Assembly: GCF_021474405.1 (NCBI RefSeq)
Contig: NZ_JAKEIO010000001.1
Location: forward strand, 62,001 to 126,000
Direction of reading: 5' to 3'
Source of the DNA: [Streptosporangium] indianense
GTDB lineage: Bacteria; Actinomycetota; Actinomycetes; Streptomycetales; Streptomycetaceae
Length of the DNA: 64,000 nucleotides
Shown here: positions 1 to 64,000 of the stretch, piece by piece
Layout: every line of letters starts with the position of its first letter
Numbering within the stretch: the stretch's first letter is position 1
Notes under the pieces: generated by a model
What the model was told of the DNA's origin: nothing
What the model saw: the letters and a program-made list of their open reading frames with translations, nothing else
The model's database searches: none
Program-made: the position numbers and the translations under genes

Positions 1-191
1 ACTTCGCCGAGGCCAACCCCGGCCTGGAGTTCGACCGTGCCGCCGCGCGCGGAAAGCGGCTGAACGTCGCCGCCGGCACCGCCGTGCGCTTCGAGCCCGG
101 GATCCCCGTCGACGTGGAGCTCGTTCCGCTGGCCGGGGCCCGTGTGGTGCCCGGACTGCGCGGGGAGACCGGAGGTGCCCTCGATGCCTGA
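1..191 (+). CDS. ureB: urease subunit beta (partial, 5' end outside window)
   Basis: The frame starting at base 3 reads [20 protein letters not shown] and continues through [11 protein letters not shown] to a TGA at 189-191. That is the C-terminal part of the urease beta subunit, which with UreA and UreC forms the cytoplasmic nickel enzyme that splits urea to ammonia and carbamate. The start lies to the left of the window. Its stop overlaps the ureC start by 8 bp, so the two subunits are probably translationally coupled. Identification rests on the family-typical sequence and the operon position. Confidence 0.93.
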
Positions 192-1905
192 GATCTCGCG
201 TGCCGCGTACGCCGACCTGTTCGGCCCCACGGCCGGCGACCGGATCCGCCTCGCCGACACCGATCTGCTGGTCGAGATCGAGGAGGACCGTTCCGGCGGC
301 CCCGGACTCGCCGGTGACGAGGCCGTGTTCGGCGGCGGCAAGGTCATCCGCGAGTCCATGGGCCAGGCCCGGGCCACCCGAGCGGAGGGCACCCCGGACA
401 CCGTCATCACCGGTGCGGTGATCATCGACCACTGGGGGATCGTCAAGGCCGACGTCGGCATCCGCGACGGCCGGATCACCGGCATCGGCAAGGCCGGCAA
501 CCCCGACACCATGGACGGCGTCCACCCCGACCTGGTCATCGGCCCGGAGACCGAGATCATCGCCGGCAACGGGCGCATCCTCACGGCCGGTGCGATCGAC
601 GCGCACGTCCACTTCATCTGCCCGCAGATCGCCGACGAGGCGCTCTCCTCGGGCATCACGACCCTCGTCGGCGGCGGCACGGGCCCCGCGGAGGGCTCCA
701 AGGCCACCACCGTGACGCCCGGCCCCTGGCACCTCGCCCGGATGCTGGAGGCGATGGAGGCCCACCCGCTCAACATCGGCCTGCTCGGCAAGGGCAACAC
801 CGTCTCCCACGAGGCGATGCTGTCGCAGATCAGGGGCGGCGCCCTCGGCCTGAAGCTGCACGAGGACTGGGGCTCCACCCCGGCCGTCATCGACGCCTCG
901 CTGACCGTCGCCGAGCGGACCGGCATCCAGGTCGCTATCCACACCGACACCCTCAACGAGGCCGGATTCGTGGGCGACACACTGGCCGCGATCGCCGGGC
1001 GGGGCATCCACGCGTACCACACCGAGGGTGCGGGCGGCGGGCACGCGCCGGACATCATGACCGTGGTCTCCGAGTCGTACGTGCTGCCGAGCTCCACCAA
1101 CCCGACCCGGCCGTTCACCGTCAACACCGCCGAGGAACACCTCGACATGCTGATGGTGTGCCACCACCTCAACCCGGCGGTGCCGGAGGACCTGGCCTTC
1201 GCCGAGTCCCGGATCCGGCCCTCCACCATCGGGGCGGAGGACGTGCTGCACGACCTGGGCGCCATCTCGATCATCTCCTCCGACTCCCAGGCCATGGGAC
1301 GTGTCGGCGAGGTCGTCATGCGGACCTGGCAGACCGCCCACGTCATGAAGCGGCGGCGGGGGGCACTGCCCGGAGACGGACGGGCCGACAACCGCCGGGT
1401 CCGTCGCTATGTCGCCAAATACACGATCAACCCCGCACTCGCCCAGGGCCTCGCCGGGGAAGTCGGGTCGGTGGAGAGCGGCAAGCTGGCCGACCTGGTG
1501 CTCTGGGAACCGGCGTTCTTCGGCGTCAAGCCGCAGCTCGTCATCAAGGGCGGGCAGATCGCCTACGCGCAGATGGGCGACGCGAACGCCTCGATCCCCA
1601 CCCCGCAGCCGATCCTGCCGCGCCCGATGTACGGGGCGATCGGGCGGGCTCCGGCCTCCAACTCCCTCAACTTCGTCGCCCCCCTGGCCGTCGAGGCCGG
1701 GCTGCCGGAGCGGCTGGGGCTGGGGAAGCGGTTCGCGGCGATCGAGTCGACGCGCGAGGTCACCAAGGCCGACATGCGCGAGAACGACGCGCGGCCCGAG
1801 GTGCGCGTCGATCCCGACAGCTTCGCCGTGCACATCGACGGGGAGCTGGTCGAGGCGGCGCCCGCGGCCGAACTTCCCATGGCCCAGCGGTACTTCCTGT
1901 TCTGA
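184..1905 (+). CDS. ureC: urease subunit alpha (catalytic)
   Basis: The 573-residue catalytic subunit of urease, of normal family length. Visible active-site residues are the HVH nickel ligands near residue 141, the lysine of GLKLHED near 224 that is carbamylated to bridge the two nickel ions, the histidines of AIHTDT (about 253) and [10 protein letters not shown] (about 279), the flap-region MVCHH (about 327) and the aspartate of SSDSQAMG (about 367). ATG 184 was chosen over upstream in-frame codons because it aligns with the [16 protein letters not shown] start seen in the family, has GGAGG upstream, and overlaps the ureB stop. It is followed by the accessory genes ureF, ureG and ureD needed for nickel loading. 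Confidence 0.98.
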
Positions 1906-1915
1906 GGGTGGTCTG

Positions 1916-2590
1916 ATGTCGCGTGCAGCGCTGCTCGTCCTGGCCGACGGACGGTTTCCCGCCGGGGGCCATGCGCATTCCGGTGGTGCCGAGGCGGCGG
2001 TCAAGGCCGGGCGGATCAGTGGGGCGGCGAGCCTGGAGGCGTTCTGCCGGGGGAGGTTGCACACGGCGGGGCTGGTGGCGGCCGGCCTCGCGGCGGCTGC
2101 CGCCCTCGGGATCGACCCCGTCGCACTCGACCGTGCCGCGGACGCCCGTACGCCCTCGCCCGCCCTGCGGGTCGCCGCGCGCAAACTGGGGCGGCAGCTG
2201 CTGCGGGCCGCCCGGGCGACCTGGCCGTCGGCCGAACTGGACGCACTGGGGCGCGAGTTTCCCAAGGGAGCCCATCAGCCGGTGGTGCTCGGACTGGCGG
2301 CGCGGGCGGCGGGGCTGGGGCCGGTTGACGCGGCCTACTGCGCGGCGTACGAGAGTGTGAGCGGGCCCGCCTCGGCGACGGTGCGGTTGCTGAGTCTGGA
2401 TCCGTTCGACGCGACACGGGTGCTGGCCCGGCTGGCGCCGGAGGTGGACCGGGTCGCGGACCGGGCGGTGGAGGCGGCCCGGGAAGCGGTCACCGAGGGG
2501 CCCGACGCGTTGCCCGCCGGGTCGGCACCGCTGCTGGAGATCGGAGCGGAGGCGCACGCGGGGTGGCCTGTACGGCTATTCGCCTCGTAG
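1916..2590 (+). CDS. ureF: urease accessory protein UreF
   Basis: A 224-residue protein that begins MSRAALLVLADGRFPAGGHA. The LADGRFPAGGHAHSGG segment is the usual UreF N-terminal signature. UreF acts with UreD and UreG as the activation complex that delivers nickel and CO2 to apo-urease. The ATG lies 10 bp after the ureC stop with GAGGGTGG as ribosome site. UreE is not seen between ureC and ureF, a common arrangement in actinomycetes. The following gene is separated by 123 bp, which is unusual for this otherwise overlapping operon. Confidence 0.93.
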   Translation: MSRAALLVLADGRFPAGGHAHSGGAEAAVKAGRISGAASLEAFCRGRLHTAGLVAAGLAAAAALGIDPVALDRAADARTPSPALRVAARKLGRQLLRAARATWPSAELDALGREFPKGAHQPVVLGLAARAAGLGPVDAAYCAAYESVSGPASATVRLLSLDPFDATRVLARLAPEVDRVADRAVEAAREAVTEGPDALPAGSAPLLEIGAEAHAGWPVRLFAS

Positions 2591-2623
2591 CCGCCCGCCG
2601 CCCTGCGAACGCCGAGCAGACCA

Positions 2624-2682
2624 AACCCCTCGCGGGCACGGGGAACTGCGCGACCAGCCCCCCCACTCACCCGCACCCCGGC
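2624..2682 (+). repeat. Streptomyces-type intergenic repeat, copy 1 (inside the urease operon)
   Basis: This stretch contains CACGGGGAACTGCGCGACCA followed by a run of C and ACTCACCCGCACCCC. The same core (GGGGaaCTGCGCGACCAGCCCCC) recurs at 21178 and 25166 in this window and, from memory, at many intergenic sites in Streptomyces genomes. Here it sits in the 123-bp gap between ureF and ureG. Whether it is only a relic or affects mRNA processing cannot be told from sequence. Confidence 0.6.
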
Positions 2683-2713
2683 ATCCGTGCCCACCACCCA
2701 CAAGGAGCCGCAC

Positions 2714-3391
2714 ATGCACCTCGACCACAGCCACCACGGCCCCACCACCGTGAGCGCGGACGCCCACCGCCCCGACGGCAGCCGCAGGGCGCTCCGCATC
2801 GGGCTCGGTGGCCCCGTCGGGTCCGGGAAGACCGCCACCGTCGCCGCGCTCTGCCGCATGCTGCGGGACGAGTTGTCGCTCGCCGTCGTCACCAACGACA
2901 TCTACACGCGGGAGGACGCCGAGTTCCTGCTCCGCGAGGCCGTGCTCCCGCCCGAGCGGATCACCGCCGTGGAGACGGGCGCCTGCCCGCACACCGCGAT
3001 CCGGGACGACATCTCCGCCAACCTGGAGGCGGTGGAGGACCTGGAGGACATGGCGGGGCCGCTGGACCTGGTGCTCGTGGAGTCCGGCGGGGACAACCTC
3101 ACCGCGACCTTCTCCAAGGGGCTCGTCGACGCGCAGATCTTCGTGATCGACGTGGCCGGGGGCGACGACATCCCGCGCAAGGGCGGGCCGGGCGTGACCA
3201 CCGCCGACCTGCTCGTCGTCAACAAGACCGACCTCGCCCCGTACGTCGGCTCCGACCTGGCCCGGATGGCCGCCGACGCCAAGGCGCAACGGGCCGAACT
3301 GCCGGTGGTCTTCCAGTCGCTGCGCAGCGAGGCCGGGGTGGCGGACGTCGCCGCGTGGGTGCGGTCGCGGCTCGCCGAGTGGACCGCGTGA
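2714..3391 (+). CDS. ureG: urease accessory GTPase UreG
   Basis: A 225-residue SIMIBI-class GTPase that powers nickel insertion into urease. The P-loop GPVGSGKT is near residue 35, the conserved ESGGDN motif follows about 85 residues later, and NKTDLAP gives the guanine-specificity motif. The N-terminus is histidine-rich (MHLDHSHHG), as in many UreG proteins that bind Ni or Zn there. ATG 2714 has an AAGGAG site 7 bp upstream, which decides against the in-frame GTG at 2687. Its TGA overlaps the ureD start (GTGA). Confidence 0.96.
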
Positions 3392-4203
3392 GCGTGCGTG
3401 CCGGTGCCGGTGCCGGTGCCGGTGCCGGTGCCGGTGCGGGTGCCGCTGCCGGGGTGCGGTCCGTCGCGCGGATCGTCGCCCGGGACGACGGGCGGGGCGG
3501 GACCTCCCTGCCCGTACTGGAGAGCGACGGGCCCCTGGCACTGCGACGTACGCGGTCCGCCGGCGCCGGGGCGCGGGTCATGCTGGTCGGCGCGATGAGC
3601 GGGCCGCTCGGCGGTGACCACTTCACCGTGGAGGGCCGGGTGGAGGAGGGCGCGCGCCTGTCCGTCGGGTCGGCCGCGGCCACCATCGCACTGCCCGGAC
3701 AGGCCAAGGGCGACGCCCGGTACGACGTCCGGCTCACCGTCGCCGACCAGGGCGAACTGCACTGGCTTCCGGAGCAGTTGATCTCCGCCCAGGGCAGTGA
3801 CCTGAAGGTCGCCACCCGCGTCGAACTCGCCCCCACGGCCCGGCTCGTGCTGCGCGAGGAACAGGTGCTCGGGCGCGTCGGTGAGGAACCCGGCCGCCTC
3901 ACGAGCCGTCTGACCGTGCGGGTCGCCGGACAGGCCGTGCTCGACCAGGAACTGGCCTGCGGGCCCGGCGCGTCGGGCGGCTGGGACGGACCCGCCGTAA
4001 TGGCCGGGCATCGTGCGATCGGGCAACTGGTCGTGGTGCGACCGGAGTTCGCCGCCGAACCGGTGACGGCCGCGGTGCTGGGGGAGGGGGCCTCGCTGGT
4101 GCCGCTCGCCGGGCCAGCCGCGCTGGTGACCGCGGTGGCGCCGGACGCCCTCCGGCTGCGCAGGCTGCTCGACGAGGCCCTCGCGTCGCTCCCGCGGGCG
4201 TAG
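3388..4203 (+). CDS. ureD: urease accessory protein UreD (UreH)
   Basis: A 271-residue UreD-family scaffold that binds apo-urease and carries UreF and UreG. The start is a GTG sharing 4 bp with the ureG stop, giving translational coupling. The first 20 or so residues are an Ala-Gly repeat made by a GGTGCC hexamer array; the folded part starts around [14 protein letters not shown] and includes [15 protein letters not shown] and LHWLPEQLI, typical of UreD. The Ala-Gly leader is an oddity not needed for the fold and may differ in length among strains. It closes the urease operon; no strong terminator is obvious in the next 130 bp. Confidence 0.9.
3397..3440 (+). repeat. GGTGCC hexanucleotide tandem repeat in ureD
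   Basis: About seven near-perfect copies of the hexamer GTGCCG/GGTGCC occupy the first codons of ureD and encode alternating Ala and Gly. Because the unit is six bases, gain or loss of copies changes length by two residues without a frameshift. Confidence 0.85.
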
Positions 4204-4333
4204 GCGTCCGTAGAGCAGAACCACCTCTCCGTTTATCGGATTGGCAAAGAAGGACGCCCGACCCTTTTGTCAGGGACCTCACAACCGGGAGGATCCTCCG
4301 TACTGATCTCGACGAGGTACGGGGAGGTCCCCC

Positions 4334-5941
4334 TTGAGGGGTTCGAGACCGAAGAGGCGGGTGGCGGTGCTCGGTTCGGCCGGCGCGTTCGTCACCGCCA
4401 CACTGATAGCCGGCGCCGTCGTGGCACCCACCGCGAACGCGAGCGCGAGCGCGGCCGGCGGCCACGGCCGGGACCGGGAGGCCCGGGGCACCGCGATCGC
4501 CGCCGCCCGGGCCGCGAAGGCCGGCATCGACTGGCAGGACTGCCCGGCCGACTGGAACCTGGCCAAGCCGATCCAGTGCGGGTACGTCACCGTGCCGCTC
4601 GACTACGCGAGGCCCCACGGCAAGCAGATCAAGCTCGCCGTCGACCGCATCGGCAACACCGGCACCCAGGCCGAGCGGCAGGGCGCGCTCCTGTACAACC
4701 CCGGCGGCCCCGGCGGCTCCGGACTGCGCTTCCCGGCCCGGGTCACCAACAAGAACGCCGTCTGGGCCAACGTGGCCAAGGCCTATGACTTCGTGGGCTT
4801 CGACCCGCGGGGCGTCGGCAAGTCCACGCCCATCTCCTGCGTCGACCCGCAGGAGTTCGTCAAGGCGCCCAAGGCCGACCCGGTGCCCGACTCCGAGGCC
4901 GACAAGCTCGCCCAGCGCAAGCTGGCCCGCGAGTACGCCGAAGGCTGCCAGGAGCGCAGCGGCGCCATGCTGCCGCACATGACGACCCTGAACACCGCGC
5001 GCGACCTCGACGTCATCCGCGCGGCCCTCGGCGAGAAGAAGCTCAACTTCCTCGGCGTCTCCTACGGCACCTACCTGGGCGCCGTCTACGGCACCCTCTT
5101 CCCGGGCCACGTGCGCCGCATGGTCGTCGACAGCGTCGTCGACCCCTCCCGGGAGAACATCTGGTACCAGGCCAACCTGAACCAGGACGTCGCGTTCGAG
5201 GGCCGCTGGAAGGACTGGCAGGACTGGGTGGCCGCGAACGACGCGACCTACCACCTCGGCACCACCCGCGCCGCCGTCCAGGCGAAGTGGCTGGAGCTGC
5301 GCGCCACCGCGAAGAAGGATCCCCTCGGCGGGGTCGTCGGCCCGGCCGAGCTCATCTCCTTCTTCCAGAGCGCCCCGTACTACGACTCCGCCTGGGCGCC
5401 GACCGCCTCGGTCTTCAGCAAGTACGTCGCCGGCGACACCCAGGCGCTCGTCGACGCCGCCGCCCCGGACCTGTCCGACACGGCGGGCAACGCGGCCTCG
5501 GAGAACAGCAACGCCGTCTACACGGCCGTGGAGTGCGCTGACGCCCCCTGGCCCACCAACTGGCGCACGTGGGACCGGGACAACACCCGGCTGCACCGCG
5601 ACCACCCGTTCATGACCTGGGCGAACGCCTGGATGAACCTCCCCTGCGCGACGTGGCCGACCAAGCGTCAGACGCCGCTGCACGTCAAGACCGGCAAGGG
5701 TCTGCCCGGCGTGCTCATCGTCCAGTCCGAGCGGGATGCGGCCACCCCGTACGAGGGCGCCGTGGAGCTGCACAAGCGGTTCAAGGGCTCCCGTCTGATC
5801 ACGGAGAAGGACGCGGGCTCCCACGGCGTCACCAGCCTGGTGAACCCGTGCATCAACCCGCGGGTGGACAGCTATCTGCTCACCGGCAAGCTGGACGGCG
5901 CCGACGTGACGTGCGCGCCGCACGCCACGCCGAAGCCGTAG
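4334..5941 (+). CDS. secreted tripeptidyl aminopeptidase, alpha/beta hydrolase (peptidase S33)
   Basis: A 535-residue exported serine hydrolase of the streptomycete Tap/SlpD/SlpE type, which removes tripeptides from the N-termini of secreted proteins. It has an RPKRR basic start, a hydrophobic signal segment (residues 9-35), the oxyanion-hole motif YNPGGPGGSG near 121, the nucleophile elbow GVSYG with Ser243, a probable acid residue in SERDAATP and the catalytic His in GSHGVT near 499. The start is TTG at 4334, six to seven bases after GGGAGG; no ATG gives the full signal peptide. It is monocistronic, flanked by a 130-bp leader region and a strong hairpin terminator. Confidence 0.9.
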   Translation: MRGSRPKRRVAVLGSAGAFVTATLIAGAVVAPTANASASAAGGHGRDREARGTAIAAARAAKAGIDWQDCPADWNLAKPIQCGYVTVPLDYARPHGKQIKLAVDRIGNTGTQAERQGALLYNPGGPGGSGLRFPARVTNKNAVWANVAKAYDFVGFDPRGVGKSTPISCVDPQEFVKAPKADPVPDSEADKLAQRKLAREYAEGCQERSGAMLPHMTTLNTARDLDVIRAALGEKKLNFLGVSYGTYLGAVYGTLFPGHVRRMVVDSVVDPSRENIWYQANLNQDVAFEGRWKDWQDWVAANDATYHLGTTRAAVQAKWLELRATAKKDPLGGVVGPAELISFFQSAPYYDSAWAPTASVFSKYVAGDTQALVDAAAPDLSDTAGNAASENSNAVYTAVECADAPWPTNWRTWDRDNTRLHRDHPFMTWANAWMNLPCATWPTKRQTPLHVKTGKGLPGVLIVQSERDAATPYEGAVELHKRFKGSRLITEKDAGSHGVTSLVNPCINPRVDSYLLTGKLDGADVTCAPHATPKP

Positions 5942-5959
5942 CCGTCGTCCGACGGTGGT

Positions 5960-5991
5960 GAGGGGCGGCCGGGACACCGGCCGCCCCCTCC
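5960..5991. terminator. bidirectional hairpin terminator between convergent genes
   Basis: GAGGGGCGGCCGG and CCGGCCGCCCCCTC form a stem of about 12 bp around a GACAC loop. It lies between the stop of the peptidase on the plus strand and the stop of the epimerase on the minus strand, so it can serve both. Confidence 0.8.
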
Positions 5992-7023
5992 TCATGTCCG
6001 CCGGGCCGCGAACCAGGCGTCCTCCGCCGCGTAGTCGAAGAGGTCCGGGTAGGCGCGGGCAAGGGTGGGGAACGCCTCCCGCCAGTCCTGCTCCGTCAGC
6101 CGGCGGGTGAGCCACTCGACCGTCTCCGGCAGGTTGTCCCGGTAGGTCACCACCGGCCGGTAGCCCAGCTCCCGTTCCGCGGCGGTCATGTCGCACACCA
6201 CCGGCACGTCCACCGACCAGGGCGACCTGCCCACGGACGCCGACGCCGCTCCGTCCAGCAGAACGGTCCGCGTCTCCACTCCCATGACCGCGTCCACGGC
6301 CGCGCCGATCTCCGCCACGGTCGGCGGCCGCGGATCGCAGGCGTTGAGCACCCGGAAGCCCGGCCGGGCCGCGGCCAGCCGGATCAGTTCGGCGACGTTG
6401 CGCGCGGCCGAGGTGTGGAAGAGGCTCTCGCCGCGGAAGGCGAGGACCCGCCTGCTCCGGCCGTCGAGGTTGCGTTTGACGAAGTACAGCTCGCGGGGGA
6501 GCGGGCTGTACGGCCCGTGGATCGCGCCCGGGCGCAGCACGGTCGTGGGCAACCGGTCGGCCGCCGCGAGCAGTTCGCGCTCCAGGGCCGCCTTGCGGGT
6601 GCTGTACGTGGCGTCCCCCGGCGGGACCGTCGACTGGTCCTCCGTGATCGGCACGGGGTACCGCGGGAGCCCGTCCGGCTCGCTCATGGTGTCGAAGCCG
6701 CGGCCCGTGCCGTCGTCGTACACCGACACCGTCGACATCACCACGGCCGCCCCGATCCGGTCGGCCAGACCCGTCAGCTGCCGTGCGTGCCGGGCCGAGT
6801 AGGCGACCAGGTCGACCACGAGGTCACAGCCGTCGCCGATCAGTGCGGTGAGCGCCGCGTCGTCCTCACGGTCCAGCCGCCGCGTCCGCACCCCGCCGGG
6901 CGTGCCCTCGTCCCGGCCGCCGCCACGCGAGACGGCCGTCACCTCCCAGCCGTCCTTCGCCAGGGCCTCCACCGCCGGCCGGCCGATCTGTCCGCCCGCC
7001 CCGATCACCACAGCTCGTCTCAT
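5992..7023 (-). CDS. NAD-dependent epimerase/dehydratase (extended SDR family)
   Basis: A 343-residue Rossmann-fold protein starting MRRAVVIGAGGQIGRPAVEA, with the glycine-rich GAGGQIG nucleotide site at residues 8-14 and an acidic patch typical of extended SDRs. The middle region carries STRKAALERELL, where the YxxxK pair of classical SDRs appears as a degenerate TYSTRK. The substrate is not predictable; similar proteins are annotated as nucleoside-diphosphate-sugar epimerases or reductases. ATG 7023 is preferred because it places the Rossmann motif at the very N-terminus. The plsC gene lies 59 bp upstream on the same strand, so the two may be co-transcribed. Confidence 0.85.
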   Translation of the reverse strand: MRRAVVIGAGGQIGRPAVEALAKDGWEVTAVSRGGGRDEGTPGGVRTRRLDREDDAALTALIGDGCDLVVDLVAYSARHARQLTGLADRIGAAVVMSTVSVYDDGTGRGFDTMSEPDGLPRYPVPITEDQSTVPPGDATYSTRKAALERELLAAADRLPTTVLRPGAIHGPYSPLPRELYFVKRNLDGRSRRVLAFRGESLFHTSAARNVAELIRLAAARPGFRVLNACDPRPPTVAEIGAAVDAVMGVETRTVLLDGAASASVGRSPWSVDVPVVCDMTAAERELGYRPVVTYRDNLPETVEWLTRRLTEQDWREAFPTLARAYPDLFDYAAEDAWFAARRT

Positions 7024-7082
7024 GCCGCGACCGTAGATCGCCGTGGGCGGGACGGGGAACCGGCCTCTGCCGACAGCAGAGC

Positions 7083-7799
7083 TCAACCAAGAGGCATGCG
7101 CCGGTACTTCCGCTCCCTGGTGGCGGCCTCCTCGGCCTTCACCACGGCCGCGTACCGGTCGACGTACTCCTGCTCGGAGAGGGAGAGGATCGCGTACATG
7201 ATTTCGTCCGTGATGGCGCGCAGGACGGCCTTCTCGTTCTCCATGCCCTCATAGCGGGAGAAGTCGAGGGGCTCACCGAAGCGGATCACCACAGGGTGGA
7301 TGTGGGGGATGACCTTGCCGGGCGGCTGGGCCTCGAAAGTGCCGATCATCGCGCAGGGGATCACCGGGACGCCGGCCTTGAGGGCCATCACCGCCACCCC
7401 GACCTTCCCCTTGTAGAGCCGGCCGTCGTGCGAGCGGGTGCCCTCCGGGTAGATGCCGAGCAGCTCGTTCCTGGCCAGCACGCCGAGGCCCTCGCGGATG
7501 GCGGCCTGCCCGGCGTCCTTGCCGGAGCGGTCGACCGGGATCTGCCCCGCGCTGCGGAAGAAGAAGGCCGTCAGTCTGCCCTTCACACCCGGCCCCGTGA
7601 AGTACTCGGCCTTGGCGAGGAAGGTGATGCGCCGTTTGAGGATCGCGGGCATCAGGAAGTGGTCCGAGAACGACAGGTGATTGCCGGCGATGATGGCGGC
7701 GCCCTCCGCCGGCACGTGCTCCAAGCCCTCAATCCGAGGCCGGAAGACCAGTCGCAGCAGGGGGCCCAGTAGCACGTATTTCAGCAGGTAGTAGAACAA
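7083..7799 (-). CDS. plsC: 1-acyl-sn-glycerol-3-phosphate acyltransferase (PlsC family)
   Basis: A 238-residue membrane-associated acyltransferase that would acylate lysophosphatidic acid in phospholipid synthesis. The family motifs are present: GNHLSFSD (the H-x4-D catalytic dyad, His41 and Asp46), a basic block FLAKAEYF, EGTRS, and PVIPCAMIGT. A hydrophobic N-terminus (FYYLLKYVLLGPLLRLVF) should anchor it to the membrane. The start is TTG at 7799, preceded by GAGGAGCG at good distance; there is no in-frame ATG before the conserved sequence. A 17-bp palindrome lies 142 bp upstream and may be an operator for it. Confidence 0.9.
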   Translation of the reverse strand: MFYYLLKYVLLGPLLRLVFRPRIEGLEHVPAEGAAIIAGNHLSFSDHFLMPAILKRRITFLAKAEYFTGPGVKGRLTAFFFRSAGQIPVDRSGKDAGQAAIREGLGVLARNELLGIYPEGTRSHDGRLYKGKVGVAVMALKAGVPVIPCAMIGTFEAQPPGKVIPHIHPVVIRFGEPLDFSRYEGMENEKAVLRAITDEIMYAILSLSEQEYVDRYAAVVKAEEAATRERKYRRMPLG

Positions 7800-8152
7800 A
7801 GCGGGCGCTCCTCGACTCTCGCGGTGGCCTCAGCCGCCGCGTTCCAGCAGGTCAACCGGCATGTCGTGGGGTGCCAGTGTAGGTGCAGGCGCGTCCACCG
7901 GGCACCTCGTGCGGGCGGACCGCACAGATCCTTCGCCTTTTGACTGATGGTCAGTCAGGCGGGTGCATCCGGTGGTGCACATGCGGCTGGGGAGCACCGC
8001 GGGACCAGCGTGCTGCGCCACCCGGGTGACGGGCAAGCCGAACGGGTGGCCTGGCGAGATACCGGGGGTGCGTGGCGGGCCGGTGGCTCTTGCCGACGGG
8101 CCGCGGTTGTGCGCCGGTGGCTCCGGCCGCCCCGGCGAGTAACCTGCGAGAC
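7800..8152. other. 353-bp divergent intergenic region (plsC / rpiB-like)
   Basis: This gap separates the diverging plsC and isomerase genes. The only distinct signal I see is a TGACTGA-TGG-TCAGTCA palindrome at 7941-7957, preceded by a short T run. Short open frames here overlap each other in several frames, have no ribosome sites and look like GC-rich shadows, so I call no gene. Confidence 0.6.
7941..7957. promoter_or_regulatory. candidate TetR-type operator palindrome
   Basis: TGACTGA, a 3-base spacer TGG, and TCAGTCA form a perfect 7-bp inverted repeat. Palindromes of this form are common TetR-family operators in actinomycetes, often at lipid-metabolism genes. It lies 142 bp upstream of plsC and about 200 bp upstream of the isomerase. 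The cognate regulator is not identifiable from this window. Confidence 0.5.
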
Positions 8153-8608
8153 ATGCGGATCTCTGTTTCCTCGGACATGGACGAACCCGTCGCCCGCTCC
8201 CTGGTGGCCGCCCTGGGTGAGCGGGGGCACGAGGTACGCCTCCACGGCGCGCTGCGCCCGGGGGACGATCCGCAGTGGGCGGTGTGCTCCGAGGCCGCGG
8301 CCCGAGAGGTCGCCGACGGCACGGCGGATCAGGCGGTGGTGTGCTGCTGGACCGGCACGGGAGCCTCGATCGCGGCGAACAAGGTGCCCGGCGTGCGGGC
8401 TGCCCTGTGCACGGACGCCTACACGGCCGACGGGGCGCGCCGCTGGAACGACGCGAACGTGCTCGCCCTCAGCCTGCGCCTGACCTCACAGCCTCTGCTG
8501 ACGGAGATCCTGGACGCCTGGTTCGCCGGAGAGCCCAGTGCGGACGCCGAGGACCGGCAGAACGTCGACCGCGTCCGGCTGCTCGACCACGGCAAGGCCC
8601 GGCTGTAG
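8153..8608 (+). CDS. RpiB/LacA/LacB-family sugar-phosphate isomerase
   Basis: A 151-residue cytoplasmic protein of the RpiB/LacAB fold, about the usual 140-160 residues. It shows MRISVSSDMDEP at the N-terminus, a DQAVVCCWTGTGASIAANK segment with the catalytic-site cysteine followed by the phosphate-binding GTGASIAAN loop, and RRWNDANVLALS near residue 100 where RpiB has RxHNDANVLALG. The reaction would be aldose-ketose interconversion of a five- or six-carbon phosphate; ribose 5-phosphate is the default guess but not proven. ATG 8153 gives a start that matches the family; the longer in-frame extension has no support. Convergent with the phosphatase gene that follows. Confidence 0.85.
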   Translation: MRISVSSDMDEPVARSLVAALGERGHEVRLHGALRPGDDPQWAVCSEAAAREVADGTADQAVVCCWTGTGASIAANKVPGVRAALCTDAYTADGARRWNDANVLALSLRLTSQPLLTEILDAWFAGEPSADAEDRQNVDRVRLLDHGKARL

Positions 8609-9847
8609 TCACAGGCGCACGATGATCAGCGCGGTGTCGTCGGTGACGCCACCGGGCGGCAGCAGCTCCGACAGCACGGTGTCGGCGAGCGTCTCGGGGT
8701 CCTGGTCCCGATGGTCGCGCAGGGCGTCGGCGAGCCGGTACAGGCCTTCGTCGATGTCCTCGTGGCGCCGCTCGATCAGGCCGTCGGTGTAGAGCACGAG
8801 CGTGGCACCCGCCGCGTACGTGGTCTCGGACTGGGGTCTCGGGATCGGGTCCGGGCGGGCGTCGAGCGGGGTGTCCGTCGCCTGGTCGAGGAACTCCGTG
8901 CCGCCGTCGGCGTGGACGAGCACGGGCGGGGGATGGCCGGCGCTGCTGTACGTGATGAGGTGGCGGTCGCAGTCGATGAAGGTCGTGGCGGCGGTCGCCG
9001 ACTCGGCCCCGTCGATGACGTGGGCGTAGCGCCCCAGCACGTCCAGGGCCTGGGCCGGCCCGTCGGCGACCCGGGAGGCGGCGCTGAGCGCACTGCGCAG
9101 CTGCCCCATCACCCCGGCGGCCTCCAGCCCGTGCCCGACCACGTCGCCCACGGCCACGCCGATCCGGTCGCCGCCCACCAGATCGACCAGGTCGTACCAG
9201 TCGCCGCACACGTTGAGCGCGCCCACGGCAGGGCGGTACCGGACGGCGGCCGGGTGATTGCGGACCTGCCGGGGCGCGGGAAGCATCGCCTCCTGCAACG
9301 CCAGCGCCACCTCCCGCTCCCGGGAGTGCGCCTGGCGCAGCCGCTCGTTGAGTTCCTGCAGCTCACGGGCGCGGGTGTACAGCTCGGCCTCCAGCACCCG
9401 GGCCCGGCCGCCCGGGTTCTCCGCCGTGCCGCCCCGGGCCCGGATCAGCTCCGTGACCTCCTCCACGCGGTGCAGGATCAGCACGACCTTGCCGTCCGGG
9501 CCGAGCAGCGGCGCGTTCACCGGGCTCCAGTAGCGCTTCTGCCAGTCGCCGGGCCGCTCGGTGTCTTCGACGTCGTAGCGCTGCAGGGCCATGGCGTCGC
9601 GCTCCCCGGTGGCCAGGACGCGGTACAGCGAGGCCTCCAGGTTGCGCATGCCCGTCGCGGCCGGGTCGTTGGGATTGTCCGGGAAGACGTCGAACAGGTA
9701 CTTGCCGATCAGCTGCTCGCGTGAGCGGCCGGAGACCCGGACGAACTCCTCGTTGACGTCCGCGTACACGAGGTCGGGCGTCAGGAGCGCCACCATGCCG
9801 GGCAGAGCCTGGAACACCGCACCGTAGTCGATCGCGCTCTCCGCCAT
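8609..9847 (-). CDS. PAS domain-containing PP2C-type (SpoIIE/RsbU-like) serine phosphatase
   Basis: A 412-residue signalling phosphatase. Residues 8-140 form a PAS domain (AVFQALPGMVALLTPDL onward), 150-195 a charged coiled-coil linker (ELQELNERLRQAHSRER), and 200-410 a PP2C domain of the SpoIIE class with metal motifs GDWYDLVD, VGDVVGHG and the final TDDTALI. Such proteins dephosphorylate anti-sigma-factor antagonists. ATG 9847 was chosen because it precedes the PAS domain directly and has a GAGG-containing leader. The next upstream gene on this strand is a larger phosphatase of the same family, suggesting a shared pathway or ancestral duplication. The regulated sigma factor is not in the window. 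Confidence 0.9.
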   Translation of the reverse strand: MAESAIDYGAVFQALPGMVALLTPDLVYADVNEEFVRVSGRSREQLIGKYLFDVFPDNPNDPAATGMRNLEASLYRVLATGERDAMALQRYDVEDTERPGDWQKRYWSPVNAPLLGPDGKVVLILHRVEEVTELIRARGGTAENPGGRARVLEAELYTRARELQELNERLRQAHSREREVALALQEAMLPAPRQVRNHPAAVRYRPAVGALNVCGDWYDLVDLVGGDRIGVAVGDVVGHGLEAAGVMGQLRSALSAASRVADGPAQALDVLGRYAHVIDGAESATAATTFIDCDRHLITYSSAGHPPPVLVHADGGTEFLDQATDTPLDARPDPIPRPQSETTYAAGATLVLYTDGLIERRHEDIDEGLYRLADALRDHRDQDPETLADTVLSELLPPGGVTDDTALIIVRL

Positions 9848-9913
9848 GGCTGCCGCCTCACCGCCGCCGGGGTCACACCAGTTTCGCACGGTATGGGCGA
9901 ACCTCAACCGGCC

Positions 9914-12376
9914 TCAGTCGGGAAGATCTGTCAGCGACTGCTCGGCCCAGATGACCTTCCCCTCGGGGACGAAACGCGTCCCCCACCGCTGGGTGAGCTG
10001 GGAGACCAGCAGCAGCCCGCGCCCGCCCTCGTCGGTCGTACGGGGGTGGCGCAGATGGGGCGCGGTGGCGCCGCCGTCGAGGACTTCGCAGACCAGGGCA
10101 CGTTCCCGGATCAGCCGGAGCCGGATGGACCCGGTGGCGTACCGGATGGCGTTGGTGACCAGCTCGCTCACCACCAGCTCCGTGGTGAAGGCCAGCTCGT
10201 CCAGCCCCCAGTGCGCGAGCTGCCGGGTGGCCGTGCGGCGGGCGTCGGCGACCACGGCCGGGTCCGCAGGCAGGTCCCAGGCGGCGACCTGGCCGTTGCC
10301 GAGACGTTTCGTCCGGGCCATCAGCAGGGCCACGTCGTCGTACGGGTGGGCCGGTACCAGGGCGTCGACCACGGACCGGCAGTACGACTCGAGCGGGCCG
10401 GCCTGTTCCAGCGCCCGGCGCAGCCGGTCCCGGCCCGCGTCCACGGCCCAGGTCTCGCCCCGCGCGAGCAGCCCGTCGGTGTGCAGCGCCAGTGTGCTGC
10501 CCTCCGCCAGGGACAGCTCGACCGCCTCGAAGGGCGGTCCGCCCACCCCGAGTGGCGGCCCCTGCGGCAGTTCGACGAACAGTACCGAGCCGTCGGGCCG
10601 GACCACGGCCGGGGCGGGCTGGCCCGCCGCCGCCATGACACAGCCGCCGTCGACAGGGTCATAGATCACGTACAGGCAGCCGGAGCCCACGGACTGCGTG
10701 CCCGGGGCGCCCACCGTCCCGGGCTCCGCGCCTTCCTCCCGCGCCGAGCGCGCCACCAGGTCGTCGAGGTGCGCCAGCACCTCCTCCGGCGGCAGATCCA
10801 GAGCCGCCAGGGTCCGTACGGCGGTCCGCAGCTGCCCCATGGCCGCGGCGGCGTCGATCCCGTGTCCGGGCACCTCGCCCACGACCAGCGCCACCCGGGC
10901 CGCCGACAACGGGATGAGGTCGTACCAGTCGCCCCCGAGACCGGTCAGTTCGTCGGCCGGCCGGTAGCAAGCGGCCACCTCGACGGCGTCCTGCTCGGGC
11001 AGCCGGTGGGGGAGCAGACTGCGCTGCAGGACCAGCGCGGCGTCCCGCTCACGGGTGTAACGGCGGGCGTTGTCCACGCAGACGGCCGCCCGCGCGACGA
11101 GGTCCTCGGCCAGCCGCAGGTCCTCCTCGTCGAAGTGCTCCCGCTCCCGGCGCCGGTAGAAGGTCGTGATGCCCAGGGTGATGCCGCGCGAACGGATCGG
11201 CACGGTCATCACGCTGTGCAGGCCGAGTTCCAGGAACGTGGCCCGGCGGCCGCTCGGAGTGCTCGTCGTCCAGTCCCGGGTCAGCGGGTCGACCCGCTCC
11301 GCGCGCCAGGACCGCCCCGTGGCCAGACAGCGGAACGGCGGCGTATCGGCCCGGAAGGCCACCCCCTCGCCGATCTCGATGACGGCATCCAGCAGGTCGT
11401 CCTGCACCGACCGGTAGCCGGCGCGGCGCAGCTCCACCGCTTCCTCCGAGTCCGCGAGCGGGCCGGGCGCCGGCTCGCCGCCGTGCAGCACCCTCTCCAG
11501 CAGGTCCACGGTGACGAAGTCGGCCAGTCCCGGCACGGCCACGTCCGCCAGTTCCTGTGCGGTACGCGTGAGGTCGAGGCTGCGGCCGATGCTCTCGCCC
11601 GCCCGGTCGAGCAGCGCCAGCCGCTGTCGCGCACGGTGCCGATCGGTCATGTCCACGACCGTGTAGTACACGCCGATCGGATGACCCCGGTCGTCCTCGA
11701 GCCGGGTGAAGGACAGCATGTGCGCCGTCTCGTGCAGCGGAGCCGAGTGCACATGGCCCACGTGCTCGTAGCCGACCACCGGCTCGCCGGTCTCCAGCAC
11801 TCGCCGCATCTGCGCCTCGACCGCCTGGGCGTTCACCCCCGGCTGCACGTCCGCGAAACGCAGTCCGAGCCTGCGCGCCGCGGGGCCGCCGCCGAACTGA
11901 TCGAGGGCGGCGTTCGACCACACGAAGCGCAGGTCCGTGTCGACGATCGCGATGCCGACCGGGGCAGCCGCCGCCATCTGTTCCAGGACCGTGCGGCTCA
12001 TGTCCCAGCCGACGGCCCCGTCGGACAACTCCGACAGGAGCATCAGCCAGCGCCCACCGCCCTGCGCCTCCTCGGCCGAGGCGATCCGGGCCGCGACCCG
12101 CACCGGCTTCCCGTTCCTGCGGCGGGCCGTCAGCAGCCCCGTCCAGCCGCCGTCCCTGCGGCATCGCTCGACCAGGTCGGGCACACGCTCGGCGTCCTCG
12201 GCGACCAGCAGGTCGGCCAGCTTCCTGCCGACCGCCTCGGAAGCGGGGTACGCCAGCAGCCGCCGGGCATCGCTCGTCCAGCCCGTCACCACGCCCTGTG
12301 TGTCGAGCAACAGGGGCGCCGCGTCGGCCACGTCGAACCGTTGCCGGGCAGCGCCGTACACCTCGTCTGTGCCCAC
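9914..12376 (-). CDS. multidomain PAS-PAS-GAF-PP2C-HATPase signalling protein
   Basis: An 820-residue regulator with two PAS domains (about 15-125 and 130-250), a GAF domain (255-435), a SpoIIE-type PP2C phosphatase domain (455-680) and a C-terminal RsbW-like kinase ATPase (690-820, with ELVVSELVTNAIRYA and GGRGLLLVSQL). Phosphatase and anti-sigma kinase activities in one chain are typical of streptomycete stress-response switches. The second metal motif reads VVGEVPGHG, with Glu where most relatives and the neighbouring phosphatase have Asp. GTG 12376 has AGAGAGG seven bases upstream; a GTG at 12430 is an alternative. It lies upstream of the smaller phosphatase on the same strand with a 66-bp gap. 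Confidence 0.87.
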   Translation of the reverse strand: MGTDEVYGAARQRFDVADAAPLLLDTQGVVTGWTSDARRLLAYPASEAVGRKLADLLVAEDAERVPDLVERCRRDGGWTGLLTARRRNGKPVRVAARIASAEEAQGGGRWLMLLSELSDGAVGWDMSRTVLEQMAAAAPVGIAIVDTDLRFVWSNAALDQFGGGPAARRLGLRFADVQPGVNAQAVEAQMRRVLETGEPVVGYEHVGHVHSAPLHETAHMLSFTRLEDDRGHPIGVYYTVVDMTDRHRARQRLALLDRAGESIGRSLDLTRTAQELADVAVPGLADFVTVDLLERVLHGGEPAPGPLADSEEAVELRRAGYRSVQDDLLDAVIEIGEGVAFRADTPPFRCLATGRSWRAERVDPLTRDWTTSTPSGRRATFLELGLHSVMTVPIRSRGITLGITTFYRRREREHFDEEDLRLAEDLVARAAVCVDNARRYTRERDAALVLQRSLLPHRLPEQDAVEVAACYRPADELTGLGGDWYDLIPLSAARVALVVGEVPGHGIDAAAAMGQLRTAVRTLAALDLPPEEVLAHLDDLVARSAREEGAEPGTVGAPGTQSVGSGCLYVIYDPVDGGCVMAAAGQPAPAVVRPDGSVLFVELPQGPPLGVGGPPFEAVELSLAEGSTLALHTDGLLARGETWAVDAGRDRLRRALEQAGPLESYCRSVVDALVPAHPYDDVALLMARTKRLGNGQVAAWDLPADPAVVADARRTATRQLAHWGLDELAFTTELVVSELVTNAIRYATGSIRLRLIRERALVCEVLDGGATAPHLRHPRTTDEGGRGLLLVSQLTQRWGTRFVPEGKVIWAEQSLTDLPD

Positions 12377-12926
12377 GGCCGACCTCTCTGTCGCTGAGAG
12401 TGGTCTACCACCTCTTGCCTCAATCTTCACCCTTTCGGCCAGGAGGGGCGGCTTGTGCAGGGCCGGTCGGGGCGGCGCACCGGGTACGGCGGGAGACGTC
12501 GCACCGGCGGCAGAGAGGCCGCCACACCGAGCACGCCCCCACCCGGAGCCACGCCCCTGCCCCGACCCGACCTCAGCCACCGGCACCCCGAGCACAGCCG
12601 TGCCACGCCGGTGACGGGTCGGCCCCGGCCCGCTGCGCCGCTGCTCCGAGCGCTGCCGGGCCACGCCGGTGACCGGACCGCCCCGCTACGCCGCTGTTCC
12701 GCGCGCTGCCGGGCCACGCCGGTGACCGGACCGCCCCGCTACGCCGCTGCGCCGCTGTTCCGAGCCCTGCGGGGCCACGCCGGTGACCGGACCGCCCCGC
12801 TGCGCCGCTGCTCCGCGCGCTGCCGGGCCACGCCGGTGACCGGGGTCCGGTCCGGCGTGGCCCGCTGTCCCGCCGTCGGGAGCGCGCCGCCGCCTCACAG
12901 CCCGGCCCCGGCCACCCGGCCCGTGC
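12377..12926. other. 550-bp gene-free region holding a tandem repeat
   Basis: Both flanking genes are on the minus strand, so this holds the 3' end of rocD and the upstream region of the phosphatase gene. The left part, 12377-12600, shows no convincing gene or promoter. The right part holds the 53-bp repeats annotated separately. Open frames crossing the repeat occur on both strands and repeat with it, which argues that they are not genes. Confidence 0.6.
12603..12845. repeat. tandem repeat, about 53-bp unit, four to five copies
   Basis: Copies begin at 12603, 12661, 12714, 12775 and 12828 with CCACGCCGGTGAC. Spacings are 58, 53, 61 and 53; the 61-bp copy carries an internal duplication of GCCGCTGC. 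Each unit contains CCGGT-G-ACCGG, a small perfect inverted repeat, followed by GCCCCGCT and GCGCTGCCGGG. It lies between the stop of rocD and the start of the large phosphatase gene. Confidence 0.88.
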
Positions 12927-14180
12927 TTACCCCAGGGCCTTCTCCAGCGCCCCGACGGCCCCCGTCAGTTCCTCGGCCGTGATGGTGAGCGGCGGGGCCA
13001 GGCGGATCGTGGAGCCGTGGGTGTCCTTCGCCAGGACTCCCTGCCGCATGAGGCGTTCGCTGATCTCGCGGCCCGTTCCCAGCGCCGGGTCGATGTCGAC
13101 GCCCGCCCACAGGCCGCGCGAACGGAATCCGACGACGCCCTTGCCGACGAGCCCTGCCAGACCGTCCCGCAGGATCTCGCCCAGTTCGGCCGCCCGGCGC
13201 TGGAACTCGCCCGTCTCCAGCAGCTCCACCACCGCCGTGCCCACCGCCGCCGCCAGCGGATTGCCGCCGAAGGTCGAGCCGTGCTCACCCGGGTGCAGCA
13301 CCCCGAGCACCTCCCGGCGCCCGACCACCGCCGACACCGGCACGATGCCGCCGCCCAGCGCCTTGCCCAGCAGCAGCACGTCGGGCACCACCGGCTCGTG
13401 CTCGACCGCCAGCGTGCGGCCCGTGCGGCCCAGCCCGGACTGGATCTCGTCCGCGATGAACAGACAGCCCTTGCGGTGGGTCAGCTCCCGCACGCCCGCC
13501 AGATAGCCGGCGTCCGGGATGATCACCCCTGCCTCGCCCTGGATCGGCTCGATCAGCACCGCCGCCGTCGTCTCGTCGACCGCCTCCTCCATCGCGGCCA
13601 GGTCGTTGTACGGCACCACCCGGAACCCCGGGGTGAACGGCCCGAAGCCCGCCCGGGCCGTCTCGTCCGTGGAGAAGCTGACGATCGTCGTCGTCCGGCC
13701 GTGGAAGTTGTCCGCCGCGACCACGATCGTCGCCCGGTCGGCCGGCACGCCCTTGACGTCGTAGGCCCACTTGCGGGCCACCTTCACCCCGCTCTCCACC
13801 GCCTCCGCGCCGGTGTTCATGGGCAGCACCATGTCCATGCCGGTCAGCGCGGCCAGCCGTTCCGCGAACTCGGCGAGCCGGTCGTTGTGGAACGCGCGCG
13901 AGGTGAGGGTCAGCCGGTCCAGCTGCTTGTGTGCCGCCTCGATCAGCGCCGGGTGCCGGTGGCCGAAGTTGAGAGCCGAGTAGCCGGCCAGCATGTCGAG
14001 GTAGCGGCGCCCCTCCACGTCCTCCACCCAGGTGCCCTCGGCGCGGGCGACGACCACCGGCAGCGGGTGGTAATTGTGCGCGAGGACCGGCTCCTCCGCG
14101 CGGATCAGCTCCTGCGAGCCACGCGTCTGACGCGGGTCACGGGCTCCCTGCGGGTCCTCGGTACGGACGGGTGCGGTCAT
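12927..14180 (-). CDS. rocD: ornithine--oxo-acid transaminase
   Basis: A 417-residue PLP-dependent class III aminotransferase that converts ornithine to glutamate semialdehyde. The N-terminal third has VEDVEGRRYLDMLAGYSALN and LGHRHP-like NFGHRHP, followed by NTGAEAVESGVK for cofactor phosphate binding, NFHGRTTT, FIADEIQSGLGRTG with the PLP-contacting Asp, and LLGKALGGG with the Schiff-base lysine. The ATG at 14180 overlaps the stop of the dimethylargininase gene by 4 bp, so the two are one operon. Together they would take arginine-derived compounds through citrulline or ornithine to glutamate. Confidence 0.95.
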   Translation of the reverse strand: MTAPVRTEDPQGARDPRQTRGSQELIRAEEPVLAHNYHPLPVVVARAEGTWVEDVEGRRYLDMLAGYSALNFGHRHPALIEAAHKQLDRLTLTSRAFHNDRLAEFAERLAALTGMDMVLPMNTGAEAVESGVKVARKWAYDVKGVPADRATIVVAADNFHGRTTTIVSFSTDETARAGFGPFTPGFRVVPYNDLAAMEEAVDETTAAVLIEPIQGEAGVIIPDAGYLAGVRELTHRKGCLFIADEIQSGLGRTGRTLAVEHEPVVPDVLLLGKALGGGIVPVSAVVGRREVLGVLHPGEHGSTFGGNPLAAAVGTAVVELLETGEFQRRAAELGEILRDGLAGLVGKGVVGFRSRGLWAGVDIDPALGTGREISERLMRQGVLAKDTHGSTIRLAPPLTITAEELTGAVGALEKALG

Positions 14181-14998
14181 GAGCGGATCTCCCGGATCTC
14201 CTGGGTGCAGCACTTGATGCCGCCACCGGCCTTGTAGAACTCGGACAGGTCGACGGGGACGGGGACGTAGCCGCGGCCGGCCAGCTGCTCGGCCAGACGT
14301 GTCGCCCCCGGTGAGATGAACACGTGGCGCCCGTCGGAGACGGAGTTGAGCCCGAACGCCATCGCGTCCTCGCGGGTGGCCAGTACCGCGTCCGGGTACA
14401 GCCGGGCCAGCACCTCGCGGCTGCCCGGCGAGAACGCCTCGGGGTAGTAGGCGATGTTCTCGTCGTCGAGGACGAACAGCGCCGTGTCCAGGTGGTAGAA
14501 GTACGGATCCACCAGCGTCAGGCTGATCACCGGCGTCCCGAAGTACTCCTGCACCTCGCTGTGGGCCTCCCGGGTCGTGCGGAAACCCGTCCCGGCCAGG
14601 ATCCAGCGGCCGGCCGGCACGAGGTCGCCCTCGCCCTCGCACACCGACTCGGGGTGGTACACGTCGTAGCCCTCCGTCTTGAACCACGCCTCGTACGGCA
14701 CGGACTCGGGACGGCGTTCGAGCGCGTGGAAGAGCGCCCCGAAGACGCGGCCGTCGACGACGACCGCCGCGTTCGCGGCGAAAACCATGTCCGGCAGGCC
14801 GGGAACGGGTTTCACAGTGTCCACGGTATGGCCGTGGGCCCGGTAGGTGTCGACGAGCGCCTGCCACTGGTCCAGGGCACGGATGACGTCGACGGGTTCG
14901 TCGGGATGCATCCACGGGTTGATCGCGTACTGCACGGCGAAGTGTCTGGGCTCGCAGACGAGGTAGCGCCGCCGACGCGGCACACGGGATTCGGGCAC
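14177..14998 (-). CDS. ddaH: dimethylargininase (DDAH)-family amidinotransferase-fold hydrolase
   Basis: A 273-residue member of the arginine-modifying (pentein) fold, predicted to hydrolyse NG,NG-dimethylarginine or arginine to citrulline. Visible elements are RHFAVQYAINPWM near the start, LPDMVFAANAAVV, the Glu/Asp-rich ESVCEGEGDL, HLDTALF with the catalytic His, and GGGIKCCTQE with the nucleophilic cysteine near the C-terminus. GTG 14998 has GGAGGG eight bases upstream, which favours it over the ATG at 15076 that would add a non-conserved leader. It is followed by rocD with an ATGA overlap and preceded by an AsnC regulator on the same strand. Confidence 0.9.
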   Translation of the reverse strand: MPESRVPRRRRYLVCEPRHFAVQYAINPWMHPDEPVDVIRALDQWQALVDTYRAHGHTVDTVKPVPGLPDMVFAANAAVVVDGRVFGALFHALERRPESVPYEAWFKTEGYDVYHPESVCEGEGDLVPAGRWILAGTGFRTTREAHSEVQEYFGTPVISLTLVDPYFYHLDTALFVLDDENIAYYPEAFSPGSREVLARLYPDAVLATREDAMAFGLNSVSDGRHVFISPGATRLAEQLAGRGYVPVPVDLSEFYKAGGGIKCCTQEIREIRS

Positions 14999-15046
14999 AG
15001 AGGGGTCCCTCCGCTTCCTCACGGTGTGTGACTGGGGGTTGACACA

Positions 15047-15076
15047 ACGGTAGAAAGTGGTGACCGTGGCCGACAA
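15047..15076 (-). promoter_or_regulatory. candidate promoter of the ddaH-rocD operon
   Basis: On the minus strand TTGTCG (15076-15071) and TACCGT (15052-15047) are separated by 18 bp, close to the vegetative streptomycete consensus TTGACA-TAnnnT. The downstream gene starts at 14998, leaving a leader of about 40 nt with a good ribosome site. This is a pattern match only. Confidence 0.4.
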
Positions 15077-15124
15077 GAAACAAAGATTGCGCGTTCGCGC
15101 AGGAACGCTGCGTCTTGAAGCCGC

Positions 15125-15640
15125 TCAGCGCACGTCTGCTGCGCCGCCCGGAACCTCCTCCGGGGCCGGATGACTCGCCCCCGCCTCCGGGCTCTCCGGC
15201 AGCAGGTGGGACAGCACCATCACGCTGATCGTCTTGCGGATGAACGGCTCCTGCCGGATCCGTTCCAGCACCTCCTCGAAGTGCTCCACGTCCCGCGCCC
15301 GCACGTGCAGCAGTGCGTCCGCGCCTCCCGTCACGGTCATCGCCGCGGCGATCTCCGGGTAGTCCCGTACCACCTCGGCCAGCCGCCGCGGCGGGGCGGC
15401 GCCCTCGCAGTACACCTCGACGTAGGCCTCCGTGCGCCAGCCCAGCGCCGACGGCTTCACCGTCGCCGAGAACCCGGTGATCACGCCCGTCTCGCGCAGC
15501 CGGTCGACCCGCCGCTTGACCGCCGTGGCCGACAGCCCGATCGCCGTGCCGATCTCGGCGAACGACGTCCGCGCGTTCGCCATCAACGCGGTGATGATCT
15601 TCCGGTCGAGTTCGTCGAACGGCGTGGACCTGCTGTTCAT
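15125..15640 (-). CDS. Lrp/AsnC family transcriptional regulator
   Basis: A 171-residue feast/famine regulator. Residues 9-60 form the winged helix-turn-helix (LDRKIITALMANARTSFAEI, then GLSATAVKRRVDRLRETGVI), and the rest is an RAM ligand-binding domain (AYVEVYCEGA, VTGGADALLHVRA). Its position directly upstream of ddaH-rocD on the same strand suggests that it senses an amino acid such as arginine or ornithine and controls that operon, which is inference from context. ATG 15640 is the start that matches the family; upstream in-frame residues have no support. It diverges from the LytTR regulator gene. Confidence 0.9.
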   Translation of the reverse strand: MNSRSTPFDELDRKIITALMANARTSFAEIGTAIGLSATAVKRRVDRLRETGVITGFSATVKPSALGWRTEAYVEVYCEGAAPPRRLAEVVRDYPEIAAAMTVTGGADALLHVRARDVEHFEEVLERIRQEPFIRKTISVMVLSHLLPESPEAGASHPAPEEVPGGAADVR

Positions 15641-15761
15641 GCGGGCACTGTATCCACCGGCATCCCGGCCCGCGCCCCGCCGACGTGTGCACCGCGTCCG
15701 GCGTGAACGTCCGCCCCCGGCACATGTCCACCCGTTCGGATCACCCCTACACTCCGGGTTC

Positions 15762-16511
15762 ATGCTGCGTGCCCTGGCTGTCGACGACGAACGCCCCTCG
15801 CTGGAGGAACTGCTCTACCTCCTGCACGCCGACCCCCGCATCGGCAGCGCGGAGGGCGTGGGCGACGCGACCGAGGCGCTGCGCCGCATGAACCGCGCCC
15901 TGGAGTCCGGCCCGGGCGGGCCCGAGGCCATCGACGTGGTCTTCCTGGACATCCAGATGCCCGGCCTCGACGGCCTCGACCTCGCGCGGCTGCTCACCGG
16001 CTTCGCCCGGCCGCCCCTCGTCGTGTTCGTCACCGCCCACGAGGACTTCGCCGTGCAGGCCTTCGACCTCAAGGCCGTCGACTACGTCCTCAAACCGGTC
16101 CGCAAGGAGCGGCTCGCCGAGGCCGTCCGCCGGGCCGCCGAACTGCGCGGCGCCACCCCCCGCATCCCCGTCCACGAACCCGACCCGGACCACATACCCG
16201 TCGAGCTCGGCGGCGTGACCCGCTTCGTCGCCGTCGACGACATCACCCACGTCGAGGCCCAGGGCGACTACGCCCGCCTGCACACCGACAAGGGCAGCCA
16301 CCTGGTGCGCATCCCGCTGTCCACCCTGGAGGAGCGCTGGCGCACCCGCGGCTTCATCCGCATCCACCGCCGCCACCTCGTCGCCCTGCGCCACATCGGC
16401 GAACTCCGCCTCGACGCCGGCACCGTCAGCGTCCTCGTCGGCGCCGAGGAGCTCCAGGTCAGCCGGCGCCACACGCGCGAACTGCGCGACCTGCTGATGA
16501 GGAGGACGTGA
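15762..16511 (+). CDS. LytTR-family response regulator
   Basis: A 249-residue response regulator: receiver domain at residues 1-120 with acidic pocket VDDE, phospho-acceptor Asp63 in FLDIQMPG and Lys in LKPV; LytTR DNA-binding domain at about 150-249 (DITHVEAQGDYARLHT, GFIRIHRRHLV). Its partner is most likely the LytS-type kinase three genes downstream. A TACACT hexamer lies 8 nt before the ATG and no ribosome site is visible, so the mRNA may be leaderless. Its stop overlaps the next start by 4 bp. LytTR-LytS pairs often respond to extracellular metabolites or to transporter flux. Confidence 0.93.
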   Translation: MLRALAVDDERPSLEELLYLLHADPRIGSAEGVGDATEALRRMNRALESGPGGPEAIDVVFLDIQMPGLDGLDLARLLTGFARPPLVVFVTAHEDFAVQAFDLKAVDYVLKPVRKERLAEAVRRAAELRGATPRIPVHEPDPDHIPVELGGVTRFVAVDDITHVEAQGDYARLHTDKGSHLVRIPLSTLEERWRTRGFIRIHRRHLVALRHIGELRLDAGTVSVLVGAEELQVSRRHTRELRDLLMRRT

Positions 16512-16909
16512 CGGTGCCCCAGGACCACACCGAACGCCGTGTCGTCGTCACCGGCCCGCCCCGGCAGACCGTCCCGCACGCCCGGCTCCGCTCGCGCGGG
16601 CGGTACCCGCAGGCCTCCGGCTCCTACCGTCCGCGCACCGAGATCGACGAGCAGACCACCCTCGGCCACACCTACGTCCGCTCCCTGATGCGCACTCAAC
16701 TACGCGCCGCCCTCACCGTGATCACCGTCCTCGGCCTGCTCGTCGGCCCGCTCCCGCTGCTCTTCGCGGCGCTGCCGGACGCCCGCCGCCTGGAATGGGC
16801 CGTCCTCGGCTTCGGCCTCTACGTCCCGCTGGTGCTGCTCGCCCACTGGTACGTCCGCCGGGCCGAGCGCAACGAACGCGACTTCGTACGCCTCGTCGAA
16901 GACCGCTGA
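16508..16909 (+). CDS. small two-helix membrane protein, DUF485-like
   Basis: A 133-residue protein with a polar arginine-rich first half and two predicted transmembrane helices (AALTVITVLGLLVGPLPLLF and WAVLGFGLYVPLVLLAHWYV). The topology and position just before an acetate-type symporter resemble YjcH (DUF485), which sits before actP in enterobacteria; the match is by architecture, not clear sequence identity. The GTG start overlaps the response regulator stop, so it belongs to the operon. It might assist or tune the symporter. An ATG at 16688 (MRTQLRAAL) would give only the membrane part. Confidence 0.75.
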   Translation: MTVPQDHTERRVVVTGPPRQTVPHARLRSRGRYPQASGSYRPRTEIDEQTTLGHTYVRSLMRTQLRAALTVITVLGLLVGPLPLLFAALPDARRLEWAVLGFGLYVPLVLLAHWYVRRAERNERDFVRLVEDR

Positions 16910-16936
16910 CACCCCACCGATGAACGCCGGCCGCCG

Positions 16937-18652
16937 ATGAACTCCAGCTACGCCATCCCCGCCGTCGCCCTGGTCGTCGTCGCGACGGTCCTGGTCGGCG
17001 CCTTCGGCCTGCGCATCTCCCGCACCACGTCCGACTTCTACGTCGCCTCCCGTACCGTCGGTCCCCGCCTCAACGCCGCCGCCATCAGCGGCGAGTACCT
17101 CTCCGCCGCCTCCTTCCTGGGCATCGCGGGCCTCGTCCTGGTCCAGGGGCCCGACATGCTCTGGTACCCGGTCGGCTACACCGCCGGCTACCTGGTCCTG
17201 CTGATCTTCGTGGCCGCCCCGCTGCGCCGCTCCGGCGCCTACACGCTCCCCGACTTCGCGGAGGCGCGCCTCGCCTCCCAGGCCGTACGGCGGCTCGCCG
17301 GCGCCTTCGTCGTCGGTGTCGGCTGGCTGTACCTGCTGCCCCAGCTCCAGGGCGCCGGGCTGACCCTGACCGTGCTGACCCGGGCGCCCGACTGGCTGGG
17401 CGGAGTGATCGTCGCCGTCGTCGTGACCGCCACCGTCGCCGCCGGTGGCATGCGCAGCATCACCTTCGTGCAGGCCTTCCAGTACTGGCTGAAGCTCACC
17501 GCACTGCTCGTCCCCGCGCTGTTCCTGGTCCTCACCTGGCAGCACGACGGAGCGCCCCGGCACGCCTTCGATGAACCGGCCACCTTCCGCGAGCAGCGCG
17601 TCGTCCGCGTCGACGACGCGATCGACCTGAGGCTGGACCGGCCGCTGACCGTCATGGTGACCGGCACCGTCGACGGCCGGACCCACACCGCCACACGCCT
17701 GGAACTCACCGCAGGAACCCACCACATCGAGCGCGGCACCCGGCTCACCTTCACCCGGGGCGCCCCCGTCCCCGAGGCCTGGCGCAGCGGCGGCGGCGAC
17801 CTGTCCCCGTCGCAGGCCGAGAGCCGCGAGGAACGGCCGCTGTACGCCACGTACGGGCTGATCCTCGCCACCTTCCTCGGCACCATGGGCCTGCCGCACG
17901 TCGTGGTCCGCTTCTACACCAGCCCGCACGGCGTCGCCGCCCGTCGCACCACCGTCGCCGTCCTCGGATTGATCGGTGCCTTCTACCTGCTGCCCCCCGT
18001 CTACGGCGCCCTCGGCCGTCTCTACGCCCCCGAACTCACCCTCAGCGGCGACCCGGACGCCGCCGTCCTGCTGCTGCCCGACCGCATGATCGGGGGAGTG
18101 GGCGGCGACCTGCTGGGCGCGCTGGTCGCCGGGGGCGCCTTCGCGGCGTTCCTCTCCACGGCCTCGGGCCTGACCATGGCGGTCGCGGGCGTCCTCACCC
18201 AGGACGTCCTGCCGTCTCGCGGCGTACGGCACTTCCGGCTCGGCACGGTCCTCGCCATGGCCGTGCCCCTCGCGGCGAGTGTCCTGGTCGGCGGGCTGCC
18301 GGTCGCCGACGCCGTCGGGCTCGCCTTCGCCGTCTCGGCGTCCTCGTTCTGCCCACTGCTCGTCCTCGGCATCTGGTGGCGCCGGCTGACCCCGCCCGGA
18401 GCCGCCGCCGGGATGCTGGTCGGCGGCGGCTCCGCCCTGCTCGCCGTCGCAGCGACCATGGGCGGCTACCCGGGCGAGGGCGCCGCCCTGCACGCCCTGC
18501 TCGCCTGGCCCGCGCTGTGGTCGGTGCCCCTGGGCTTCCTCACCATGATCCTGGTGTCCCTGGCCACGCCCGGCCGGGTCCCGCCCGGCACCGCGTCGGT
18601 CCTGGCCCGGTTCCACCTGCCCGAGGAAGTGCGCTCGGAGGTGACGGCGTGA
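16937..18652 (+). CDS. sodium/solute symporter (SSS family, acetate permease-like)
   Basis: A 571-residue integral membrane transporter of the sodium:solute symporter family, nearest in layout to ActP/MctC monocarboxylate carriers. The N-terminal half has the ISRTTSDFYVASRTVGP and AISGEYLSAASFLG motifs that are typical of this group. About 100 residues between helices (roughly 205-300, starting at HDGAPRHAFDE and ending near SREERPLYA) form a large non-membrane insertion. GLPHVVVRFYTSP follows, as in acetate carriers. The stop shares 4 bp with the kinase start. Substrate is inferred to be a short organic acid. Confidence 0.9.
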   Translation: MNSSYAIPAVALVVVATVLVGAFGLRISRTTSDFYVASRTVGPRLNAAAISGEYLSAASFLGIAGLVLVQGPDMLWYPVGYTAGYLVLLIFVAAPLRRSGAYTLPDFAEARLASQAVRRLAGAFVVGVGWLYLLPQLQGAGLTLTVLTRAPDWLGGVIVAVVVTATVAAGGMRSITFVQAFQYWLKLTALLVPALFLVLTWQHDGAPRHAFDEPATFREQRVVRVDDAIDLRLDRPLTVMVTGTVDGRTHTATRLELTAGTHHIERGTRLTFTRGAPVPEAWRSGGGDLSPSQAESREERPLYATYGLILATFLGTMGLPHVVVRFYTSPHGVAARRTTVAVLGLIGAFYLLPPVYGALGRLYAPELTLSGDPDAAVLLLPDRMIGGVGGDLLGALVAGGAFAAFLSTASGLTMAVAGVLTQDVLPSRGVRHFRLGTVLAMAVPLAASVLVGGLPVADAVGLAFAVSASSFCPLLVLGIWWRRLTPPGAAAGMLVGGGSALLAVAATMGGYPGEGAALHALLAWPALWSVPLGFLTMILVSLATPGRVPPGTASVLARFHLPEEVRSEVTA

Positions 18653-19863
18653 GCGGGTTCCTGGCAGGTCTGTGCGTCGGCGTGCTCCCGGTGCTCGCCC
18701 TCGGGGTCTGGCTCGGCCGGCGGACGGCAAGGGCCAAGAGCCTCGCCGGCCTCGGCACCCCCGTCGAGCACGCCACCTTCGAGACCCTGCACACGGCGTC
18801 CCTCGCCGCGCCCCCGCTGCGGGCCGGCCTGACGGAGGAGACCGCCCGCAAATCCGCCCGTAAACTGCGCTCCCTGCTCGGCACGGACGCCCTGTGCCTC
18901 ACCGACCGCACCGGGGTCCTGGTCTGGGACGGCGACGGCGCCCATCACCGCGACGAGATCATGGACCGTCTCGCGGGCGCCCTGGAGACCGGCCGCGGCG
19001 AGGCGTTCCGGCTCACCTGCGACAGCCTCGACTGTTCGGTTCGCTGGGCGGTCGTCGCCCCGCTCACCGTCGACGACCGGGTGCACGGCGCGCTGGTCGC
19101 CTGCGCGCCCCGCGAGTCGGCGGTGCTCGTGCGGGCCGCGGGCGAGGTCGCCCGCTGGGTCTCCGTCCAGCTGGAGCTGGCCGATCTCGACCACTCCCGC
19201 ACCCGGCTCATCGAGGCCGAGATCAAGGCGCTGCGGGCCCAGATCTCACCCCATTTCATCTTCAACTCGCTCGCGGTGATCGCTTCCTTCGTCCGCACCG
19301 ATCCCGAGCGCGCCCGTGAGCTGCTGCTGGAATTCGCCGACTTCACGCGCTACTCGTTCCGCCGGCACGGCGACTTCACCACCCTCGCCGAGGAGCTCCA
19401 CGCCATCGACCACTACCTGGCGCTGGTGCGGGCACGCTTCGGCGACCGCCTCTCCGTCACCCTCCAGATAGCGCCGGAGGTGCTGCCGGTGACCCTGCCG
19501 TTCCTCTGCCTCCAGCCGCTCGTCGAGAACGCCGTCAAGCACGGCCTGGAGGGCAAGGCCGTGTCCTCGGGCCGCTGCCACATCCAGATCACCGCCCAGG
19601 ACGCGGGCGCCGAGGCCCTCGTCGTCATCGAGGACGACGGCGCCGGCATGGACCCCGGGCTGCTCCGCCGCATCCTGGCCCGCGAGGTCAGCCCCTCGGG
19701 CGGCATCGGCCTGTCCAACGTCGACGACCGGCTCCGCCAGGTCTACGGCGACGACTACGGCCTCGTCATCGAGACGGCCACCGGCGCCGGCATGAAGATC
19801 ACCGTCCGGCTCCCGAAGTACCAGCCCGGTGTGCACTCGGCGGGCCGTCCGGCCGGAGAGTGA
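18649..19863 (+). CDS. LytS-type sensor histidine kinase
   Basis: A 404-residue kinase with one N-terminal membrane helix (FLAGLCVGVLPVLALGVWLG), a GAF-like region (residues 60-175) and a His_kinase/HATPase part. The phospho-acceptor is His202 in the motif QISPHFIFNSL, characteristic of the LytS/YehU class; the ATPase shows PLVENAVKHG and GGIGLSNVDDRL. There is no large extracellular sensor domain, so the signal may come from the cytoplasm or from the adjacent symporter. The GTG start overlaps the symporter stop, coupling their synthesis. It should phosphorylate the LytTR regulator at the head of the operon. Confidence 0.92.
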   Translation: MSGFLAGLCVGVLPVLALGVWLGRRTARAKSLAGLGTPVEHATFETLHTASLAAPPLRAGLTEETARKSARKLRSLLGTDALCLTDRTGVLVWDGDGAHHRDEIMDRLAGALETGRGEAFRLTCDSLDCSVRWAVVAPLTVDDRVHGALVACAPRESAVLVRAAGEVARWVSVQLELADLDHSRTRLIEAEIKALRAQISPHFIFNSLAVIASFVRTDPERARELLLEFADFTRYSFRRHGDFTTLAEELHAIDHYLALVRARFGDRLSVTLQIAPEVLPVTLPFLCLQPLVENAVKHGLEGKAVSSGRCHIQITAQDAGAEALVVIEDDGAGMDPGLLRRILAREVSPSGGIGLSNVDDRLRQVYGDDYGLVIETATGAGMKITVRLPKYQPGVHSAGRPAGE

Positions 19864-19867
19864 GGCG

Positions 19868-20047
19868 TCAGGTGCTGCGCGTGGTGACCACCAGTCCCAG
19901 GGTGATCAGACCCAGGACGACCCAGCCGAACCACAGCCAGCCGTTGCTCCCGAGCGCCACCGTGTAGGCCGTCACCACGACCAGCCCGCCCAGTGTGAGC
20001 GCTCCCATGGTCTTCGTCGCGTTGGAACCGTTCGTGGAACCGGGCAT
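19868..20047 (-). CDS. small two-helix membrane protein of unknown function
   Basis: A 59-residue protein with two hydrophobic helices (TMGALTLGGLVVVTAYTVAL and WLWFGWVVLGLITLGLVV). It is supported by an excellent ribosome site, AGGAGGGG, seven bases before the ATG at 20047, which also decides against the in-frame ATG six codons upstream. It is convergent with the kinase gene, separated by only 4 bp. I do not recognise a family. It may form a transcript with ctaG upstream on the same strand. Confidence 0.7.
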   Translation of the reverse strand: MPGSTNGSNATKTMGALTLGGLVVVTAYTVALGSNGWLWFGWVVLGLITLGLVVTTRST

Positions 20048-20128
20048 CGCAACACCCCTCCTCATGGTCCGGTCCCTCCATGGTGCCCGGCGGACGCCCG
20101 GCGCGCACGGCCCGTACCGAAGTGGTCC

Positions 20129-21079
20129 TCAGCGCCCCTGTGTGTTCAGCGAGGCCAGATAGGCGTTGTACGCCTCCAGCTCCTTGTCCCCGTCGCGGTC
20201 GGCGGCCCGGTCGGTGCGCCGGGCCTGTCGCTGGTCCGAGGCGTACCACTGGAACAGCAGGGCCACCAGCACCAGCACGGAGGGGATCTCGCTGAACGCC
20301 CAGGCGATGCCGCCCGCCGCGTTCTGGTCGGACAGCGCCTCGATGCCGAGCGAGCCGGGCGGGTTCTTGAACGTCTCGACCATCGGCTCGGACGCCATCA
20401 TCAGCGCGATCCCGAAGAACGCGTGGAAGGGCATGCCCGCGAACAGCTCCAGCATCCGCATCAGGTAGCCCGGGCGGTGCGGGCCCGGGTCCACGCCCAT
20501 GATCGGCCAGAAGAACACCAGGCCGACGGCGAGGAAGTGCACCATCATCGCGATGTGGCCCGCCTTGGAGCCCATCAGGGTGTCGAAGAGGGGCGTGAAG
20601 TACAGCCCGTAGAGGCTCGCGATGAACAGCGGGATCGTGAACGCCGGGTGCGTGACGATGCGCATGTACCGGCTGTGCAGGAACATCAGCAGCAGCTCAC
20701 GCGGCCCCTTGCGGCCCCGCCCCGCCGTGGGCAGCGCCCGCAGCGCCAGCGTGATCGGCGCCCCGAGCAGGATGAGGATGGGCGACACCATGCTGATGAC
20801 CATGTGCTGCACCATGTGCACGCTGAACATGACCATGCCGTAGTCGTTCAGCCCGGTGCACATCATGAGCACGATGCTCAGCACGCCCAGGACGAACGCG
20901 ACCGTACGGCCCACGGGCCACTTGTCCCCGCGCCTCACGAGCCGCACGACACCCCACCCGTACAGGGCCAGCCCGGCCAGGCACGCGACGAGGAAGAACG
21001 GGTCCGCCGACCACTCCAGACCTCGGCCCAGCGTGAACGGCGGCAGATCCATGGTCATGCCGTGCCCGCTGTGATCCAT
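20129..21079 (-). CDS. ctaG: cytochrome c oxidase assembly protein, CtaG (caa3) family
   Basis: A 316-residue polytopic membrane protein with about seven to nine helices. It shows HMVQHMVISMVSPILILLGA, the histidine-rich helix typical of the CtaG_caa3 family, and GHIAMMVHFLAVGLVFFWP. In actinobacteria these proteins help assemble the copper centre of cytochrome oxidase, and the N-terminal MDHSGHGM could bind copper. ATG 21079 has AGGAG eight bases upstream, whereas the upstream in-frame GTG would run into the pfkA terminator hairpin. The perfect hairpin at 21137-21170 separates it from pfkA. Confidence 0.88.
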   Translation of the reverse strand: MDHSGHGMTMDLPPFTLGRGLEWSADPFFLVACLAGLALYGWGVVRLVRRGDKWPVGRTVAFVLGVLSIVLMMCTGLNDYGMVMFSVHMVQHMVISMVSPILILLGAPITLALRALPTAGRGRKGPRELLLMFLHSRYMRIVTHPAFTIPLFIASLYGLYFTPLFDTLMGSKAGHIAMMVHFLAVGLVFFWPIMGVDPGPHRPGYLMRMLELFAGMPFHAFFGIALMMASEPMVETFKNPPGSLGIEALSDQNAAGGIAWAFSEIPSVLVLVALLFQWYASDQRQARRTDRAADRDGDKELEAYNAYLASLNTQGR

Positions 21080-21136
21080 TCCGCCGGCTCCTGTTTCGTG
21101 GGGGTGTGCAGCAAGTTGTCCGCCCACAAGAGTAGA

Positions 21137-21170
21137 ACCGCCCCCGGTCATCGTGATGACCGGGGGCGGT
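21137..21170 (-). terminator. perfect 15-bp hairpin terminator of pfkA
   Basis: ACCGCCCCCGGTCAT and its exact complement ATGACCGGGGGCGGT flank a CGTG loop. It lies just downstream of pfkA (minus strand) and upstream of ctaG, so it should stop pfkA transcripts; being symmetric it would also work in the opposite direction. There is no U tract, as is normal in Streptomyces. Confidence 0.88.
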
Positions 21171-21177
21171 ACGACGC

Positions 21178-21236
21178 CTCAGGGGCGCGGGCAACTGCGC
21201 GAGCAACCACCTACGACCCGCACCCGGCAGAGCGGC
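21178..21236 (+). repeat. Streptomyces-type intergenic repeat, copy 2
   Basis: CAGGGGCGCGGGCAACTGCG continues with CGAGCAACCACCTACGACCC, a diverged form of the element found at 2624 and 25166. It sits between the pfkA stop and the pfkA terminator hairpin. Confidence 0.6.
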
Positions 21237-21242
21237 TCGGTC

Positions 21243-22268
21243 TCAGAGAACAGTCTCCGCCTCGGCGTACCGCTCGTCCGGCACGGTCTTCAGCGTCTTG
21301 ACGGCCTCGGCCAACGACACCATCACTATGTCGGTCCCCTGTAGCGCCGTCATCTGCCCGAACTCCCCGCGGTGCACCGCCTCCACCGCATGCCACCCGA
21401 ACCGCGTGGCCAGCACCCGGTCGTAGGCGGTGGGCGTCCCCCCACGCTGCACGTGCCCGAGAATGACCGGCCGCGCCTCCTTGCCGAGGCGCCCCTCCAG
21501 CTCCACGGACAGCTGCCGGGCGATCCCGGCGAACCGCTCGTGCCCGTAGATGTCCTTGCCGCCCTCGTCGAACTCCATGGTCCCGGCGCGGGGCTTCGCC
21601 CCCTCCGCCGCCACGACGATCGCGAAGCGCTTGCCGGCCTCGAACCGCTCGCCGACCCTCCTGGTGAGCTCCTCTATGTCGAAGGGCCGCTCGGGGACGA
21701 CGATGGCGTGCGCACCGGCCGCCATGCCGGAGTGCAGGGCGATCCAGCCGGTGTGCCGGCCCATGACCTCCACCACCAGGACCCGCTGGTGGGACTCGGC
21801 GGTGGTCTTCAGCCGGTCCAGGGCCTCCGTCGCCACGCCCACGGCCGTGTCGAAGCCGAAGGTGACGTCCGTGACGGCGATGTCGTTGTCGATGGTCTTC
21901 GGCACACCCACGACGGGCAGCCCGCTGTCCGACATCAGCCGCGCGGCCTTGAGCGTGCCCTCCCCGCCGATGGGGATGATCGCGTCGAGGCCGAGCTCCT
22001 CGACATGGCCCTTGGCCCGCTCCACGCCGTCCCGCAGATGGGAGGGCTGGACCCGGGAGGAGCCGAGGATGGTGCCGCCGCGGGCGAGGATGCCGCCCAC
22101 CGCGTCGAGGTCGAGCTTGAGGTAGTCGCACTCCAGGAGGCCCTTCCAGCCGTCCCGGAAGCCGATGACCTCGTCGCCGTGGTCGACGACGGCACGGTGC
22201 ACGACGGACCGGATGACGGCGTTCAGGCCGGGGCAGTCGCCGCCGGACGTGAGGACACCAATGCGCAT
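21243..22268 (-). CDS. pfkA: 6-phosphofructokinase
   Basis: A 341-residue cytoplasmic kinase that phosphorylates fructose 6-phosphate at the committed step of glycolysis. Motifs are GVLTSGGDCPGLNAVIRS at the N-terminus, PIGGEGTLKAA at the nucleotide site and GVPKTIDNDI with the catalytic Asp. Glycine in the GGEGT motif argues for ATP rather than pyrophosphate as donor, while lysine in PKTIDND is the variant known from streptomycete group III enzymes. Streptomycetes carry several pfkA copies; this would be one paralogue. ATG 22268 precedes the phosphate-binding loop directly and has GAGAAGG upstream. It ends at a perfect hairpin terminator. Confidence 0.95.
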   Translation of the reverse strand: MRIGVLTSGGDCPGLNAVIRSVVHRAVVDHGDEVIGFRDGWKGLLECDYLKLDLDAVGGILARGGTILGSSRVQPSHLRDGVERAKGHVEELGLDAIIPIGGEGTLKAARLMSDSGLPVVGVPKTIDNDIAVTDVTFGFDTAVGVATEALDRLKTTAESHQRVLVVEVMGRHTGWIALHSGMAAGAHAIVVPERPFDIEELTRRVGERFEAGKRFAIVVAAEGAKPRAGTMEFDEGGKDIYGHERFAGIARQLSVELEGRLGKEARPVILGHVQRGGTPTAYDRVLATRFGWHAVEAVHRGEFGQMTALQGTDIVMVSLAEAVKTLKTVPDERYAEAETVL

Positions 22269-22333
22269 AGCCCGAAATACCTTCTCAACGTGGGCCGGGG
22301 ACCGGACCACGTTGTCCGGCTGGAATCCCCGCC

Positions 22334-22363
22334 ACCCTAGCGGCATCGAGGGCCCGGACCGAA
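22334..22363 (-). promoter_or_regulatory. candidate pfkA promoter
   Basis: On the minus strand TTCGGT (22363-22358) and TAGGGT (22339-22334) are spaced by 18 bp, a fair match to the vegetative streptomycete promoter. It would give a leader of about 58 nt before the pfkA ATG. Pattern match only. Confidence 0.4.
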
Positions 22364-22471
22364 GCACGCGTCCGCCTGCTGGACGACCCCGCTCACCTGT
22401 GCGGATGGGCCGTCATACGGGCTGTTGACCAGCGGGTTGACGCGTGCTGCGCGTACGCTGCGGCGCTGTGC

Positions 22472-23200
22472 TCAGGCGGGCTGCTGAGCAGCGGCGATGC
22501 GCTCGTTGCGCAGCGCCTCGTACCAGCGGTCGTCGGTCGGCGGCAGCGCGTTGACGTCGAGGGCCAGCTTCAGCAGCAGGTCCGCGATCAGCGGGTTGCG
22601 AGCGAGCACCGGACCGTGCATGTACGTGCCGAAGACGGTGTCGTTGTACGCGCCCTCCGTGCCGTCGCCCGTGCCGTTACCGTTGCCGAAGCGCACCCGG
22701 GCGAGCGGGCGGGCGGTGGGGCCGAGGTGGGTGACGCCCTGGTGGTTCTCGAAGCCCGTCAGCGGGGGCAGGCCGAGACGCTGGTCGATGTCGCCCAGCA
22801 CGTCACCGACGCACCGCGCGCCCTCGCCGCGCACCGACACCACGTCCAGCAGCCCGAGGCCGGGCTCGCGCTGGCCGAGGTCGTTGATGAACTCGTGGCC
22901 GAGGATCTGGTAGCCGGCGCACACCGAGAACACGATGGCGCCGTTCTCCACGGCCCGGGTCAGTCCGCCGTCCCGGCGCAGGCGCTCGGCGGCGAGCCGC
23001 TGCGGCCGGTCCTCACCGCCGCCGATCAGGTAGATGTCGCCGGAGGTCGGGATCGGCTGGTCGCTGCGCACGTCCAGCCGGGCCACGTCCAGGCCGCGCT
23101 GCTGGGCCCGGCGTTCGACGACGAGGACGTTGCCCTGGTCGCCGTAGGTGCTGAGCAGGTCGGGATAGATCCAGACGACCCGCAGTTGGTTGTCGCTCAC
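22472..23200 (-). CDS. gatD: lipid II isoglutaminyl synthase, glutaminase subunit GatD
   Basis: A 242-residue class I glutamine amidotransferase-like subunit. With MurT it amidates the D-glutamate of lipid II to D-isoglutamine, a step needed for peptidoglycan cross-linking. The nucleophile is Cys94 in FSVCAGYQ and the catalytic His195 is in YMHGP, the same spacing as in characterised GatD. It begins LRVVWIYPDLLSTYGDQGN, typical of the family. The start is GTG 23200 with AGGGGA upstream, 23 bp after the murT stop, so the pair is co-transcribed. Confidence 0.94.
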   Translation of the reverse strand: MSDNQLRVVWIYPDLLSTYGDQGNVLVVERRAQQRGLDVARLDVRSDQPIPTSGDIYLIGGGEDRPQRLAAERLRRDGGLTRAVENGAIVFSVCAGYQILGHEFINDLGQREPGLGLLDVVSVRGEGARCVGDVLGDIDQRLGLPPLTGFENHQGVTHLGPTARPLARVRFGNGNGTGDGTEGAYNDTVFGTYMHGPVLARNPLIADLLLKLALDVNALPPTDDRWYEALRNERIAAAQQPA

Positions 23201-23223
23201 AAAAGTCCCCTGACGTCTCGTGC

Positions 23224-24462
23224 TCAGTTGCCGACCCGGCGGCGCAGGTCCTGGAACGCCGTGTAGTTGGCGATGACCTCGATCCGGCCCGGCGGGCACG
23301 CCGCCACGGCCTGGTCGAGGTTCTCGTAGACCTGGAAGTGCTGGTCGGCGACCTCCAGGCGCACCGCCAGGTCCAGCCGCCGGTCGCCGACGACGCAGAT
23401 CGGGTGGCCGGTCAGGCGCGAGTAGTCGACGTCCCACAGCCAGGAGGTGTCGGTGCCGTCGGCGGAGCGCGCGTTCACCGACAGGATGACCGGGGTGGGC
23501 GGCGGGTCGATCAGGGAGAACGTCTCCAGCCAGCCGGCCGGGTTCTTCGCCAGCAGCAGCCGCAGGTCGCGGCCCTGGAACTGGACGACGTCGTAGCGCC
23601 CGGCCACCGCCTGCACCTGGTACATGCGCTCCAGCGCGACCTGCGGCGGCACCCCGAACACGGCGGCGACGGCGGCCGAGGAGGCGGCGTTGGCCTTGTT
23701 GGCGCGGCCGGGCAGCTGGAGGTGGATCGGCCAGGCCGAGCCGTGCGGGTCGAGTACGTGGTCCCCGGAGAGCGCCCAGCTCGGAGTGGGGCGGCGGAAG
23801 CCGCACTCGCCGCAGAACCAGTCGTCACCGGGGCGCTGCATCACGCCACCGCACGACGGGCAGGACCAGGCGTCGTCCTTCCACATCTGCCCGGCGGCGA
23901 CCCAGATCACGTTGGGGGAGGACGACGCCGCCCACACCACCAGCGGGTCGTCGCAGTTGGCCACGACCACGGCCTTGGAACCCGCGAGTCCCTCCCGCCA
24001 GTTCTCGGCGAGCATGCGGGTCTCGGCGGCGCGGTCGAGCTGGTCGCGCGAGAGGTTGAGCAGGGCGATGCACTTCGGGGCGGTGTCCCGGGCGACGCCG
24101 GCGAGGTACTTCTCGTCGACCTCGATGACGCCGTAGCGGGCGTCCGAGCTGCCGGCGAGGGCCGAGGTGATGCCGGCCGGCATGTTGGCGCCGAGCGCGT
24201 TGGAGACGACCGGTCCCGCCGCGCGCAGGGCCTCGGCGATGAGCCGGGTGGTGGTGGTCTTGCCGTTCGTCGCGGAGACCAGGATCACGTCCAGGTTCTG
24301 CGCGAGCCGGGCGAGCAGGTCGGGGTCGAGTTTCAGCGCGACCCGGCCGCCGATCACCGAACCGCTGCCGCGCCCTGCGGCGCGTGACGCCGCCGCGACC
24401 GCCTTGCCCGCGGTCACGGCCAGCTTGGCCCGCGGCGAGAGCGGGTCCGAGTTGCCTGCCAT
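23224..24462 (-). CDS. murT: lipid II isoglutaminyl synthase, Mur ligase-like subunit MurT
   Basis: A 412-residue ATP-dependent Mur ligase homologue that activates the glutamate carboxylate of lipid II and receives ammonia from GatD. It has the Mur ATP motif SATNGKTTTTRLI, the catalytic VIEVDEKY, LNLSRDQLDR, and a zinc ribbon (CPSCGG and CGECGFRR) inserted in the central domain that is a hallmark of MurT. The C-terminal DUF1727 region contains VNARSADGTDTSWLWDVDY. ATG 24462 lies in the 158-bp divergent region shared with the deformylase gene. Essential in bacteria that have it. Confidence 0.95.
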   Translation of the reverse strand: MAGNSDPLSPRAKLAVTAGKAVAAASRAAGRGSGSVIGGRVALKLDPDLLARLAQNLDVILVSATNGKTTTTRLIAEALRAAGPVVSNALGANMPAGITSALAGSSDARYGVIEVDEKYLAGVARDTAPKCIALLNLSRDQLDRAAETRMLAENWREGLAGSKAVVVANCDDPLVVWAASSSPNVIWVAAGQMWKDDAWSCPSCGGVMQRPGDDWFCGECGFRRPTPSWALSGDHVLDPHGSAWPIHLQLPGRANKANAASSAAVAAVFGVPPQVALERMYQVQAVAGRYDVVQFQGRDLRLLLAKNPAGWLETFSLIDPPPTPVILSVNARSADGTDTSWLWDVDYSRLTGHPICVVGDRRLDLAVRLEVADQHFQVYENLDQAVAACPPGRIEVIANYTAFQDLRRRVGN

Positions 24463-24620
24463 CAGTTCTCGATCCTCCTTGCGTACGCGCCGCGCCTTGA
24501 AGCCTGACGGCCACGTGGTGTGGACCTCAGCCTATCGAGATCCATTCGCACTCCCGAACCATGGCACTGTGGCGAACTCGTGTGGGAGACGCGGACCGAC
24601 AGGACCTTACTCTTGCCGCC

Positions 24621-25160
24621 ATGCGACACAGCTCCATCCCCGGCGCCCACGGCCGCGTGAGACCCCTCACCCTGCACGGCGACCCGCTCCTGCACTCGCC
24701 CTGCGCGGAGGTCACCGACTTCGGCCCCGAACTGGCCCGGCTCGTCGAGGACTTGTTCGCGACGATGTACGCCGTCCAGGGCGTCGGCCTCGCCGCCAAC
24801 CAGGTCGGCGAACGGCTGCGGGTCTTCGTATACGACTGCCCGGACGACGAGGACGTCCGCCATGTGGGCCATGTGGTCAATCCCCGTCTGACCGAGGCGG
24901 ACGGCGTCGTGATCCGGGGGCCCGAGGGCTGCCTGTCCCTTCCGGGCCTGGAAGCGGGCACCGAACGCCACGACCACGCGGTCGTCGAGGGCTTCACGGT
25001 GACGGGAGAACCCGTCACCGTCCACGGCACGGGCTTCTTCGCCCGCTGCCTGCAGCACGAGTGCGACCATATGGAGGGCCGGATCTTCGCGGACCACCTG
25101 ACGGGCTGGCGCCGCCGCAGACTGATGCGCCAGGTGGCCCGGGCTTCGTGGAACGCCTGA
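24621..25160 (+). CDS. def: peptide deformylase
   Basis: A 179-residue metalloenzyme removing the formyl group from nascent protein N-termini. All three motifs are intact: GVGLAANQVG, EGCLSLPG with metal ligand Cys104, and QHECDHMEG with His146, His150 and catalytic Glu147. ATG 24621 was preferred to upstream in-frame codons because it fits the family length and a TACTCT hexamer lies 7 nt before it, so translation may be leaderless; no ribosome site is visible. Streptomycetes usually carry several def paralogues. It converges on the tetR gene across a repeat that can act as terminator. Confidence 0.93.
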   Translation: MRHSSIPGAHGRVRPLTLHGDPLLHSPCAEVTDFGPELARLVEDLFATMYAVQGVGLAANQVGERLRVFVYDCPDDEDVRHVGHVVNPRLTEADGVVIRGPEGCLSLPGLEAGTERHDHAVVEGFTVTGEPVTVHGTGFFARCLQHECDHMEGRIFADHLTGWRRRRLMRQVARASWNA

Positions 25161-25165
25161 GTGCC

Positions 25166-25257
25166 CTCGCCCGCAGGGGCGCGGGGCTGTTTTCAGCATG
25201 CGGCTCCGCCGCGTGGGCGCGACCAGCCCCCACCGGCCCTCACGCGACACCAAACGG
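25166..25257. repeat. Streptomyces-type intergenic repeat, copy 3, possible bidirectional terminator
   Basis: CAGGGGCGCGGGGCTGTTTT, then GGCTCCGCCGCGTGGGCGCG and ACCAGCCCCCAC, is the full form of the element. GGGGCTG and CAGCCCC can pair to form a stem-loop with an inner GCGG-CCGC arm. It lies between the convergent ends of def and tetR, where a bidirectional terminator is expected. Confidence 0.7.
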
Positions 25258-25902
25258 TCAGAACCCCGGACCGCCGACCCGGTCCGCCACGGCCGCGAGC
25301 CGCCCCCACAGCAGATCGGCCAGACTCCGCACCAACTCCGCACGGGAACAGGGCCGTTCCCCCAGCCACCAGTCGCCGGCCGCGTGCATCATGCCGACGA
25401 TCCCGTGCCCCCAGACCCGCGCCAGCTGCTGCCCGCCCGGCCCGAGATCCAGCCGCTCCTCGATGACCTGCGCCAGCTCCTCGCCCATCCGCCGCAACAA
25501 CGGCGCGCTGTGCTTGCCGACGTCGAACCCCTGGTCCCCGGGCCCGCCGCCCTCCGCCGGGTGCATCAGGAACCGGTACACCTGGGGCCGCGCCTCGATC
25601 GCCGCGAGGTAGGTGTCCAGCGTGGCCTCGACCCGCTCCCGGCGGTCCGCCGGCGCGTCGAGCGCGGCCCGCAGCGAGTCCAGCAGGGCGTCCGTGTGCC
25701 GCGTGGCGAGAGCGGCGTACAGTCCGCCCTTGTCGCCGAAGTGCCGGTAGAGAATCGGCTTGGTGATGCCGGCCTCCGCCGCGATCGCGTTCATCGACGC
25801 CTGCGGTCCGTCGCGCAGCACCACCCGGTCGGCAGCCTCCAGCAGCTCACGCCGGCGGCGGTCGGCGGACCGTTGCTGATCGGTCCGCTGCGTGGTGTCC
25901 AT
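25258..25902 (-). CDS. TetR family transcriptional regulator
   Basis: A 214-residue repressor. The N-terminal helix-turn-helix spans about residues 15-62 (RRRRELLEAADRVVL, MNAIAAEAGITKPILYRHFG) and the rest is an all-helical ligand domain. It diverges from an acyl-CoA dehydrogenase gene, and two palindromes lie in the 172-bp gap, so it probably controls that gene and itself with an acyl-CoA or fatty-acid ligand; this is inference. ATG 25902 has GGGAGAG upstream. Confidence 0.92.
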   Translation of the reverse strand: MDTTQRTDQQRSADRRRRELLEAADRVVLRDGPQASMNAIAAEAGITKPILYRHFGDKGGLYAALATRHTDALLDSLRAALDAPADRRERVEATLDTYLAAIEARPQVYRFLMHPAEGGGPGDQGFDVGKHSAPLLRRMGEELAQVIEERLDLGPGGQQLARVWGHGIVGMMHAAGDWWLGERPCSRAELVRSLADLLWGRLAAVADRVGGPGF

Positions 25903-25980
25903 GGTCTCTCCCCACCCGTGCTGTTTCCATGACGCCTGCGAAAACTAACACTGAAGCGTGCCCCCGACACCGAACGGGTG

Positions 25981-25992
25981 CCGACCGGTCGG
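25981..25992. promoter_or_regulatory. candidate operator CCGACCGGTCGG
   Basis: A perfect 12-bp palindrome within the tetR/acyl-CoA dehydrogenase divergent region, 78 bp from the tetR start. The ACCGACCGGTCGGT form is a frequent TetR-family site in streptomycetes. Its role relative to the longer palindrome at 26017 is unclear. Confidence 0.45.
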
Positions 25993-26016
25993 TAGGAGTT
26001 GACTTCGACTACCCGC

Positions 26017-26038
26017 CGGTAACAGACTGCTGTTACCG
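26017..26038. promoter_or_regulatory. candidate TetR operator, 9-4-9 palindrome
   Basis: CGGTAACAG, a 4-base spacer ACTG, and CTGTTACCG form a perfect inverted repeat, far beyond chance for a 22-bp site. A TTGACT hexamer at 25999 precedes it, so the site overlaps the expected core promoter of the acyl-CoA dehydrogenase gene that starts at 26075. A third TAAC element at 26043 follows. Confidence 0.65.
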
Positions 26039-26074
26039 CAAGTAACATGCACGTGTGCCGCTGGAGGGGACGAC

Positions 26075-27301
26075 ATGGCCGAGTTCACCATGGAGCTCAA
26101 CGACGAACAGAAGGAGGTCCGGGACTGGCTGCACGGCTTCGCGGCCGACGTCATCCGTCCCGCGGCCGCCGAATGGGACGAGCGTGAGGAGACTCCCTGG
26201 CCGGTCATCCAGGAGGCAGCCAAGGTCGGCATCTACTCCCTGGACTTCTACGCCCAGCAGTACTTCGACCCCACCGGTCTCGGCATCCCCATGGCGATGG
26301 AGGAGCTGTTCTGGGGCGACGCCGGCATAGCCCTGTCCATCGTCGGCACCGGCCTCGCAGCCGTCGGCGTCCTCGCCAATGGCACCGAGGAGCAGATCGG
26401 CACCTGGATCCCGCAGATGTACGGCGACGCGGGTGACGTCAAGGTCGCCGCCTTCTGCTCCTCCGAGCCCGACGCCGGCTCCGACGTGGCCTCCATGCGC
26501 ACCCGGGCCGTGTACGACGAGGCCAAGGACGAGTGGGTGCTCAACGGCACCAAGACCTGGGCGACCAACGGCGGCATCGCCAACGTCCACGTCGTCGTCG
26601 CGGTCGTCGACGCCGAGCTCGGCTCCAAGGGGCACGCCTCCTTCATCGTCCCGCCGGGGACGCCGGGTCTGTCGCAGGGGCAGAAGTTCAAGAAGCACGG
26701 CATCCGCGCCTCGCACACCGCCGAGGTCATCCTCGACAACGTGCGTGTTCCCGGCTCCTGCCTGCTCGGCGGCAAGGAGAAGCTGGACGAGCGGCTGGCC
26801 CGGGCGCGGGAGAGGGCCAAGCAGGGCGGGGAGCGGGTGAAGAACGCGGCGATGGCCACGTTCGAGGCGTCCCGGCCCGCGGTCGGCGCCATGGCGGTGG
26901 GCACCGCCCGCGCCGCCTACGAGGTCGCCCTCGACTACGCGAAGACACGCGAGCAGTTCAGCCGCCCGATCATCGACAACCAGGGGGTCGCCTTCCAGCT
27001 GGCTGACATGCGCACCTCCATCGACGCGGCCCGGTTGCTGGTGTGGCGCGCGTCCTGGATGGCCGTCAACGGCAAGCCGTTCACGGCGGCGGAGGGCTCG
27101 ATGTCCAAACTGTTCGCGAGCGAGACGGCCAAGAAGGTCACAGCCCAGGCGATCCAGATCCTCGGCGGCAACGGCTACACGCGGGAGTACCCCGTGGAGC
27201 GGATGCACCGGGACGCGGCCATCTACACCATCTTCGAGGGCACGAGCGAGATCCAGCGGCTGGTCATCGCCCGCACCCTCGCCGGTGTGCCCCTCCGCTA
27301 A
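26075..27301 (+). CDS. acyl-CoA dehydrogenase
   Basis: A 408-residue flavoenzyme for alpha,beta-dehydrogenation of acyl-CoA. It has the FAD-binding [12 protein letters not shown] and KTWATNGG segments, [30 protein letters not shown], and the C-terminal [11 protein letters not shown] carrying the catalytic glutamate. An unusual charged insertion of about 30 residues ([20 protein letters not shown]) lies between the beta domain and C-terminal helices. ATG 26075 has GGAGGGG upstream. The divergent TetR gene and the operator at 26017 suggest acyl-CoA-responsive control. Its TAA shares two bases with the TAG of the convergent cupin gene. Confidence 0.94.
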
Positions 27302-27819
27302 CGGTGCCTGAGCGGCGTCAGCTGCTCGATGTCGTAGCGCGCCCGTAGTTCCCCGATGGCCGCCTGGTCCGGCGGGCCTCCGCTGCCGAGGAGCTCCAGC
27401 AGTTCCTCGAAGTACCGCTCGTGGTCGGGCGGCGGGCTCGCCTGGAAGAACATCTTCGCCGGTGTGTCGGTGGGGTTGGCGAACGCGTGCGGGCACCCCG
27501 GGGGCACGGCGATCACCGTCCCCGGTGTCGCCCGGACCACCCGGTGTCCCGCGGGGGACTCCCACTCCCGCCAGTTGTCGGGTGTGCGGATGCGGGGCTC
27601 GAAGGCGAGGACGTCCAGCTCACCCTCGAGCACGTAGAACAACTCCTCGCTGCGCGTGTGCACGTGAGCGCCCACGTCGAAGCCCGGGGGCACGACCACC
27701 TCGAACGTGGAGGCCGTCCGGGAGTGCGTGCCGGTCACCTTGAAGGTGACACGCTGGGCGGAGGTCTCCATGGTCCGGCCGTGGCCGGGTGGGACGAACA
27801 GCCCTTCCGTCGCGGTCAT
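27298..27819 (-). CDS. cupin quinone-forming monooxygenase (MomA-like), pigment pathway
   Basis: A 173-residue single-domain cupin. The metal-binding motif is [19 protein letters not shown], and the second cupin motif contains [12 protein letters not shown]. Downstream of rppA in streptomycetes a cupin of this type (MomA) oxidises tetrahydroxynaphthalene to flaviolin; assignment here rests on that gene order and on the fold. It starts 7 bp after the stop of the P450 remnant, with GAGG as ribosome site, so it remains in the rppA operon despite the deletion upstream. Its stop overlaps that of the convergent acyl-CoA dehydrogenase gene. Confidence 0.78.
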
Positions 27820-27826
27820 CGACGCC

Positions 27827-27976
27827 TCACCAGGTCACGGGCAGGGCCTCGGGCCCGGTGCCCGGGCCCTCGGCCATCACACCGTGCAGCTCCGGTCCGA
27901 GACCGCCGCCGGACGGGCCCGGCGAGGACCGGTCCCGGACCGGGGGAGGGCCTTCGCAGATCGTCTCTTCGCCCAT
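27827..27976 (-). pseudogene. in-frame deletion remnant of CYP158A2-type cytochrome P450
   Basis: A 49-codon open frame between rppA and the cupin gene. It begins MGEETICEGPPPVRDR and reaches VMAEGPGT at codon 40, then ends GPEALPVTW. Compared from memory with S. coelicolor CYP158A2 (MTEETISQAVPPVRDW, LMREGPVT, and the C-terminal RGPEALPVTW), residues 1-40 align without gaps and the last nine are identical. About 355 codons, including the oxygen-binding helix and the heme cysteine, are absent while frame and stop are kept. The junction has repeated GGGCCCG, suggesting microhomology-mediated loss. It starts one base after the rppA stop. No catalytic function is possible. Confidence 0.85.
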
Positions 27977-27977
27977 G

Positions 27978-29039
27978 TCACATCGTCTCGTCCGCGCCGT
28001 GCCAGCGGCCCAGGGCCATCTCGGCGGTGATACCGGGCCCGAACCCGGCGAGCAGCCCGCGCGCCCCCTGCTCGGCGCCGCCCTCGTCGAACAGCCGGCG
28101 CAGCGCGTCCAGGACGACGGCGCTGGCGATGTTGCCGTACTCGGTGAGGGTGGCCCGGCTGAACCGGAAGGCGTGCGGCTCGACCCGCAGGAAGGTGCTC
28201 AGGTCGTCGAGGATGCGGGGGCCGCCCGCGTGGACGATGTAGAAGTCCAGGTCGGAGGCGTCCCACCCGTGATCCCCGGTGAGGTCCCGCAACACCGGCG
28301 CGAGCGGCTCCATCGTCCCAGGGACCCGCTTGTCCAGCAGGAAGTGGAAGCCGGTCGCCTTCACGTCGTACGTGATCCAGTCCTCGGTCTTGGGCACCAG
28401 GTACGAGCCGTTGCGCTCCAGCCGGATGCCCTCGCCGCCGCGGCCGCGGACCACGGCGGCGGCGATGCCGTCACCGAACAGGCCGTTCGACAGCAACGAG
28501 CCGACGCCGATGTCGGTGGGCTGATAGCACAGCGAGCAGAACTCGCACGCCACGATCAGCACGTTGGCCCCCGGGTAGGCCGTGCAGAAGTCGTGGGCCC
28601 GGTTGACGGCGGCGCCGCCGCCCGCACAGCCGAGCTGAGCGATCGGCAACTGCCGGGTCGTCGGCTCGAAGCCCATTTCGTTGATCAGCCAGGCCGTCAG
28701 CGAGGGCATCATGAAGCCCGTGCACGACACGTAGACGATCAGGTCCACTTCGGTGGTGAGCAGCTCGGCGTCGTCGAGCGCCCGCTGGACGACGGCGGGC
28801 ACCCGGGCCTTCGCCTCGGCCTCGTACCGCTTGTTGCGGTCCTCGAACCCGGGGTGCCTCAGCGTCTCCTCGATGGGCTGCACGATGTGCCGCGTGCGCA
28901 CCCCGGTGTTCTCGATCAGACGTAGGGCCAGCGGCAGTTGGGGGTGCCCGGCGTGACGCTCACGCGCCAGTTCCAGGGTCTCCTCCATCGTGATCACGTG
29001 CTCCGGAACGGACACCGAGGGTCTGCACAAAGTCGCCAT
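27978..29039 (-). CDS. rppA: type III polyketide synthase, 1,3,6,8-tetrahydroxynaphthalene synthase RppA
   Basis: A 353-residue chalcone-synthase-like enzyme that condenses five malonyl-CoA into tetrahydroxynaphthalene, precursor of flaviolin and melanin-like pigment. The catalytic triad is at the positions known for RppA: Cys138 in QLGCAGGG, His270 in FYIVHAGG and Asn303 in TEYGNIAS. CEFCSLCYQPTD and SCTGFMMPSLTAW are also typical. The sequence agrees closely, from memory, with S. coelicolor SCO1206, but the C-terminus stops about 20 residues earlier at GADETM. It leads an operon with a P450 remnant and a cupin. A spontaneous spread to flaviolin can occur without P450 action. Confidence 0.95.
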   Translation of the reverse strand: MATLCRPSVSVPEHVITMEETLELARERHAGHPQLPLALRLIENTGVRTRHIVQPIEETLRHPGFEDRNKRYEAEAKARVPAVVQRALDDAELLTTEVDLIVYVSCTGFMMPSLTAWLINEMGFEPTTRQLPIAQLGCAGGGAAVNRAHDFCTAYPGANVLIVACEFCSLCYQPTDIGVGSLLSNGLFGDGIAAAVVRGRGGEGIRLERNGSYLVPKTEDWITYDVKATGFHFLLDKRVPGTMEPLAPVLRDLTGDHGWDASDLDFYIVHAGGPRILDDLSTFLRVEPHAFRFSRATLTEYGNIASAVVLDALRRLFDEGGAEQGARGLLAGFGPGITAEMALGRWHGADETM

Positions 29040-29185
29040 GAGCCGCGCCTGCTTTCGCCGCCCGGAAGGCCCTGAGCCCCCCGGTCAGAAGTGGGTCACC
29101 TCAAGGGGTGGTCCACTTACGATCACCCCCCGGTACGCCGACTTCGCGCGGAGCTACTCCGTACCGGGGACGCCGTGTTCCGGAC

Positions 29186-29422
29186 TCAGGTCGCGGTCCC
29201 ACTGCTGTGCGCGATACAGGCCACGTCGATCCGATCGGCCAGCTTGGCCAGCTCGATGGCCAACTCGGCGACGGTGTCCTCGTCCAGTCCCGATTCCCCG
29301 CCCTCCACGAGCCGCACCCACCGGCCCCCCACCGTCCGCAAGAGCTTGCTGACATCCGCCGCAGTCACCTGGAGGGTCCCGCGGTCGTCGACGATCAGAG
29401 GCAGAGTCACTTCGCGGTTCAC
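29186..29422 (-). CDS. small conserved protein, DUF6213-like
   Basis: A 78-residue acidic, soluble protein starting VNREVTLPLIVDDRGTLQVT with a helical second half (EDTVAELAIELAKLADRIDV). It resembles the streptomycete DUF6213 family as I remember it; function unknown. GTG 29422 is preceded by TACGAT seven bases upstream and no ribosome site, so a leaderless transcript is likely; a GTG four codons later is an alternative. It lies 25 bp downstream of the succinate semialdehyde dehydrogenase gene on the same strand and upstream of rppA. Confidence 0.7.
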   Translation of the reverse strand: MNREVTLPLIVDDRGTLQVTAADVSKLLRTVGGRWVRLVEGGESGLDEDTVAELAIELAKLADRIDVACIAHSSGTAT

Positions 29423-29447
29423 AGACGGGATCGTAGCCCCGCAACAC

Positions 29448-30833
29448 TCACGCACCATGCCAAACAGTGGTGATGTTGCAGAACTCGCGGATTCCGTGCC
29501 CGGACAGCTCACGCCCGTAGCCGGACCGCTTCACGCCGCCGAACGGGAACGCCGGGTGGGACGCCGTCATGCCGTTGAAGAACACCCCGCCGGCCTCCAG
29601 ATCCCGTACGAACCGGTCGACCTCCGCCTCGTCCCGCGTCCACACGTTCGAACTCAGCCCGAACGGCGAGTCGTTCGCGATCAGCACGGCCTCGTCCACG
29701 TCGGCCGCCCGGTAGAGCGTGGCGACCGGCCCGAACGCCTCCTCGCGGTGGATCCGCATCTCGCGGGTGATGCCGGCGAGGATCGTCGGCGTGTAGTACC
29801 AGCCGGGCCCGTCCGGCCGTTCGCCGCCGCACAGCACCTGCGCGCCGCCGCGCACGGCGTCGTCGACCAGTTCCTCCAGGTCACGCAGTCCCTGCTCGCT
29901 GGAGAGCGGCCCGACCTGGGTGTCGTCGGCCAGGGGGTCGCCGACCTTCAGCGCCTTCATGCCCTCGGCGAACCGCTCGGCGAACGCGTCGTAGACGTCC
30001 GTGTGCACGATGAACCGCTTCGCGGCGATGCAGGACTGCCCGGTGTTCTGCACGCGCGCGGTCACCGCCACCTCGGCGGCCCGGCCGATGTCGGCGGAGG
30101 GCATGACGACGAACGGGTCGCTGCCGCCCAGTTCCAGCACGGTCTTCTTGATCATCTCGCCGGCGGTGGAGGCGACCGCGCGGCCCGCGGGCTCGCTGCC
30201 GGTGAGCGTGGCGGCCTTGACGCGCTCGTCGCGCAGGATCTCGTCGACCGCGGCGGACCCGATCAGCAGGGTCTGGAAGGTGCCCTCCGTGAAGCCCGCC
30301 CGGTGGAAGAGGTCCTCCAGGTAGAGGGCGGTCTGCGGCACGTTCGAGGCGTGCTTGAGCAGGCCCACGTTGCCCGCCATCAGCGCGGGCGCGGCGAACC
30401 GGACCACCTGCCACAGCGGAAAGTTCCACGGCATCACCGCCAGCACCGGGCCGAGCGGCCGGTAGCGCACCCGCACGCGCGAGGCGCCGGAGTCCTTCAC
30501 GTCGGAGTCGGCGGGCTCCTCGTCGGCGAGCAGCTCCTCCGCGTGGTCGGCATACCAGCGCATCGCCTTGGCGCACTTCGCCGCCTCGGCCCGGGCCTGC
30601 TGGATCGGCTTGCCCATCTCGGTTGTCATCACGCGGGCGATGTCCTGCTGGTCCTCATCGAGGAGGTCGGCGGCCCGGTGCAGCAGCCGGGCCCGCTCGT
30701 CGAAGGTCGTCGTCCGGTACGTGCGGAACGTGGCCTCCGCGAGCTGGAGCCGGCGCTCGATCTCCTGCTCGTCCATGGCCTCGTACGTCTTGAGCGTCTC
30801 GCCGTTCGCCGGGTTCACCGTTGCGATGGGCAT
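29448..30833 (-). CDS. gabD: succinate-semialdehyde dehydrogenase (NADP-type aldehyde dehydrogenase)
   Basis: A 461-residue aldehyde dehydrogenase that would oxidise succinic semialdehyde to succinate in the GABA shunt. Catalytic residues are Glu234 in LELGGSDPF and Cys268 in NTGQSCIAAKR; VMPWNFPLWQ and TGSEPAGRAV form the cofactor site. The length and N-terminus (MPIATVNPANGETLKTY) match short GabD/SSADH enzymes. ATG 30833 follows GGGAGGTCGGCC. No GABA transaminase is nearby, so the physiological substrate remains inferred. Confidence 0.9.
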   Translation of the reverse strand: MPIATVNPANGETLKTYEAMDEQEIERRLQLAEATFRTYRTTTFDERARLLHRAADLLDEDQQDIARVMTTEMGKPIQQARAEAAKCAKAMRWYADHAEELLADEEPADSDVKDSGASRVRVRYRPLGPVLAVMPWNFPLWQVVRFAAPALMAGNVGLLKHASNVPQTALYLEDLFHRAGFTEGTFQTLLIGSAAVDEILRDERVKAATLTGSEPAGRAVASTAGEMIKKTVLELGGSDPFVVMPSADIGRAAEVAVTARVQNTGQSCIAAKRFIVHTDVYDAFAERFAEGMKALKVGDPLADDTQVGPLSSEQGLRDLEELVDDAVRGGAQVLCGGERPDGPGWYYTPTILAGITREMRIHREEAFGPVATLYRAADVDEAVLIANDSPFGLSSNVWTRDEAEVDRFVRDLEAGGVFFNGMTASHPAFPFGGVKRSGYGRELSGHGIREFCNITTVWHGA

Positions 30834-30909
30834 GGCCGACCTCCCTCGGAGCGGGCTGTGTCTCGACCTTCCCGCGCGGCGGAGGGGACCGCAACGCGGG
30901 AATGTCTCC

Positions 30910-31371
30910 TCACCGGAGCGAGTGCTCCGCCAGCCGGTCGAGAAACGCCGCCTGTGCCTTCACGATCATCGCGCGGGCCCGGTCGAGGCCGAACCAGGCC
31001 ACCCGGTCCAGTTCGGGGAACTCCTCCATCCGGCCGGATCTCGGCGGCCACTCCATCCGGAACGTGCCGGGTGTGATCGTCGCCGGATCCAGGTCCGCCC
31101 GGACCGCCCAGGCCGTGACGATCTTGCCGTTGGTCTGCCGGACCTCGCCGAGGTCGATGGGGTCGCCGTCGGGCGGGGGCAGACCCAGTTCCTCCTGGAA
31201 CTCGCGGCGGGCGGCTTCCCAGGCGGGCTCGTCCGGCTCGTACTCACCCTTGACCACCGTCCACGCCCCGGCGTCACGGCGGGCGAAGAAGGGGCCGCCC
31301 ATATGGCCGAGCAGCACCTCGACGCCGTCGCCGGCGGGGCGGAAGAGCAGCAGGCCGGCGCTGCGCTTCAC
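30910..31371 (-). CDS. NUDIX hydrolase
   Basis: A 153-residue pyrophosphohydrolase with a full Nudix box, GEYEPDEPAWEAARREFQEE followed by LGL, near residue 42. It starts VKRSAGLLLFRPAGDG, typical of NUDIX proteins acting on dinucleoside polyphosphates or capped nucleotides; the substrate is unknown. GTG 31371 overlaps the stop of the DNA ligase gene by 4 bp, so the two are translated together, hinting at nucleotide sanitation or adenylate turnover linked to ligation. Confidence 0.9.
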   Translation of the reverse strand: MKRSAGLLLFRPAGDGVEVLLGHMGGPFFARRDAGAWTVVKGEYEPDEPAWEAARREFQEELGLPPPDGDPIDLGEVRQTNGKIVTAWAVRADLDPATITPGTFRMEWPPRSGRMEEFPELDRVAWFGLDRARAMIVKAQAAFLDRLAEHSLR

Positions 31372-32906
31372 GGCCTCACCTCCGGGTGCGCGGCGAGCAG
31401 CGTCTCGACCGTGTCGGCGTCCTCGGGGCGCTTGTCCTCCCGGTAGCGGATCACCCGGGCGAAGCGCAGCGTGACACCGGCCGGGTAGCGGGTGGAGCGC
31501 TGCAGGCCGTCGTAGGCGATCTCGACGACGAGTTCCGGGCGGACCCTCACCACGTAGTCGTCGGTCTCCACGGCGAGCTGCTGGAGGCGCTCGGTCTGCC
31601 AGGTGAGCATCGCGTCGGTCATGCCCTTGAACGTCTTGCCGAGCATGGCGAGGCCGCCGTCGGCGGTGCGGGCGCCCAGGTGGAGATTGGACAGCTTGCC
31701 GGTGCGGCGGCCGTGTCCCCACTCGGCGGCCAGGACGACCAGGTCGAGGGTGTGCACGGGCTTCACCTTCAGCCAGGAGGCCCCGCGCCGGCCCGCGCTG
31801 TACGGAGCGTCGAGCGCCTTGGCGACGACGCCCTCGTGGCCGCGCTTCAGCGTCTCGGCGAGGAAGTCCTCCGCCGTGGGCGTGTCGCCGGCCCCGGACA
31901 CCAGCGCGCGCCGCACCCGCATCGGCTCGGGCACCAGACGGGCCAGCTCGGCGTGCCGCTCGGCGAACGGCAGGTCGAGCAGGTCGTGGCCGTCCACGGA
32001 CAGCGCGTCGAAGAAGACGGGGGAGACCGGCACGGCACGGGCGGCCGTCGCCACGTCCGTGCGGGAGCCGACGCGGCCGGCGGTCTCCTGGAACGAGCGC
32101 GGGCGCCCGCCCTCGTCGAAGGAGATCACCTCGCCGTCCAGGATGAACCGCTCACCCCGCAACTCCAGCACGGCGGACGTCACTTCGGGCAGACGGTCGG
32201 TGATGTCGTCGAGCGTGCGGGTGTAGAGCCGCACGGTGTCGCCGTCGCGGTGCACCTGGACACGGATGCCGTCCAGCTTCTCCTCGACCGCGCAGGCGCC
32301 CAGCTTGTCCACCGCCTCGGCCACCGAGGAGGCGCTGTGCGCCAGCATCGGCAGCACCGGGCGGCCGACGGTCAGCCGGAAGCGCTCCAGGGCGGCCGGA
32401 CCGTCGGCGAGCAGCGCCTCGGCCACCGCCTGGAGGGAGCCCGCGAGCATCACGGCCCGCCGCACGTCCGCCGACGGGGCACCGGTCGCCTGGGCCAGCC
32501 CTTCCACCGCGACCGCGTCCAGGGCGCCCTGGCGGACCTCGCCGGTGAGCAGCCCGAGCAGGAACCGCTGCTCGTCCTCGGTGGCGGCGCCCATCAACTC
32601 GCCGACCAGCCTGGTCCGTTCCGCCTGGGAGCCCGGGCCGGACACCTCGGCGAGCTCGGCCAGCCGGGCGTCGACCTCCCGCACGGTCAGGCCCGGCTCC
32701 GCCGCCGGGGCGACCGGGCGGCTCAGCACCTTCCAGCCGACGCCGATCCGGCCCTGCGGCAGCCGTCCCGCCAGGTACGGGATGACGATCGGCACGTCCT
32801 CCGCCTCGGCGTCCCGGAAGAGCTCCGCGAGCAGAGCCGTCTTGCGGGAGCGCGCCGAGGTGGCGGCGACCTCCTGGGACACTCGGGCCAGCCGGTGCAG
32901 CAGCAT
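31368..32906 (-). CDS. ligB: ATP-dependent DNA ligase, LigB type
   Basis: A 512-residue ligase closely resembling mycobacterial LigB as I recall it. It has an N-terminal DNA-binding domain (MLLHRLARVSQEVAATSARS), the adenylation motif EEKLDGIR with Lys210, and later RPRSFQETAGR, GHEGVVAKAL, WLKVKPVHTLDLVV and a C-terminal OB fold (RFARVIRYREDK). Such enzymes are dispensable in actinobacteria beside the essential NAD ligase LigA and may act in repair. ATG 32906 was chosen over 32921 because the conserved sequence begins with MLLH. It is coupled to the NUDIX gene. Confidence 0.94.
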   Translation of the reverse strand: MLLHRLARVSQEVAATSARSRKTALLAELFRDAEAEDVPIVIPYLAGRLPQGRIGVGWKVLSRPVAPAAEPGLTVREVDARLAELAEVSGPGSQAERTRLVGELMGAATEDEQRFLLGLLTGEVRQGALDAVAVEGLAQATGAPSADVRRAVMLAGSLQAVAEALLADGPAALERFRLTVGRPVLPMLAHSASSVAEAVDKLGACAVEEKLDGIRVQVHRDGDTVRLYTRTLDDITDRLPEVTSAVLELRGERFILDGEVISFDEGGRPRSFQETAGRVGSRTDVATAARAVPVSPVFFDALSVDGHDLLDLPFAERHAELARLVPEPMRVRRALVSGAGDTPTAEDFLAETLKRGHEGVVAKALDAPYSAGRRGASWLKVKPVHTLDLVVLAAEWGHGRRTGKLSNLHLGARTADGGLAMLGKTFKGMTDAMLTWQTERLQQLAVETDDYVVRVRPELVVEIAYDGLQRSTRYPAGVTLRFARVIRYREDKRPEDADTVETLLAAHPEVRP

Positions 32907-33043
32907 GCAGCCATGGTGCACCGGAGGTGGTGCCTCTACACCTGGGCGGTCGTGCCGGATCGGTCGTCGGTGTGCCCGACGACGCGTCGATGCCCTGCGA
33001 GGCGACCGCGCGGGCCCCGGCCGCGTGCCGGTACCTCTCCCGG

Positions 33044-33090
33044 GCGACCGCGCGGGTCTTTGACGTCTCTACACCCGGGCGGTCGCGTCG
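33044..33090 (-). terminator. hairpin at the 3' end of the flavoprotein gene
   Basis: CGACCGC-CGGGT and ACCCG-GCGGTCG (each with one unpaired base) form a stem around about 15 nt, and the right arm lies over the last codons and stop of the flavoprotein gene. It could terminate that minus-strand transcript before ligB. The right arm is also similar to a sequence near 32936. Confidence 0.45.
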
Positions 33091-34001
33091 AGGTCGGTCA
33101 TCAGCAGGTCTCCGACGATCGCCGACGCCGCCCGGTAGCCGCCGCTCGCCGCGTGCACGACCTGCTCGGCGAAGCCGATCGCGTTGCCCGCCGCCCACAC
33201 GCCCGGCACGGTCGTCAGCCCGGAAGGATCGACCACCGGGTACGCGCCGAACGGCGTCTCGTGCAGCTCCGCACCCAGGCTCTCCAGCAGGCCGGTCTGC
33301 GGGACGGCCCGCGGGGCGAGGAACAGCACCGAGCGGGTGTGTGCCGTACCGTCGGCGAGCCGGACGCCGGTGAGCCGGTCGTCCTCGACCACCAGCCCCG
33401 CGACCTCCCCGGGCACCACCTCCACCCCGGCCGCGGCGAGCCGGCGCAGATCCTCGTCGGACAGCTCCTCCTCGGCGACCGTGTGCAGGAAGAACCGCAC
33501 GTCCTTCGACCACTGGGACACCATCAGCGCCTGGTGCGCACTCGCCGGGCCGGTGGCCAGCACCCCGAACGGCCGGTCGCGCACCTCCCAGCCGTGGCAG
33601 AACGGGCAGTGGAGCACGTCCCGGCCGAACCGCTCGGCGACCCCGGCGACCGCGGGCAGCTCGTCCCTCAGCCCGGTCGCGACGACCAGCCGCCGGGCCC
33701 GCACGGTCCGGCCCCCGGCCAGCACCGCGGTGAAGTCCCCGTCCCCGTTCCGCACCTCCACCACCCGGTCCCGCACGAGCTCCACGCCGTAGCGGGTGAT
33801 CTCCTCCCGGCCCTTCGCCAGGAACTCGGCGGGTGGCATGCCGTCCCGGGTCAGATAGCCCTGCATGTGCGCGGCCGGCGCGTTGCGCGGCTCACCGGCG
33901 TCGACCACCAGCGTGCGGTGCCGGGCCCGTCCCAGCACCAGCGCCGCCGACAGACCCGCCGCGCCCCCGCCGACGACGACCACCGCGTACTCCTCGGTCA
34001 T
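33069..34001 (-). CDS. NAD(P)/FAD-dependent oxidoreductase, thioredoxin reductase-like
   Basis: A 310-residue flavoprotein with the FAD motif VVVGGGAAGLSAALVLGRA at the N-terminus, a CPFCHGWE redox CxxC near residue 132, a degenerate NADPH site (GVLATGPASA) and PGVWAAGNAIGF for the second FAD contact. Family length and CxxC position match thioredoxin reductase-like enzymes, though the NADPH site (no clear GGGDSA) suggests different electron partners. It diverges from an XRE-cupin regulator that may control it. ATG 34001 follows GGAGGTGGTCAC. Confidence 0.9.
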   Translation of the reverse strand: MTEEYAVVVVGGGAAGLSAALVLGRARHRTLVVDAGEPRNAPAAHMQGYLTRDGMPPAEFLAKGREEITRYGVELVRDRVVEVRNGDGDFTAVLAGGRTVRARRLVVATGLRDELPAVAGVAERFGRDVLHCPFCHGWEVRDRPFGVLATGPASAHQALMVSQWSKDVRFFLHTVAEEELSDEDLRRLAAAGVEVVPGEVAGLVVEDDRLTGVRLADGTAHTRSVLFLAPRAVPQTGLLESLGAELHETPFGAYPVVDPSGLTTVPGVWAAGNAIGFAEQVVHAASGGYRAASAIVGDLLMTDLDATARV

Positions 34002-34043
34002 GTGACCACCTCCGCTGCCGAGCGTCGCCCCGGCGCTGCGGGA

Positions 34044-34072
34044 TTGACAAACGACTTTGCCGAACCTGCAAT
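34044..34072 (+). promoter_or_regulatory. promoter of the XRE-cupin regulator gene, probably leaderless
   Basis: A consensus TTGACA (34044-34049) and TGCAAT (34067-34072) are spaced by 17 bp. The gene's ATG is at 34079, where transcription should start, and no ribosome site precedes it, so the mRNA is likely leaderless. Confidence 0.55.
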
Positions 34073-34078
34073 ACGACC

Positions 34079-34651
34079 ATGACGACGGACGAGGTACTCG
34101 CGGGCGTCGGCCCCCGGCTGCGGCAGATGCGAAAGGACCGGGAGGTGACCCTGGCGGCGCTCTCCGAGACCACCGGCATCTCCGTCAGCACCCTCTCGCG
34201 GCTGGAGTCCGGCCTGCGTAGACCCAGTCTCGAACTGCTGCTGCCCATCGCGCGCGCCCACCGGGTGGCGCTGGACGAACTGGTCGGCGCCCCGCCGGCC
34301 GATGATCCGCGCGTGCGCTCCAAGCCGATCGTGATGGGCGGGCGCACCCACTGGCCGCTCACCCGCCAGCCCGGCGGACTGCAGGCCTACAAGGTCCTCG
34401 AACCGAAGCGCAGACAGGATCCGGACCTGCGCACCCACGAGGGCTACGAGTGGCTGTACGTGCTGTCCGGGAGGCTGCGCCTGGTGCTGGGAGAGCACGA
34501 CGTGGTGCTCACGGCGGGGGAGGCCGCGGAGTTCGACACCCGGGTCCCGCACTGGTTCGGGTCGACGGGGGAGGGGCCGGTGGAGTTCCTGAGCCTGTTC
34601 GGGCCGCAGGGCGAGCGGATGCACGTACGGGCGCGGCCGAAGGGCGCGTGA
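34079..34651 (+). CDS. XRE family transcriptional regulator with C-terminal cupin domain
   Basis: A 190-residue regulator: XRE helix-turn-helix at about residues 9-65 (VTLAALSETTGISVSTLSRL, ESGLRRPSLELL) and a cupin sensor domain at about 115-185 (EGYEWLYVLSGRLRLVLGEH, AEFDTRVPHWF). Proteins of this class usually sense a small metabolite and control a divergent enzyme gene, here the flavoprotein. The last codons and stop lie inside the first copy of a 29-bp tandem repeat. Confidence 0.92.
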   Translation: MTTDEVLAGVGPRLRQMRKDREVTLAALSETTGISVSTLSRLESGLRRPSLELLLPIARAHRVALDELVGAPPADDPRVRSKPIVMGGRTHWPLTRQPGGLQAYKVLEPKRRQDPDLRTHEGYEWLYVLSGRLRLVLGEHDVVLTAGEAAEFDTRVPHWFGSTGEGPVEFLSLFGPQGERMHVRARPKGA

Positions 34652-34751
34652 CGTACCCGGCGGGCCGAGGCGCGCATGACGTGCCTGGCGGGCCCGAAGC
34701 GCGCGTGACGTACCCGGCGGCCCCGGAACGCGCGTGACGTCCCCGGCGGGA
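34643..34751. repeat. 29-bp tandem repeat, four copies, starting at a stop codon
   Basis: The core GCGCGTGACGTACCCGGCGG recurs with TGACGT at 34649, 34677, 34706 and 34735, giving periods of 28, 29 and 29 bp. The first TGA is the stop of the XRE-cupin gene. The array ends 94 bp before the next gene. No spacers are present, so it is not CRISPR. Confidence 0.85.
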
Positions 34752-34780
34752 CTTTGCCCGGAGACTGTTCCCTGATCGGC

Positions 34781-34792
34781 AAGCGACCGCTT
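34781..34792. promoter_or_regulatory. candidate operator AAGCG-AC-CGCTT over a -10 box
   Basis: AAGCG and CGCTT form an inverted repeat with a 2-base centre, directly abutting TAGTAT (34792-34797), a good -10 hexamer for the quinone oxidoreductase operon that starts at 34845. A repressor here would block transcription. Similar AAGCnnnnGCTT sites are used by TetR regulators of acyl-CoA catabolism. Confidence 0.5.
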
Positions 34793-34844
34793 AGTATGCG
34801 AACCGACCCCGGTCAGACGAAGCAGTCCCCCGTGGAGGCCCCGC

Positions 34845-35810
34845 ATGCAGGCATGGCAAGTGCACGAGAACGGTGAGCCGGGCGAGGTGATGCGGCTCCA
34901 GGACATCGAGCCGCCCGCCCCCGGCGACGGTCAGGTCCTGCTGAAGGTGCGCGCGGCCAACATCAACTTCCCGGACGCTCTGCTGTGCCGCGGCCAGTAC
35001 CAGGTCAGGCCCCCGCTGCCGTTCACCCCGGGCGTGGAGATCTGCGGCGAGACCGAGGACGGTCGCCGCGTGATCGCCAACCCGGTCCTGCCGCACGGCG
35101 GCTTCGCCGAGTACACCGTCGCGGACGCCGCCGCGCTGCTGCCCGCGCCGGACGCCCTCGACGACGCCGAGGCCGCGGCCCTGCACATCGGCTACCAGAC
35201 CGGCTGGTTCGGTCTGCACCGCCGGGCCGGTCTGGAGGCCGGCGAGACCCTGCTCGTCCACGCTGCCGCTGGAGGGGTCGGCAGCGCGGCCGTGCAGCTC
35301 GGGAAGGCCGCCGGCGCCACCGTCATCGGTGTCGTCGGCGGCTCCGGGAAGGCGGCCGTCGCCCGCGAACTGGGCTGCGACGTCGTGATCGACCGTCGCT
35401 CGGAGGACGTCGTCGCCGCGGTCAAGGAGGCCACCGGCGGCCGGGGCGCCGACGTGATCTACGACCCGGTCGGCGGCGAGGCCTACACCCAGTCCACCAA
35501 GGTCGTCGCCTTCGAGGGGCGCATCGTGGTCGTCGGCTTCGCCGGCGGCACCATCCCCAGCCCGGGCCTGAACCACGCCCTGGTGAAGAACTACTCGATC
35601 CTGGGCCTCCACTGGGGCCTGTATAACACCAAGAACCCCAAGCTGGTCCAGCACTGCCACGAGCGGCTCACCGAGCTGGCCACCCGGGGCGCGATCAAGC
35701 CGCTGATCAGCGAGCGCGTGCCGCTCGGCTCGGCGGCCGCCGCCGTGCAGAAGGTGGCGGACGGTCTGAGCACCGGCCGGGTCGCGGTCGTCATGGAGGA
35801 GACAGCATGA
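34845..35810 (+). CDS. zinc-independent quinone oxidoreductase (MDR superfamily)
   Basis: A 321-residue NADPH-dependent oxidoreductase. It has a GroES-like N-terminus (VRAANINFPDALLCRGQYQ, PFTPGVEICGE), and the Rossmann motif HAAAGGVGSAAVQLGKAAGA at about 138-157. The zinc-binding cysteines of alcohol dehydrogenases are absent. It heads an operon with two acyl-CoA dehydrogenase genes (ATGA overlaps), so it may reduce an enoyl-CoA or dispose of electrons in that pathway. ATG 34845 has GGAGG upstream. Confidence 0.9.
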   Translation: MQAWQVHENGEPGEVMRLQDIEPPAPGDGQVLLKVRAANINFPDALLCRGQYQVRPPLPFTPGVEICGETEDGRRVIANPVLPHGGFAEYTVADAAALLPAPDALDDAEAAALHIGYQTGWFGLHRRAGLEAGETLLVHAAAGGVGSAAVQLGKAAGATVIGVVGGSGKAAVARELGCDVVIDRRSEDVVAAVKEATGGRGADVIYDPVGGEAYTQSTKVVAFEGRIVVVGFAGGTIPSPGLNHALVKNYSILGLHWGLYNTKNPKLVQHCHERLTELATRGAIKPLISERVPLGSAAAAVQKVADGLSTGRVAVVMEETA

Positions 35811-36988
35811 CCGACACCGAGGAACTGCGCCGCCGCACGCGCGAGTTGCTGGCCGCCCATCCACCGGCCTCCACGGACCGGCTGGACTTCCTGCGGGCCC
35901 GCTTCGACGCCGGGCTCGCCTGGGTGCACTACCCGGAGGGCCTCGGCGGACTCGGCGCCCCACGCTCCCTCCAGGCCGTCGTGGACGCCGAACTGGAGGC
36001 CGCCGGAGCGCCCGACAACGACCCGCGGCGCATCGGCATCGGCCTGGGCATGGCCGCGCCGACGATCCTGCAGTACGGCACCGACGAGCAGAAGCGGCGC
36101 TACCTCCGGCCTCTGTGGACGGGCGAGGAGGTCTGGTGCCAGCTGTTCAGCGAGCCGGGCGCCGGATCCGACCTCGCCGCGCTGGGCACCCGGGCCGTCC
36201 GCGAGGGCGAGGACTGGGTCGTCAACGGACAGAAGGTGTGGACGTCCAGCGCCCATGTCGCCCGCTGGGCGATCCTCATCGCCCGTACCGACCCCGAGGT
36301 GCCCAAGCACCGGGGCATCACCTACTTCGTGTGCGACATGACCGACCCGGGCGTCGAGGTGCGGCCGCTGCGGCAGATCACCGGCGAGGCCGAGTTCAAC
36401 GAGGTGTTCCTCACCGACGTCCGCATCCCGGACACGCGGCGCCTCGGCGCGGTCGGCGAGGGCTGGAAGGTCGCGCAGACCACGCTGAACAACGAGCGCG
36501 TCGCCATCGGCGGCATGCGGCTGCCCCGCGAGGGCGGCATGATCGGCCCGATCTCGAAGACCTGGCGCGAGCGGCCCGAGCTGCGCACCCACGATCTGCA
36601 CCAGCGTCTGCTGAAGCTCTGGGTGGAGTCCGAGGTGTCCCGCCTCACCGCGGAGCGGCTGCGTCAGCAGCTCGTCGCCGGCCAGCCCGGCCCCGAGGGC
36701 GCCGGTATGAAGCTGGCCTTCGCCCGCCTCAACCAGGAGATCAGCGGCCTGGAGGTGGAACTCCTCGGCGAGGAGGGCCTGCTGTACGACGACTGGACCA
36801 TGCGGCGCCCGGAGCTCGTCGACTTCACCGGCCGCGACGCCGGCTACCGCTATCTGCGCTCCAAGGGCAACAGCATCGAGGGCGGGACCAGCGAGGTCCT
36901 GCTGAACATCGTCGCCGAGCGGGTTCTCGGCCTGCCCGCCGAGCCGCGCACCGACAAGGACGTCGCCTGGAAGGACCTCGCCCGATGA
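35807..36988 (+). CDS. acyl-CoA dehydrogenase, catalytic-glutamate-bearing subunit
   Basis: A 393-residue FadE-type enzyme with LFSEPGAGSDLAALGT and GQKVWTSSAHVA for FAD and substrate, and the C-terminal IEGGTSEVLLN with the catalytic glutamate. Its N-terminal helix bundle starts LRRRTRELLAAHPP. The next gene encodes a shorter relative lacking that glutamate. Such adjacent pairs form alpha2-beta2 heterotetramers in mycobacterial sterol-side-chain and related catabolism, so the true enzyme here is probably a heteromer acting on a bulky acyl-CoA. Start and stop overlap the neighbours by 4 bp each. Confidence 0.92.
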   Translation: MTDTEELRRRTRELLAAHPPASTDRLDFLRARFDAGLAWVHYPEGLGGLGAPRSLQAVVDAELEAAGAPDNDPRRIGIGLGMAAPTILQYGTDEQKRRYLRPLWTGEEVWCQLFSEPGAGSDLAALGTRAVREGEDWVVNGQKVWTSSAHVARWAILIARTDPEVPKHRGITYFVCDMTDPGVEVRPLRQITGEAEFNEVFLTDVRIPDTRRLGAVGEGWKVAQTTLNNERVAIGGMRLPREGGMIGPISKTWRERPELRTHDLHQRLLKLWVESEVSRLTAERLRQQLVAGQPGPEGAGMKLAFARLNQEISGLEVELLGEEGLLYDDWTMRRPELVDFTGRDAGYRYLRSKGNSIEGGTSEVLLNIVAERVLGLPAEPRTDKDVAWKDLAR

Positions 36989-38058
36989 GCGACCTGTTGT
37001 ACTCGGAAGAGGAAGACGCGCTGCGCGCCGCCGTCCGCGACCTGCTCACCGACCACTGCGACGCACCCGGCGTCATCGCCCGCACCGAGTCGGACACCCC
37101 CCACCACCTGGCTCTGTGGAAGGCCCTCACCGGCGGCATGGGCCTCGCCGGCCTGCTGGTGCCCGAGGAACTCGACGGCCAGGGCGCCACTCACCGCGAA
37201 GCCGCCGTGGTGCTGGAGGAACTGGGACGCGCGGTCGCGCCCGTGCCGTACCTGACGAGCGCGGTCGTCGCCACCGAGGCCCTGCTGGCCTGCGGCGCCG
37301 ACGACCTGCTGCGCGCCCTCGCGGCCGGGACGACCATCGGTGCCCTGGCCGTCTCACTCAACGTCGCGCCGAACGCCGCCTACAAGGCCGTCCGGCACGA
37401 GGACGGTCTGCTGCACGGCGAACTCACCGGCATCGCGGACGCGGCCGTCGCGGACGTGCTGCTCGTACCGGCCGACGACGGAGGTCTGTACGCGGTCGAC
37501 GCCGGCGCCGCGACCGTCACACCCCAGACCTCCCTGGACCTGACCCGGCCGCTCGCCACCGTCACCCTCGACGGTGCGGAGGGCCTGCTGCTGGGCGACG
37601 CCGAACCCGCCGTACGCCGCGCCCTGCGCGCCGGTGCCGGGCTGCTCGCCTCCGAGCAGTTCGGTGTGGCGGAGTGGACGCTGACGGAGACCGTTCGTTA
37701 CCTGAAGGAACGCAAGCAGTTCAACCGGCCCGTCGGCGGCTTCCAGGCGCTCAAGCACCGGCTGGCCCAGTTGTGGCTGGAGGTCGTCAACGCCCGCGCG
37801 GCCGCCCGCAACGCCGCCGACGCCCTGGCCAGGGGCGAGGACGTCGACGTGGCCGTCACCGTCGCCCAGGCGTACGCGGCACCGGTCGCCGTGCACGCCG
37901 CCGAGGAGGCGGTGCAACTGCACGCCGGCATCGGCATGACCTGGGAGCACCCCGCGCACCTCTACCTCAAGCGCGCGAAGGCCGACTCGATCGCCTACGG
38001 CACGCCCGGCGCCCACCGGGAGGCCCTGGCCGCACTGGTCGACCTCCAGGCCCCCTGA
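36985..38058 (+). CDS. acyl-CoA dehydrogenase-like subunit without the catalytic glutamate
   Basis: A 357-residue acyl-CoA dehydrogenase homologue. N-terminal YSEEEDALRAAVRDLLTDHC and central AGAGLLASEQFGVAEWTLTE with RKQFNRPVGGFQALKHRLA are family features. At the C-terminus HAGIGMTWEHPAHLYLKRAK leads to AYGTPGAHRE, where the usual EGTSE with the base is missing. It is therefore likely the FAD-stabilising partner of the preceding subunit. Translation is coupled by an ATGA overlap, and a strong hairpin terminates the operon. Confidence 0.9.
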   Translation: MSDLLYSEEEDALRAAVRDLLTDHCDAPGVIARTESDTPHHLALWKALTGGMGLAGLLVPEELDGQGATHREAAVVLEELGRAVAPVPYLTSAVVATEALLACGADDLLRALAAGTTIGALAVSLNVAPNAAYKAVRHEDGLLHGELTGIADAAVADVLLVPADDGGLYAVDAGAATVTPQTSLDLTRPLATVTLDGAEGLLLGDAEPAVRRALRAGAGLLASEQFGVAEWTLTETVRYLKERKQFNRPVGGFQALKHRLAQLWLEVVNARAAARNAADALARGEDVDVAVTVAQAYAAPVAVHAAEEAVQLHAGIGMTWEHPAHLYLKRAKADSIAYGTPGAHREALAALVDLQAP

Positions 38059-38098
38059 CGTCCGACCCGTCAACTCCGGGAGTCGCCCGGGAAAAACC

Positions 38099-38132
38099 GG
38101 AAAGACCCGTCCCAGCAGGGGCGGGTCTTTCC
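38099..38132 (+). terminator. hairpin terminator of the acyl-CoA dehydrogenase operon
   Basis: GGAAAGACCCGTCCC and GGGGCGGGTCTTTCC pair over 14 of 15 positions around an AGCA loop, 40 bp after the stop codon. Confidence 0.88.
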
Positions 38133-38264
38133 GCGCGCCCGGGTCGGCCCGTGAAGTGAACGCGGGGCGGCAGTCCGGCCAACTCCCCGCCCCAGCCTGC
38201 CCCTTGAGCCCGTTCGGACCCATACTCGCAGGGTTCCCGTACGGCACCTCCAGGGAGGCAGAGC

Positions 38265-39128
38265 ATGGCCCTCACCACCCGTCGCACGGCCCTCACCACC
38301 CTCGGCGCGGCCCTCGCGGGCTCGATCGCCCTCCCCGCCGCACCCGCGGCGGCCGGCGAACGCGCGCACCGGCCCCGCCCGCTGTGGCGCGCTCACGCCC
38401 ACAACGACTACGAGCACCCACGCCCGCTGTCGGACGCCCTCGACCACCGCTTCGGCAGCGTCGAGGCCGACATCTACCTCGTGGGCGACCAGCTCCTCGT
38501 CGCCCACGACCCCCAGGACCTCGACCCGTCCCGCACCCTGGAGTCCCTCTATCTCGACCCGCTCGCCGCCCGCGTCCGTGCCCACCACGGCTCGGTGTAC
38601 CGGGGGCGCCGCGGCTCGCTGCAGCTGCTCATCGACATCAAGACGGAGGGCGCCGCGACCTACCGCGAACTCGACCGTCACCTCCGGCGGTACCGGCACC
38701 TGTTCACCACCTCCGCTCGCGGCTGCGTCGTCCGCGGTCCGGTCACCGCCGTCGTCTCCGGTGACCGCGCCGCCCGCGTGCCCATGGAGGCCCAGACCGT
38801 CCGGCGCGCCTTCTACGACGGCCGTCTCACCGACCTCGGCGGCCCGGCGCCCGCCTCGTTCATCCCGCTGATCAGCGACAACTGGACGCTCAACTTCACC
38901 TGGCAGGGCGTCGGCACCTTCCCCGACGCCGAGCGGCAGAAGCTGCGGGGCATCGTCGGAACCGCCCACGCACGCGGGCAGAAGGTACGGTTCTGGGCCA
39001 CCCCCGACCTGCCCGGGCCCGCCCGCGACGCGCTGTGGGATGAACTCCTCGCCGCCGGCGTCGACTACCTCAACACCGACGACCTCGCAGGTCTGGAGGC
39101 CTTCCTCGACGCCCGGCGGGCCGCTTAG
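38265..39128 (+). CDS. secreted PLC-like phosphodiesterase
   Basis: A 287-residue exported protein. TTRRTALTTLGAALAGSIAL with ALPAAPAAAG is a Tat-like signal peptide. The mature part starts at HAHNDYEHPRPL and has EADIYLVGDQLLVAHDP, the paired metal-binding and catalytic histidines of the PI-PLC/GDPD TIM-barrel family, then LLIDIKTEG. C-terminal VRFWATPDLPG and GVDYLNTDDLAGL match glycerophosphodiester phosphodiesterases. It may hydrolyse a phosphodiester lipid or headgroup outside the cell; the exact substrate is unknown. ATG has GGGAGG upstream. Confidence 0.85.
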   Translation: MALTTRRTALTTLGAALAGSIALPAAPAAAGERAHRPRPLWRAHAHNDYEHPRPLSDALDHRFGSVEADIYLVGDQLLVAHDPQDLDPSRTLESLYLDPLAARVRAHHGSVYRGRRGSLQLLIDIKTEGAATYRELDRHLRRYRHLFTTSARGCVVRGPVTAVVSGDRAARVPMEAQTVRRAFYDGRLTDLGGPAPASFIPLISDNWTLNFTWQGVGTFPDAERQKLRGIVGTAHARGQKVRFWATPDLPGPARDALWDELLAAGVDYLNTDDLAGLEAFLDARRAA

Positions 39129-39250
39129 GGCGGCAGTGGGACACCACACGTTCGGCGGACAGCTCATCCGCCCGGACGAACCCTCCGCTACGCCACACTT
39201 GCGGCCGAACACCGTGAACCGGACTCGGCGGTGTGGCGGAGGAGTTGACG

Positions 39251-39445
39251 ATGGCCATTTCCATCTCTGTGGTGCTGCTGCTCACGATCCTTGCGGTGAT
39301 CTTCCTGCGCAACGGCGGACTGAAGATCTCGCACGCGCTGGTCTGCCTGCTGCTCGGCTTCTCCCTGGCCGGCACCAGCATCGCGCCCACCATCAGCAGC
39401 GGCCTCATCGCGACGGCGGAGATCGTCAGCGGCCTGCGGCCCTGA
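39251..39445 (+). CDS. small two-helix membrane protein of unknown function
   Basis: A 64-residue protein with two hydrophobic helices (SISVVLLLTILAVIFL and ALVCLLLGFSLAGTSIAPTI). The ATG at 39251 follows a very strong GGAGGAG site at ideal distance, which favours it over the GTG at 39233. Similar short proteins are, from memory, widespread in streptomycetes without known role. It is convergent with the phosphodiester glycosidase gene, 2 bp apart. Confidence 0.75.
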   Translation: MAISISVVLLLTILAVIFLRNGGLKISHALVCLLLGFSLAGTSIAPTISSGLIATAEIVSGLRP

Positions 39446-39447
39446 GA

Positions 39448-40680
39448 TCACTTCGAGAACACACCGATGCCGTTCGGCACGGGCCGTTCGGCGCCGCCGC
39501 TGGGGTGGTTGCGCACGGAGACCGTGCTGGCGCCCGACTTCCGTGCGACCAGCGTCGACGAACCGCCGCCGTCCAGGCTGAAGGCGTCCTGCGCACCCAG
39601 CTTCCGCAGGGTGCCGGCGACTTCCGATACCGTCAGGCCGCTGCGGTAGGCGGCGGCGCCGTCCAGCGCGAGCAGCACCAGGCGGCGCCCGTCGTCGGCG
39701 ATCCCCACGGCCGTGCGGACGGCCGACGTCGTGTTGTCGAGCCCCGGCAGCGGCCGTCCGCCCGAGAGCACCGGATAACCGCCGAGGGCGAGCCGGTACG
39801 CGACGCCGTCCGCCGCCTCCAGGCCGTGCTGGACCTCGACGGCCTCGCCGGCGGAGAACTTGCGCAGCTGCTGGGCACCCGCCTCACGCCCGACGAGCAC
39901 GGTGGTCCCCGCGGCGATGGGGCCGCTGCCCGGGGTGTCGGCGGTCGAGACGACCTTGCCGTCGCGGACCGTCACCTCGTAGGTGTCCGTGCTGCACGGG
40001 GCGGCGCGGTCCGTGTCCGTGCCGCACGTGGCGCGCACCCGGGACGCACGGCCCCACTTCGAGGTGAAGGCACCGACCGAACCCACCGGCAGCGCGTACT
40101 GGTTGAGTCCGCCGAGCGGCAGCTGCGTCTCGGCCGTTCGGACCGAACCGGCCAGCGTCAGCCGGTCCAGCCGCGCCCGCCCGTCGGTGCCGACGCCGAA
40201 CACGTCCTCGGTGGTCGTGCCGGGCGGCAGCGCCGGCCCGAAACGCTGTCCCTTCGGCACGGCTGCCTTGAGCGTCCGCCCCGACGCGATCGCCGGACCC
40301 ACACTCGCTCCGGTCGCCTCGACGCCCGGGTGCTGCGTCTCGGAGATGTTGAAGAAGTCACCGTTGATGCCGGCGACCGCACCCTGGCTGTTCGCCATCG
40401 CCGAGACCGCCGCGCGCGAGGCCACGGCCCCCGGGTAGAGCAGATCGACCCGTACCCGCGGGTTGCCGAGGTCGACCCTCAGCACATGCGCGTGCGTCAC
40501 CCCCTGCGCCCCCTTGATGTCGAACTCCCTGTATCTCACGCCCGGCGCGACCCGTTCGCCCTTCTGGACGGCGCCGGCCGGAGCCGCCCCGACCAGGGCC
40601 GCACCGGTCAGCGCCCCGAAAGCCGTGAGGAACGCCAGTACCGCTCTGCCTGCTCCCCGTCGCATGCGACGACCTGCCAC
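39448..40680 (-). CDS. secreted phosphodiester glycosidase (NAGPA) domain protein
   Basis: A 410-residue exported protein of the NAGPA family, related to the enzyme that uncovers mannose 6-phosphate and to bacterial exopolysaccharide proteins. It has an arginine-rich start and a signal segment (AVLAFLTAFGALTGAALVGA), the GVTHAHVLRVDL and INGDFFN motifs, and the C-terminal signature FSLDGGGSSTLVAR. GTG 40680 has AGGGGG five bases upstream and gives a good signal peptide; ATG 40665 is the next choice. The target is probably a phosphodiester-linked sugar in the envelope. Confidence 0.88.
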   Translation of the reverse strand: MAGRRMRRGAGRAVLAFLTAFGALTGAALVGAAPAGAVQKGERVAPGVRYREFDIKGAQGVTHAHVLRVDLGNPRVRVDLLYPGAVASRAAVSAMANSQGAVAGINGDFFNISETQHPGVEATGASVGPAIASGRTLKAAVPKGQRFGPALPPGTTTEDVFGVGTDGRARLDRLTLAGSVRTAETQLPLGGLNQYALPVGSVGAFTSKWGRASRVRATCGTDTDRAAPCSTDTYEVTVRDGKVVSTADTPGSGPIAAGTTVLVGREAGAQQLRKFSAGEAVEVQHGLEAADGVAYRLALGGYPVLSGGRPLPGLDNTTSAVRTAVGIADDGRRLVLLALDGAAAYRSGLTVSEVAGTLRKLGAQDAFSLDGGGSSTLVARKSGASTVSVRNHPSGGAERPVPNGIGVFSK

Positions 40681-40807
40681 GGTGCCCCCTGATGCCTCGT
40701 CAACTGTCGGGTCTTCAGAGGCAGTGCACCAGACCGCGGGGTCCGGCAGGGCGGCCGAGCGCGCACTACGCGGGAACGGCTGAAAGAACGCAACCCGTTC
40801 GGGTGCT

Positions 40808-41980
40808 TCAGCCGTCACCCGTTCCGGTGGCGAACGGCGTGGAGTGCGCCGGCGTGGTGTCGATCGGCAGACCGGGCCGCCACAGCGTGAGGGCCTGCGC
40901 GCTGCACACGAACAGCTGCTCCGGCAGACGGTCCAGGGCGAACCACCGCCAGCGGCCCACGCTCTCCCCGGGCTGATCCGACGGCTCGCCCCGCCAGGCG
41001 GTGACCCGGGCGGCCACGGTCATACGGACGACACCGCCCGCCTCGTCCAGCAGCGACCCGAGCAGCCGGACGTCCTCGGGCCGCGCGGCGAGCCCCGTCT
41101 CCTCGCCGAGCTCGCGCACGACCGTCTCCTGCAACGACTCCCCGGGCTCCACCGTCCCGCCGGGCAGCTCCCAAGTCCCGCGCCGGTGCCGGCCCAGCAG
41201 CAGCCCCCGTGGCCCGTACACGATGGCGCCCACGCCGAGCGCGGCGTGCGCGAGCGGCGGCTTGTCGACCCGCGGCCGGGACGACACCCGGACGGGCCTG
41301 GTCACCCGGAAGAGCCGGTAGGAGGCCCTGTTGCCGTCCTCCGGGGTGTCGAGGACGTCGACCCGCTCCACGCGCAGCCCGTACTCGGTCAGCAGCTCCA
41401 TCCAGAGCTCCGTGGTCGGCACCCACATGTGGACGGTGACCTCGCCGCCGCCCGCCAGCCGCAGGATCTCGGGCCGGGCGACCACCCGGTCCGACGGCCC
41501 GTCACCGCGACTGTTGGTGTGCAGGACCGTGAAGCAGAGCCTGCCACCCGGCTTGAGCGCCCCGGCCAGGGCGGGCAGCAGCCGGTGCGGATCGATGTAC
41601 GGAACGGCGTTGACGGAGTAGACGACGTCGTACGGCTCGGCCGAGCGAAGGTGCTCCACCGCGTCGGCGAGGACCAGCCGCAGCCCGGGCAGCGAGCCGT
41701 GGCGGGCACGGGCTCGCGCGTACTGCCCGGCCGAGGCGTCGACGGCGTCCACCTGCGCCCCGTGGGCCCGGACCAGATGAGCGGCGTGCCGGGCCGGACC
41801 GCAACCGAGGTCCAGCACCCGCCGGCCCGTCAGCTCCCCGAGGACCTCGCACCCGGGCCCGCCGCCCTCGAACCCCCAGTCGATCCGCGTCGCCTCGGGC
41901 AGCTCCGTGCCCCGTCGCAGATGGTGTGTCCCGTACGCGTCCCAGGCCTCGGCGTTGACCGCCTCCGGTGCTTCTCCCAA
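40808..41980 (-). CDS. fusion of SAM-dependent methyltransferase and NUDIX hydrolase
   Basis: A 390-residue two-domain protein. Residues 1-235 are a class I methyltransferase ([20 protein letters not shown] at the SAM site, [23 protein letters not shown]). Residues 245-390 are a NUDIX domain with box [20 protein letters not shown] then ETGL. A short basic linker joins them ([12 protein letters not shown]). The combination suggests modification plus hydrolysis of a nucleotide-linked substrate, but none is known to me. The start is TTG 41980, three bases after the stop of the upstream gene, since no ATG or GTG precedes the conserved region. Confidence 0.88.
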
Positions 41981-41983
41981 GGC

Positions 41984-42385
41984 TCAGCCGCCCGCTACGG
42001 CGTCACGCGGCAGCACCGTGACCCGGTGGAAGTTGCACCCGGCGAGCCGCGGCCCCTCCTCGTCGGCGGCGGGCGGGGTCTGGTGGGCCTTGAGGGCGAT
42101 GCTCACCAGACTCAGCAGCAGGTCGACGTCCGCCTCGCAGTCGAGGTGGACCGTCACCCAGCACGATCCGGGCAGCAGATGGATCGCGCTCGAACCGGAG
42201 AGGTCGTAGTGGAAGCGCTGTATGGCCCGGCGGGTGAGGTGGAGATCCACGTCCCGTGCGGAGTGGAAGTGGACGATGTCGTCACGGACGGAACGGAGCG
42301 CCCTTCCGGTGCCGCAACTCGCCGGGCCCGCCATCAGGTCGGGCCAGGCCTGCAGGCGCTCCAGGGCGCGCTGGGCCAGAGTCAT
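41984..42385 (-). CDS. DUF5519/luciferase-domain-like small protein
   Basis: A 133-residue protein with VRDDIVHFHSARDVDLHLTR and FHYDLSGSSAIHLLPGSCWV, which resemble the small proteins annotated as luciferase domain or DUF5519 in streptomycetes; that name implies no light emission. It ends with a charged tail. It is the upstream partner of the methyltransferase-NUDIX fusion, only 3 bp apart, so they form an operon and perhaps a complex. ATG 42385 has only a weak ribosome site. Confidence 0.72.
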   Translation of the reverse strand: MTLAQRALERLQAWPDLMAGPASCGTGRALRSVRDDIVHFHSARDVDLHLTRRAIQRFHYDLSGSSAIHLLPGSCWVTVHLDCEADVDLLLSLVSIALKAHQTPPAADEEGPRLAGCNFHRVTVLPRDAVAGG

Positions 42386-42503
42386 GGCCCCATCGTCGCC
42401 TGCTCACCGGTCCGCAACCAGAGGTTGAGCGATTCGTAACCGGGACGTGAGGTGGATCAAGGGGACCGGCCGGGTACACGGGCGGACCTGAAAAGCGTTT
42501 GCT

Positions 42504-43103
42504 TCAGGCGGATTCGACGAGTCTGAGGTAGCGCTTCCAGTCCCAGTGCCGGCCCGGGTCGGTGTGGTCGCTGCCGGGCACCTCGTGATGGCCGATGATG
42601 TGCGCGCGGTTCCTCGGGATGTCGTACCTCCGGCAGATCTCCGCGGTCAGCCGGGCCGACCGCTCGTACATCACGTCGGTGAAGTACCCGGGCCGATCCA
42701 CCCAGCCTTCGTGCTCGATGCCGATGCTGCGGGTGTTGTAGTCCCAGTTGCCCGCGTGCCAGGCGATGTCGGACTCGCGCACGCACTGCGCGACACGCCC
42801 GTCGGAGGAACGCAACACGTAGTGTGCGGAGACCTTCGTCCTGGGGTCGCGGAAGACGGACAGGGTGCCGCCGTAGGTCGTCTGCGCCACGTGGATGACC
42901 ACATAGTGAAGCGGATGGGCCCGTGGCCGGTTCGACGGCGTGTAGTTGCCACGGCTCGCCGGTCGCCATGCGGCTCCGGGGTGATCGACGGTCCGGGGCC
43001 CGGCCTCGGCCCGCGTGGCGGAGAGCAGGGCGGAGGGGAGGGCGGTGAGGGCGGCGCCCGCGAGGATGCCTCGCCTGCTGGGGAGAAGGGTGGTCCGACG
43101 CAT
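42504..43103 (-). CDS. Tat-secreted N-acetylmuramoyl-L-alanine amidase (amidase_2)
   Basis: A 199-residue exported cell-wall hydrolase that cuts between muramic acid and the stem peptide. The signal is SRRGILAGAALTALPSALLS with a twin arginine. The amidase_2/PGRP fold shows the first zinc ligand in YVVIHVAQTT, then SAHYVLRSSDGRV, SIGIEHEG, and the C-terminal zinc region IIGHHEVPGSDHTDPGRHW. It is short, with no wall-binding domain. ATG 43103 is the only start that gives the Tat signal. A 19-bp tandem repeat lies in its upstream region. Confidence 0.93.
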   Translation of the reverse strand: MRRTTLLPSRRGILAGAALTALPSALLSATRAEAGPRTVDHPGAAWRPASRGNYTPSNRPRAHPLHYVVIHVAQTTYGGTLSVFRDPRTKVSAHYVLRSSDGRVAQCVRESDIAWHAGNWDYNTRSIGIEHEGWVDRPGYFTDVMYERSARLTAEICRRYDIPRNRAHIIGHHEVPGSDHTDPGRHWDWKRYLRLVESA

Positions 43104-43133
43104 GACTGTGTGCCTTCCGGGCTCGACTGGAGG

Positions 43134-43192
43134 GTGTCTCGTGCGCGAGTGCTGTCTCGTGCACGACTTGCTGTCTCGTGCTCGACTGTGCG
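43134..43192. repeat. 19-bp tandem repeat, three copies, upstream of the amidase gene
   Basis: TGTCTCGTGC recurs at 43135, 43153 and 43172 (periods 18 and 19), followed by CGAGTGC, ACGACTTGC and TCGACTGTGC. It occupies the leader or promoter region 30-90 bp upstream of the amidase start. The remaining gap to the ROK gene (43193-43389) shows nothing else I can support. Confidence 0.8.
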
Positions 43193-43389
43193 GAGCTGCG
43201 GCCGTTGCGGTCCGGGCTCGCGTGATCACGTTACGGCGCCTGCCGGTCGGCCCGGAGAAAGTGGCACGAAGCGGTGGACCGGCTCGCTGATGTGGACAAC
43301 TCCGTCACCCGCGCGGGTGGTCGGGGCAGGATCAACCCCAGCGGTGGTCGCGTATGCAGCCCTGCGGCGACCGTCGGGGACGCGTCGGT

Positions 43390-44598
43390 TCAGGCGCGGC
43401 GGGCGAACGCAGCCGGATCGTCCAGCACCGCACGGACCACCGAGTGCGCGGCTCCCAGCAGGGGCCCCTCGGGGCCCAGCCGCGACACGGACACGGGACA
43501 CGCCGAGCCTGCCGTACGCCGCGTCAGTTCGTCCCGCAGCGAGGGCAGAAGCCAGGGCGCGAGCCCGGACAGTTCCCCGCCCAGGACCACTGTCTCCGGG
43601 TCGAGCAGGTTGACCGCCCCGGTCAGGGCCACGCCGAGCGCCGTACCCGCGTCGCGCAGGGCTCGCCGTACGTCCTCGTCGCCCTCCGCTGCGCGCCCGG
43701 CGAGCAGTCCGACCCGGTCCTCGTCCGGTTCCAGGCCGGCCGCTCGCAGGACGGCCTCCTCACCGGCGTACTGCTCCAGACAGCCCCGCCCGCCGCAGGC
43801 GCACTCCGGCCCGTCCGGCCGGACCGGCACGTGCCCCAACTCGCCCGCGAAGCCGCGGGTTCCGCGCAGCAGCCCGCCGTCCACCACGACCGCCGCGCCG
43901 ATGCCGATCTCCGCGGAGACGTGCAGGAAGTCGCGTGGGGTGCCGTCACCCAGCCAGAGTTCGGCGAGGGCACCGAAGTTGGCCTCGTTGTCCACGGTCA
44001 GCGGGGTGCCCGACGGGAGCAGCGGGCCGAGGTCGGTGTCGTGCCAGCCGAGGTTCGGGGCGCGCACGACCGTCCGGGCGTCGCGCGCCACCAGGCCCGG
44101 CACGGCCACGGCGAGTCCGGCCGGGTAGAGGCCCTCCGCCTCCGCCTCGGTGACGACCTGCCGGATCAGCTCGGTGAGTTCCGCGAGCACGGGGCGAGGG
44201 GAGCGGCCGCGGTTCGCTCCCTGCCGTATCGCACGCGCCCTGGTCGTGCCGCGCAGATCGACCGCGCAGACCGCGAGATGGTCGACACCCACCTCCGCGC
44301 CGAGGCCGGCCGGACCGCGTCCGCTGACGGCGAGCGCGGAACCGGGCCGGCCCACCCGGCCGGGCCGCTCGGGCCCGAGCTCTTCTAGCAGCCCGGAGCG
44401 GATGAGCTCGTCGACGAGCGTCGAGACCGCCGCCCGGGTCAGACCGATCCGTGAGGCGACGGCGGCCCGGGACAGCGGCCCCTCGGCACGGACGGCGTGC
44501 AGGACGCGGGCGAGGTTGCGGCGGCGCATGCCCTGCTGGGTGTCGGGCAGTGCGCCTCCCGGCCCGGCGGGACGGGCCTCGTGCAGCGGTGCGGTCAT
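43390..44598 (-). CDS. ROK family transcriptional regulator of xylose genes (XylR-like)
   Basis: A 402-residue ROK repressor. An N-terminal winged helix (residues 25-85: GPLSRAAVASRIGLTRAAVS) precedes a sugar-kinase-like ROK domain with AVPGLV, the HVSAEIGIGAA phosphate loop and the zinc motif CACGGRGCLEQYAG. It lies 15 bp after xylB on the same strand, so it is probably co-transcribed and represses xylB and xylA in response to xylose. The inverted repeat at 46138 is its likely site. Confidence 0.9.
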   Translation of the reverse strand: MTAPLHEARPAGPGGALPDTQQGMRRRNLARVLHAVRAEGPLSRAAVASRIGLTRAAVSTLVDELIRSGLLEELGPERPGRVGRPGSALAVSGRGPAGLGAEVGVDHLAVCAVDLRGTTRARAIRQGANRGRSPRPVLAELTELIRQVVTEAEAEGLYPAGLAVAVPGLVARDARTVVRAPNLGWHDTDLGPLLPSGTPLTVDNEANFGALAELWLGDGTPRDFLHVSAEIGIGAAVVVDGGLLRGTRGFAGELGHVPVRPDGPECACGGRGCLEQYAGEEAVLRAAGLEPDEDRVGLLAGRAAEGDEDVRRALRDAGTALGVALTGAVNLLDPETVVLGGELSGLAPWLLPSLRDELTRRTAGSACPVSVSRLGPEGPLLGAAHSVVRAVLDDPAAFARRA

Positions 44599-44613
44599 GC
44601 CTGACGCCAGTCC

Positions 44614-46059
44614 TCAGTGAGTGTCCGTGGATCGCTCCAGCAGTGGAGCCGCGTCGGAGAGTACCCCGGCGATCCTGGACAGCGTCTCCTCGTCCCGCTG
44701 GACGGCGTCGAGCACCGGCCCGGCGGCCGTGTTCCAGCGGCGTGCGACCGCCGCCGGATCCTCCCCGGTCAGCAGTCCCGCCGCCTGTGCGGCGGTGCCG
44801 AGCGCGACCAGTTCCGCGGCCTCGGGCACCTGCACGGGCCGGCCCGAGAGCCGCCGCACGGTCTGCTGCCATGCGGCGCCCCGGGCGCCACCGCCGATCA
44901 GCAGCAGCGGTTCCGAGGGGTCCGCGTCCTCGTCGAGGACCAGGTCGAGCGCCCCGAGCAGGGAGTGCACGGCACCGTCGTAGGCGGCCTGGAGCAGCTG
45001 GCCGGCGGTCGTGTCGTGCCGCAGGCCGTGCAGCAGGCCGGAGGCGTTCGGCAGGTTCGGAGTGCGTTCGCCGTCCAGGTAGGGCAGGAGTGTCACGGCC
45101 GCGCCGGGCTCCACGGCCTCGCGGTCCAGCCCCAGCAGCGCCGCGACGCGGTCGACGGCGAGTGTGCAGTTCAGGGTGCAGGCCAGGGGCAGCCAGTCGC
45201 CGTGGGCGTCGGCGAAACCCGCCACCGTGCCGCTCGGGTCGGCGGGCCTTCGCCGTGAGACCGCGTACACCGTGCCGGAGGTGCCGAGGCTCATGACCGG
45301 GACACCGGGACGCACTCCGAGGCCCATCGCGGCGGCGGCGTTGTCGCCGGTGCCGGGCGCGACCAGCGTGCCCTTCGAGAACGGCAGATCGTGGCTGTCG
45401 CGCACCGTGCCCGCGATCTCGCCGGGCCGGACCACGCGCGGCAACAGGGCCGGGTCGAGCCCGACGTGCGCCAGGATCGCCTCGTCGTAGGACTCCGTCC
45501 GGGACGCCCACCAGCCCGTCCCGGAAGCGTCGCCGCGGTCGGTCGTGCCCTGCCCGGTGAGCCGCTCGGTGAGGTAGTCGTGGGGGAGGCGCACGGCCGT
45601 GGTGGCCCGGACGGCCTCGGGCTCGTGCTCGGTCAGCCAGGCCCACTTGGTGACCGTGAAGGAGGCGGCGGGGACGCTTCCGGTGCGTTCGGCCCAGACC
45701 TTCGCCCCGCCCAGCTCCTCCGTCAGCCGACGGGCCTGCGGCGCCGACCGCACGTCGTTCCACAGCAGGGCGGGCCGCACCGGCTCGCCCCGGCCGTCCA
45801 GGGTGACCAAGCCGTGCTGCTGCCCGCCGACCGACACCGCCGCGGCCTCGTGCGCCGCCTCCCCGCACTGGCGCAGGGCCTCGCACAGCGCGTCCCACCA
45901 CGCGCGCGGATCGCTCTCGCGCCCGGCTCCCGAGGAGACCGGGTGCGGCGCCTGGCCGCTGGCGACCACCCGACCGGTGGACGCGTCGACGACCAGCGCC
46001 TTGGTGGACTGGGTGGACGAGTCCACGCCGACGACGAGCGGACCCTCGGCTGCTGACAT
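44614..46059 (-). CDS. xylB: xylulokinase
   Basis: A 481-residue FGGY-family kinase that phosphorylates D-xylulose to enter the pentose phosphate pathway. It begins VVGVDSSTQSTKALVVDAST, typical of XylB, with GQQHGLV, LWNDVRS, and the ATP-domain segments PVMSLGTSGTVYAV and LLIGGGARGAAWQQ. ATG 46059 is supported by the position of the first phosphate loop; the long upstream in-frame region is leader. It diverges from xylA across 131 bp that hold two overlapping hairpins and a candidate operator. Confidence 0.95.
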   Translation of the reverse strand: MSAAEGPLVVGVDSSTQSTKALVVDASTGRVVASGQAPHPVSSGAGRESDPRAWWDALCEALRQCGEAAHEAAAVSVGGQQHGLVTLDGRGEPVRPALLWNDVRSAPQARRLTEELGGAKVWAERTGSVPAASFTVTKWAWLTEHEPEAVRATTAVRLPHDYLTERLTGQGTTDRGDASGTGWWASRTESYDEAILAHVGLDPALLPRVVRPGEIAGTVRDSHDLPFSKGTLVAPGTGDNAAAAMGLGVRPGVPVMSLGTSGTVYAVSRRRPADPSGTVAGFADAHGDWLPLACTLNCTLAVDRVAALLGLDREAVEPGAAVTLLPYLDGERTPNLPNASGLLHGLRHDTTAGQLLQAAYDGAVHSLLGALDLVLDEDADPSEPLLLIGGGARGAAWQQTVRRLSGRPVQVPEAAELVALGTAAQAAGLLTGEDPAAVARRWNTAAGPVLDAVQRDEETLSRIAGVLSDAAPLLERSTDTH

Positions 46060-46087
46060 CGGGCTTCTCCCTACTGCGCGCGGGCAC

Positions 46088-46131
46088 GTGCCTCCGTTCG
46101 GAGGCACCTTCTCTCTTCCCAGAGAGGTGCC
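46088..46131 (-). promoter_or_regulatory. two mutually exclusive hairpins in the xylB leader
   Basis: GTGCCTCC-GTTC-GGAGGCAC (46088-46107) is a perfect 8-bp stem-loop. GGCACC-TCTCT and AGAGA-GGTGCC (46103-46131, one bulged T) form an 11-bp stem. They share bases 46103-46107, so only one can form at a time. A third palindrome GGCACGTGCC lies at 46083-46092. The layout fits an attenuator, or several operator half-sites. Confidence 0.55.
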
Positions 46132-46137
46132 CGCATA

Positions 46138-46166
46138 CTAATTTGTAAATCGGCATGACGAAATAG
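46138..46166. promoter_or_regulatory. candidate ROK operator between xylB and xylA
   Basis: CTAATTTGT and ACGAAATAG, separated by 11 bp, form an imperfect inverted repeat (7 of 9). It is the most AT-rich sequence in the area, contains TAGTAT on the minus strand as a possible -10 for xylB, and lies 25 bp before the xylA start. Its placement suits one repressor controlling both genes. Confidence 0.5.
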
Positions 46167-47357
<1,191 letters not shown>

Positions 47358-47377
47358 CCCACGCGCGTGCGAGCCCC

Positions 47378-47402
47378 TCGGCCGGCCGCTCCGGCCGGCC
47401 GA
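47378..47402 (+). terminator. xylA hairpin terminator
   Basis: TCGGCCGGCC and GGCCGGCCGA form a perfect 10-bp stem around GCTCC, 20 bp after the xylA stop. Confidence 0.85.
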
Positions 47403-47504
47403 AGGGCCCGTCGTGCTGCGGAATCGTGCGATCCGCGCCCTGGGCCGGTATCAGCTTCCGTGCGCCCCTCCCGGGCCGGGCGGTTCGCGGCGACTCTGTT
47501 CGGT

Positions 47505-47843
47505 ATGGCCCTGCCGCCCGTACCGCCCCACCCGCCCGGACCACCCCGGCGCCGGAACCCGCTGTTCTTCCTGCTCGCCGTGCTCGTGGCCGCGGCAGCC
47601 GTGTCGCTCGTGGTGGTCATGGCCTCGGACAGGGGTGGTGCGTCGGACGAGGAGCCGTCCGGCGACAGCACGAAGCGCACACCCGCGCCGTCCTTCGGCA
47701 TCCCCACGGAGCTGCCCAGCGAGCTGCCGACCGCGCTGCCGTCGGGCTTCCCGTCCCGGCTGCCGAGCGGTCTGCCGAGTGGCTTGCCGAGCGGCCTCGA
47801 ATCGCTCGCCCCGTCCCTGGACCCCGGGGAGCTGCTGCCCTGA
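47505..47843 (+). CDS. small membrane protein with proline/serine-rich repeat tail
   Basis: A 112-residue protein. A short proline-rich cytoplasmic start (MALPPVPPHPPGPPRRR) is followed by one transmembrane helix (NPLFFLLAVLVAAAAVSLVV) and an extracellular low-complexity tail in which LPSG and related tetrads (TELP, SELP, TALP, LPSG three times) are repeated. It may be a wall-spanning or surface protein. I do not recognise a family. No clear ribosome site precedes ATG 47505. Confidence 0.65.
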   Translation: MALPPVPPHPPGPPRRRNPLFFLLAVLVAAAAVSLVVVMASDRGGASDEEPSGDSTKRTPAPSFGIPTELPSELPTALPSGFPSRLPSGLPSGLPSGLESLAPSLDPGELLP

Positions 47844-47891
47844 GGCCGTCTCCGGCGAGGCGACCGTGGATTCCTTACGAGGCCCTCCTCC

Positions 47892-49166
47892 CTACGCTGA
47901 CTCCCCCTCCGTCGGGGCGGATTCCGCCGAAGCGGGGGCCGTCACCGAGGCCAGGGCCGTGGCCGGGTCGTGGGCGGCTCCTCCGGCGGGTTGCCACCGG
48001 CCGCCCTCCTTGCGGTAGGGCCACCAGCGGCCGTCCCGCCCGAGGCGCAGCTGCACCGGCGCGCCGACGAGCGTCCAGCGGTTGCCCCGCGCCCGCAGAT
48101 CGGGCCTCTCGTCGCTGTCCCAGGCCGAGTCCAGGGAGGCACGCGCGCGTGCGAGCGCTTCGCCTCCCACCCTCCACTCCTCGTCCAGGACGGACAGCGC
48201 GGCCGTGCCGCCGTGACGCCAGGCGCGGACGGCCGTCGCCAGCCCGTCCCGGCCACGTCCCGACCCCTCGGCGAGCCGGTCGGCCACGTCCCGCCCCGGA
48301 TCGCCCGCGGCCAGCCGTACCGCGTCGTGCGCGGGCGGCGACTCCGCGCGGAAGCCGCCGTCGAGGGCCTCCCCGAGCAGCCCGTGTGCCAGTACGGCCG
48401 TCCGCGCGGCCAGGAACTCCAGCGCGGCCGGGTCGACCCCGGGGGCGGGCGGCGTCCCGGTGTCCAGGGACGGCGGCACCCCCGGCGCGTCGGGCAGTCC
48501 GGGCAGGGGTGGCAACGGCGGGAGGATGTCACCGGTCGCGTACGCCTCGGCCGCGTCCACCCCCTCCGGCGCCGACGCCTGTGCGGCGGACGCACCACTG
48601 CGCGTCTGGAGGTCGTCCAGCACCGTGTCCTCGGCGCGTCCCCGCATCAGCAACAGCAGGAACGGGTCCTGGTCCAGCAGTCGCGCCACCTGGTAACTGA
48701 GGGCCGCCGTGTGCCCGCAGTGGTCCCAGGCCTCGCAGTCGCACTCCGGCTCCAGATCACCCAGGCCGGGCAGCAGGTGGACGCCCGCCTCCGCCGCGTC
48801 CTCCACCAGGTGCGGAGGCATCTCCCGGTCCAGCAGCGCCGCCACATGACCGGCCCGCTCGGCCGCCATGTCCAGGAAACGCGCCCACTGTTCGGGCGAG
48901 AGCTCCTCCAGCAGCACGTCGGCCCGGTGCGCCGTGCGGTCGCGGTCCTGCACGACGGCCGTGAGCCGCCCCGGGCGCACCGACACCGCGCCCACCGCAC
49001 CGGCGCGGGCGAGCCGGCGGCCCGTCTTGAGCTGCGCCGAGTCCAGCGCCGTGCCTTCCAGGGCCGTCAGCCACGCCTGACCCCACCAGGTCTGCGCGAA
49101 ACCCCGCCCGTGCGCGGGCGGCAGGGCGGCGAAGGTGCGTTCCGTGTCGCTCTCGTGCCGAGTCAT
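47892..49166 (-). CDS. SWIM zinc finger protein
   Basis: A 424-residue protein with a SWIM zinc-binding motif, CDCEAWDHCGH (CxC-x5-CxH), around residue 143. The N-terminus (GRGFAQTWWGQAWLTALEGT) is typical of the partner protein found beside SNF2 helicases in actinobacteria, where it is thought to act with the helicase on DNA or nucleoprotein. The region 205-250 is proline- and acid-rich. Its ATG overlaps the helicase stop (ATGA), so the two are coupled. The long in-frame extension upstream is antisense to the helicase and is not coding. Confidence 0.88.
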   Translation of the reverse strand: MTRHESDTERTFAALPPAHGRGFAQTWWGQAWLTALEGTALDSAQLKTGRRLARAGAVGAVSVRPGRLTAVVQDRDRTAHRADVLLEELSPEQWARFLDMAAERAGHVAALLDREMPPHLVEDAAEAGVHLLPGLGDLEPECDCEAWDHCGHTAALSYQVARLLDQDPFLLLLMRGRAEDTVLDDLQTRSGASAAQASAPEGVDAAEAYATGDILPPLPPLPGLPDAPGVPPSLDTGTPPAPGVDPAALEFLAARTAVLAHGLLGEALDGGFRAESPPAHDAVRLAAGDPGRDVADRLAEGSGRGRDGLATAVRAWRHGGTAALSVLDEEWRVGGEALARARASLDSAWDSDERPDLRARGNRWTLVGAPVQLRLGRDGRWWPYRKEGGRWQPAGGAAHDPATALASVTAPASAESAPTEGESA

Positions 49167-52120
49167 CGCAGGTCCCCTCGCAGTTCGACCAGATCCGCCA
49201 GTTCCGCGTCCGTCAGTTCCGTGAGCGCCGCCTCGCCCGCGCCCAGCACCGAATCGGCCAGTTCCCGCTTGCGCAGCAGCAGTTCGGCGATGCGGTCCTC
49301 GATGGTTCCCTCCGCGATGATCCGGTGCACCTGCACGGGCCGGGTCTGGCCGATGCGGTACGCACGGTCGGTGGCCTGCGCCTCGACGGCCGGGTTCCAC
49401 CACCGGTCGTAGTGCACGACGTGCTCGGCACGGGTGAGGTTCAGCCCGGTGCCCGCCGCCTTCAACGACAGCAGGAACACCGGAACGTCGCCGTCCTGGA
49501 AGCGCCGCACCATGGCCTCCCGCTCGGCGACGGGCGTCCCGCCGTGCAGGAACTGCGAGGGCGTGCCGCGGGCGGCGAGATGCCGTTCGAGGAGGCGGGC
49601 CATCTGCACGTACTGGGTGAAGACCAGCACGCCCGCCTCCTCGGCGAGGATCGTGTCGAGCAACTCGTCCAGCAGCTCGAGTTTCCCGGAGCGCCCGGTG
49701 ATCAGGGGGCGCTGCTCCTTGAGGTACTGCGCCGGGTGGTTGCAGATCTGTTTGAGTCCGGTCAGCAGTTTCACGATCAGGCCCCGTCGGGCCATGGGGC
49801 CGGCGCCGGAGATCTCCGCGAGCGCCTCGCGCACCACCGCTTCGTACAGAGCAGTCTGCTCCTGGGTGAGGGACACGGCATGATCGGTCTCGGTCTTCGG
49901 CGGCAGCTCGGGCGCGATCCCGGGGTCCGACTTGCGGCGGCGCAGCAGGAACGGCCGCACGAGCTGGGCCAGGCGGTCGGCCGCGGCCGGGTCCTGACGC
50001 CCCTCGACGGCCTCCGCGTACCGTCGGCGGAAGGCGCCGAGCCGGCCCAGCAGGCCCGGAGTCGCCCAGTCGAGGATCGCCCACAGCTCCGACAGGTTGT
50101 TCTCCACGGGGGTGCCGGTGAGCGCCACACGCGCGCGTGCGCCGATGGAGCGCAGCTCCCGCGCGGTCGAGGAGTACGGGTTCTTCACGTGCTGGGCCTC
50201 GTCCGCGACGAGCAGGCCCCAGGGGGCGCCGGCCAGCCGGGACGCGTCCAGGCGCATCGTGCCGTACGTGGTGAGCACGAATTCCCCGTCCGCCAGGTTC
50301 TCCAGACTGCGCCGGGTCCCGTGGAAGCGCCGCACCGGGGTGCCGGGTGCGAACCGTTCGATCTCTCGTTGCCAGTTGCCCATCAGGGACGTCGGGCAGA
50401 CCACCAGGGTGGGCCCGGCGGACCGTGCGTCGGCCTGCCGGTGCAGGTGGAGGGCGATCAGCGTGATCGTCTTGCCGAGTCCCATGTCGTCGGCGAGACA
50501 GCAGCCCAGACCCATCGACGTCATACTCGCGAGCCAGTTGAGGCCCCGCCGCTGGTAGTCCCGCAGGGTGGCGGTCAGCGCGGCCGGCTGCTCGACGGGC
50601 TGCTGCCCCTCGGGACGCGCGAGCCGTTCCCGCAGCTCCGCCAGCCATCCCGTGGGGTGTACCTCGACCCGGCGGCCCTCCACCTCCACACACCCCGTCA
50701 GGGCGGCGCCCAGGGCGTCCACCGGGGTCACCTTGCCGTCCTGCCGAGAGCCGGCCAGACGCGCCTCCTGAGGGTCGATCAGGACCCACTGGTCGCGCAG
50801 CCGCACGATCGGGCGCTTCGCCTCGGCGAGACGGTCCAGCTCCTCACGGTCCAGTCGCCTGCCACCCAGGGCGAACGACCACGTGAAGGAGAGCAGCGCG
50901 TCGGCGGACAGGAACGACGGCATGGCCGCGAGGGCCGCACCGGAGGCCGGCTCGCCGTCGGACGCGCCGTCGTGGGGCCCCACGTCGTAGGGCCCCACCT
51001 CCGCGTGTGTGCTGAGCTCACGGGACAGGCCCTTCGGCCAGTGCACGTCGACGCCGGCTGCGCTCAGCGCGCGTGCGCCCGTTCCGAGGAGGTCGGTGAC
51101 CTCCTCGTCGGCGAGTTCGGCCGCGTCCGGCACGGCCGCCGACAGCAGGGGCGTGAGTGGGGCCCAGGCCCGGGCCGCACGGCGCAGGGCGAGCAGCGCG
51201 TCCATCCGCGCGCGGGGGCCGAAGGCCTCGCCCAGGGTCCCTGCCCAGACGTCCGCGGCGTCCGCGACCAGCGCCGGATCGCTGACGCTGTGCACCTGCG
51301 GCACGGCTCGGAACGTCACGCCCGTGTCGTCCTCCGCCGCGTCGGTGAGGCCCTCTGCCTCGATCCGCAGCGACAGCCGCACGCCCGCGTCGTGGCCCGC
51401 GGCGACGTCGGCGGCCCAGGTGCGCTGCTCGGGCAGCCGCACCGGTTCGAGCGAGGCGTAGGCGGGGCCGCCCGTCACCAGCGGCGCGGCGGGGGAGCGG
51501 GGCAGACAGTCGGCGACCGCGTCGAGGAACGCGCGCAGGAGCTGCTCCGGGCCGGGCAGTCGCAGCGGCCCGGCGCCCCGCAGGGGCACGGCGTGCGCCT
51601 CGGGCGGCATCGCGGCGGCGAGGTCGCGCACGGCCTCGGTGTCCCGGGCGCGCAGCGGACCCGTGCGCCAGGCGTCGTGGTCCGCCGGTGACAGCCCCGG
51701 CAGCAGCAGTCCGCGGGCGGTGAGCTGCAGGGCGTGCAGGGCCGCGGCGCCCCAGAAGACGGTGGACCGGTGCCCGCGTCCCTCGACACGCGCGCGCGTG
51801 AGGACCGGCAGGGCCGTGCGCACCGGAACCAGGACGGCGGGCAGACGCGTTTCCTCGACCCCACCGTCGCGGGGCACGACGACGGTCAGGTCCGTCACGG
51901 ACGCGGACGCCACGGTCGCGGGAGCGGCGCCGTCGGGCCGCCAGAAGGCGACGCTGCCGGTGCGTGCGGGGTCGCCGGGCAGGAAAACGGTGTGGCACAG
52001 GGCCAGTTCGGAGTCGTCGGAGGAAGGAGCCGGGGGATTCGGATGCTCGGCTATGACTGAGTCCTCAAATTTGACTAGTGTGCGCGGAGTCGCCGATAGT
52101 ACAGCACTTCCGGCGCGCAT
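49163..52120 (-). CDS. SNF2-type ATP-dependent helicase (start uncertain)
   Basis: A protein of up to 985 residues. The C-terminal half is a SNF2/RapA motor: DDMGLGKTITLIALHLH (Walker A), LVADEAQHVKNPYS (DExQ box), FTQYVQMARLLERHL, and motif VI QATDRAYRIGQTRPVQV. The N-terminal half is the actinobacterial SNF2 substrate domain. The ATG at 52120 is the only canonical in-frame start, but the first 22 codons are AT-rich at third positions and contain TACTAT. A GAGGA site lies eight bases before an ATA codon at 52054, so the real start may be non-canonical. The gene is coupled to a SWIM protein. Confidence 0.85.
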   Translation of the reverse strand: MRAGSAVLSATPRTLVKFEDSVIAEHPNPPAPSSDDSELALCHTVFLPGDPARTGSVAFWRPDGAAPATVASASVTDLTVVVPRDGGVEETRLPAVLVPVRTALPVLTRARVEGRGHRSTVFWGAAALHALQLTARGLLLPGLSPADHDAWRTGPLRARDTEAVRDLAAAMPPEAHAVPLRGAGPLRLPGPEQLLRAFLDAVADCLPRSPAAPLVTGGPAYASLEPVRLPEQRTWAADVAAGHDAGVRLSLRIEAEGLTDAAEDDTGVTFRAVPQVHSVSDPALVADAADVWAGTLGEAFGPRARMDALLALRRAARAWAPLTPLLSAAVPDAAELADEEVTDLLGTGARALSAAGVDVHWPKGLSRELSTHAEVGPYDVGPHDGASDGEPASGAALAAMPSFLSADALLSFTWSFALGGRRLDREELDRLAEAKRPIVRLRDQWVLIDPQEARLAGSRQDGKVTPVDALGAALTGCVEVEGRRVEVHPTGWLAELRERLARPEGQQPVEQPAALTATLRDYQRRGLNWLASMTSMGLGCCLADDMGLGKTITLIALHLHRQADARSAGPTLVVCPTSLMGNWQREIERFAPGTPVRRFHGTRRSLENLADGEFVLTTYGTMRLDASRLAGAPWGLLVADEAQHVKNPYSSTARELRSIGARARVALTGTPVENNLSELWAILDWATPGLLGRLGAFRRRYAEAVEGRQDPAAADRLAQLVRPFLLRRRKSDPGIAPELPPKTETDHAVSLTQEQTALYEAVVREALAEISGAGPMARRGLIVKLLTGLKQICNHPAQYLKEQRPLITGRSGKLELLDELLDTILAEEAGVLVFTQYVQMARLLERHLAARGTPSQFLHGGTPVAEREAMVRRFQDGDVPVFLLSLKAAGTGLNLTRAEHVVHYDRWWNPAVEAQATDRAYRIGQTRPVQVHRIIAEGTIEDRIAELLLRKRELADSVLGAGEAALTELTDAELADLVELRGDLR

Positions 52121-52278
52121 GGGTATGGCTAACCTGTGAGCTGGGTCACCATAGAGGTCTCAGGGATGCGTCGGGGGCGCACCTCAGGGATGTCTCAGGG
52201 TCGCGGTCCGGAACCGCCGTGAACGCGGGTCCGTTCTCGAGACAGAGAGCGGCAGTGGCCGCGAAGGAGGCGACAGTC

Positions 52279-52461
52279 ATGTCGAACAACGCCAAGATCG
52301 CCGCGGGCGGTGTGGCGGTCGGGCTCATCCTGCTGATCTGGCTGCCCTGGTGGGCATCGCTCCTGATCATCCTGGGCGTCCCGGCCGCCGCGTACCTCAC
52401 GCTGGACCCCTCACAGCGGCGCCGGCTGCGCCGCGCCACCCGCAAGGAACTCGGCCGCTGA
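52279..52461 (+). CDS. small membrane protein with basic tail
   Basis: A 60-residue protein with two close hydrophobic segments (IAAGGVAVGLILLIWLPWW and ASLLIILGVPAAAYL) and a strongly basic C-terminus (RRRLRRATRKELGR). ATG 52279 is preceded by AAGGAGG, a near-perfect ribosome site. The function is unknown. It diverges from the helicase gene. Confidence 0.75.
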   Translation: MSNNAKIAAGGVAVGLILLIWLPWWASLLIILGVPAAAYLTLDPSQRRRLRRATRKELGR

Positions 52462-52519
52462 GCAGCCGCCGGTTTCCCACGGCCCGGCCGGGCACCGCGA
52501 CGGGCCCGGCGGCACCGGC

Positions 52520-53497
52520 TCAGTTCGGCCGTACGGCCATCTTGTCCAGTGCCTCGAGGAGACCCGGCAGCTCCGGCCCCCTGCCCACGGGCAGGACCTC
52601 GCCGGGCTCCTCGTCGAGCAGCACGAAGGCGATGTCGTCGGTCCGTGCGACGAGTGACCAGCCCGGACCGTCGGCCCGCAGGGTCCGGGCGTCACCCGGC
52701 GCGAAGGACGACCGGACCCGGCCCAGCGGCGGCGGCGAGTCGATGTACGCGCGGACCTCGGCGAGGACGCGCCGGATGCCGCTGTGGCCACCCTGCGGCG
52801 CGGTCGCTGCGGGGCTGTCGGGACCGTCGGATGCTTCGCGCCCCTGCGGGCCCTCGGTCGCGGCGCGTCCGTCCGGGCCGTCGGCCGCGCTGGGTCCGTC
52901 CGAGGCGTCGGCTGCGCTGCGTCCGTCCGAGGCGTCGGCCGTCTTGCCTCCGTCCGCCGCAGACGCGGAGGCCTCCGAGGAGGCGGGCGCCGGGAACTCC
53001 GAGTCGTCGACCTGCTCCCGCCACGTCGCCCACTGGAGCGCGATCTCGTCCGCCCCCAGACGCCTCTGGGCCGGACCCCAGACACTGGTGTCCGGCGGGG
53101 CCAGCGGGGGCCGGTCGTCGGCCTCCGGACCCGGATCGTGCGGCGCGGGCACCCCGGGGGCCGCGACGGCGACCGCGAGAGGCCACCCGGGCAGGGCCGC
53201 GACGACCGTGCGCTCGTCGGGCGACAGCTCGTACTCCATGCCGCAGTCCCAGGAGGCGATCGCGACGGCCACCAGCGAGACGTCGTCGATGGCCACCGTC
53301 CACCGGGCACCCTCGCCGTCCTGGCCGAGCACCAGCCCGTACCCGTCGGCGAGCGGCGCGAGACCGAGCGCCGCACAGGCCTCGGGGTAGTCGTCGCCCA
53401 GCACACTCGGGAACTTCGCCGGCGTCAGCAGCACCGCCGTGAGCACATAGAGCGCATCGTCCGCGGCGGCGACGGCTTCCTCGTCCGTCCCGGCCAT
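52520..53497 (-). CDS. conserved protein of unknown function with 9-residue repeats
   Basis: A 325-residue soluble protein. The N-terminal half (DDALYVLTAVLLTPAKFPSV, VAIDDVSLVAVAIASWDCGM) and a C-terminal domain (RRVLAEVRAYIDS to FVLLDEEPGEVLPVG) flank a low-complexity linker of about 60 residues rich in Ala, Asp and Gly with 9-residue repeats (SDGRSAADA, SDGPSAADG). I do not recognise the family. ATG 53497 has GGGGAGG upstream. It is one of two unknown genes on the minus strand before the oxygenase gene. Confidence 0.75.
   Translation of the reverse strand: MAGTDEEAVAAADDALYVLTAVLLTPAKFPSVLGDDYPEACAALGLAPLADGYGLVLGQDGEGARWTVAIDDVSLVAVAIASWDCGMEYELSPDERTVVAALPGWPLAVAVAAPGVPAPHDPGPEADDRPPLAPPDTSVWGPAQRRLGADEIALQWATWREQVDDSEFPAPASSEASASAADGGKTADASDGRSAADASDGPSAADGPDGRAATEGPQGREASDGPDSPAATAPQGGHSGIRRVLAEVRAYIDSPPPLGRVRSSFAPGDARTLRADGPGWSLVARTDDIAFVLLDEEPGEVLPVGRGPELPGLLEALDKMAVRPN
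52867..52947. repeat. 27-bp in-gene tandem repeat encoding 9 residues
   Basis: GTCCGTCCG(A/G)GG followed by CGTCGG recurs at 52867, 52894 and 52921, a period of exactly 27 bp. It encodes the Ala-Asp-Gly linker of the 325-residue protein on the minus strand. Confidence 0.8.
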
Positions 53498-53632
53498 CCC
53501 AGCCTCCCCATCGGTTCGTCCACCGGCGCGCACCCTATTGCGCCCACCAGCCCCTTGTCACGGCCTCGCCCGTGCACTCGGAGCTGCAGTTTTCCGGCGG
53601 ACGGGGCGAATCGGCCGTCCGTGACGTGCCCA

Positions 53633-53929
53633 TCACGCCGCCGGCAGCCCCAGCAGGTCGCGGGCCACGGCCTCCGGCGACCGGCCGCGCTCACGGGCCA
53701 GTGCGATCACGGCCCGGCAGGCCAACTCGTTCACGCCGAACGACAGCGCCTCCGGCGACACCCAGCCGGCCGCCTCCTCGGCCCGCTCCTGATCGTCCTC
53801 CGTACAGGCCGTGACGTAGGTCGCCGCCGCCTCGAAGAGATTGTGCGGGCGCCTCTCCTCGCCCGATTTCGGCTCCGTGCGCAAGACATCGGCGACCCTT
53901 CCCCCCGCTTTGCGGAACCTGCCCCACAT
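53633..53929 (-). CDS. small conserved protein of unknown function
   Basis: A 98-residue soluble protein starting MWGRFRKAGGRVADVLRTEP, predicted mainly helical (NLFEAAATYVTACTEDDQER, GVNELACRAVIALARERG). It has AAGGTGG upstream of ATG 53929. I know no function. It diverges from the oxygenase gene and lies 135 bp upstream of the 325-residue unknown gene on the same strand, which could suggest co-transcription. Confidence 0.7.
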   Translation of the reverse strand: MWGRFRKAGGRVADVLRTEPKSGEERRPHNLFEAAATYVTACTEDDQERAEEAAGWVSPEALSFGVNELACRAVIALARERGRSPEAVARDLLGLPAA

Positions 53930-54026
53930 GCTGACCACCTTCCCCCTGTGCCGGCCGTGCCCGGTCGTTCATCTCGTCGTCACCAACGTAAAGTTGAAGA
54001 ACCTGTGGCAGAAGGGGGACAGCACG

Positions 54027-54926
54027 GTGAGGCGCTTCTCACGGCTCGAACAGATCCGGCGGATGGACCCGTACGAGGAGGCCACGGAGATCTACCGGCT
54101 CAGCGTGGCGTACGAGTTCCCGTGGGACTTCACCCGTGCCCTGGAGCTGGCTCTGTACCGCACGTACGCCGTACCGGCCATCGGCCGGCTGCTCGCGCGC
54201 ACTGCGGAGCTCACGGACCGGACGCAGAAGCGCTACGACGACACGGCGCTGCTCCTGGACACCATCGTCGAGCACGGATTCGGCAGCGATCCGGGCAGGA
54301 CGGCGATCCGTCGCATCAACCGGATGCACCGCAGCTACGACATCAGCGACGACGACATGCGCTACGTGCTGTGCACGTTCGTCGTGATGCCCAAGCGGTG
54401 GATCGACGCCTACGGCTGGCGCAGGATGTCCCGGCACGAGACCGTCGCCTCCGTCGTCCACTACCGCACGCTGGGCCGGCACATGGGCATCAAGGACATC
54501 CCCGAGACCTACGAGGAGTTCGAGAGCTGCCTCGACTCCTACGAGGCCGCCCACTTCGCCTGGGACGAGGAAGCCCGCCGCGTCTCGGACGCCACGCTCG
54601 CGCTGATGGCCTCCTGGTACCCCGCCCCGCTCGCTCCCCTCCTGCGCACCACGACCCTGGCCCTGCTCGACGACTCCCTGCTGCACGCCTTCCGCTACAC
54701 CCCGCCCAGCGCCGCGACGCGCGCGTGGGTGCGGCGCGCCGTCCGGCTCCGAGGGCGCGTCGTCCGCCTCCTGCCGCCCCGGCGCGCCCCGCACTTCGCC
54801 CGCCAGAACCGGGAGATCAAGAGCTATCCGTACGGCTACCGGATCGCCGACCTGGGCACCCGCCCGGTTCCCGGCATCCGGGGCTGTCCCGTACGGCACG
54901 CCGCTCCGGACGCCGAGGCGCGCTGA
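54027..54926 (+). CDS. oxygenase MpaB family protein (DUF2236, Lcp-like)
   Basis: A 299-residue helical protein of the MpaB/rubber-oxygenase (Lcp) superfamily, whose characterised members are b-type heme oxygenases cleaving C=C bonds. Relevant segments are PYEEATEIYRLSVAYEFPWD near the start, RRINRMHRSYDIS, VMPKRWIDAYGWRRMSRHET and HYRTLGRHMGIKD with conserved His and Arg. The substrate is unknown. GTG 54027 has AAGGGGG at proper distance; ATG 54063 is an alternative. Its stop lies in a 17-bp tandem duplication. Confidence 0.82.
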   Translation: MRRFSRLEQIRRMDPYEEATEIYRLSVAYEFPWDFTRALELALYRTYAVPAIGRLLARTAELTDRTQKRYDDTALLLDTIVEHGFGSDPGRTAIRRINRMHRSYDISDDDMRYVLCTFVVMPKRWIDAYGWRRMSRHETVASVVHYRTLGRHMGIKDIPETYEEFESCLDSYEAAHFAWDEEARRVSDATLALMASWYPAPLAPLLRTTTLALLDDSLLHAFRYTPPSAATRAWVRRAVRLRGRVVRLLPPRRAPHFARQNREIKSYPYGYRIADLGTRPVPGIRGCPVRHAAPDAEAR

Positions 54927-54960
54927 CACAGAGGGTGGGCTGACACAGAAGGCGGGCTGA
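54922..54960. repeat. 17-bp tandem duplication across the oxygenase stop codon
   Basis: CTGACACAGAGGGTGGG, CTGACACAGAAGGCGGG and a third partial CTGACGCC follow one another with a period of 17 bp. The first TGA is the stop codon of the oxygenase gene. Confidence 0.75.
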
Positions 54961-54985
54961 CGCCGGTATCAGGCCGATGTCCGGT

Positions 54986-55585
54986 TCAGTCCTCGCGCAC
55001 GGCGAGTGCCAGGAAACGGGAGTCCTCGTCGGCGTACGACGTCAGGCGCCAGCCCGAACCGGCGAGCAGAGGGCCGAGGTTGGGCTCGGCGCGCAGGTCG
55101 TCGGGGGTGAGCGCCCGGCCGTGCCGCGCCGCGAGCGCCGCCCTGCCGATCGGGTGGAACAGCGCCAGCACCCCACCGGGGCGCACCACGCGTGCCAGCT
55201 CCCGCAGGTCCTCAGCCGGGCTCTCGAGATGCGAGATCAGGCCCGCGCCGAACACGGCGTCCAGCGACCCCGGGCGCAGGGGCAGCGCGGCGACATCCGT
55301 GAGCAGCAACTGTCCCTCACGGTCCCGTCCGGCCCGTACGGCCTCCCGCAGCATGGCCGGCGTCAGGTCGGCCCCGAGGACCACTCCCGAGGCACCCACG
55401 GCGGCTCGCAGCGGCGGCAGCGCACGTCCGGTGCCGCACCCGGCGTCGAGCACCCGGTCGCCCGCGCGCAGTCCGAGCTCGGCGACGGCGGCCGCGTAGG
55501 CCGGACCGTCGTCGGGGAAGCGGCTGTCCCAGTCGGCGGCGCGGGCGGTGAAGAACTCCTGGACACGCGTCTGCTCGTCGCTCAT
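54986..55585 (-). CDS. class I SAM-dependent methyltransferase
   Basis: A 199-residue UbiE/MenG-like methyltransferase. The SAM motif is RVLDAGCGTGRALPPLRAAV, followed by VVLGADLTPAML, ALPLRPGSLDAVFGAGLISH and ARVVRPGGVLALFHP. The substrate cannot be deduced. ATG 55585 is the family-like start (MSDEQTRVQEFF); ATG 55594 three codons upstream is possible and neither has a strong ribosome site. It is convergent with the oxygenase gene and diverges from the MHYT gene. Confidence 0.9.
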   Translation of the reverse strand: MSDEQTRVQEFFTARAADWDSRFPDDGPAYAAAVAELGLRAGDRVLDAGCGTGRALPPLRAAVGASGVVLGADLTPAMLREAVRAGRDREGQLLLTDVAALPLRPGSLDAVFGAGLISHLESPAEDLRELARVVRPGGVLALFHPIGRAALAARHGRALTPDDLRAEPNLGPLLAGSGWRLTSYADEDSRFLALAVRED

Positions 55586-55754
55586 GTACCGCATGATTCC
55601 GCACCGGCGCGGATGACGCTTCACCACGGAGGACGTCTCTGTGCACACGTTCGAGCGTGACCCGATCGTTCCGGTGTCCCCTTAAGTCATATTCCAGAAG
55701 CTTTCGAACTGTGCGCCCTTCACGCGCCCCGGCCGGGTCTACCGTCCCGGGGCC

Positions 55755-56528
55755 ATGGGACACCTGGACCACGCAGCCCTGGGGTGGCTGACCCCCGCAC
55801 TGTCGTACGTGATGGCCTGCATAGGCGCCGCGCTCGGTCTGCGCTGCACCGTCCGCGCGCTCGCCACCACCGGGCGCTCGCGCCGCAACTGGCTCGTCAC
55901 CGCCGCCTCGGCCATCGGCTCCGGCATCTGGACCATGCACTTCGTGGCCATGCTCGGCTTCGGTGTCACCGGCACCGACATCCGCTACGACGTGCCGCTC
56001 ACCCTCCTGAGCCTGCTTGTCGCCATGGTCGTCGTCTGCGCCGGCGTCTTCGCCGTCGGCTACGGCAAGGACCGTGGCCGCGCCCTGCTCGTCGGCGGTC
56101 TCACCACCGGCCTCGGCGTCGCGAGCATGCACTACCTGGGCATGGCGGCCGTCCGGCTGCACGGGGACGTGACCTACGACCCGCTGCTCGTCGCGCTCTC
56201 CGTGCTGATCGCCGTCGTCGCCGCCACGGCGGCCCTGTGGGCGGCCCTGAACATCAAGTCGCCGGTGGCGGTCACCATCGCCTCACTGATCATGGGTGCC
56301 GCCGTCAGCAGCATGCACTACACCGGAATGTTCGCGGTGGGCGTGCACGTGACGCCCACCGGGGACGTCCTGCCCGGGGCGACGGCGATGCAGTTCATCT
56401 TCCCCCTCGCCGTAGGCCTCGGCTCCTACCTCTTCCTGACCTCGGCCTTCGTCGCGCTGTCGCCGACGGCGGGCGAGCGGGCGGCGTCCGCGTCGGCGCA
56501 GCGACCGGTACGGAGCGCCGCGCCCTAG
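55755..56528 (+). CDS. MHYT-domain integral membrane sensor protein
   Basis: A 257-residue membrane protein with seven predicted helices and three copies of the MHYT signature: TMHFVAMLG, SMHYLGMAA and SMHYTGMFA. The domain is proposed to bind copper and sense oxygen, CO or NO through these Met and His residues. It has no attached output domain, so it may signal through a partner. TACCGT lies nine bases before the ATG and no ribosome site is visible, suggesting a leaderless mRNA. The conservon begins 124 bp downstream on the same strand. Confidence 0.93.
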   Translation: MGHLDHAALGWLTPALSYVMACIGAALGLRCTVRALATTGRSRRNWLVTAASAIGSGIWTMHFVAMLGFGVTGTDIRYDVPLTLLSLLVAMVVVCAGVFAVGYGKDRGRALLVGGLTTGLGVASMHYLGMAAVRLHGDVTYDPLLVALSVLIAVVAATAALWAALNIKSPVAVTIASLIMGAAVSSMHYTGMFAVGVHVTPTGDVLPGATAMQFIFPLAVGLGSYLFLTSAFVALSPTAGERAASASAQRPVRSAAP

Positions 56529-56652
56529 CCGCGCCCCGGCCACGCGGACCCGTCGCGTTGCGCGCTCGAGCCCCACACGTCCCCGCCGGGACGGTCGGCC
56601 GGGACGCCGGCCCTGCCCTCAGTCCTCCGACCCACTCCCGAGCGAGGAGTCC

Positions 56653-59295
56653 ATGCGCACATCCCGTAGGACCCCCACAGCCGGCGCCGACGCGGCGTCC
56701 CCGCCCGTGCGCGGACGCCGCGCGCACGCCGGACCACCGGCCGACGAGGGCCCCGATGCGCCGTCGGACGCCGCACCGGACGGAGCGCCCGCGCGCGCGG
56801 AACGCTGGCACATACGCCCCCGCACCGTACGCGCCAAGATCGTCTGTCTGCTGATGGTGCCGGTCGTCTCCCTGCTGGCCCTGTGGGGCTACGCCACCGT
56901 CACCACCGCCCAGGACATCTCCCGGCTGCGACAGGTCCAGCGCGTCGACGCCACGGTCCGGGCTCCCGTCTCCGCCGCCGTCGCCGCACTCCAGACGGAA
57001 CGCGCGGCCGCCGTACGCCACGCCACCGACCCGTCCGCCGCCCGCACCGACGAACTGGACGAACTCGCCCGGCGCACCGACCGGGCCGTCGCGGCACTGC
57101 GGCTCGGCAACGGCACCACCGTCGCCGACGGCGGGGAACTGCCCCCCGCGGTCGCCCAACGGCTGAGGACGTTCGTCTCCGGTACCGAGCAACTGCGGCC
57201 GCTGCGCACCGCGGTGAAGGACCGACGCGCGGGCTGGGCCGAGACGTACGACCGCTACACCCGGACCATCTCGTCCGCTTTCGGTGTCGGAGGTGCCCTC
57301 ACCGGCATTCGCGACGCCGACCTCGGCTCCGACGCCCGTGTGCGGCTCGAACTGTCCCGCGCGGGCGAGGCACTGGCCCAGGAGGACGCGGTGCTGGCGA
57401 GCGCCCGCCTGGACGGCGTCCTGACCGGCGAGCGGCTGCGGCTCTTCACCGGCGCCGTCGATCTGCGCCGCACCCTCACCGCATCGGCCGTCGCGGACCT
57501 GAGCGGCACCGAACGCTCCGCGTGGGAGAACCTCGCGGACAGCAGCGCCTACGCCGGTCTGGGCGACGCCGAGGAAGGGATCCTCGGCCGCGGGCCGGGC
57601 GCGAAGGCGGTCGAAGCAGTATCCGAAGACACCTGGACCACGGCGCACGCGCGCGTGCAGAACGGCATGCGCAGCATCGAGGCCGACGCGGCACGCGGGG
57701 TCGCGGAACGGGCCGACCCGTTCACCCGGGGACTGCTCACCCCGGCCGGAGCCGCCCTCCTGCTCGGCCTCGCCGCCGTCGCAGCCTCGCTCGTCATCTC
57801 CGTGCGCATCGGACGCGGCCTCGTGGTGGAACTGGAGGGGCTGCGCAACAGCGCCCTGGAGATCGCACGGCGCAAACTGCCCGACGCCATGCGCAGGCTG
57901 CGCGCCGGCGACGAGATCGACATCCACGCCGAGGCCCCGCCGGGAGCGCCCGCGGACGACGAGACCGGACAGGTCGCCGAGGCCCTCACCACGGTGCACC
58001 GCGCGGCGCTGCGGGCCGCCGTGGAACGCGCCGAACTCGCCAGCGGCATCTCCGGCGTCTTCGTCAACCTCGCCCGCCGCAGCCAGATCCTCGTCCACCG
58101 GCAGCTGGCCCTCCTCGACAGCATGGAACGCCGCTCGGACGACCCGAACGAACTGAGCGACCTCTTCCGCCTCGACCACCTCACCACCCGCATGCGCCGC
58201 CACGCGGAGAGTCTGATCATCCTGTCCGGTGCAGCCCCCGGCAGGGCCTGGCGCATGCCGGTCTCCTTGACGAACGTGGTCCGCGCCGCCGTCTCCGAAG
58301 TGGAGGACTACGCGCGCGTGGAGGTGCGGCAACTCCCCGAGGCAGCCGTCGTCGGAGCCGCCGTCGCCGACCTCACCCACCTGCTGGCCGAGATCATCGA
58401 GAACGCCGCCCAGTTCTCCCCGCCCCACACGCGTGTGCGCGTCACCGGTGAACCCGTCGGCAACGGCTACGCCGTGGAGGTCGAGGACCGCGGCCTCGGC
58501 ATGGGCAAGGAGACTCTCGCCGAGGCCAACCGCCGCATCGCCCAGTCGGAGGCGCTCGACCTGTTCGACAGCGACCGGCTCGGCCTGTTCGTGGTCAGCC
58601 GGCTCGCCGCCCGGCACGAGGTCAAGGTCCACCTTCGGACCTCCCCGTACGGCGGTACCACCGCGGTCGTCCTGCTGCCCACCGCGCTGCTCCACACGGG
58701 CACGGCACAACGAGCTTCCGAAGCGGGGGAGTCCGCGCGGCGGCCCGAGGAACGCGCCTACGCGTCCGGTCCCGGCGACTCCACGGCTCAGGACGCCGTC
58801 CCCGCCCGGGGCGACCGGCGTGCCCTCGTGGCCCCCGTACCGACCGTCACCGAGACGGATACCGAGACCGATTCCGATCACGGGAACGAGAACGTGTGCC
58901 GCGCGCAGACCTCTCGGCACGCGGGCACCACCACTCACGCCGACAGCCCAGGTCACGCGGACAGCCCACGTCACCTGGAGACCCCGAGCCATACCCCGCC
59001 CCCAGGAGTCGCCACCTTGCGACTGCACCGCCCACCGCAGCAGCCCGAAGACTCCGACGACCTGCCGCGCCGTGTACGTCAGGCCAGCCTCGCTCCCCAA
59101 CTGCGCGCCCAGCGCCCCGAGGACCGACCCCCGGCACCGGCCCCCCGGGACCACGAGCGAACGCCCGAACTGGTCAGGGACCGCATGGCCGCCTACCGCG
59201 ACGGCTGGGCACGCGGCGGCGGCAGGCAACCCGGCCGTGGCACCACCTCCGGCCCCGCTACGGGCAGGGACAGCAGCGAAGGAGACCCCGCATGA
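56653..59295 (+). CDS. cvnA: conservon sensor histidine kinase CvnA
   Basis: An 880-residue membrane kinase. Residues 63-85 form the first membrane helix (IVCLLMVPVVSLLALWGYAT), 85-365 an extracellular nitrate/nitrite-sensing-like (NIT) helical domain, 370-395 the second helix, then HAMP (GRGLVVELEGLRNSALEIA), dimerisation (FVNLARRSQILVHRQLALLD) and an ATPase domain (EIIENAAQFSPPHTRVR, DRLGLFVVSRLAARH). The last 200 residues are disordered and rich in Pro, Ser and Asp. In conservons CvnA works with a CvnB, CvnC and CvnD to switch a small GTPase. ATG 56653 has GAGGAG upstream, and the stop overlaps cvnB. Confidence 0.93.
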   Translation: MRTSRRTPTAGADAASPPVRGRRAHAGPPADEGPDAPSDAAPDGAPARAERWHIRPRTVRAKIVCLLMVPVVSLLALWGYATVTTAQDISRLRQVQRVDATVRAPVSAAVAALQTERAAAVRHATDPSAARTDELDELARRTDRAVAALRLGNGTTVADGGELPPAVAQRLRTFVSGTEQLRPLRTAVKDRRAGWAETYDRYTRTISSAFGVGGALTGIRDADLGSDARVRLELSRAGEALAQEDAVLASARLDGVLTGERLRLFTGAVDLRRTLTASAVADLSGTERSAWENLADSSAYAGLGDAEEGILGRGPGAKAVEAVSEDTWTTAHARVQNGMRSIEADAARGVAERADPFTRGLLTPAGAALLLGLAAVAASLVISVRIGRGLVVELEGLRNSALEIARRKLPDAMRRLRAGDEIDIHAEAPPGAPADDETGQVAEALTTVHRAALRAAVERAELASGISGVFVNLARRSQILVHRQLALLDSMERRSDDPNELSDLFRLDHLTTRMRRHAESLIILSGAAPGRAWRMPVSLTNVVRAAVSEVEDYARVEVRQLPEAAVVGAAVADLTHLLAEIIENAAQFSPPHTRVRVTGEPVGNGYAVEVEDRGLGMGKETLAEANRRIAQSEALDLFDSDRLGLFVVSRLAARHEVKVHLRTSPYGGTTAVVLLPTALLHTGTAQRASEAGESARRPEERAYASGPGDSTAQDAVPARGDRRALVAPVPTVTETDTETDSDHGNENVCRAQTSRHAGTTTHADSPGHADSPRHLETPSHTPPPGVATLRLHRPPQQPEDSDDLPRRVRQASLAPQLRAQRPEDRPPAPAPRDHERTPELVRDRMAAYRDGWARGGGRQPGRGTTSGPATGRDSSEGDPA

Positions 59296-59729
59296 TCCAG
59301 GACCCGAGCACCCAGTCCGCCGCGCGATCCGGCGAACTCGACTGGCTGCTGGACGATCTGGTGCTCCGCGCGAGCGACATCCGGCACGCCGTGGTGCTGT
59401 CCAACGACGGCCTCGCCATCGGCGCCTCGACCGGGCTGCGCCGCGAGGACGCCGAGCACCTCGCCGCGGTCGCCTCGGGCTTCCACAGCCTCGCCAAGGG
59501 GGCGGGGCGGCACTTCGGCGTCGGCGGAGTGCGCCAGACGATGGTGGAGATGGACGAGGGCTTCCTGTTCGTCGCCGCCGCGGGCGACGGCTCCTGCCTC
59601 GCCCTCCTCACCGCGGTCACGGCCGACATCGGCCTCGTGGCCTACGAGATGGCACGCCTGGTCAAACGCGTCGGTGAGCACCTCGGTACCGCTCCCCGCG
59701 CGGCCGCACGGCCGCCCGCCGCCGGATGA
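59292..59729 (+). CDS. cvnB: conservon roadblock/LC7 protein CvnB
   Basis: A 145-residue roadblock/LC7 protein (LDWLLDDLVLRASDIRHAVV, ASGFHSLAKGAGRHFG, LFVAAAGDGSCLALL). Such proteins regulate small GTPases; here the likely partner is CvnD. The start overlaps cvnA by 4 bp. A second gene for a near-identical protein lies at 61190, outside the conservon. Confidence 0.95.
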   Translation: MIQDPSTQSAARSGELDWLLDDLVLRASDIRHAVVLSNDGLAIGASTGLRREDAEHLAAVASGFHSLAKGAGRHFGVGGVRQTMVEMDEGFLFVAAAGDGSCLALLTAVTADIGLVAYEMARLVKRVGEHLGTAPRAAARPPAAG

Positions 59730-59745
59730 ACCGGGAGAACGGTCC

Positions 59746-60177
59746 GTGCAGATGACCGAGGACATGACGGGCACCCCGTCCGAAGAGGGCGCCGCCGAGG
59801 AGGGCAGCCACTGGTACGACAACGAGGCAGGCCCGCTCGTCCGCCCCTACGCCATGACGGGCGGACGTACCCGGCCCGGGCCCAGCGGCGTACGGTTCGA
59901 CCTGATCGCCCTGGTCACCCTCGACCCCGGGGCGCCCGCGGTGGACGACGCCCCGCTCGGCCCGGAACACCGCAACCTCCTCGACCTCTGCCGCCCGGAG
60001 ACCCAGTCGGTGGCCGAACTCGCCGCGGGCGCGGACCTCCCGCTCGGTGTGGTCAGGGTCCTCCTCGGTGACCTCCTGGAACTCGGCTGCGTCACCGTCA
60101 GCCGACCCGTACCCCCGGCACAGCTGCCCGACGAACGCATCCTGCGCGAGGTGATCGAGGGCCTGAGAGCGCTGTAG
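59746..60177 (+). CDS. cvnC: conservon DUF742 protein CvnC
   Basis: A 143-residue DUF742 protein. SHWYDNEAGPLVRPYAMTGG is the family signature, followed by a winged-helix-like region (LAAGADLPLGVVRVLLGDLL). It sits between CvnB and the GTPase CvnD as in all conservons. GTG 59746 follows GGGAG seven bases upstream; ATG 59752 is an alternative. The spacing of 44 bp to cvnD is normal. Confidence 0.93.
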   Translation: MQMTEDMTGTPSEEGAAEEGSHWYDNEAGPLVRPYAMTGGRTRPGPSGVRFDLIALVTLDPGAPAVDDAPLGPEHRNLLDLCRPETQSVAELAAGADLPLGVVRVLLGDLLELGCVTVSRPVPPAQLPDERILREVIEGLRAL

Positions 60178-60221
60178 CCCCCCACACCGACGGAACCCAC
60201 ACCACCTGAGAGAAGTGATCA

Positions 60222-60827
60222 ATGGTCTCCGAGCACTCCGACGCCCCGGGCGGCGACTCCGCCGCACTGGCGTTGAAGATTCTGGTCGCCGGCGGATTCG
60301 GCGTGGGCAAGACCACGCTGGTGGGAGCCGTCAGCGAGATCCGGCCGCTGCGCACCGAGGAACTCCTCAGCGAAGCAGGGCAGTCGGTGGACGACACCGA
60401 CGGCGTGGACCACAAGACCACCACGACCGTCGCCATGGACTTCGGGCGCATCACCATCCGGTCGGGCCTCTCCCTGTATCTGTTCGGCACGCCGGGCCAG
60501 GACCGCTTCTGGTTCCTGTGGGACGAGTTGTCACAAGGGGCACTCGGCGCGGTGGTCCTCGCGGACACCCGCCGCCTGGAGGACTGCTTCCCCGCGGTCG
60601 ACTACTTCGAGCACCGGCACATCCCGTTCGTCGTGGCCGTCAACTGCTTCGCGGGCGCCCGGCGGCACGGCGCCACGGACGTCTCGCGCGCACTCGACCT
60701 CGACCGGGGCACGCCCGTGGTGCTCTGCGACGCCCGTGACCGCGACTCGGGGAAGGAGGTGCTGATCCGGCTCGTCGAGTACGCCGGGCGGATGCACACC
60801 GCCCGGCTGCTCGACTCGGTCGGCTGA
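60222..60827 (+). CDS. cvnD: conservon small GTPase CvnD
   Basis: A 201-residue Ras-like GTPase of the bacterial MglA/Cvn class. The P-loop is AGGFGVGKTTLV near residue 24, switch II is LFGTPGQDRFWF, and VVAVNCFAG stands in for the usual NKxD. It lacks a membrane anchor, so it is likely recruited to the kinase CvnA. The stop is followed within 15 bp by the broken 3' end of a convergent F420-enzyme gene. Confidence 0.95.
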   Translation: MVSEHSDAPGGDSAALALKILVAGGFGVGKTTLVGAVSEIRPLRTEELLSEAGQSVDDTDGVDHKTTTTVAMDFGRITIRSGLSLYLFGTPGQDRFWFLWDELSQGALGAVVLADTRRLEDCFPAVDYFEHRHIPFVVAVNCFAGARRHGATDVSRALDLDRGTPVVLCDARDRDSGKEVLIRLVEYAGRMHTARLLDSVG

Positions 60828-60839
60828 CCGCGCAGGGGG

Positions 60840-61073
60840 CTCCACCACGAAGGAACACGGCGGCCGGTCGTCGTCCACGCACAGGGCGGTCCGGTCGTCC
60901 CGGAGCCGGTTGCGCCCCTTCACACTGTCCTTGCCGGTGCTGAACACCACCTCGTCCCCGTCCGCCAGAAACCAGATCGGAGCCACGTGCGGGCTGCCGT
61001 CGGCCCGGACCGTGGAGAGCCTCGCGGTGCGCGTGCCGTGGGAGACGAACTCCCGCCATTGCGCGTCGGTCAT
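60840..61073 (-). pseudogene. 3'-truncated PPOX-class F420-dependent enzyme
   Basis: From ATG 61073 the minus strand reads MTDAQWREFVSHGTRTARLS and continues through APIWFLADGDEVVFSTGKDS to CVDDDRPPCSFVVE, the N-terminal 78 residues of a PPOX-class F420-dependent oxidoreductase (family length about 135-145). The similarity then stops, and the open frame runs on antisense to cvnD until 60531. The C-terminal half, with F420 and dimer contacts, is missing. The break lies within 15 bp of the cvnD stop, indicating a deletion or rearrangement beside the conservon. It is unlikely to give an active enzyme. Confidence 0.75.
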
Positions 61074-61189
61074 CTTCTCTGCCTTGGCTCCCACCCTCCT
61101 TGCCCCGGCCGCGGTCGTGGTGAAGGCTGAGATGGAGATCCTCCGGCCAGGAGGGGAATCGCACGGGGAGAAAACGGGGAGATCGGAAG

Positions 61190-61603
61190 ATGGCGCAGAA
61201 CCAGGGACTCGACTGGCTGCTGGACGACCTGACCGAGCGCGTCCACGAAGTGCGGCACGCACTGGTCCTGTCCAACGACGGCCTGGTGACCGGCGCGAGC
61301 ACCGGACTGCGCCGCGAGGACGCCGAGCACCTCGCGGCCGTGTCGTCCGGATTGCACAGTCTGGCGAAGGGCTCCGGGCGGCACTTCGGCGCGGGCAGCG
61401 TACGTCAGACCATGATCGAGTTCGATGACGCGGTGCTGTTCGTCACCGCGGCCGGGACGGGCAGTTGTCTGTGCGTCCTCAGCGGCGCGGAGGCCGACAT
61501 CGGCCAGATCGCCTACGAGATGACACTGCTGGTCAACCGGGTCGGCGAGCGTCTCGACGTCGATGCGCGTCAGCCCGAACCGAAACCGATCACAGACCTC
61601 TGA
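61190..61603 (+). CDS. orphan roadblock/LC7 protein, CvnB paralogue
   Basis: A 137-residue roadblock/LC7 protein highly similar to the conservon CvnB (shared RREDAEHLAAV, SLAKG-GRHFG, VRQTM, GSCL). It stands alone, with no kinase, DUF742 or GTPase gene of its own, downstream of a broken F420 gene. It may be a duplicate that cross-talks with CvnD or with conservons elsewhere. ATG 61190 has GGGGAGAT upstream. Confidence 0.93.
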   Translation: MAQNQGLDWLLDDLTERVHEVRHALVLSNDGLVTGASTGLRREDAEHLAAVSSGLHSLAKGSGRHFGAGSVRQTMIEFDDAVLFVTAAGTGSCLCVLSGAEADIGQIAYEMTLLVNRVGERLDVDARQPEPKPITDL

Positions 61604-61629
61604 CCTGCACGTTCGTCACCCCCGCGGAG

Positions 61630-61638
61630 TTATCCACA
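61630..61638 (+). promoter_or_regulatory. isolated DnaA-box-like sequence
   Basis: TTATCCACA is a perfect match to the classical DnaA box. It lies in the 179-bp gap between the orphan CvnB gene and the DUF6397-like gene. No other box is seen nearby, so it is not an origin; it could be a DnaA-titration or regulatory site, or chance. Confidence 0.45.
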
Positions 61639-61679
61639 GGCTCGCCACGCGATCCGCCGAAGCGGCTACGGTTTTTTCA

Positions 61680-61734
61680 CGGCGATCGCACAACGGTGAT
61701 CGCCCACGGTCGTCGGCATCCGGCGATCGCACGC
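61680..61734 (+). repeat. three GATCGC-containing repeats in a promoter region
   Basis: GGCGATCGCAC at 61682, GGTGATCGCCC at 61696 and GGCGATCGCAC at 61722 are repeated upstream of the gene starting at 61783. The first two form GGCGATC, 10 bp, GATCGCC, an inverted repeat. A run of T (61672-61677) precedes them. They may be regulator sites. Confidence 0.5.
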
Positions 61735-61782
61735 CGCGCTCGCCGATGCCGGCAGCCGCTGACTCCACGGGGGAGACCGACC

Positions 61783-62751
61783 ATGGCACGCACCAGCACC
61801 AGCACCAGCACCACATCCACGCCCGACCGCCGCGCCTGCGTCCCGAGCCGGGCCGCTCGTGAACTGGAGCTCAGGCGGCGCGAGTTCGACCTCGCCGTGA
61901 ACCTGGGGCTCATCCGGACCGTTCCCGACGAAGGGGGCGGGGGCCGGCGCGTGGCACGGGCCGAGATCGACCGGCTGCGCTCCGCAGAGGGGTTCCCGGA
62001 GGCCCTGCGCGAGCGCGTCACGACGGTCGGCACCACGGAAGGCGCCAGGCTCATCAACGTGGCGCCCACCAGGTTCACGAGCCTCGCGCGCTACGGCCTG
62101 CTGGTACCGGTGACGTTCTATCTGAACCGCTACCGGACCGTCGTCTGGCTGTATCAGGCCGAAGAACTCAAGCAGTTCGCGGCCGAAAGAAGTAACGCGC
62201 GGCTGCTGACCGCCCGCCACACGCCCGCGGAGATCCGGGAAGGACTGAAGGCCGGAATGGACCGGCGGCCACGCAACTGGCGAGGGCGGCACGTCGGGTT
62301 CCTCACCCGGCAGGCGGGCGACGACCCCTGGGCACGCGCGGCGGCGCTCGCCTCCCTCCTGGACCCTGCCGACGTGCGGGACGTCGTCAAGGACCCGCAC
62401 GAGCGTGCCCGCCTGGCCCGCTGCCGTCCCCTGCTCCCTGCGCACGGCGCCCCTGGTTCACCCACCGCCGAACTGGCCGAGAGGCTCATGAGTGCGAGCG
62501 ACCGGGACGAGGTGGCCTGGTTCCGCGCGGACCTGACCCACACGATGGAAGCGGCCCGACGACACCACTCCGAGGCGGGGACGCCTTCCCCGACACCACC
62601 CCCGGCTTCACCACCCCTCACATCACCACCGGCTCCGGCATCGGTGCCGGCTCCGACGGCGATGCGGCCCGCGTCCTCCGGCTGCACCCCTCACCACGGC
62701 CACGGCCTGCTGCGCTGGTTCCGCCGCAGAGGCCGGCGCCCCGCCCGGTGA
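61783..62751 (+). CDS. DUF6397-like protein of unknown function
   Basis: A 322-residue protein. The N-terminal half is helical and DNA-binding-like (RRACVPSRAARELELRRREF, AVNLGLIRTVPDEGGGGRRV, ARAEIDRLRSAEGF), reminiscent of MerR/excisionase-like domains; the C-terminus is Pro/Ser-rich with a basic tail (LLRWFRRRGRRPAR). I recall such proteins as DUF6397 in Streptomyces. An AGCACC repeat encodes the Thr/Ser start. ATG 61783 follows GGGGGAGA. Repeats and a DnaA-like site lie upstream. Confidence 0.72.
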   Translation: MARTSTSTSTTSTPDRRACVPSRAARELELRRREFDLAVNLGLIRTVPDEGGGGRRVARAEIDRLRSAEGFPEALRERVTTVGTTEGARLINVAPTRFTSLARYGLLVPVTFYLNRYRTVVWLYQAEELKQFAAERSNARLLTARHTPAEIREGLKAGMDRRPRNWRGRHVGFLTRQAGDDPWARAAALASLLDPADVRDVVKDPHERARLARCRPLLPAHGAPGSPTAELAERLMSASDRDEVAWFRADLTHTMEAARRHHSEAGTPSPTPPPASPPLTSPPAPASVPAPTAMRPASSGCTPHHGHGLLRWFRRRGRRPAR

Positions 62752-62851
62752 GCTCGACGGCACCGCTTCACCACAGGCAGGCCGGCCCGGCCGAGGACGT
62801 TCCGGATGCGCCGGGGTCCGACTCTGACGAGACTGTGTCCGGGAGGCGACC

Positions 62852-63223
62852 ATGTTCGGTACGACGAAGGCGTTCAGCGGGTTCTCGGTGAACGACATCG
62901 ACGCGGCCAGGGCGTTCTACGCCGACACGCTCGGGCTCCGGGTGTCGGAGGAGAACGGGATGCTGATCCTGCACCTCGCGGGTGACCGGGACACCCTGGT
63001 CTACCCCAAGCCGGACCACACGCCCGCGACCTTCACGATCCTCAACTTCCCGGTCGACGACATCGAGGCCGCGGTCGACGAGCTCGGCAGGAGAGGGGTG
63101 CGTTTCGAGCGCTACGACCACCTCAAGACGGACGACAAGGGCATCTTCCGCGGCGGTGGCCCGCTGATCGCCTGGTTCACCGACCCGGCGGGGAACGTGC
63201 TCTCCGTGCTCCAGCAGACCTGA
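62852..63223 (+). CDS. VOC family (glyoxalase/bleomycin resistance-like) protein
   Basis: A 123-residue single VOC module ([54 protein letters not shown]). Such dimeric proteins include metal-dependent lyases and antibiotic-binding proteins; no specific activity can be deduced. The usual metal-ligating positions hold Ser near the N-terminus and Asp in FTDPAGN rather than a clear His/Glu set. ATG 62852 follows GGGAGGCG. The glycosylase gene begins 11 bp downstream, so they may be co-transcribed. Confidence 0.92.
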
Positions 63224-63233
63224 CGCGCCGGTC

Positions 63234-64000
63234 GTGCCCGAGCTTCCCGACGTCGAGGGCTTCCGGCAGGTCCTCGAGTCGTGCGCCAAGGGGCGCATCA
63301 TCCGCCGCGTCGAGGTGCGCGACCCGGGCGTCCTGCACGGTGTCGACACCCGGCGTCTGAGGGACGCGCTCGAAGGGCGGCGCTTCGGCACGCCGGAGCG
63401 GCGCGGCAAGTGGCTGCTCGCCCGCACCGGGGGCCCCACCCTCGTCCTGCACTTCGGCATGACCGGGCGGCTGGTCTGCGGGCACGCCGACGATCCCGTC
63501 GAGCCCCATGACCGCGTCCTGTTCACCCTGGGCGGCGGCCGGCAGCTGCGCTTCCGCGACCAGCGCAAACTGCAGGGGCTCTGGCTGGCCCACGACGAGT
63601 CCGACATCGACCGGCTGCTGAAGGGGCAGGGGCCCGATGCGCTGGCCGTGGACCGTGCGGAGTTCGAGCAGGTGCTCTCGGCGCGCCGCGGGCGTCTCAA
63701 AACGGCTCTCACCGACCAGTCAGTGGTGGCCGGACTCGGCAATCTGCTCGCCGACGAGATCCTCTGGCGGGCCCGGCTGCGTCCCGACCGGGGAGCGCGT
63801 GACCTGTCCGAGGAGGACCGCCGGCGCCTTTACGGCGAGATGCGCCGCACCCTGCGCTCCTCCGTCACCGCCGGGTGCGTGCCGCCACGTGACTCCTGGC
63901 TCACCGGCCACCGCGACGACCGTGACCCGAGATGCCCACGGTGCGGCACGCAACTGCGCAGGTCCCGCATGGCGGGACGGGGCACGGTGTGGTGTCCGCG
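63234..64000 (+). CDS. Fpg/Nei family DNA glycosylase (partial, 3' end outside window)
   Basis: The 255 visible codons begin GTG then PELPDVEGFRQVLESCAKG. The Pro-Glu start supplies the N-terminal proline nucleophile and catalytic Glu of formamidopyrimidine-DNA glycosylase/endonuclease VIII enzymes, which remove oxidised bases. Further marks are LHFGMTGRLV, RFRDQRK and the helix-two-turn-helix QSVVAGLGNLLADEIL. The zinc finger begins at CPRCGTQLRR and continues at VWCPR, cut by the window end. The GTG is 11 bp after the VOC gene stop. Confidence 0.9.
   Translation, partial: MPELPDVEGFRQVLESCAKGRIIRRVEVRDPGVLHGVDTRRLRDALEGRRFGTPERRGKWLLARTGGPTLVLHFGMTGRLVCGHADDPVEPHDRVLFTLGGGRQLRFRDQRKLQGLWLAHDESDIDRLLKGQGPDALAVDRAEFEQVLSARRGRLKTALTDQSVVAGLGNLLADEILWRARLRPDRGARDLSEEDRRRLYGEMRRTLRSSVTAGCVPPRDSWLTGHRDDRDPRCPRCGTQLRRSRMAGRGTVWCP

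Follow-up and report, generated by a model that had tools for sequence, protein, structure and literature searches.

In the available text of PMC5552118, YpdB of Escherichia coli is described as controlling yhjX, a putative MFS antiporter gene, and in that of PMC10653868, BtsS is described as binding pyruvate in its membrane sensor. SLC5/STAC sensors regulate separate acs or mctP genes, and CrbS and RpuS control acetate/pyruvate genes, according to the excerpts of PMC5715377 and PMC9100948 that were available. The locus analysed here resembles BtsS/BtsR and YpdA/YpdB in that a LytS-type kinase is paired with a LytTR regulator predicted to switch on a separate carboxylate transporter, and the MFS target of YpdB is comparable with the one predicted for this system. 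However, the BtsS and YpdA kinases possess a multi-helix membrane sensor, whereas the present kinase contains one helix and a GAF domain and is linked to an SSS symporter. As in CrbS/CrbR, CbrA/CbrB and RpuS/RpuR, a two-component system is associated with a protein of the SLC5 type, but CrbS, CbrA and RpuS combine symporter, STAC and kinase in one polypeptide, whereas here the genes are separate, the kinase is of the LytS type and the regulator is of the LytTR type. Like MctC/ActP, the symporter is accompanied by a small DUF485-type partner, although it scores far under both family cut-offs. SCO1217 and SCO1220 of Streptomyces coelicolor are tabulated as an orphan kinase and an orphan regulator, respectively, in the available part of PMC9739842, and no description of the module was found in the available text of the open-licence papers covered.

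The window, which is the whole 64-kb stretch of DNA analysed, contains a module of four genes, all on the + strand, as are the features described below, and the gene assignments of an earlier note were all confirmed. The response regulator (RR, 15762-16511) consists of a receiver and a LytTR DNA-binding domain (Pfam PF00072, 64.5 bits; PF04397, 70.5 bits) and no second LytTR protein was matched in the window genome (7.8 Mb). It is followed by a small membrane protein remotely similar to DUF485 (DUF485', 16508-16909), a member of a subfamily of SSS (SLC5-type) symporters (SSS', 16937-18652), and a LytS-type histidine kinase (18649-19863; PF06580, 84.6 bits; PF02518, 45.6 bits; model pLDDT 91.3). 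A PF06580/HATPase kinase and a receiver-LytTR regulator together identify a LytS/LytTR two-component system. Three genes had been said to overlap their neighbors by 4 bp; this was found for RR/DUF485' (GTGA, 16508-16511), where it requires GTG 16508 as the DUF485' start, GTG 16514 being the alternative, and for SSS'/kinase (GTGA, 18649-18652), but DUF485' and SSS' are 27 bp apart. Among 80 named loci (79 Streptomyces and one Streptacidiphilus), 77 contained an upstream RR and SSS' immediately 5' of the kinase, which is more than chance, and 58 contained the exact 4-bp SSS'/kinase overlap. The gene arrangement on which the proposed translational coupling of symporter and kinase rests, SSS' followed at once by the kinase, was seen in Streptomyces and Streptacidiphilus only.

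The DUF485-like label was borne out by remote profile-profile similarity, with 90.6% probability to true DUF485, but not by a match to PF04341, and 32 of the 40 loci chosen across the class contained a DUF485' homologue. SSS' matched PF00474 (124 bits) and was modelled with an SGLT/NIS-like fold (pLDDT 87.4); a search of solved structures returned distant SSS proteins only, and alignment to one such protein, vSGLT, points to S407/T408 as putative Na2-site residues. Its scores missed every curated family cut-off compared (MctC, 194 of 670 bits; ActP, 177 of 750; TIGR03648, 236 of 321), separating it from MctC and ActP as a distinct score class. The reported non-membrane insertion of about 100 residues was confirmed, the stretch counted being 98 residues long. 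It spans residues ~204-300 (17546-17836), and within it the structure model predicts with confidence a beta-domain (residues 221-283; pLDDT 91-98 in blocks 221-280), which is expected to lie outside the cell, judging by SSS topology. A large insertion was found in 20 of 31 symporters, a short one (20-29 residues) in 10, and one of 77 residues in the remaining symporter.

Across 296 genomes of the class, the kinase was found in 151 and the symporter in 146, with 144 containing both, 7 the kinase only, 2 the symporter only, and 143 neither; both genomes with the symporter alone are incomplete (72% and 78%). These results support symporter and kinase as one evolutionary unit. Gene association across actinobacteria, put forward earlier as a check, is seen as co-inheritance and as a gene set that survives reordering, but adjacency differs by genus, the order elsewhere being HK-RR-DUF485'-SSS'. 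SSS' was present in 36 of the 40 chosen loci, and Acs, MctC or AceTr was close by in 29, with true MctC in 18. The neighbors were identified as MctC/ActP, Acs and AceTr/SatP, representatives of which exceed the NCBIfam cut-offs, and they fit the parallel that had been drawn with acetate systems such as CrbS.

LytTR-type direct repeats, anticipated at target promoters by the earlier note, were found in silico. The predicted motif, ACCG[TC]TCG[GT]C, is repeated at 20-22 bp start to start, mostly 21, about two helical turns apart. Repeats of 21-bp period were present 5' of MctC in 7 of 18 loci without any seed, and leave-one-out scoring, for which the motif seed was picked after the training loci had been seen, located a site 5' of MctC, in each case on the coding strand, in 17 of the 18 (P ≤ 0.015). 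Outside the training set, 8 of 9 loci with AceTr or MctC carried a site on the strand of the target, and 7 of 8 MctC regions from kinase-negative genomes carried none, the eighth (L299) having a weak one (P = 0.02). Sites were found in 4 of 5 AceTr regions, one of them on the wrong strand, and in only 4 of 16 acs regions; the site of L230 falls within the 3' end of its own RR gene. None of the 24 upstream regions of RR and DUF485' in the class-wide set that were long enough to score contained a site; within one Streptomyces group, part of the genomes do carry one 5' of DUF485'. Since the class-wide sites lie 5' of separate genes, not of RR or DUF485', they suit a symporter with an input role.

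We consider the module, with a probability of about 0.65, to be the version, found in Streptomyces, of a LytS/LytTR system of actinobacteria that controls uptake and use of short-chain monocarboxylates, the putative ligand class being acetate, pyruvate or lactate. The symporter is most likely a near-obligate partner of this system and mostly not its target. The kinase would phosphorylate the LytTR regulator, and we infer that the latter binds the direct repeat 5' of separate genes, turning uptake on. The targets would be MctC, AceTr/SatP or Acs in other genera; for the window genome two are predicted, the gene of an OFA/L-lactate-type MFS transporter and that of an ECF sigma factor, which may pass the signal to further genes. 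The co-inherited DUF485'-SSS' pair would most likely serve as an input, informing the kinase of substrate outside the cell or of its flux, and the cytosolic GAF domain of the kinase may act as the direct switch.

The kinase was described earlier as having a single membrane helix without an obvious extracellular sensor. The description held for the single N-terminal helix, but a predicted cytosolic GAF domain had been overlooked, and the structure model indicates a kinase that lacks an extracellular sensor yet does not lack a sensor domain. The order is N-terminal helix, GAF, His_kinase (motif ISPHFIFNSL) and HATPase, and no multi-helix 5TM-type sensor domain was detected by Pfam or in the model. 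GAF lies between the membrane helix and the dimerisation domain (model residues 37-155, 18760-19116; pLDDT mostly >90); Pfam found no GAF match in the window kinase itself, but PF01590 reached 22.8 bits (cut-off 22.4) in the relative L189. This domain raises a serious, though less favored, possibility, namely that SSS' is simply a companion transporter and that GAF senses a cytosolic metabolite or the redox state. In addition to the confident GAF prediction, two cysteines are present in the GAF domain of the window kinase (positions 123 and 128), a pair 3-6 residues apart was found in the GAF stretch of 37 of 51 relatives, and the N-terminal helix is absent from 6 of the 51 kinases. Moreover, all 14 sampled genomes of family f3 contained the kinase without the symporter, as did G341 from another family, which resembles them; AceTr and/or Acs adjoined in the six f3 loci inspected, with a site 5' of AceTr in 2 of 3. 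Against a mere companion stand the almost one-to-one co-inheritance of kinase and symporter and the missing repeats in the 24 class-wide RR/DUF485' regions, which would be odd for a plain regulated transporter, although part of Streptomyces differs.

A rather doubtful reading is that SSS' and the kinase form an obligate complex equivalent to a split CrbS, with the symporter as the receptor, as is thought for the SLC5 part of CrbS, CbrA and RpuS. It agrees with the co-inheritance and with neighbors and logic like those of the SLC5/STAC systems (available text of PMC5715377 and PMC9100948). On the other hand, kinases without a symporter exist (f3 and G341), the structure model of SSS' contains no STAC-sized segment after the last helices, the kinase has a GAF domain of its own, and SSS' was seen immediately 5' of the kinase only in Streptomyces and Streptacidiphilus. 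Because f3 keeps the kinase without the symporter, and because SSS'-kinase coupling was seen in these two genera only, the symporter as sensor is plausible only.

To call the module self-contained leaves out its predicted targets (ECF sigma and OFA-MFS genes), which lie elsewhere in the genome. In the window genome (G000), the degenerate pattern was not enriched genome-wide over a reversed control (24 versus 67 matches for the 21-bp form and 8 versus 15 for the 20-bp form). The two best repeats lie 5' of the ECF sigma factor gene, at -87, which emerged from scoring the eight 20-bp matches, and of the OFA/L-lactate-type MFS gene, at -92. All of the 21 kinase-positive Streptomyces examined, but none of 9 kinase-negative ones, encode an orthologue of the ECF sigma factor (at least 190 bits). 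All 21 carried the site, each at the shuffle floor of P = 0.005, and such a site was found in none of 9 paralogue or kinase-negative control regions. The OFA protein scored 312 bits, slightly under the L-lactate transporter cut-off (320); YhjX is likewise OFA-type. Of 13 genomes of the window clade, 11 carry the OFA site at -91/-92, and its half-sites are more conserved there (0.95) than the spacer (0.85), downstream (0.86) and upstream (0.67) sequence; outside this clade, 1 of 3 genomes carries it. G018 and G022 contain the kinase and no such OFA-gene site (G022, 12 bits on the opposite strand, P = 0.017), and the kinase-negative OFA region of G087 scored 8.2 bits (P = 0.037).

In Streptomyces, where the most constant predicted target is a sigma factor, the physiological output can be named with less certainty than for genera that carry MctC or Acs. 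The Streptomyces system might even have left monocarboxylate uptake and mainly drive the ECF sigma factor, for example in envelope or stress functions, with OFA as a side target. Two points favor this: the ECF site is more constant than the OFA site, and 6 of the 8 more distant genomes have the ECF gene within ~1.2 kb of the kinase, adjoining the module. We consider it unlikely, as other families have this gene core together with acetate genes and the window-clade OFA target is of the monocarboxylate type. Unrelated neighbors cotranscribed by chance are scarcely credible: the DUF485'-SSS' gap and the 22 of 80 named loci without the 4-bp SSS'/kinase overlap would allow it, but both proteins occur in 144 of the 153 genomes with either and the gene set persists despite reordering.

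SSS' may tentatively be viewed as a symporter, once of the acetate type, that has become a dedicated receptor subunit. It would then be a split, independently evolved counterpart of CrbS with a LytS kinase, no STAC and an optional extracellular beta-domain, and the regulon would have been rewired during evolution, comprising MctC, Acs or AceTr in other actinobacteria but ECF sigma in Streptomyces, plus OFA in the window clade. If this is true, a two-component system would relay a metabolite signal into a cascade headed by a sigma factor. We take SCO1217 and SCO1220 to be probable orthologues of the present kinase and LytTR regulator, respectively, and on the present evidence they are probably a pair, not orphans. 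A listed orphan pair of a model Streptomyces would thereby gain a partner and a motif, together with a likely class of substrate and two predicted targets, one of which is a sigma factor inherited together with the system. As about half of the class genomes sampled contain the family, the motif offers a means of approaching carbon-acid uptake in actinobacteria generally, and loci with and without the symporter or its outer domain are natural experiments on transporters as detachable kinase sensors.

Other candidate targets were rejected. In the window genome, acs and the five MctC-like genes gave best scores of 14.6-15.6 bits, which were not convincing, and the window operon as a target of its own RR was dismissed, no repeat of at least 17 bits being present in the window. 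The acs promoter of the window genome carries a conserved AGGTCTAAACCA (29 of 30), which we presume to resemble a DasR site. The conserved element preceding RR is a -10-like hexamer, not a direct repeat. This hexamer, TACACT (15748-15753), ends 8 bp 5' of the RR start codon. All 21 window-clade sequences have TA[CG]ACT no more than 20 nt from the RR ATG, 18 of them as TACACT, and the RR transcript is likely leaderless.

Four genes on the forward strand make up the module: a LytTR response regulator identified by domain search (15762-16511), a small DUF485-like membrane protein (16508-16909), an SSS symporter (16937-18652) and a LytS-type kinase (18649-19863), with a divergent Lrp-type regulator gene upstream and a convergent CtaG gene downstream. 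The earlier note had three genes overlapping their neighbours by 4 bp; two such junctions were present, and the DUF485-like/symporter junction lacked overlap. The kinase had been described as having a single membrane helix and no obvious extracellular sensor. Its structural model (mean pLDDT 91) agreed on one N-terminal helix (residues 2-32) and added a predicted GAF domain (37-155), followed by dimerisation helices and the ATPase domain. The GAF domain carries cysteines at residues 123 and 128, a pair spaced 3-6 residues apart that 37 of 51 kinases have and the remainder lack, possibly a metal or redox site. The symporter model (pLDDT 87) showed an SGLT/NIS fold and located a beta-domain (221-283) within the non-membrane insertion that had been noticed earlier. 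The predicted Na2-site residues S407 and T408 were kept in 29 and 31 of 31 symporters, respectively, and because of this conservation the subfamily has probably retained transport, as judged from sequence.

Among the best 80 of 574 candidate loci (79 Streptomyces, one Streptacidiphilus), 77 had the regulator upstream and the symporter directly before the kinase, and 58 had the 4-bp symporter/kinase overlap. In the order Streptomycetales, the kinase was matched at E≤0.001 in 130 of 147 genomes, five of which (G010, G037, G084, G104 and G140) matched only weakly and were classed as kinase-negative. Loose gene association elsewhere had been named as a test of the module, and in 296 genomes of the class Actinomycetes inheritance was near one-to-one: the kinase (E≤1e-20) was found in 151 genomes (54 of 114 genera) and the symporter subfamily (E≤1e-90) in 146, with both in 144, the kinase only in seven (G164, G242, G315, G341, G353, G373 and G375) and the symporter only in two (G160 and G203), which are 72% and 78% complete. 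The symporter was not detected at E≤1e-50 in 36 further genomes, namely 14 kinase-bearing genomes of one family (f3), 21 Streptomyces classed as kinase-negative and G002. Therefore, in these sets no near-complete kinase-free genome had the symporter, yet the kinase occurs without it.

Gene neighbours were examined at 40 loci from 20 families, which were hand-chosen from the class kinase matches, not random, and several of which end at contig edges. Within about 7 kb of the kinase were found the regulator (38 loci), the symporter (36), the DUF485-like gene (32), a canonical DUF485 gene paired with the monocarboxylate symporter gene MctC (18), acetyl-CoA synthetase (Acs; 17, some partial at the stretch end) and the acetate transporter AceTr/SatP (6); 29 loci carried MctC, Acs or AceTr. 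The proposed check of gene order across actinobacteria recovered the gene set, in the usual order there of kinase, regulator, DUF485-like protein and symporter, often followed by DUF485-MctC and Acs. Four loci were symporter-free (L195, L205, L212 and L213), of which L205 and L213 were cut short. In L195 (G200) and L212 (G171) the kinase had neither regulator nor symporter inside about 7 kb, and the symporter lay about 12 and 19 kb off on the same contig; at the distant site in G200 (L235), the regulator, DUF485-like protein, symporter and MctC were grouped. MctC, AcsA and AceTr of representative loci exceeded NCBIfam cut-offs and canonical DUF485 the Pfam cut-off. A model of the symporter subfamily, which itself included some of the 14 subfamily proteins scored, gave these 381-894 bits versus 221-263 bits for 18 MctC proteins. 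The six f3 loci inspected, all symporter-free, were arranged as kinase-regulator-AceTr-Acs (L046, L048 and L233) or kinase-regulator-Acs (L047, L232 and L234), and the locus of kinase-only G341, from another family (L230), likewise had kinase-regulator-AceTr-Acs.

LytTR sites are spaced by two helical turns. Of 18 regions upstream of canonical DUF485-MctC, 7 had near-identical 9-mers recurring at 21 bp and 4 at 20 bp; other distances mostly occurred in 0-2 regions, with the exceptions of 18 bp (5), 30 bp (4) and 26 bp (3); the half-site is CGACCG[TC]TCG[GT]C. The suggested search for LytTR-type direct repeats at target promoters was positive: in leave-one-out scoring, with the matrix trained on the remaining MctC regions, 17 of 18 MctC regions had a coding-strand site at P≤0.015 relative to shuffled sequence. 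This scoring was not fully blind because the motif seed came from the training loci. In the sole miss, L196, the site precedes acs instead. With a matrix from all 18 regions, applied to regions of at least 60 bp, P≤0.05 was reached before acs (4 of 16), AceTr (4 of 5, one on the other strand) and the kinase (8 of 40, five being the same or overlapping sites counted for a divergent target), and before none of 16 regulator or 8 DUF485-like genes. As a control, MctC was present in 8 of 55 searched kinase-negative genomes (not among class kinase matches at E≤1e-20), and one of the eight regions reached P=0.02. Eight of nine other AceTr/MctC loci (L046, L048, L049, L050, L051, L230, L233, L235 and L305) had a same-strand upstream site, Arthrobacter sp. 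StoSoilB13 being among the eight; the L230 site lies within the regulator gene, at its 3' end, and matrix scoring detected no site before AceTr in L233. Some loci of more distant Streptomyces also had a site before the DUF485-like gene (e.g. L159 and L165). The four-gene core has thus been kept, whereas the regulon seems to have undergone rewiring. Four tandem half-sites in 21-bp steps were seen at L045:1915-1989 (+), upstream of an anti-sigma-like HATPase_c_2 gene, which in G048 adjoins a second, reordered module copy.

In the window genome, which is of Streptomyces type, the one-mismatch pattern gave 24 matches at 21 bp and 8 at 20 bp; reversed-pattern controls gave more (67 and 15), and therefore a single match proves nothing. 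Two matches stood out by matrix score, 25.5 on contig C53 and 25.4 on contig C86; the runners-up scored 23.5 and 22.5 among the 21-bp matches and 20.2 among the 20-bp ones. Since a genome search returned one LytTR match in 7.8 Mb, the module regulator is the natural candidate to act at both the C86 and C53 sites.

On C86, the site precedes an ECF sigma factor gene (C86:5564-6106; NCBIfam sigma-70 family NF007227, 241 bits), at position -87 relative to its ATG. An orthologue (at least 190 bits) was found in every one of the 21 kinase-positive Streptomyces examined and in none of nine kinase-negative ones, where any match was no better than a paralogue at about 160 bits. A site preceded all 21 orthologues (P=0.005, the lowest value attainable with 200 shuffles; 20-bp period, coding strand), although the genomes are related and neither these counts nor those for the MFS gene below are independent events. 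It was at -87 or -88 in 13 close relatives and G112, and no site was found in three kinase-negative and six paralogue regions (P 0.1 or more). In six of eight more distant genomes (G142, G075, G079, G026, G145 and G042), and not in G071 and G112, kinase and ECF gene are no more than about 1.2 kb apart. The window-genome ECF promoter contains a third half-site 12 bp ahead of the scored pair (L311:1468-1509). A conserved gene comes next after the ECF gene in both Streptomyces groups (L311:2161-2775 (+) and L161:9142-9705 (-)); the L161 copy had no Pfam match.

On C53, the site is upstream (-92 relative to the ATG) of a gene for a 444-residue MFS protein, which scored 312 bits for the L-lactate MFS transporter family (cut-off 320) and 174 for the oxalate/formate antiport (OFA) family. 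A small iron-sulphur protein gene and an FdhD-like gene, judged from translations, lie divergently beside it. Orthologues occurred in 19 of 30 genomes, with the site at -91/-92 in 11 of 13 close relatives and at about -96 in G112; matrix scoring of upstream regions did not find it in G075 and G079. G018 and G022 have the kinase and lack the site; in G022 a 12-bit match lay on the opposite strand (P=0.017). In the G018 promoter (L323), the repeat region is missing though the flanks align, as if deleted. Of three kinase-negative genomes, G087 had an 8.2-bit match (P=0.037) and the other two gave nothing. Column conservation in the half-sites was 0.95, compared with 0.85 for the spacer and with 0.86 and 0.67 for the downstream and upstream sequence, respectively.

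The symporter is most likely an input component for the kinase: the two are co-inherited nearly one-to-one, and in the class-wide set the repeats precede other transporters, not this symporter. Against its necessity stand the kinases of f3 and G341 that have no symporter, the absence of the large insertion from 10 of 31 symporters and the absence of the N-terminal helix from 6 of 51 kinases (start codons assigned automatically by script). Most likely, the kinase integrates both signals, in that it would sense a cytosolic signal through its GAF domain and the symporter would supply further input, and the regulator would then switch on separate genes.

According to extracts of earlier reports, symporter and kinase are fused in SLC5/STAC kinases, acs and mctP are regulated by CrbS and RpuS, and one study concluded that CbrA can signal independently of transport (PMC5715377, PMC9100948); BtsS has its pyruvate-binding site in the membrane domain (PMC10653868), and YpdA/YpdB acts on yhjX, a putative MFS antiporter (PMC5552118). 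SCO1217 and SCO1220 are orphans in a published table (PMC9739842), and SCO1220-1221 is among the probes for which an ArgR study named an unclear shift or none (PMC3293853). No description of the module was found in the open-licence papers searched. Of 30 Streptomyces acs promoters (L072-L101), 29 carry a conserved AGGTCTAAACCA element, which resembles a DasR site, roughly 98-119 bp ahead of the start codon; similar elements precede acs in L046-L048.
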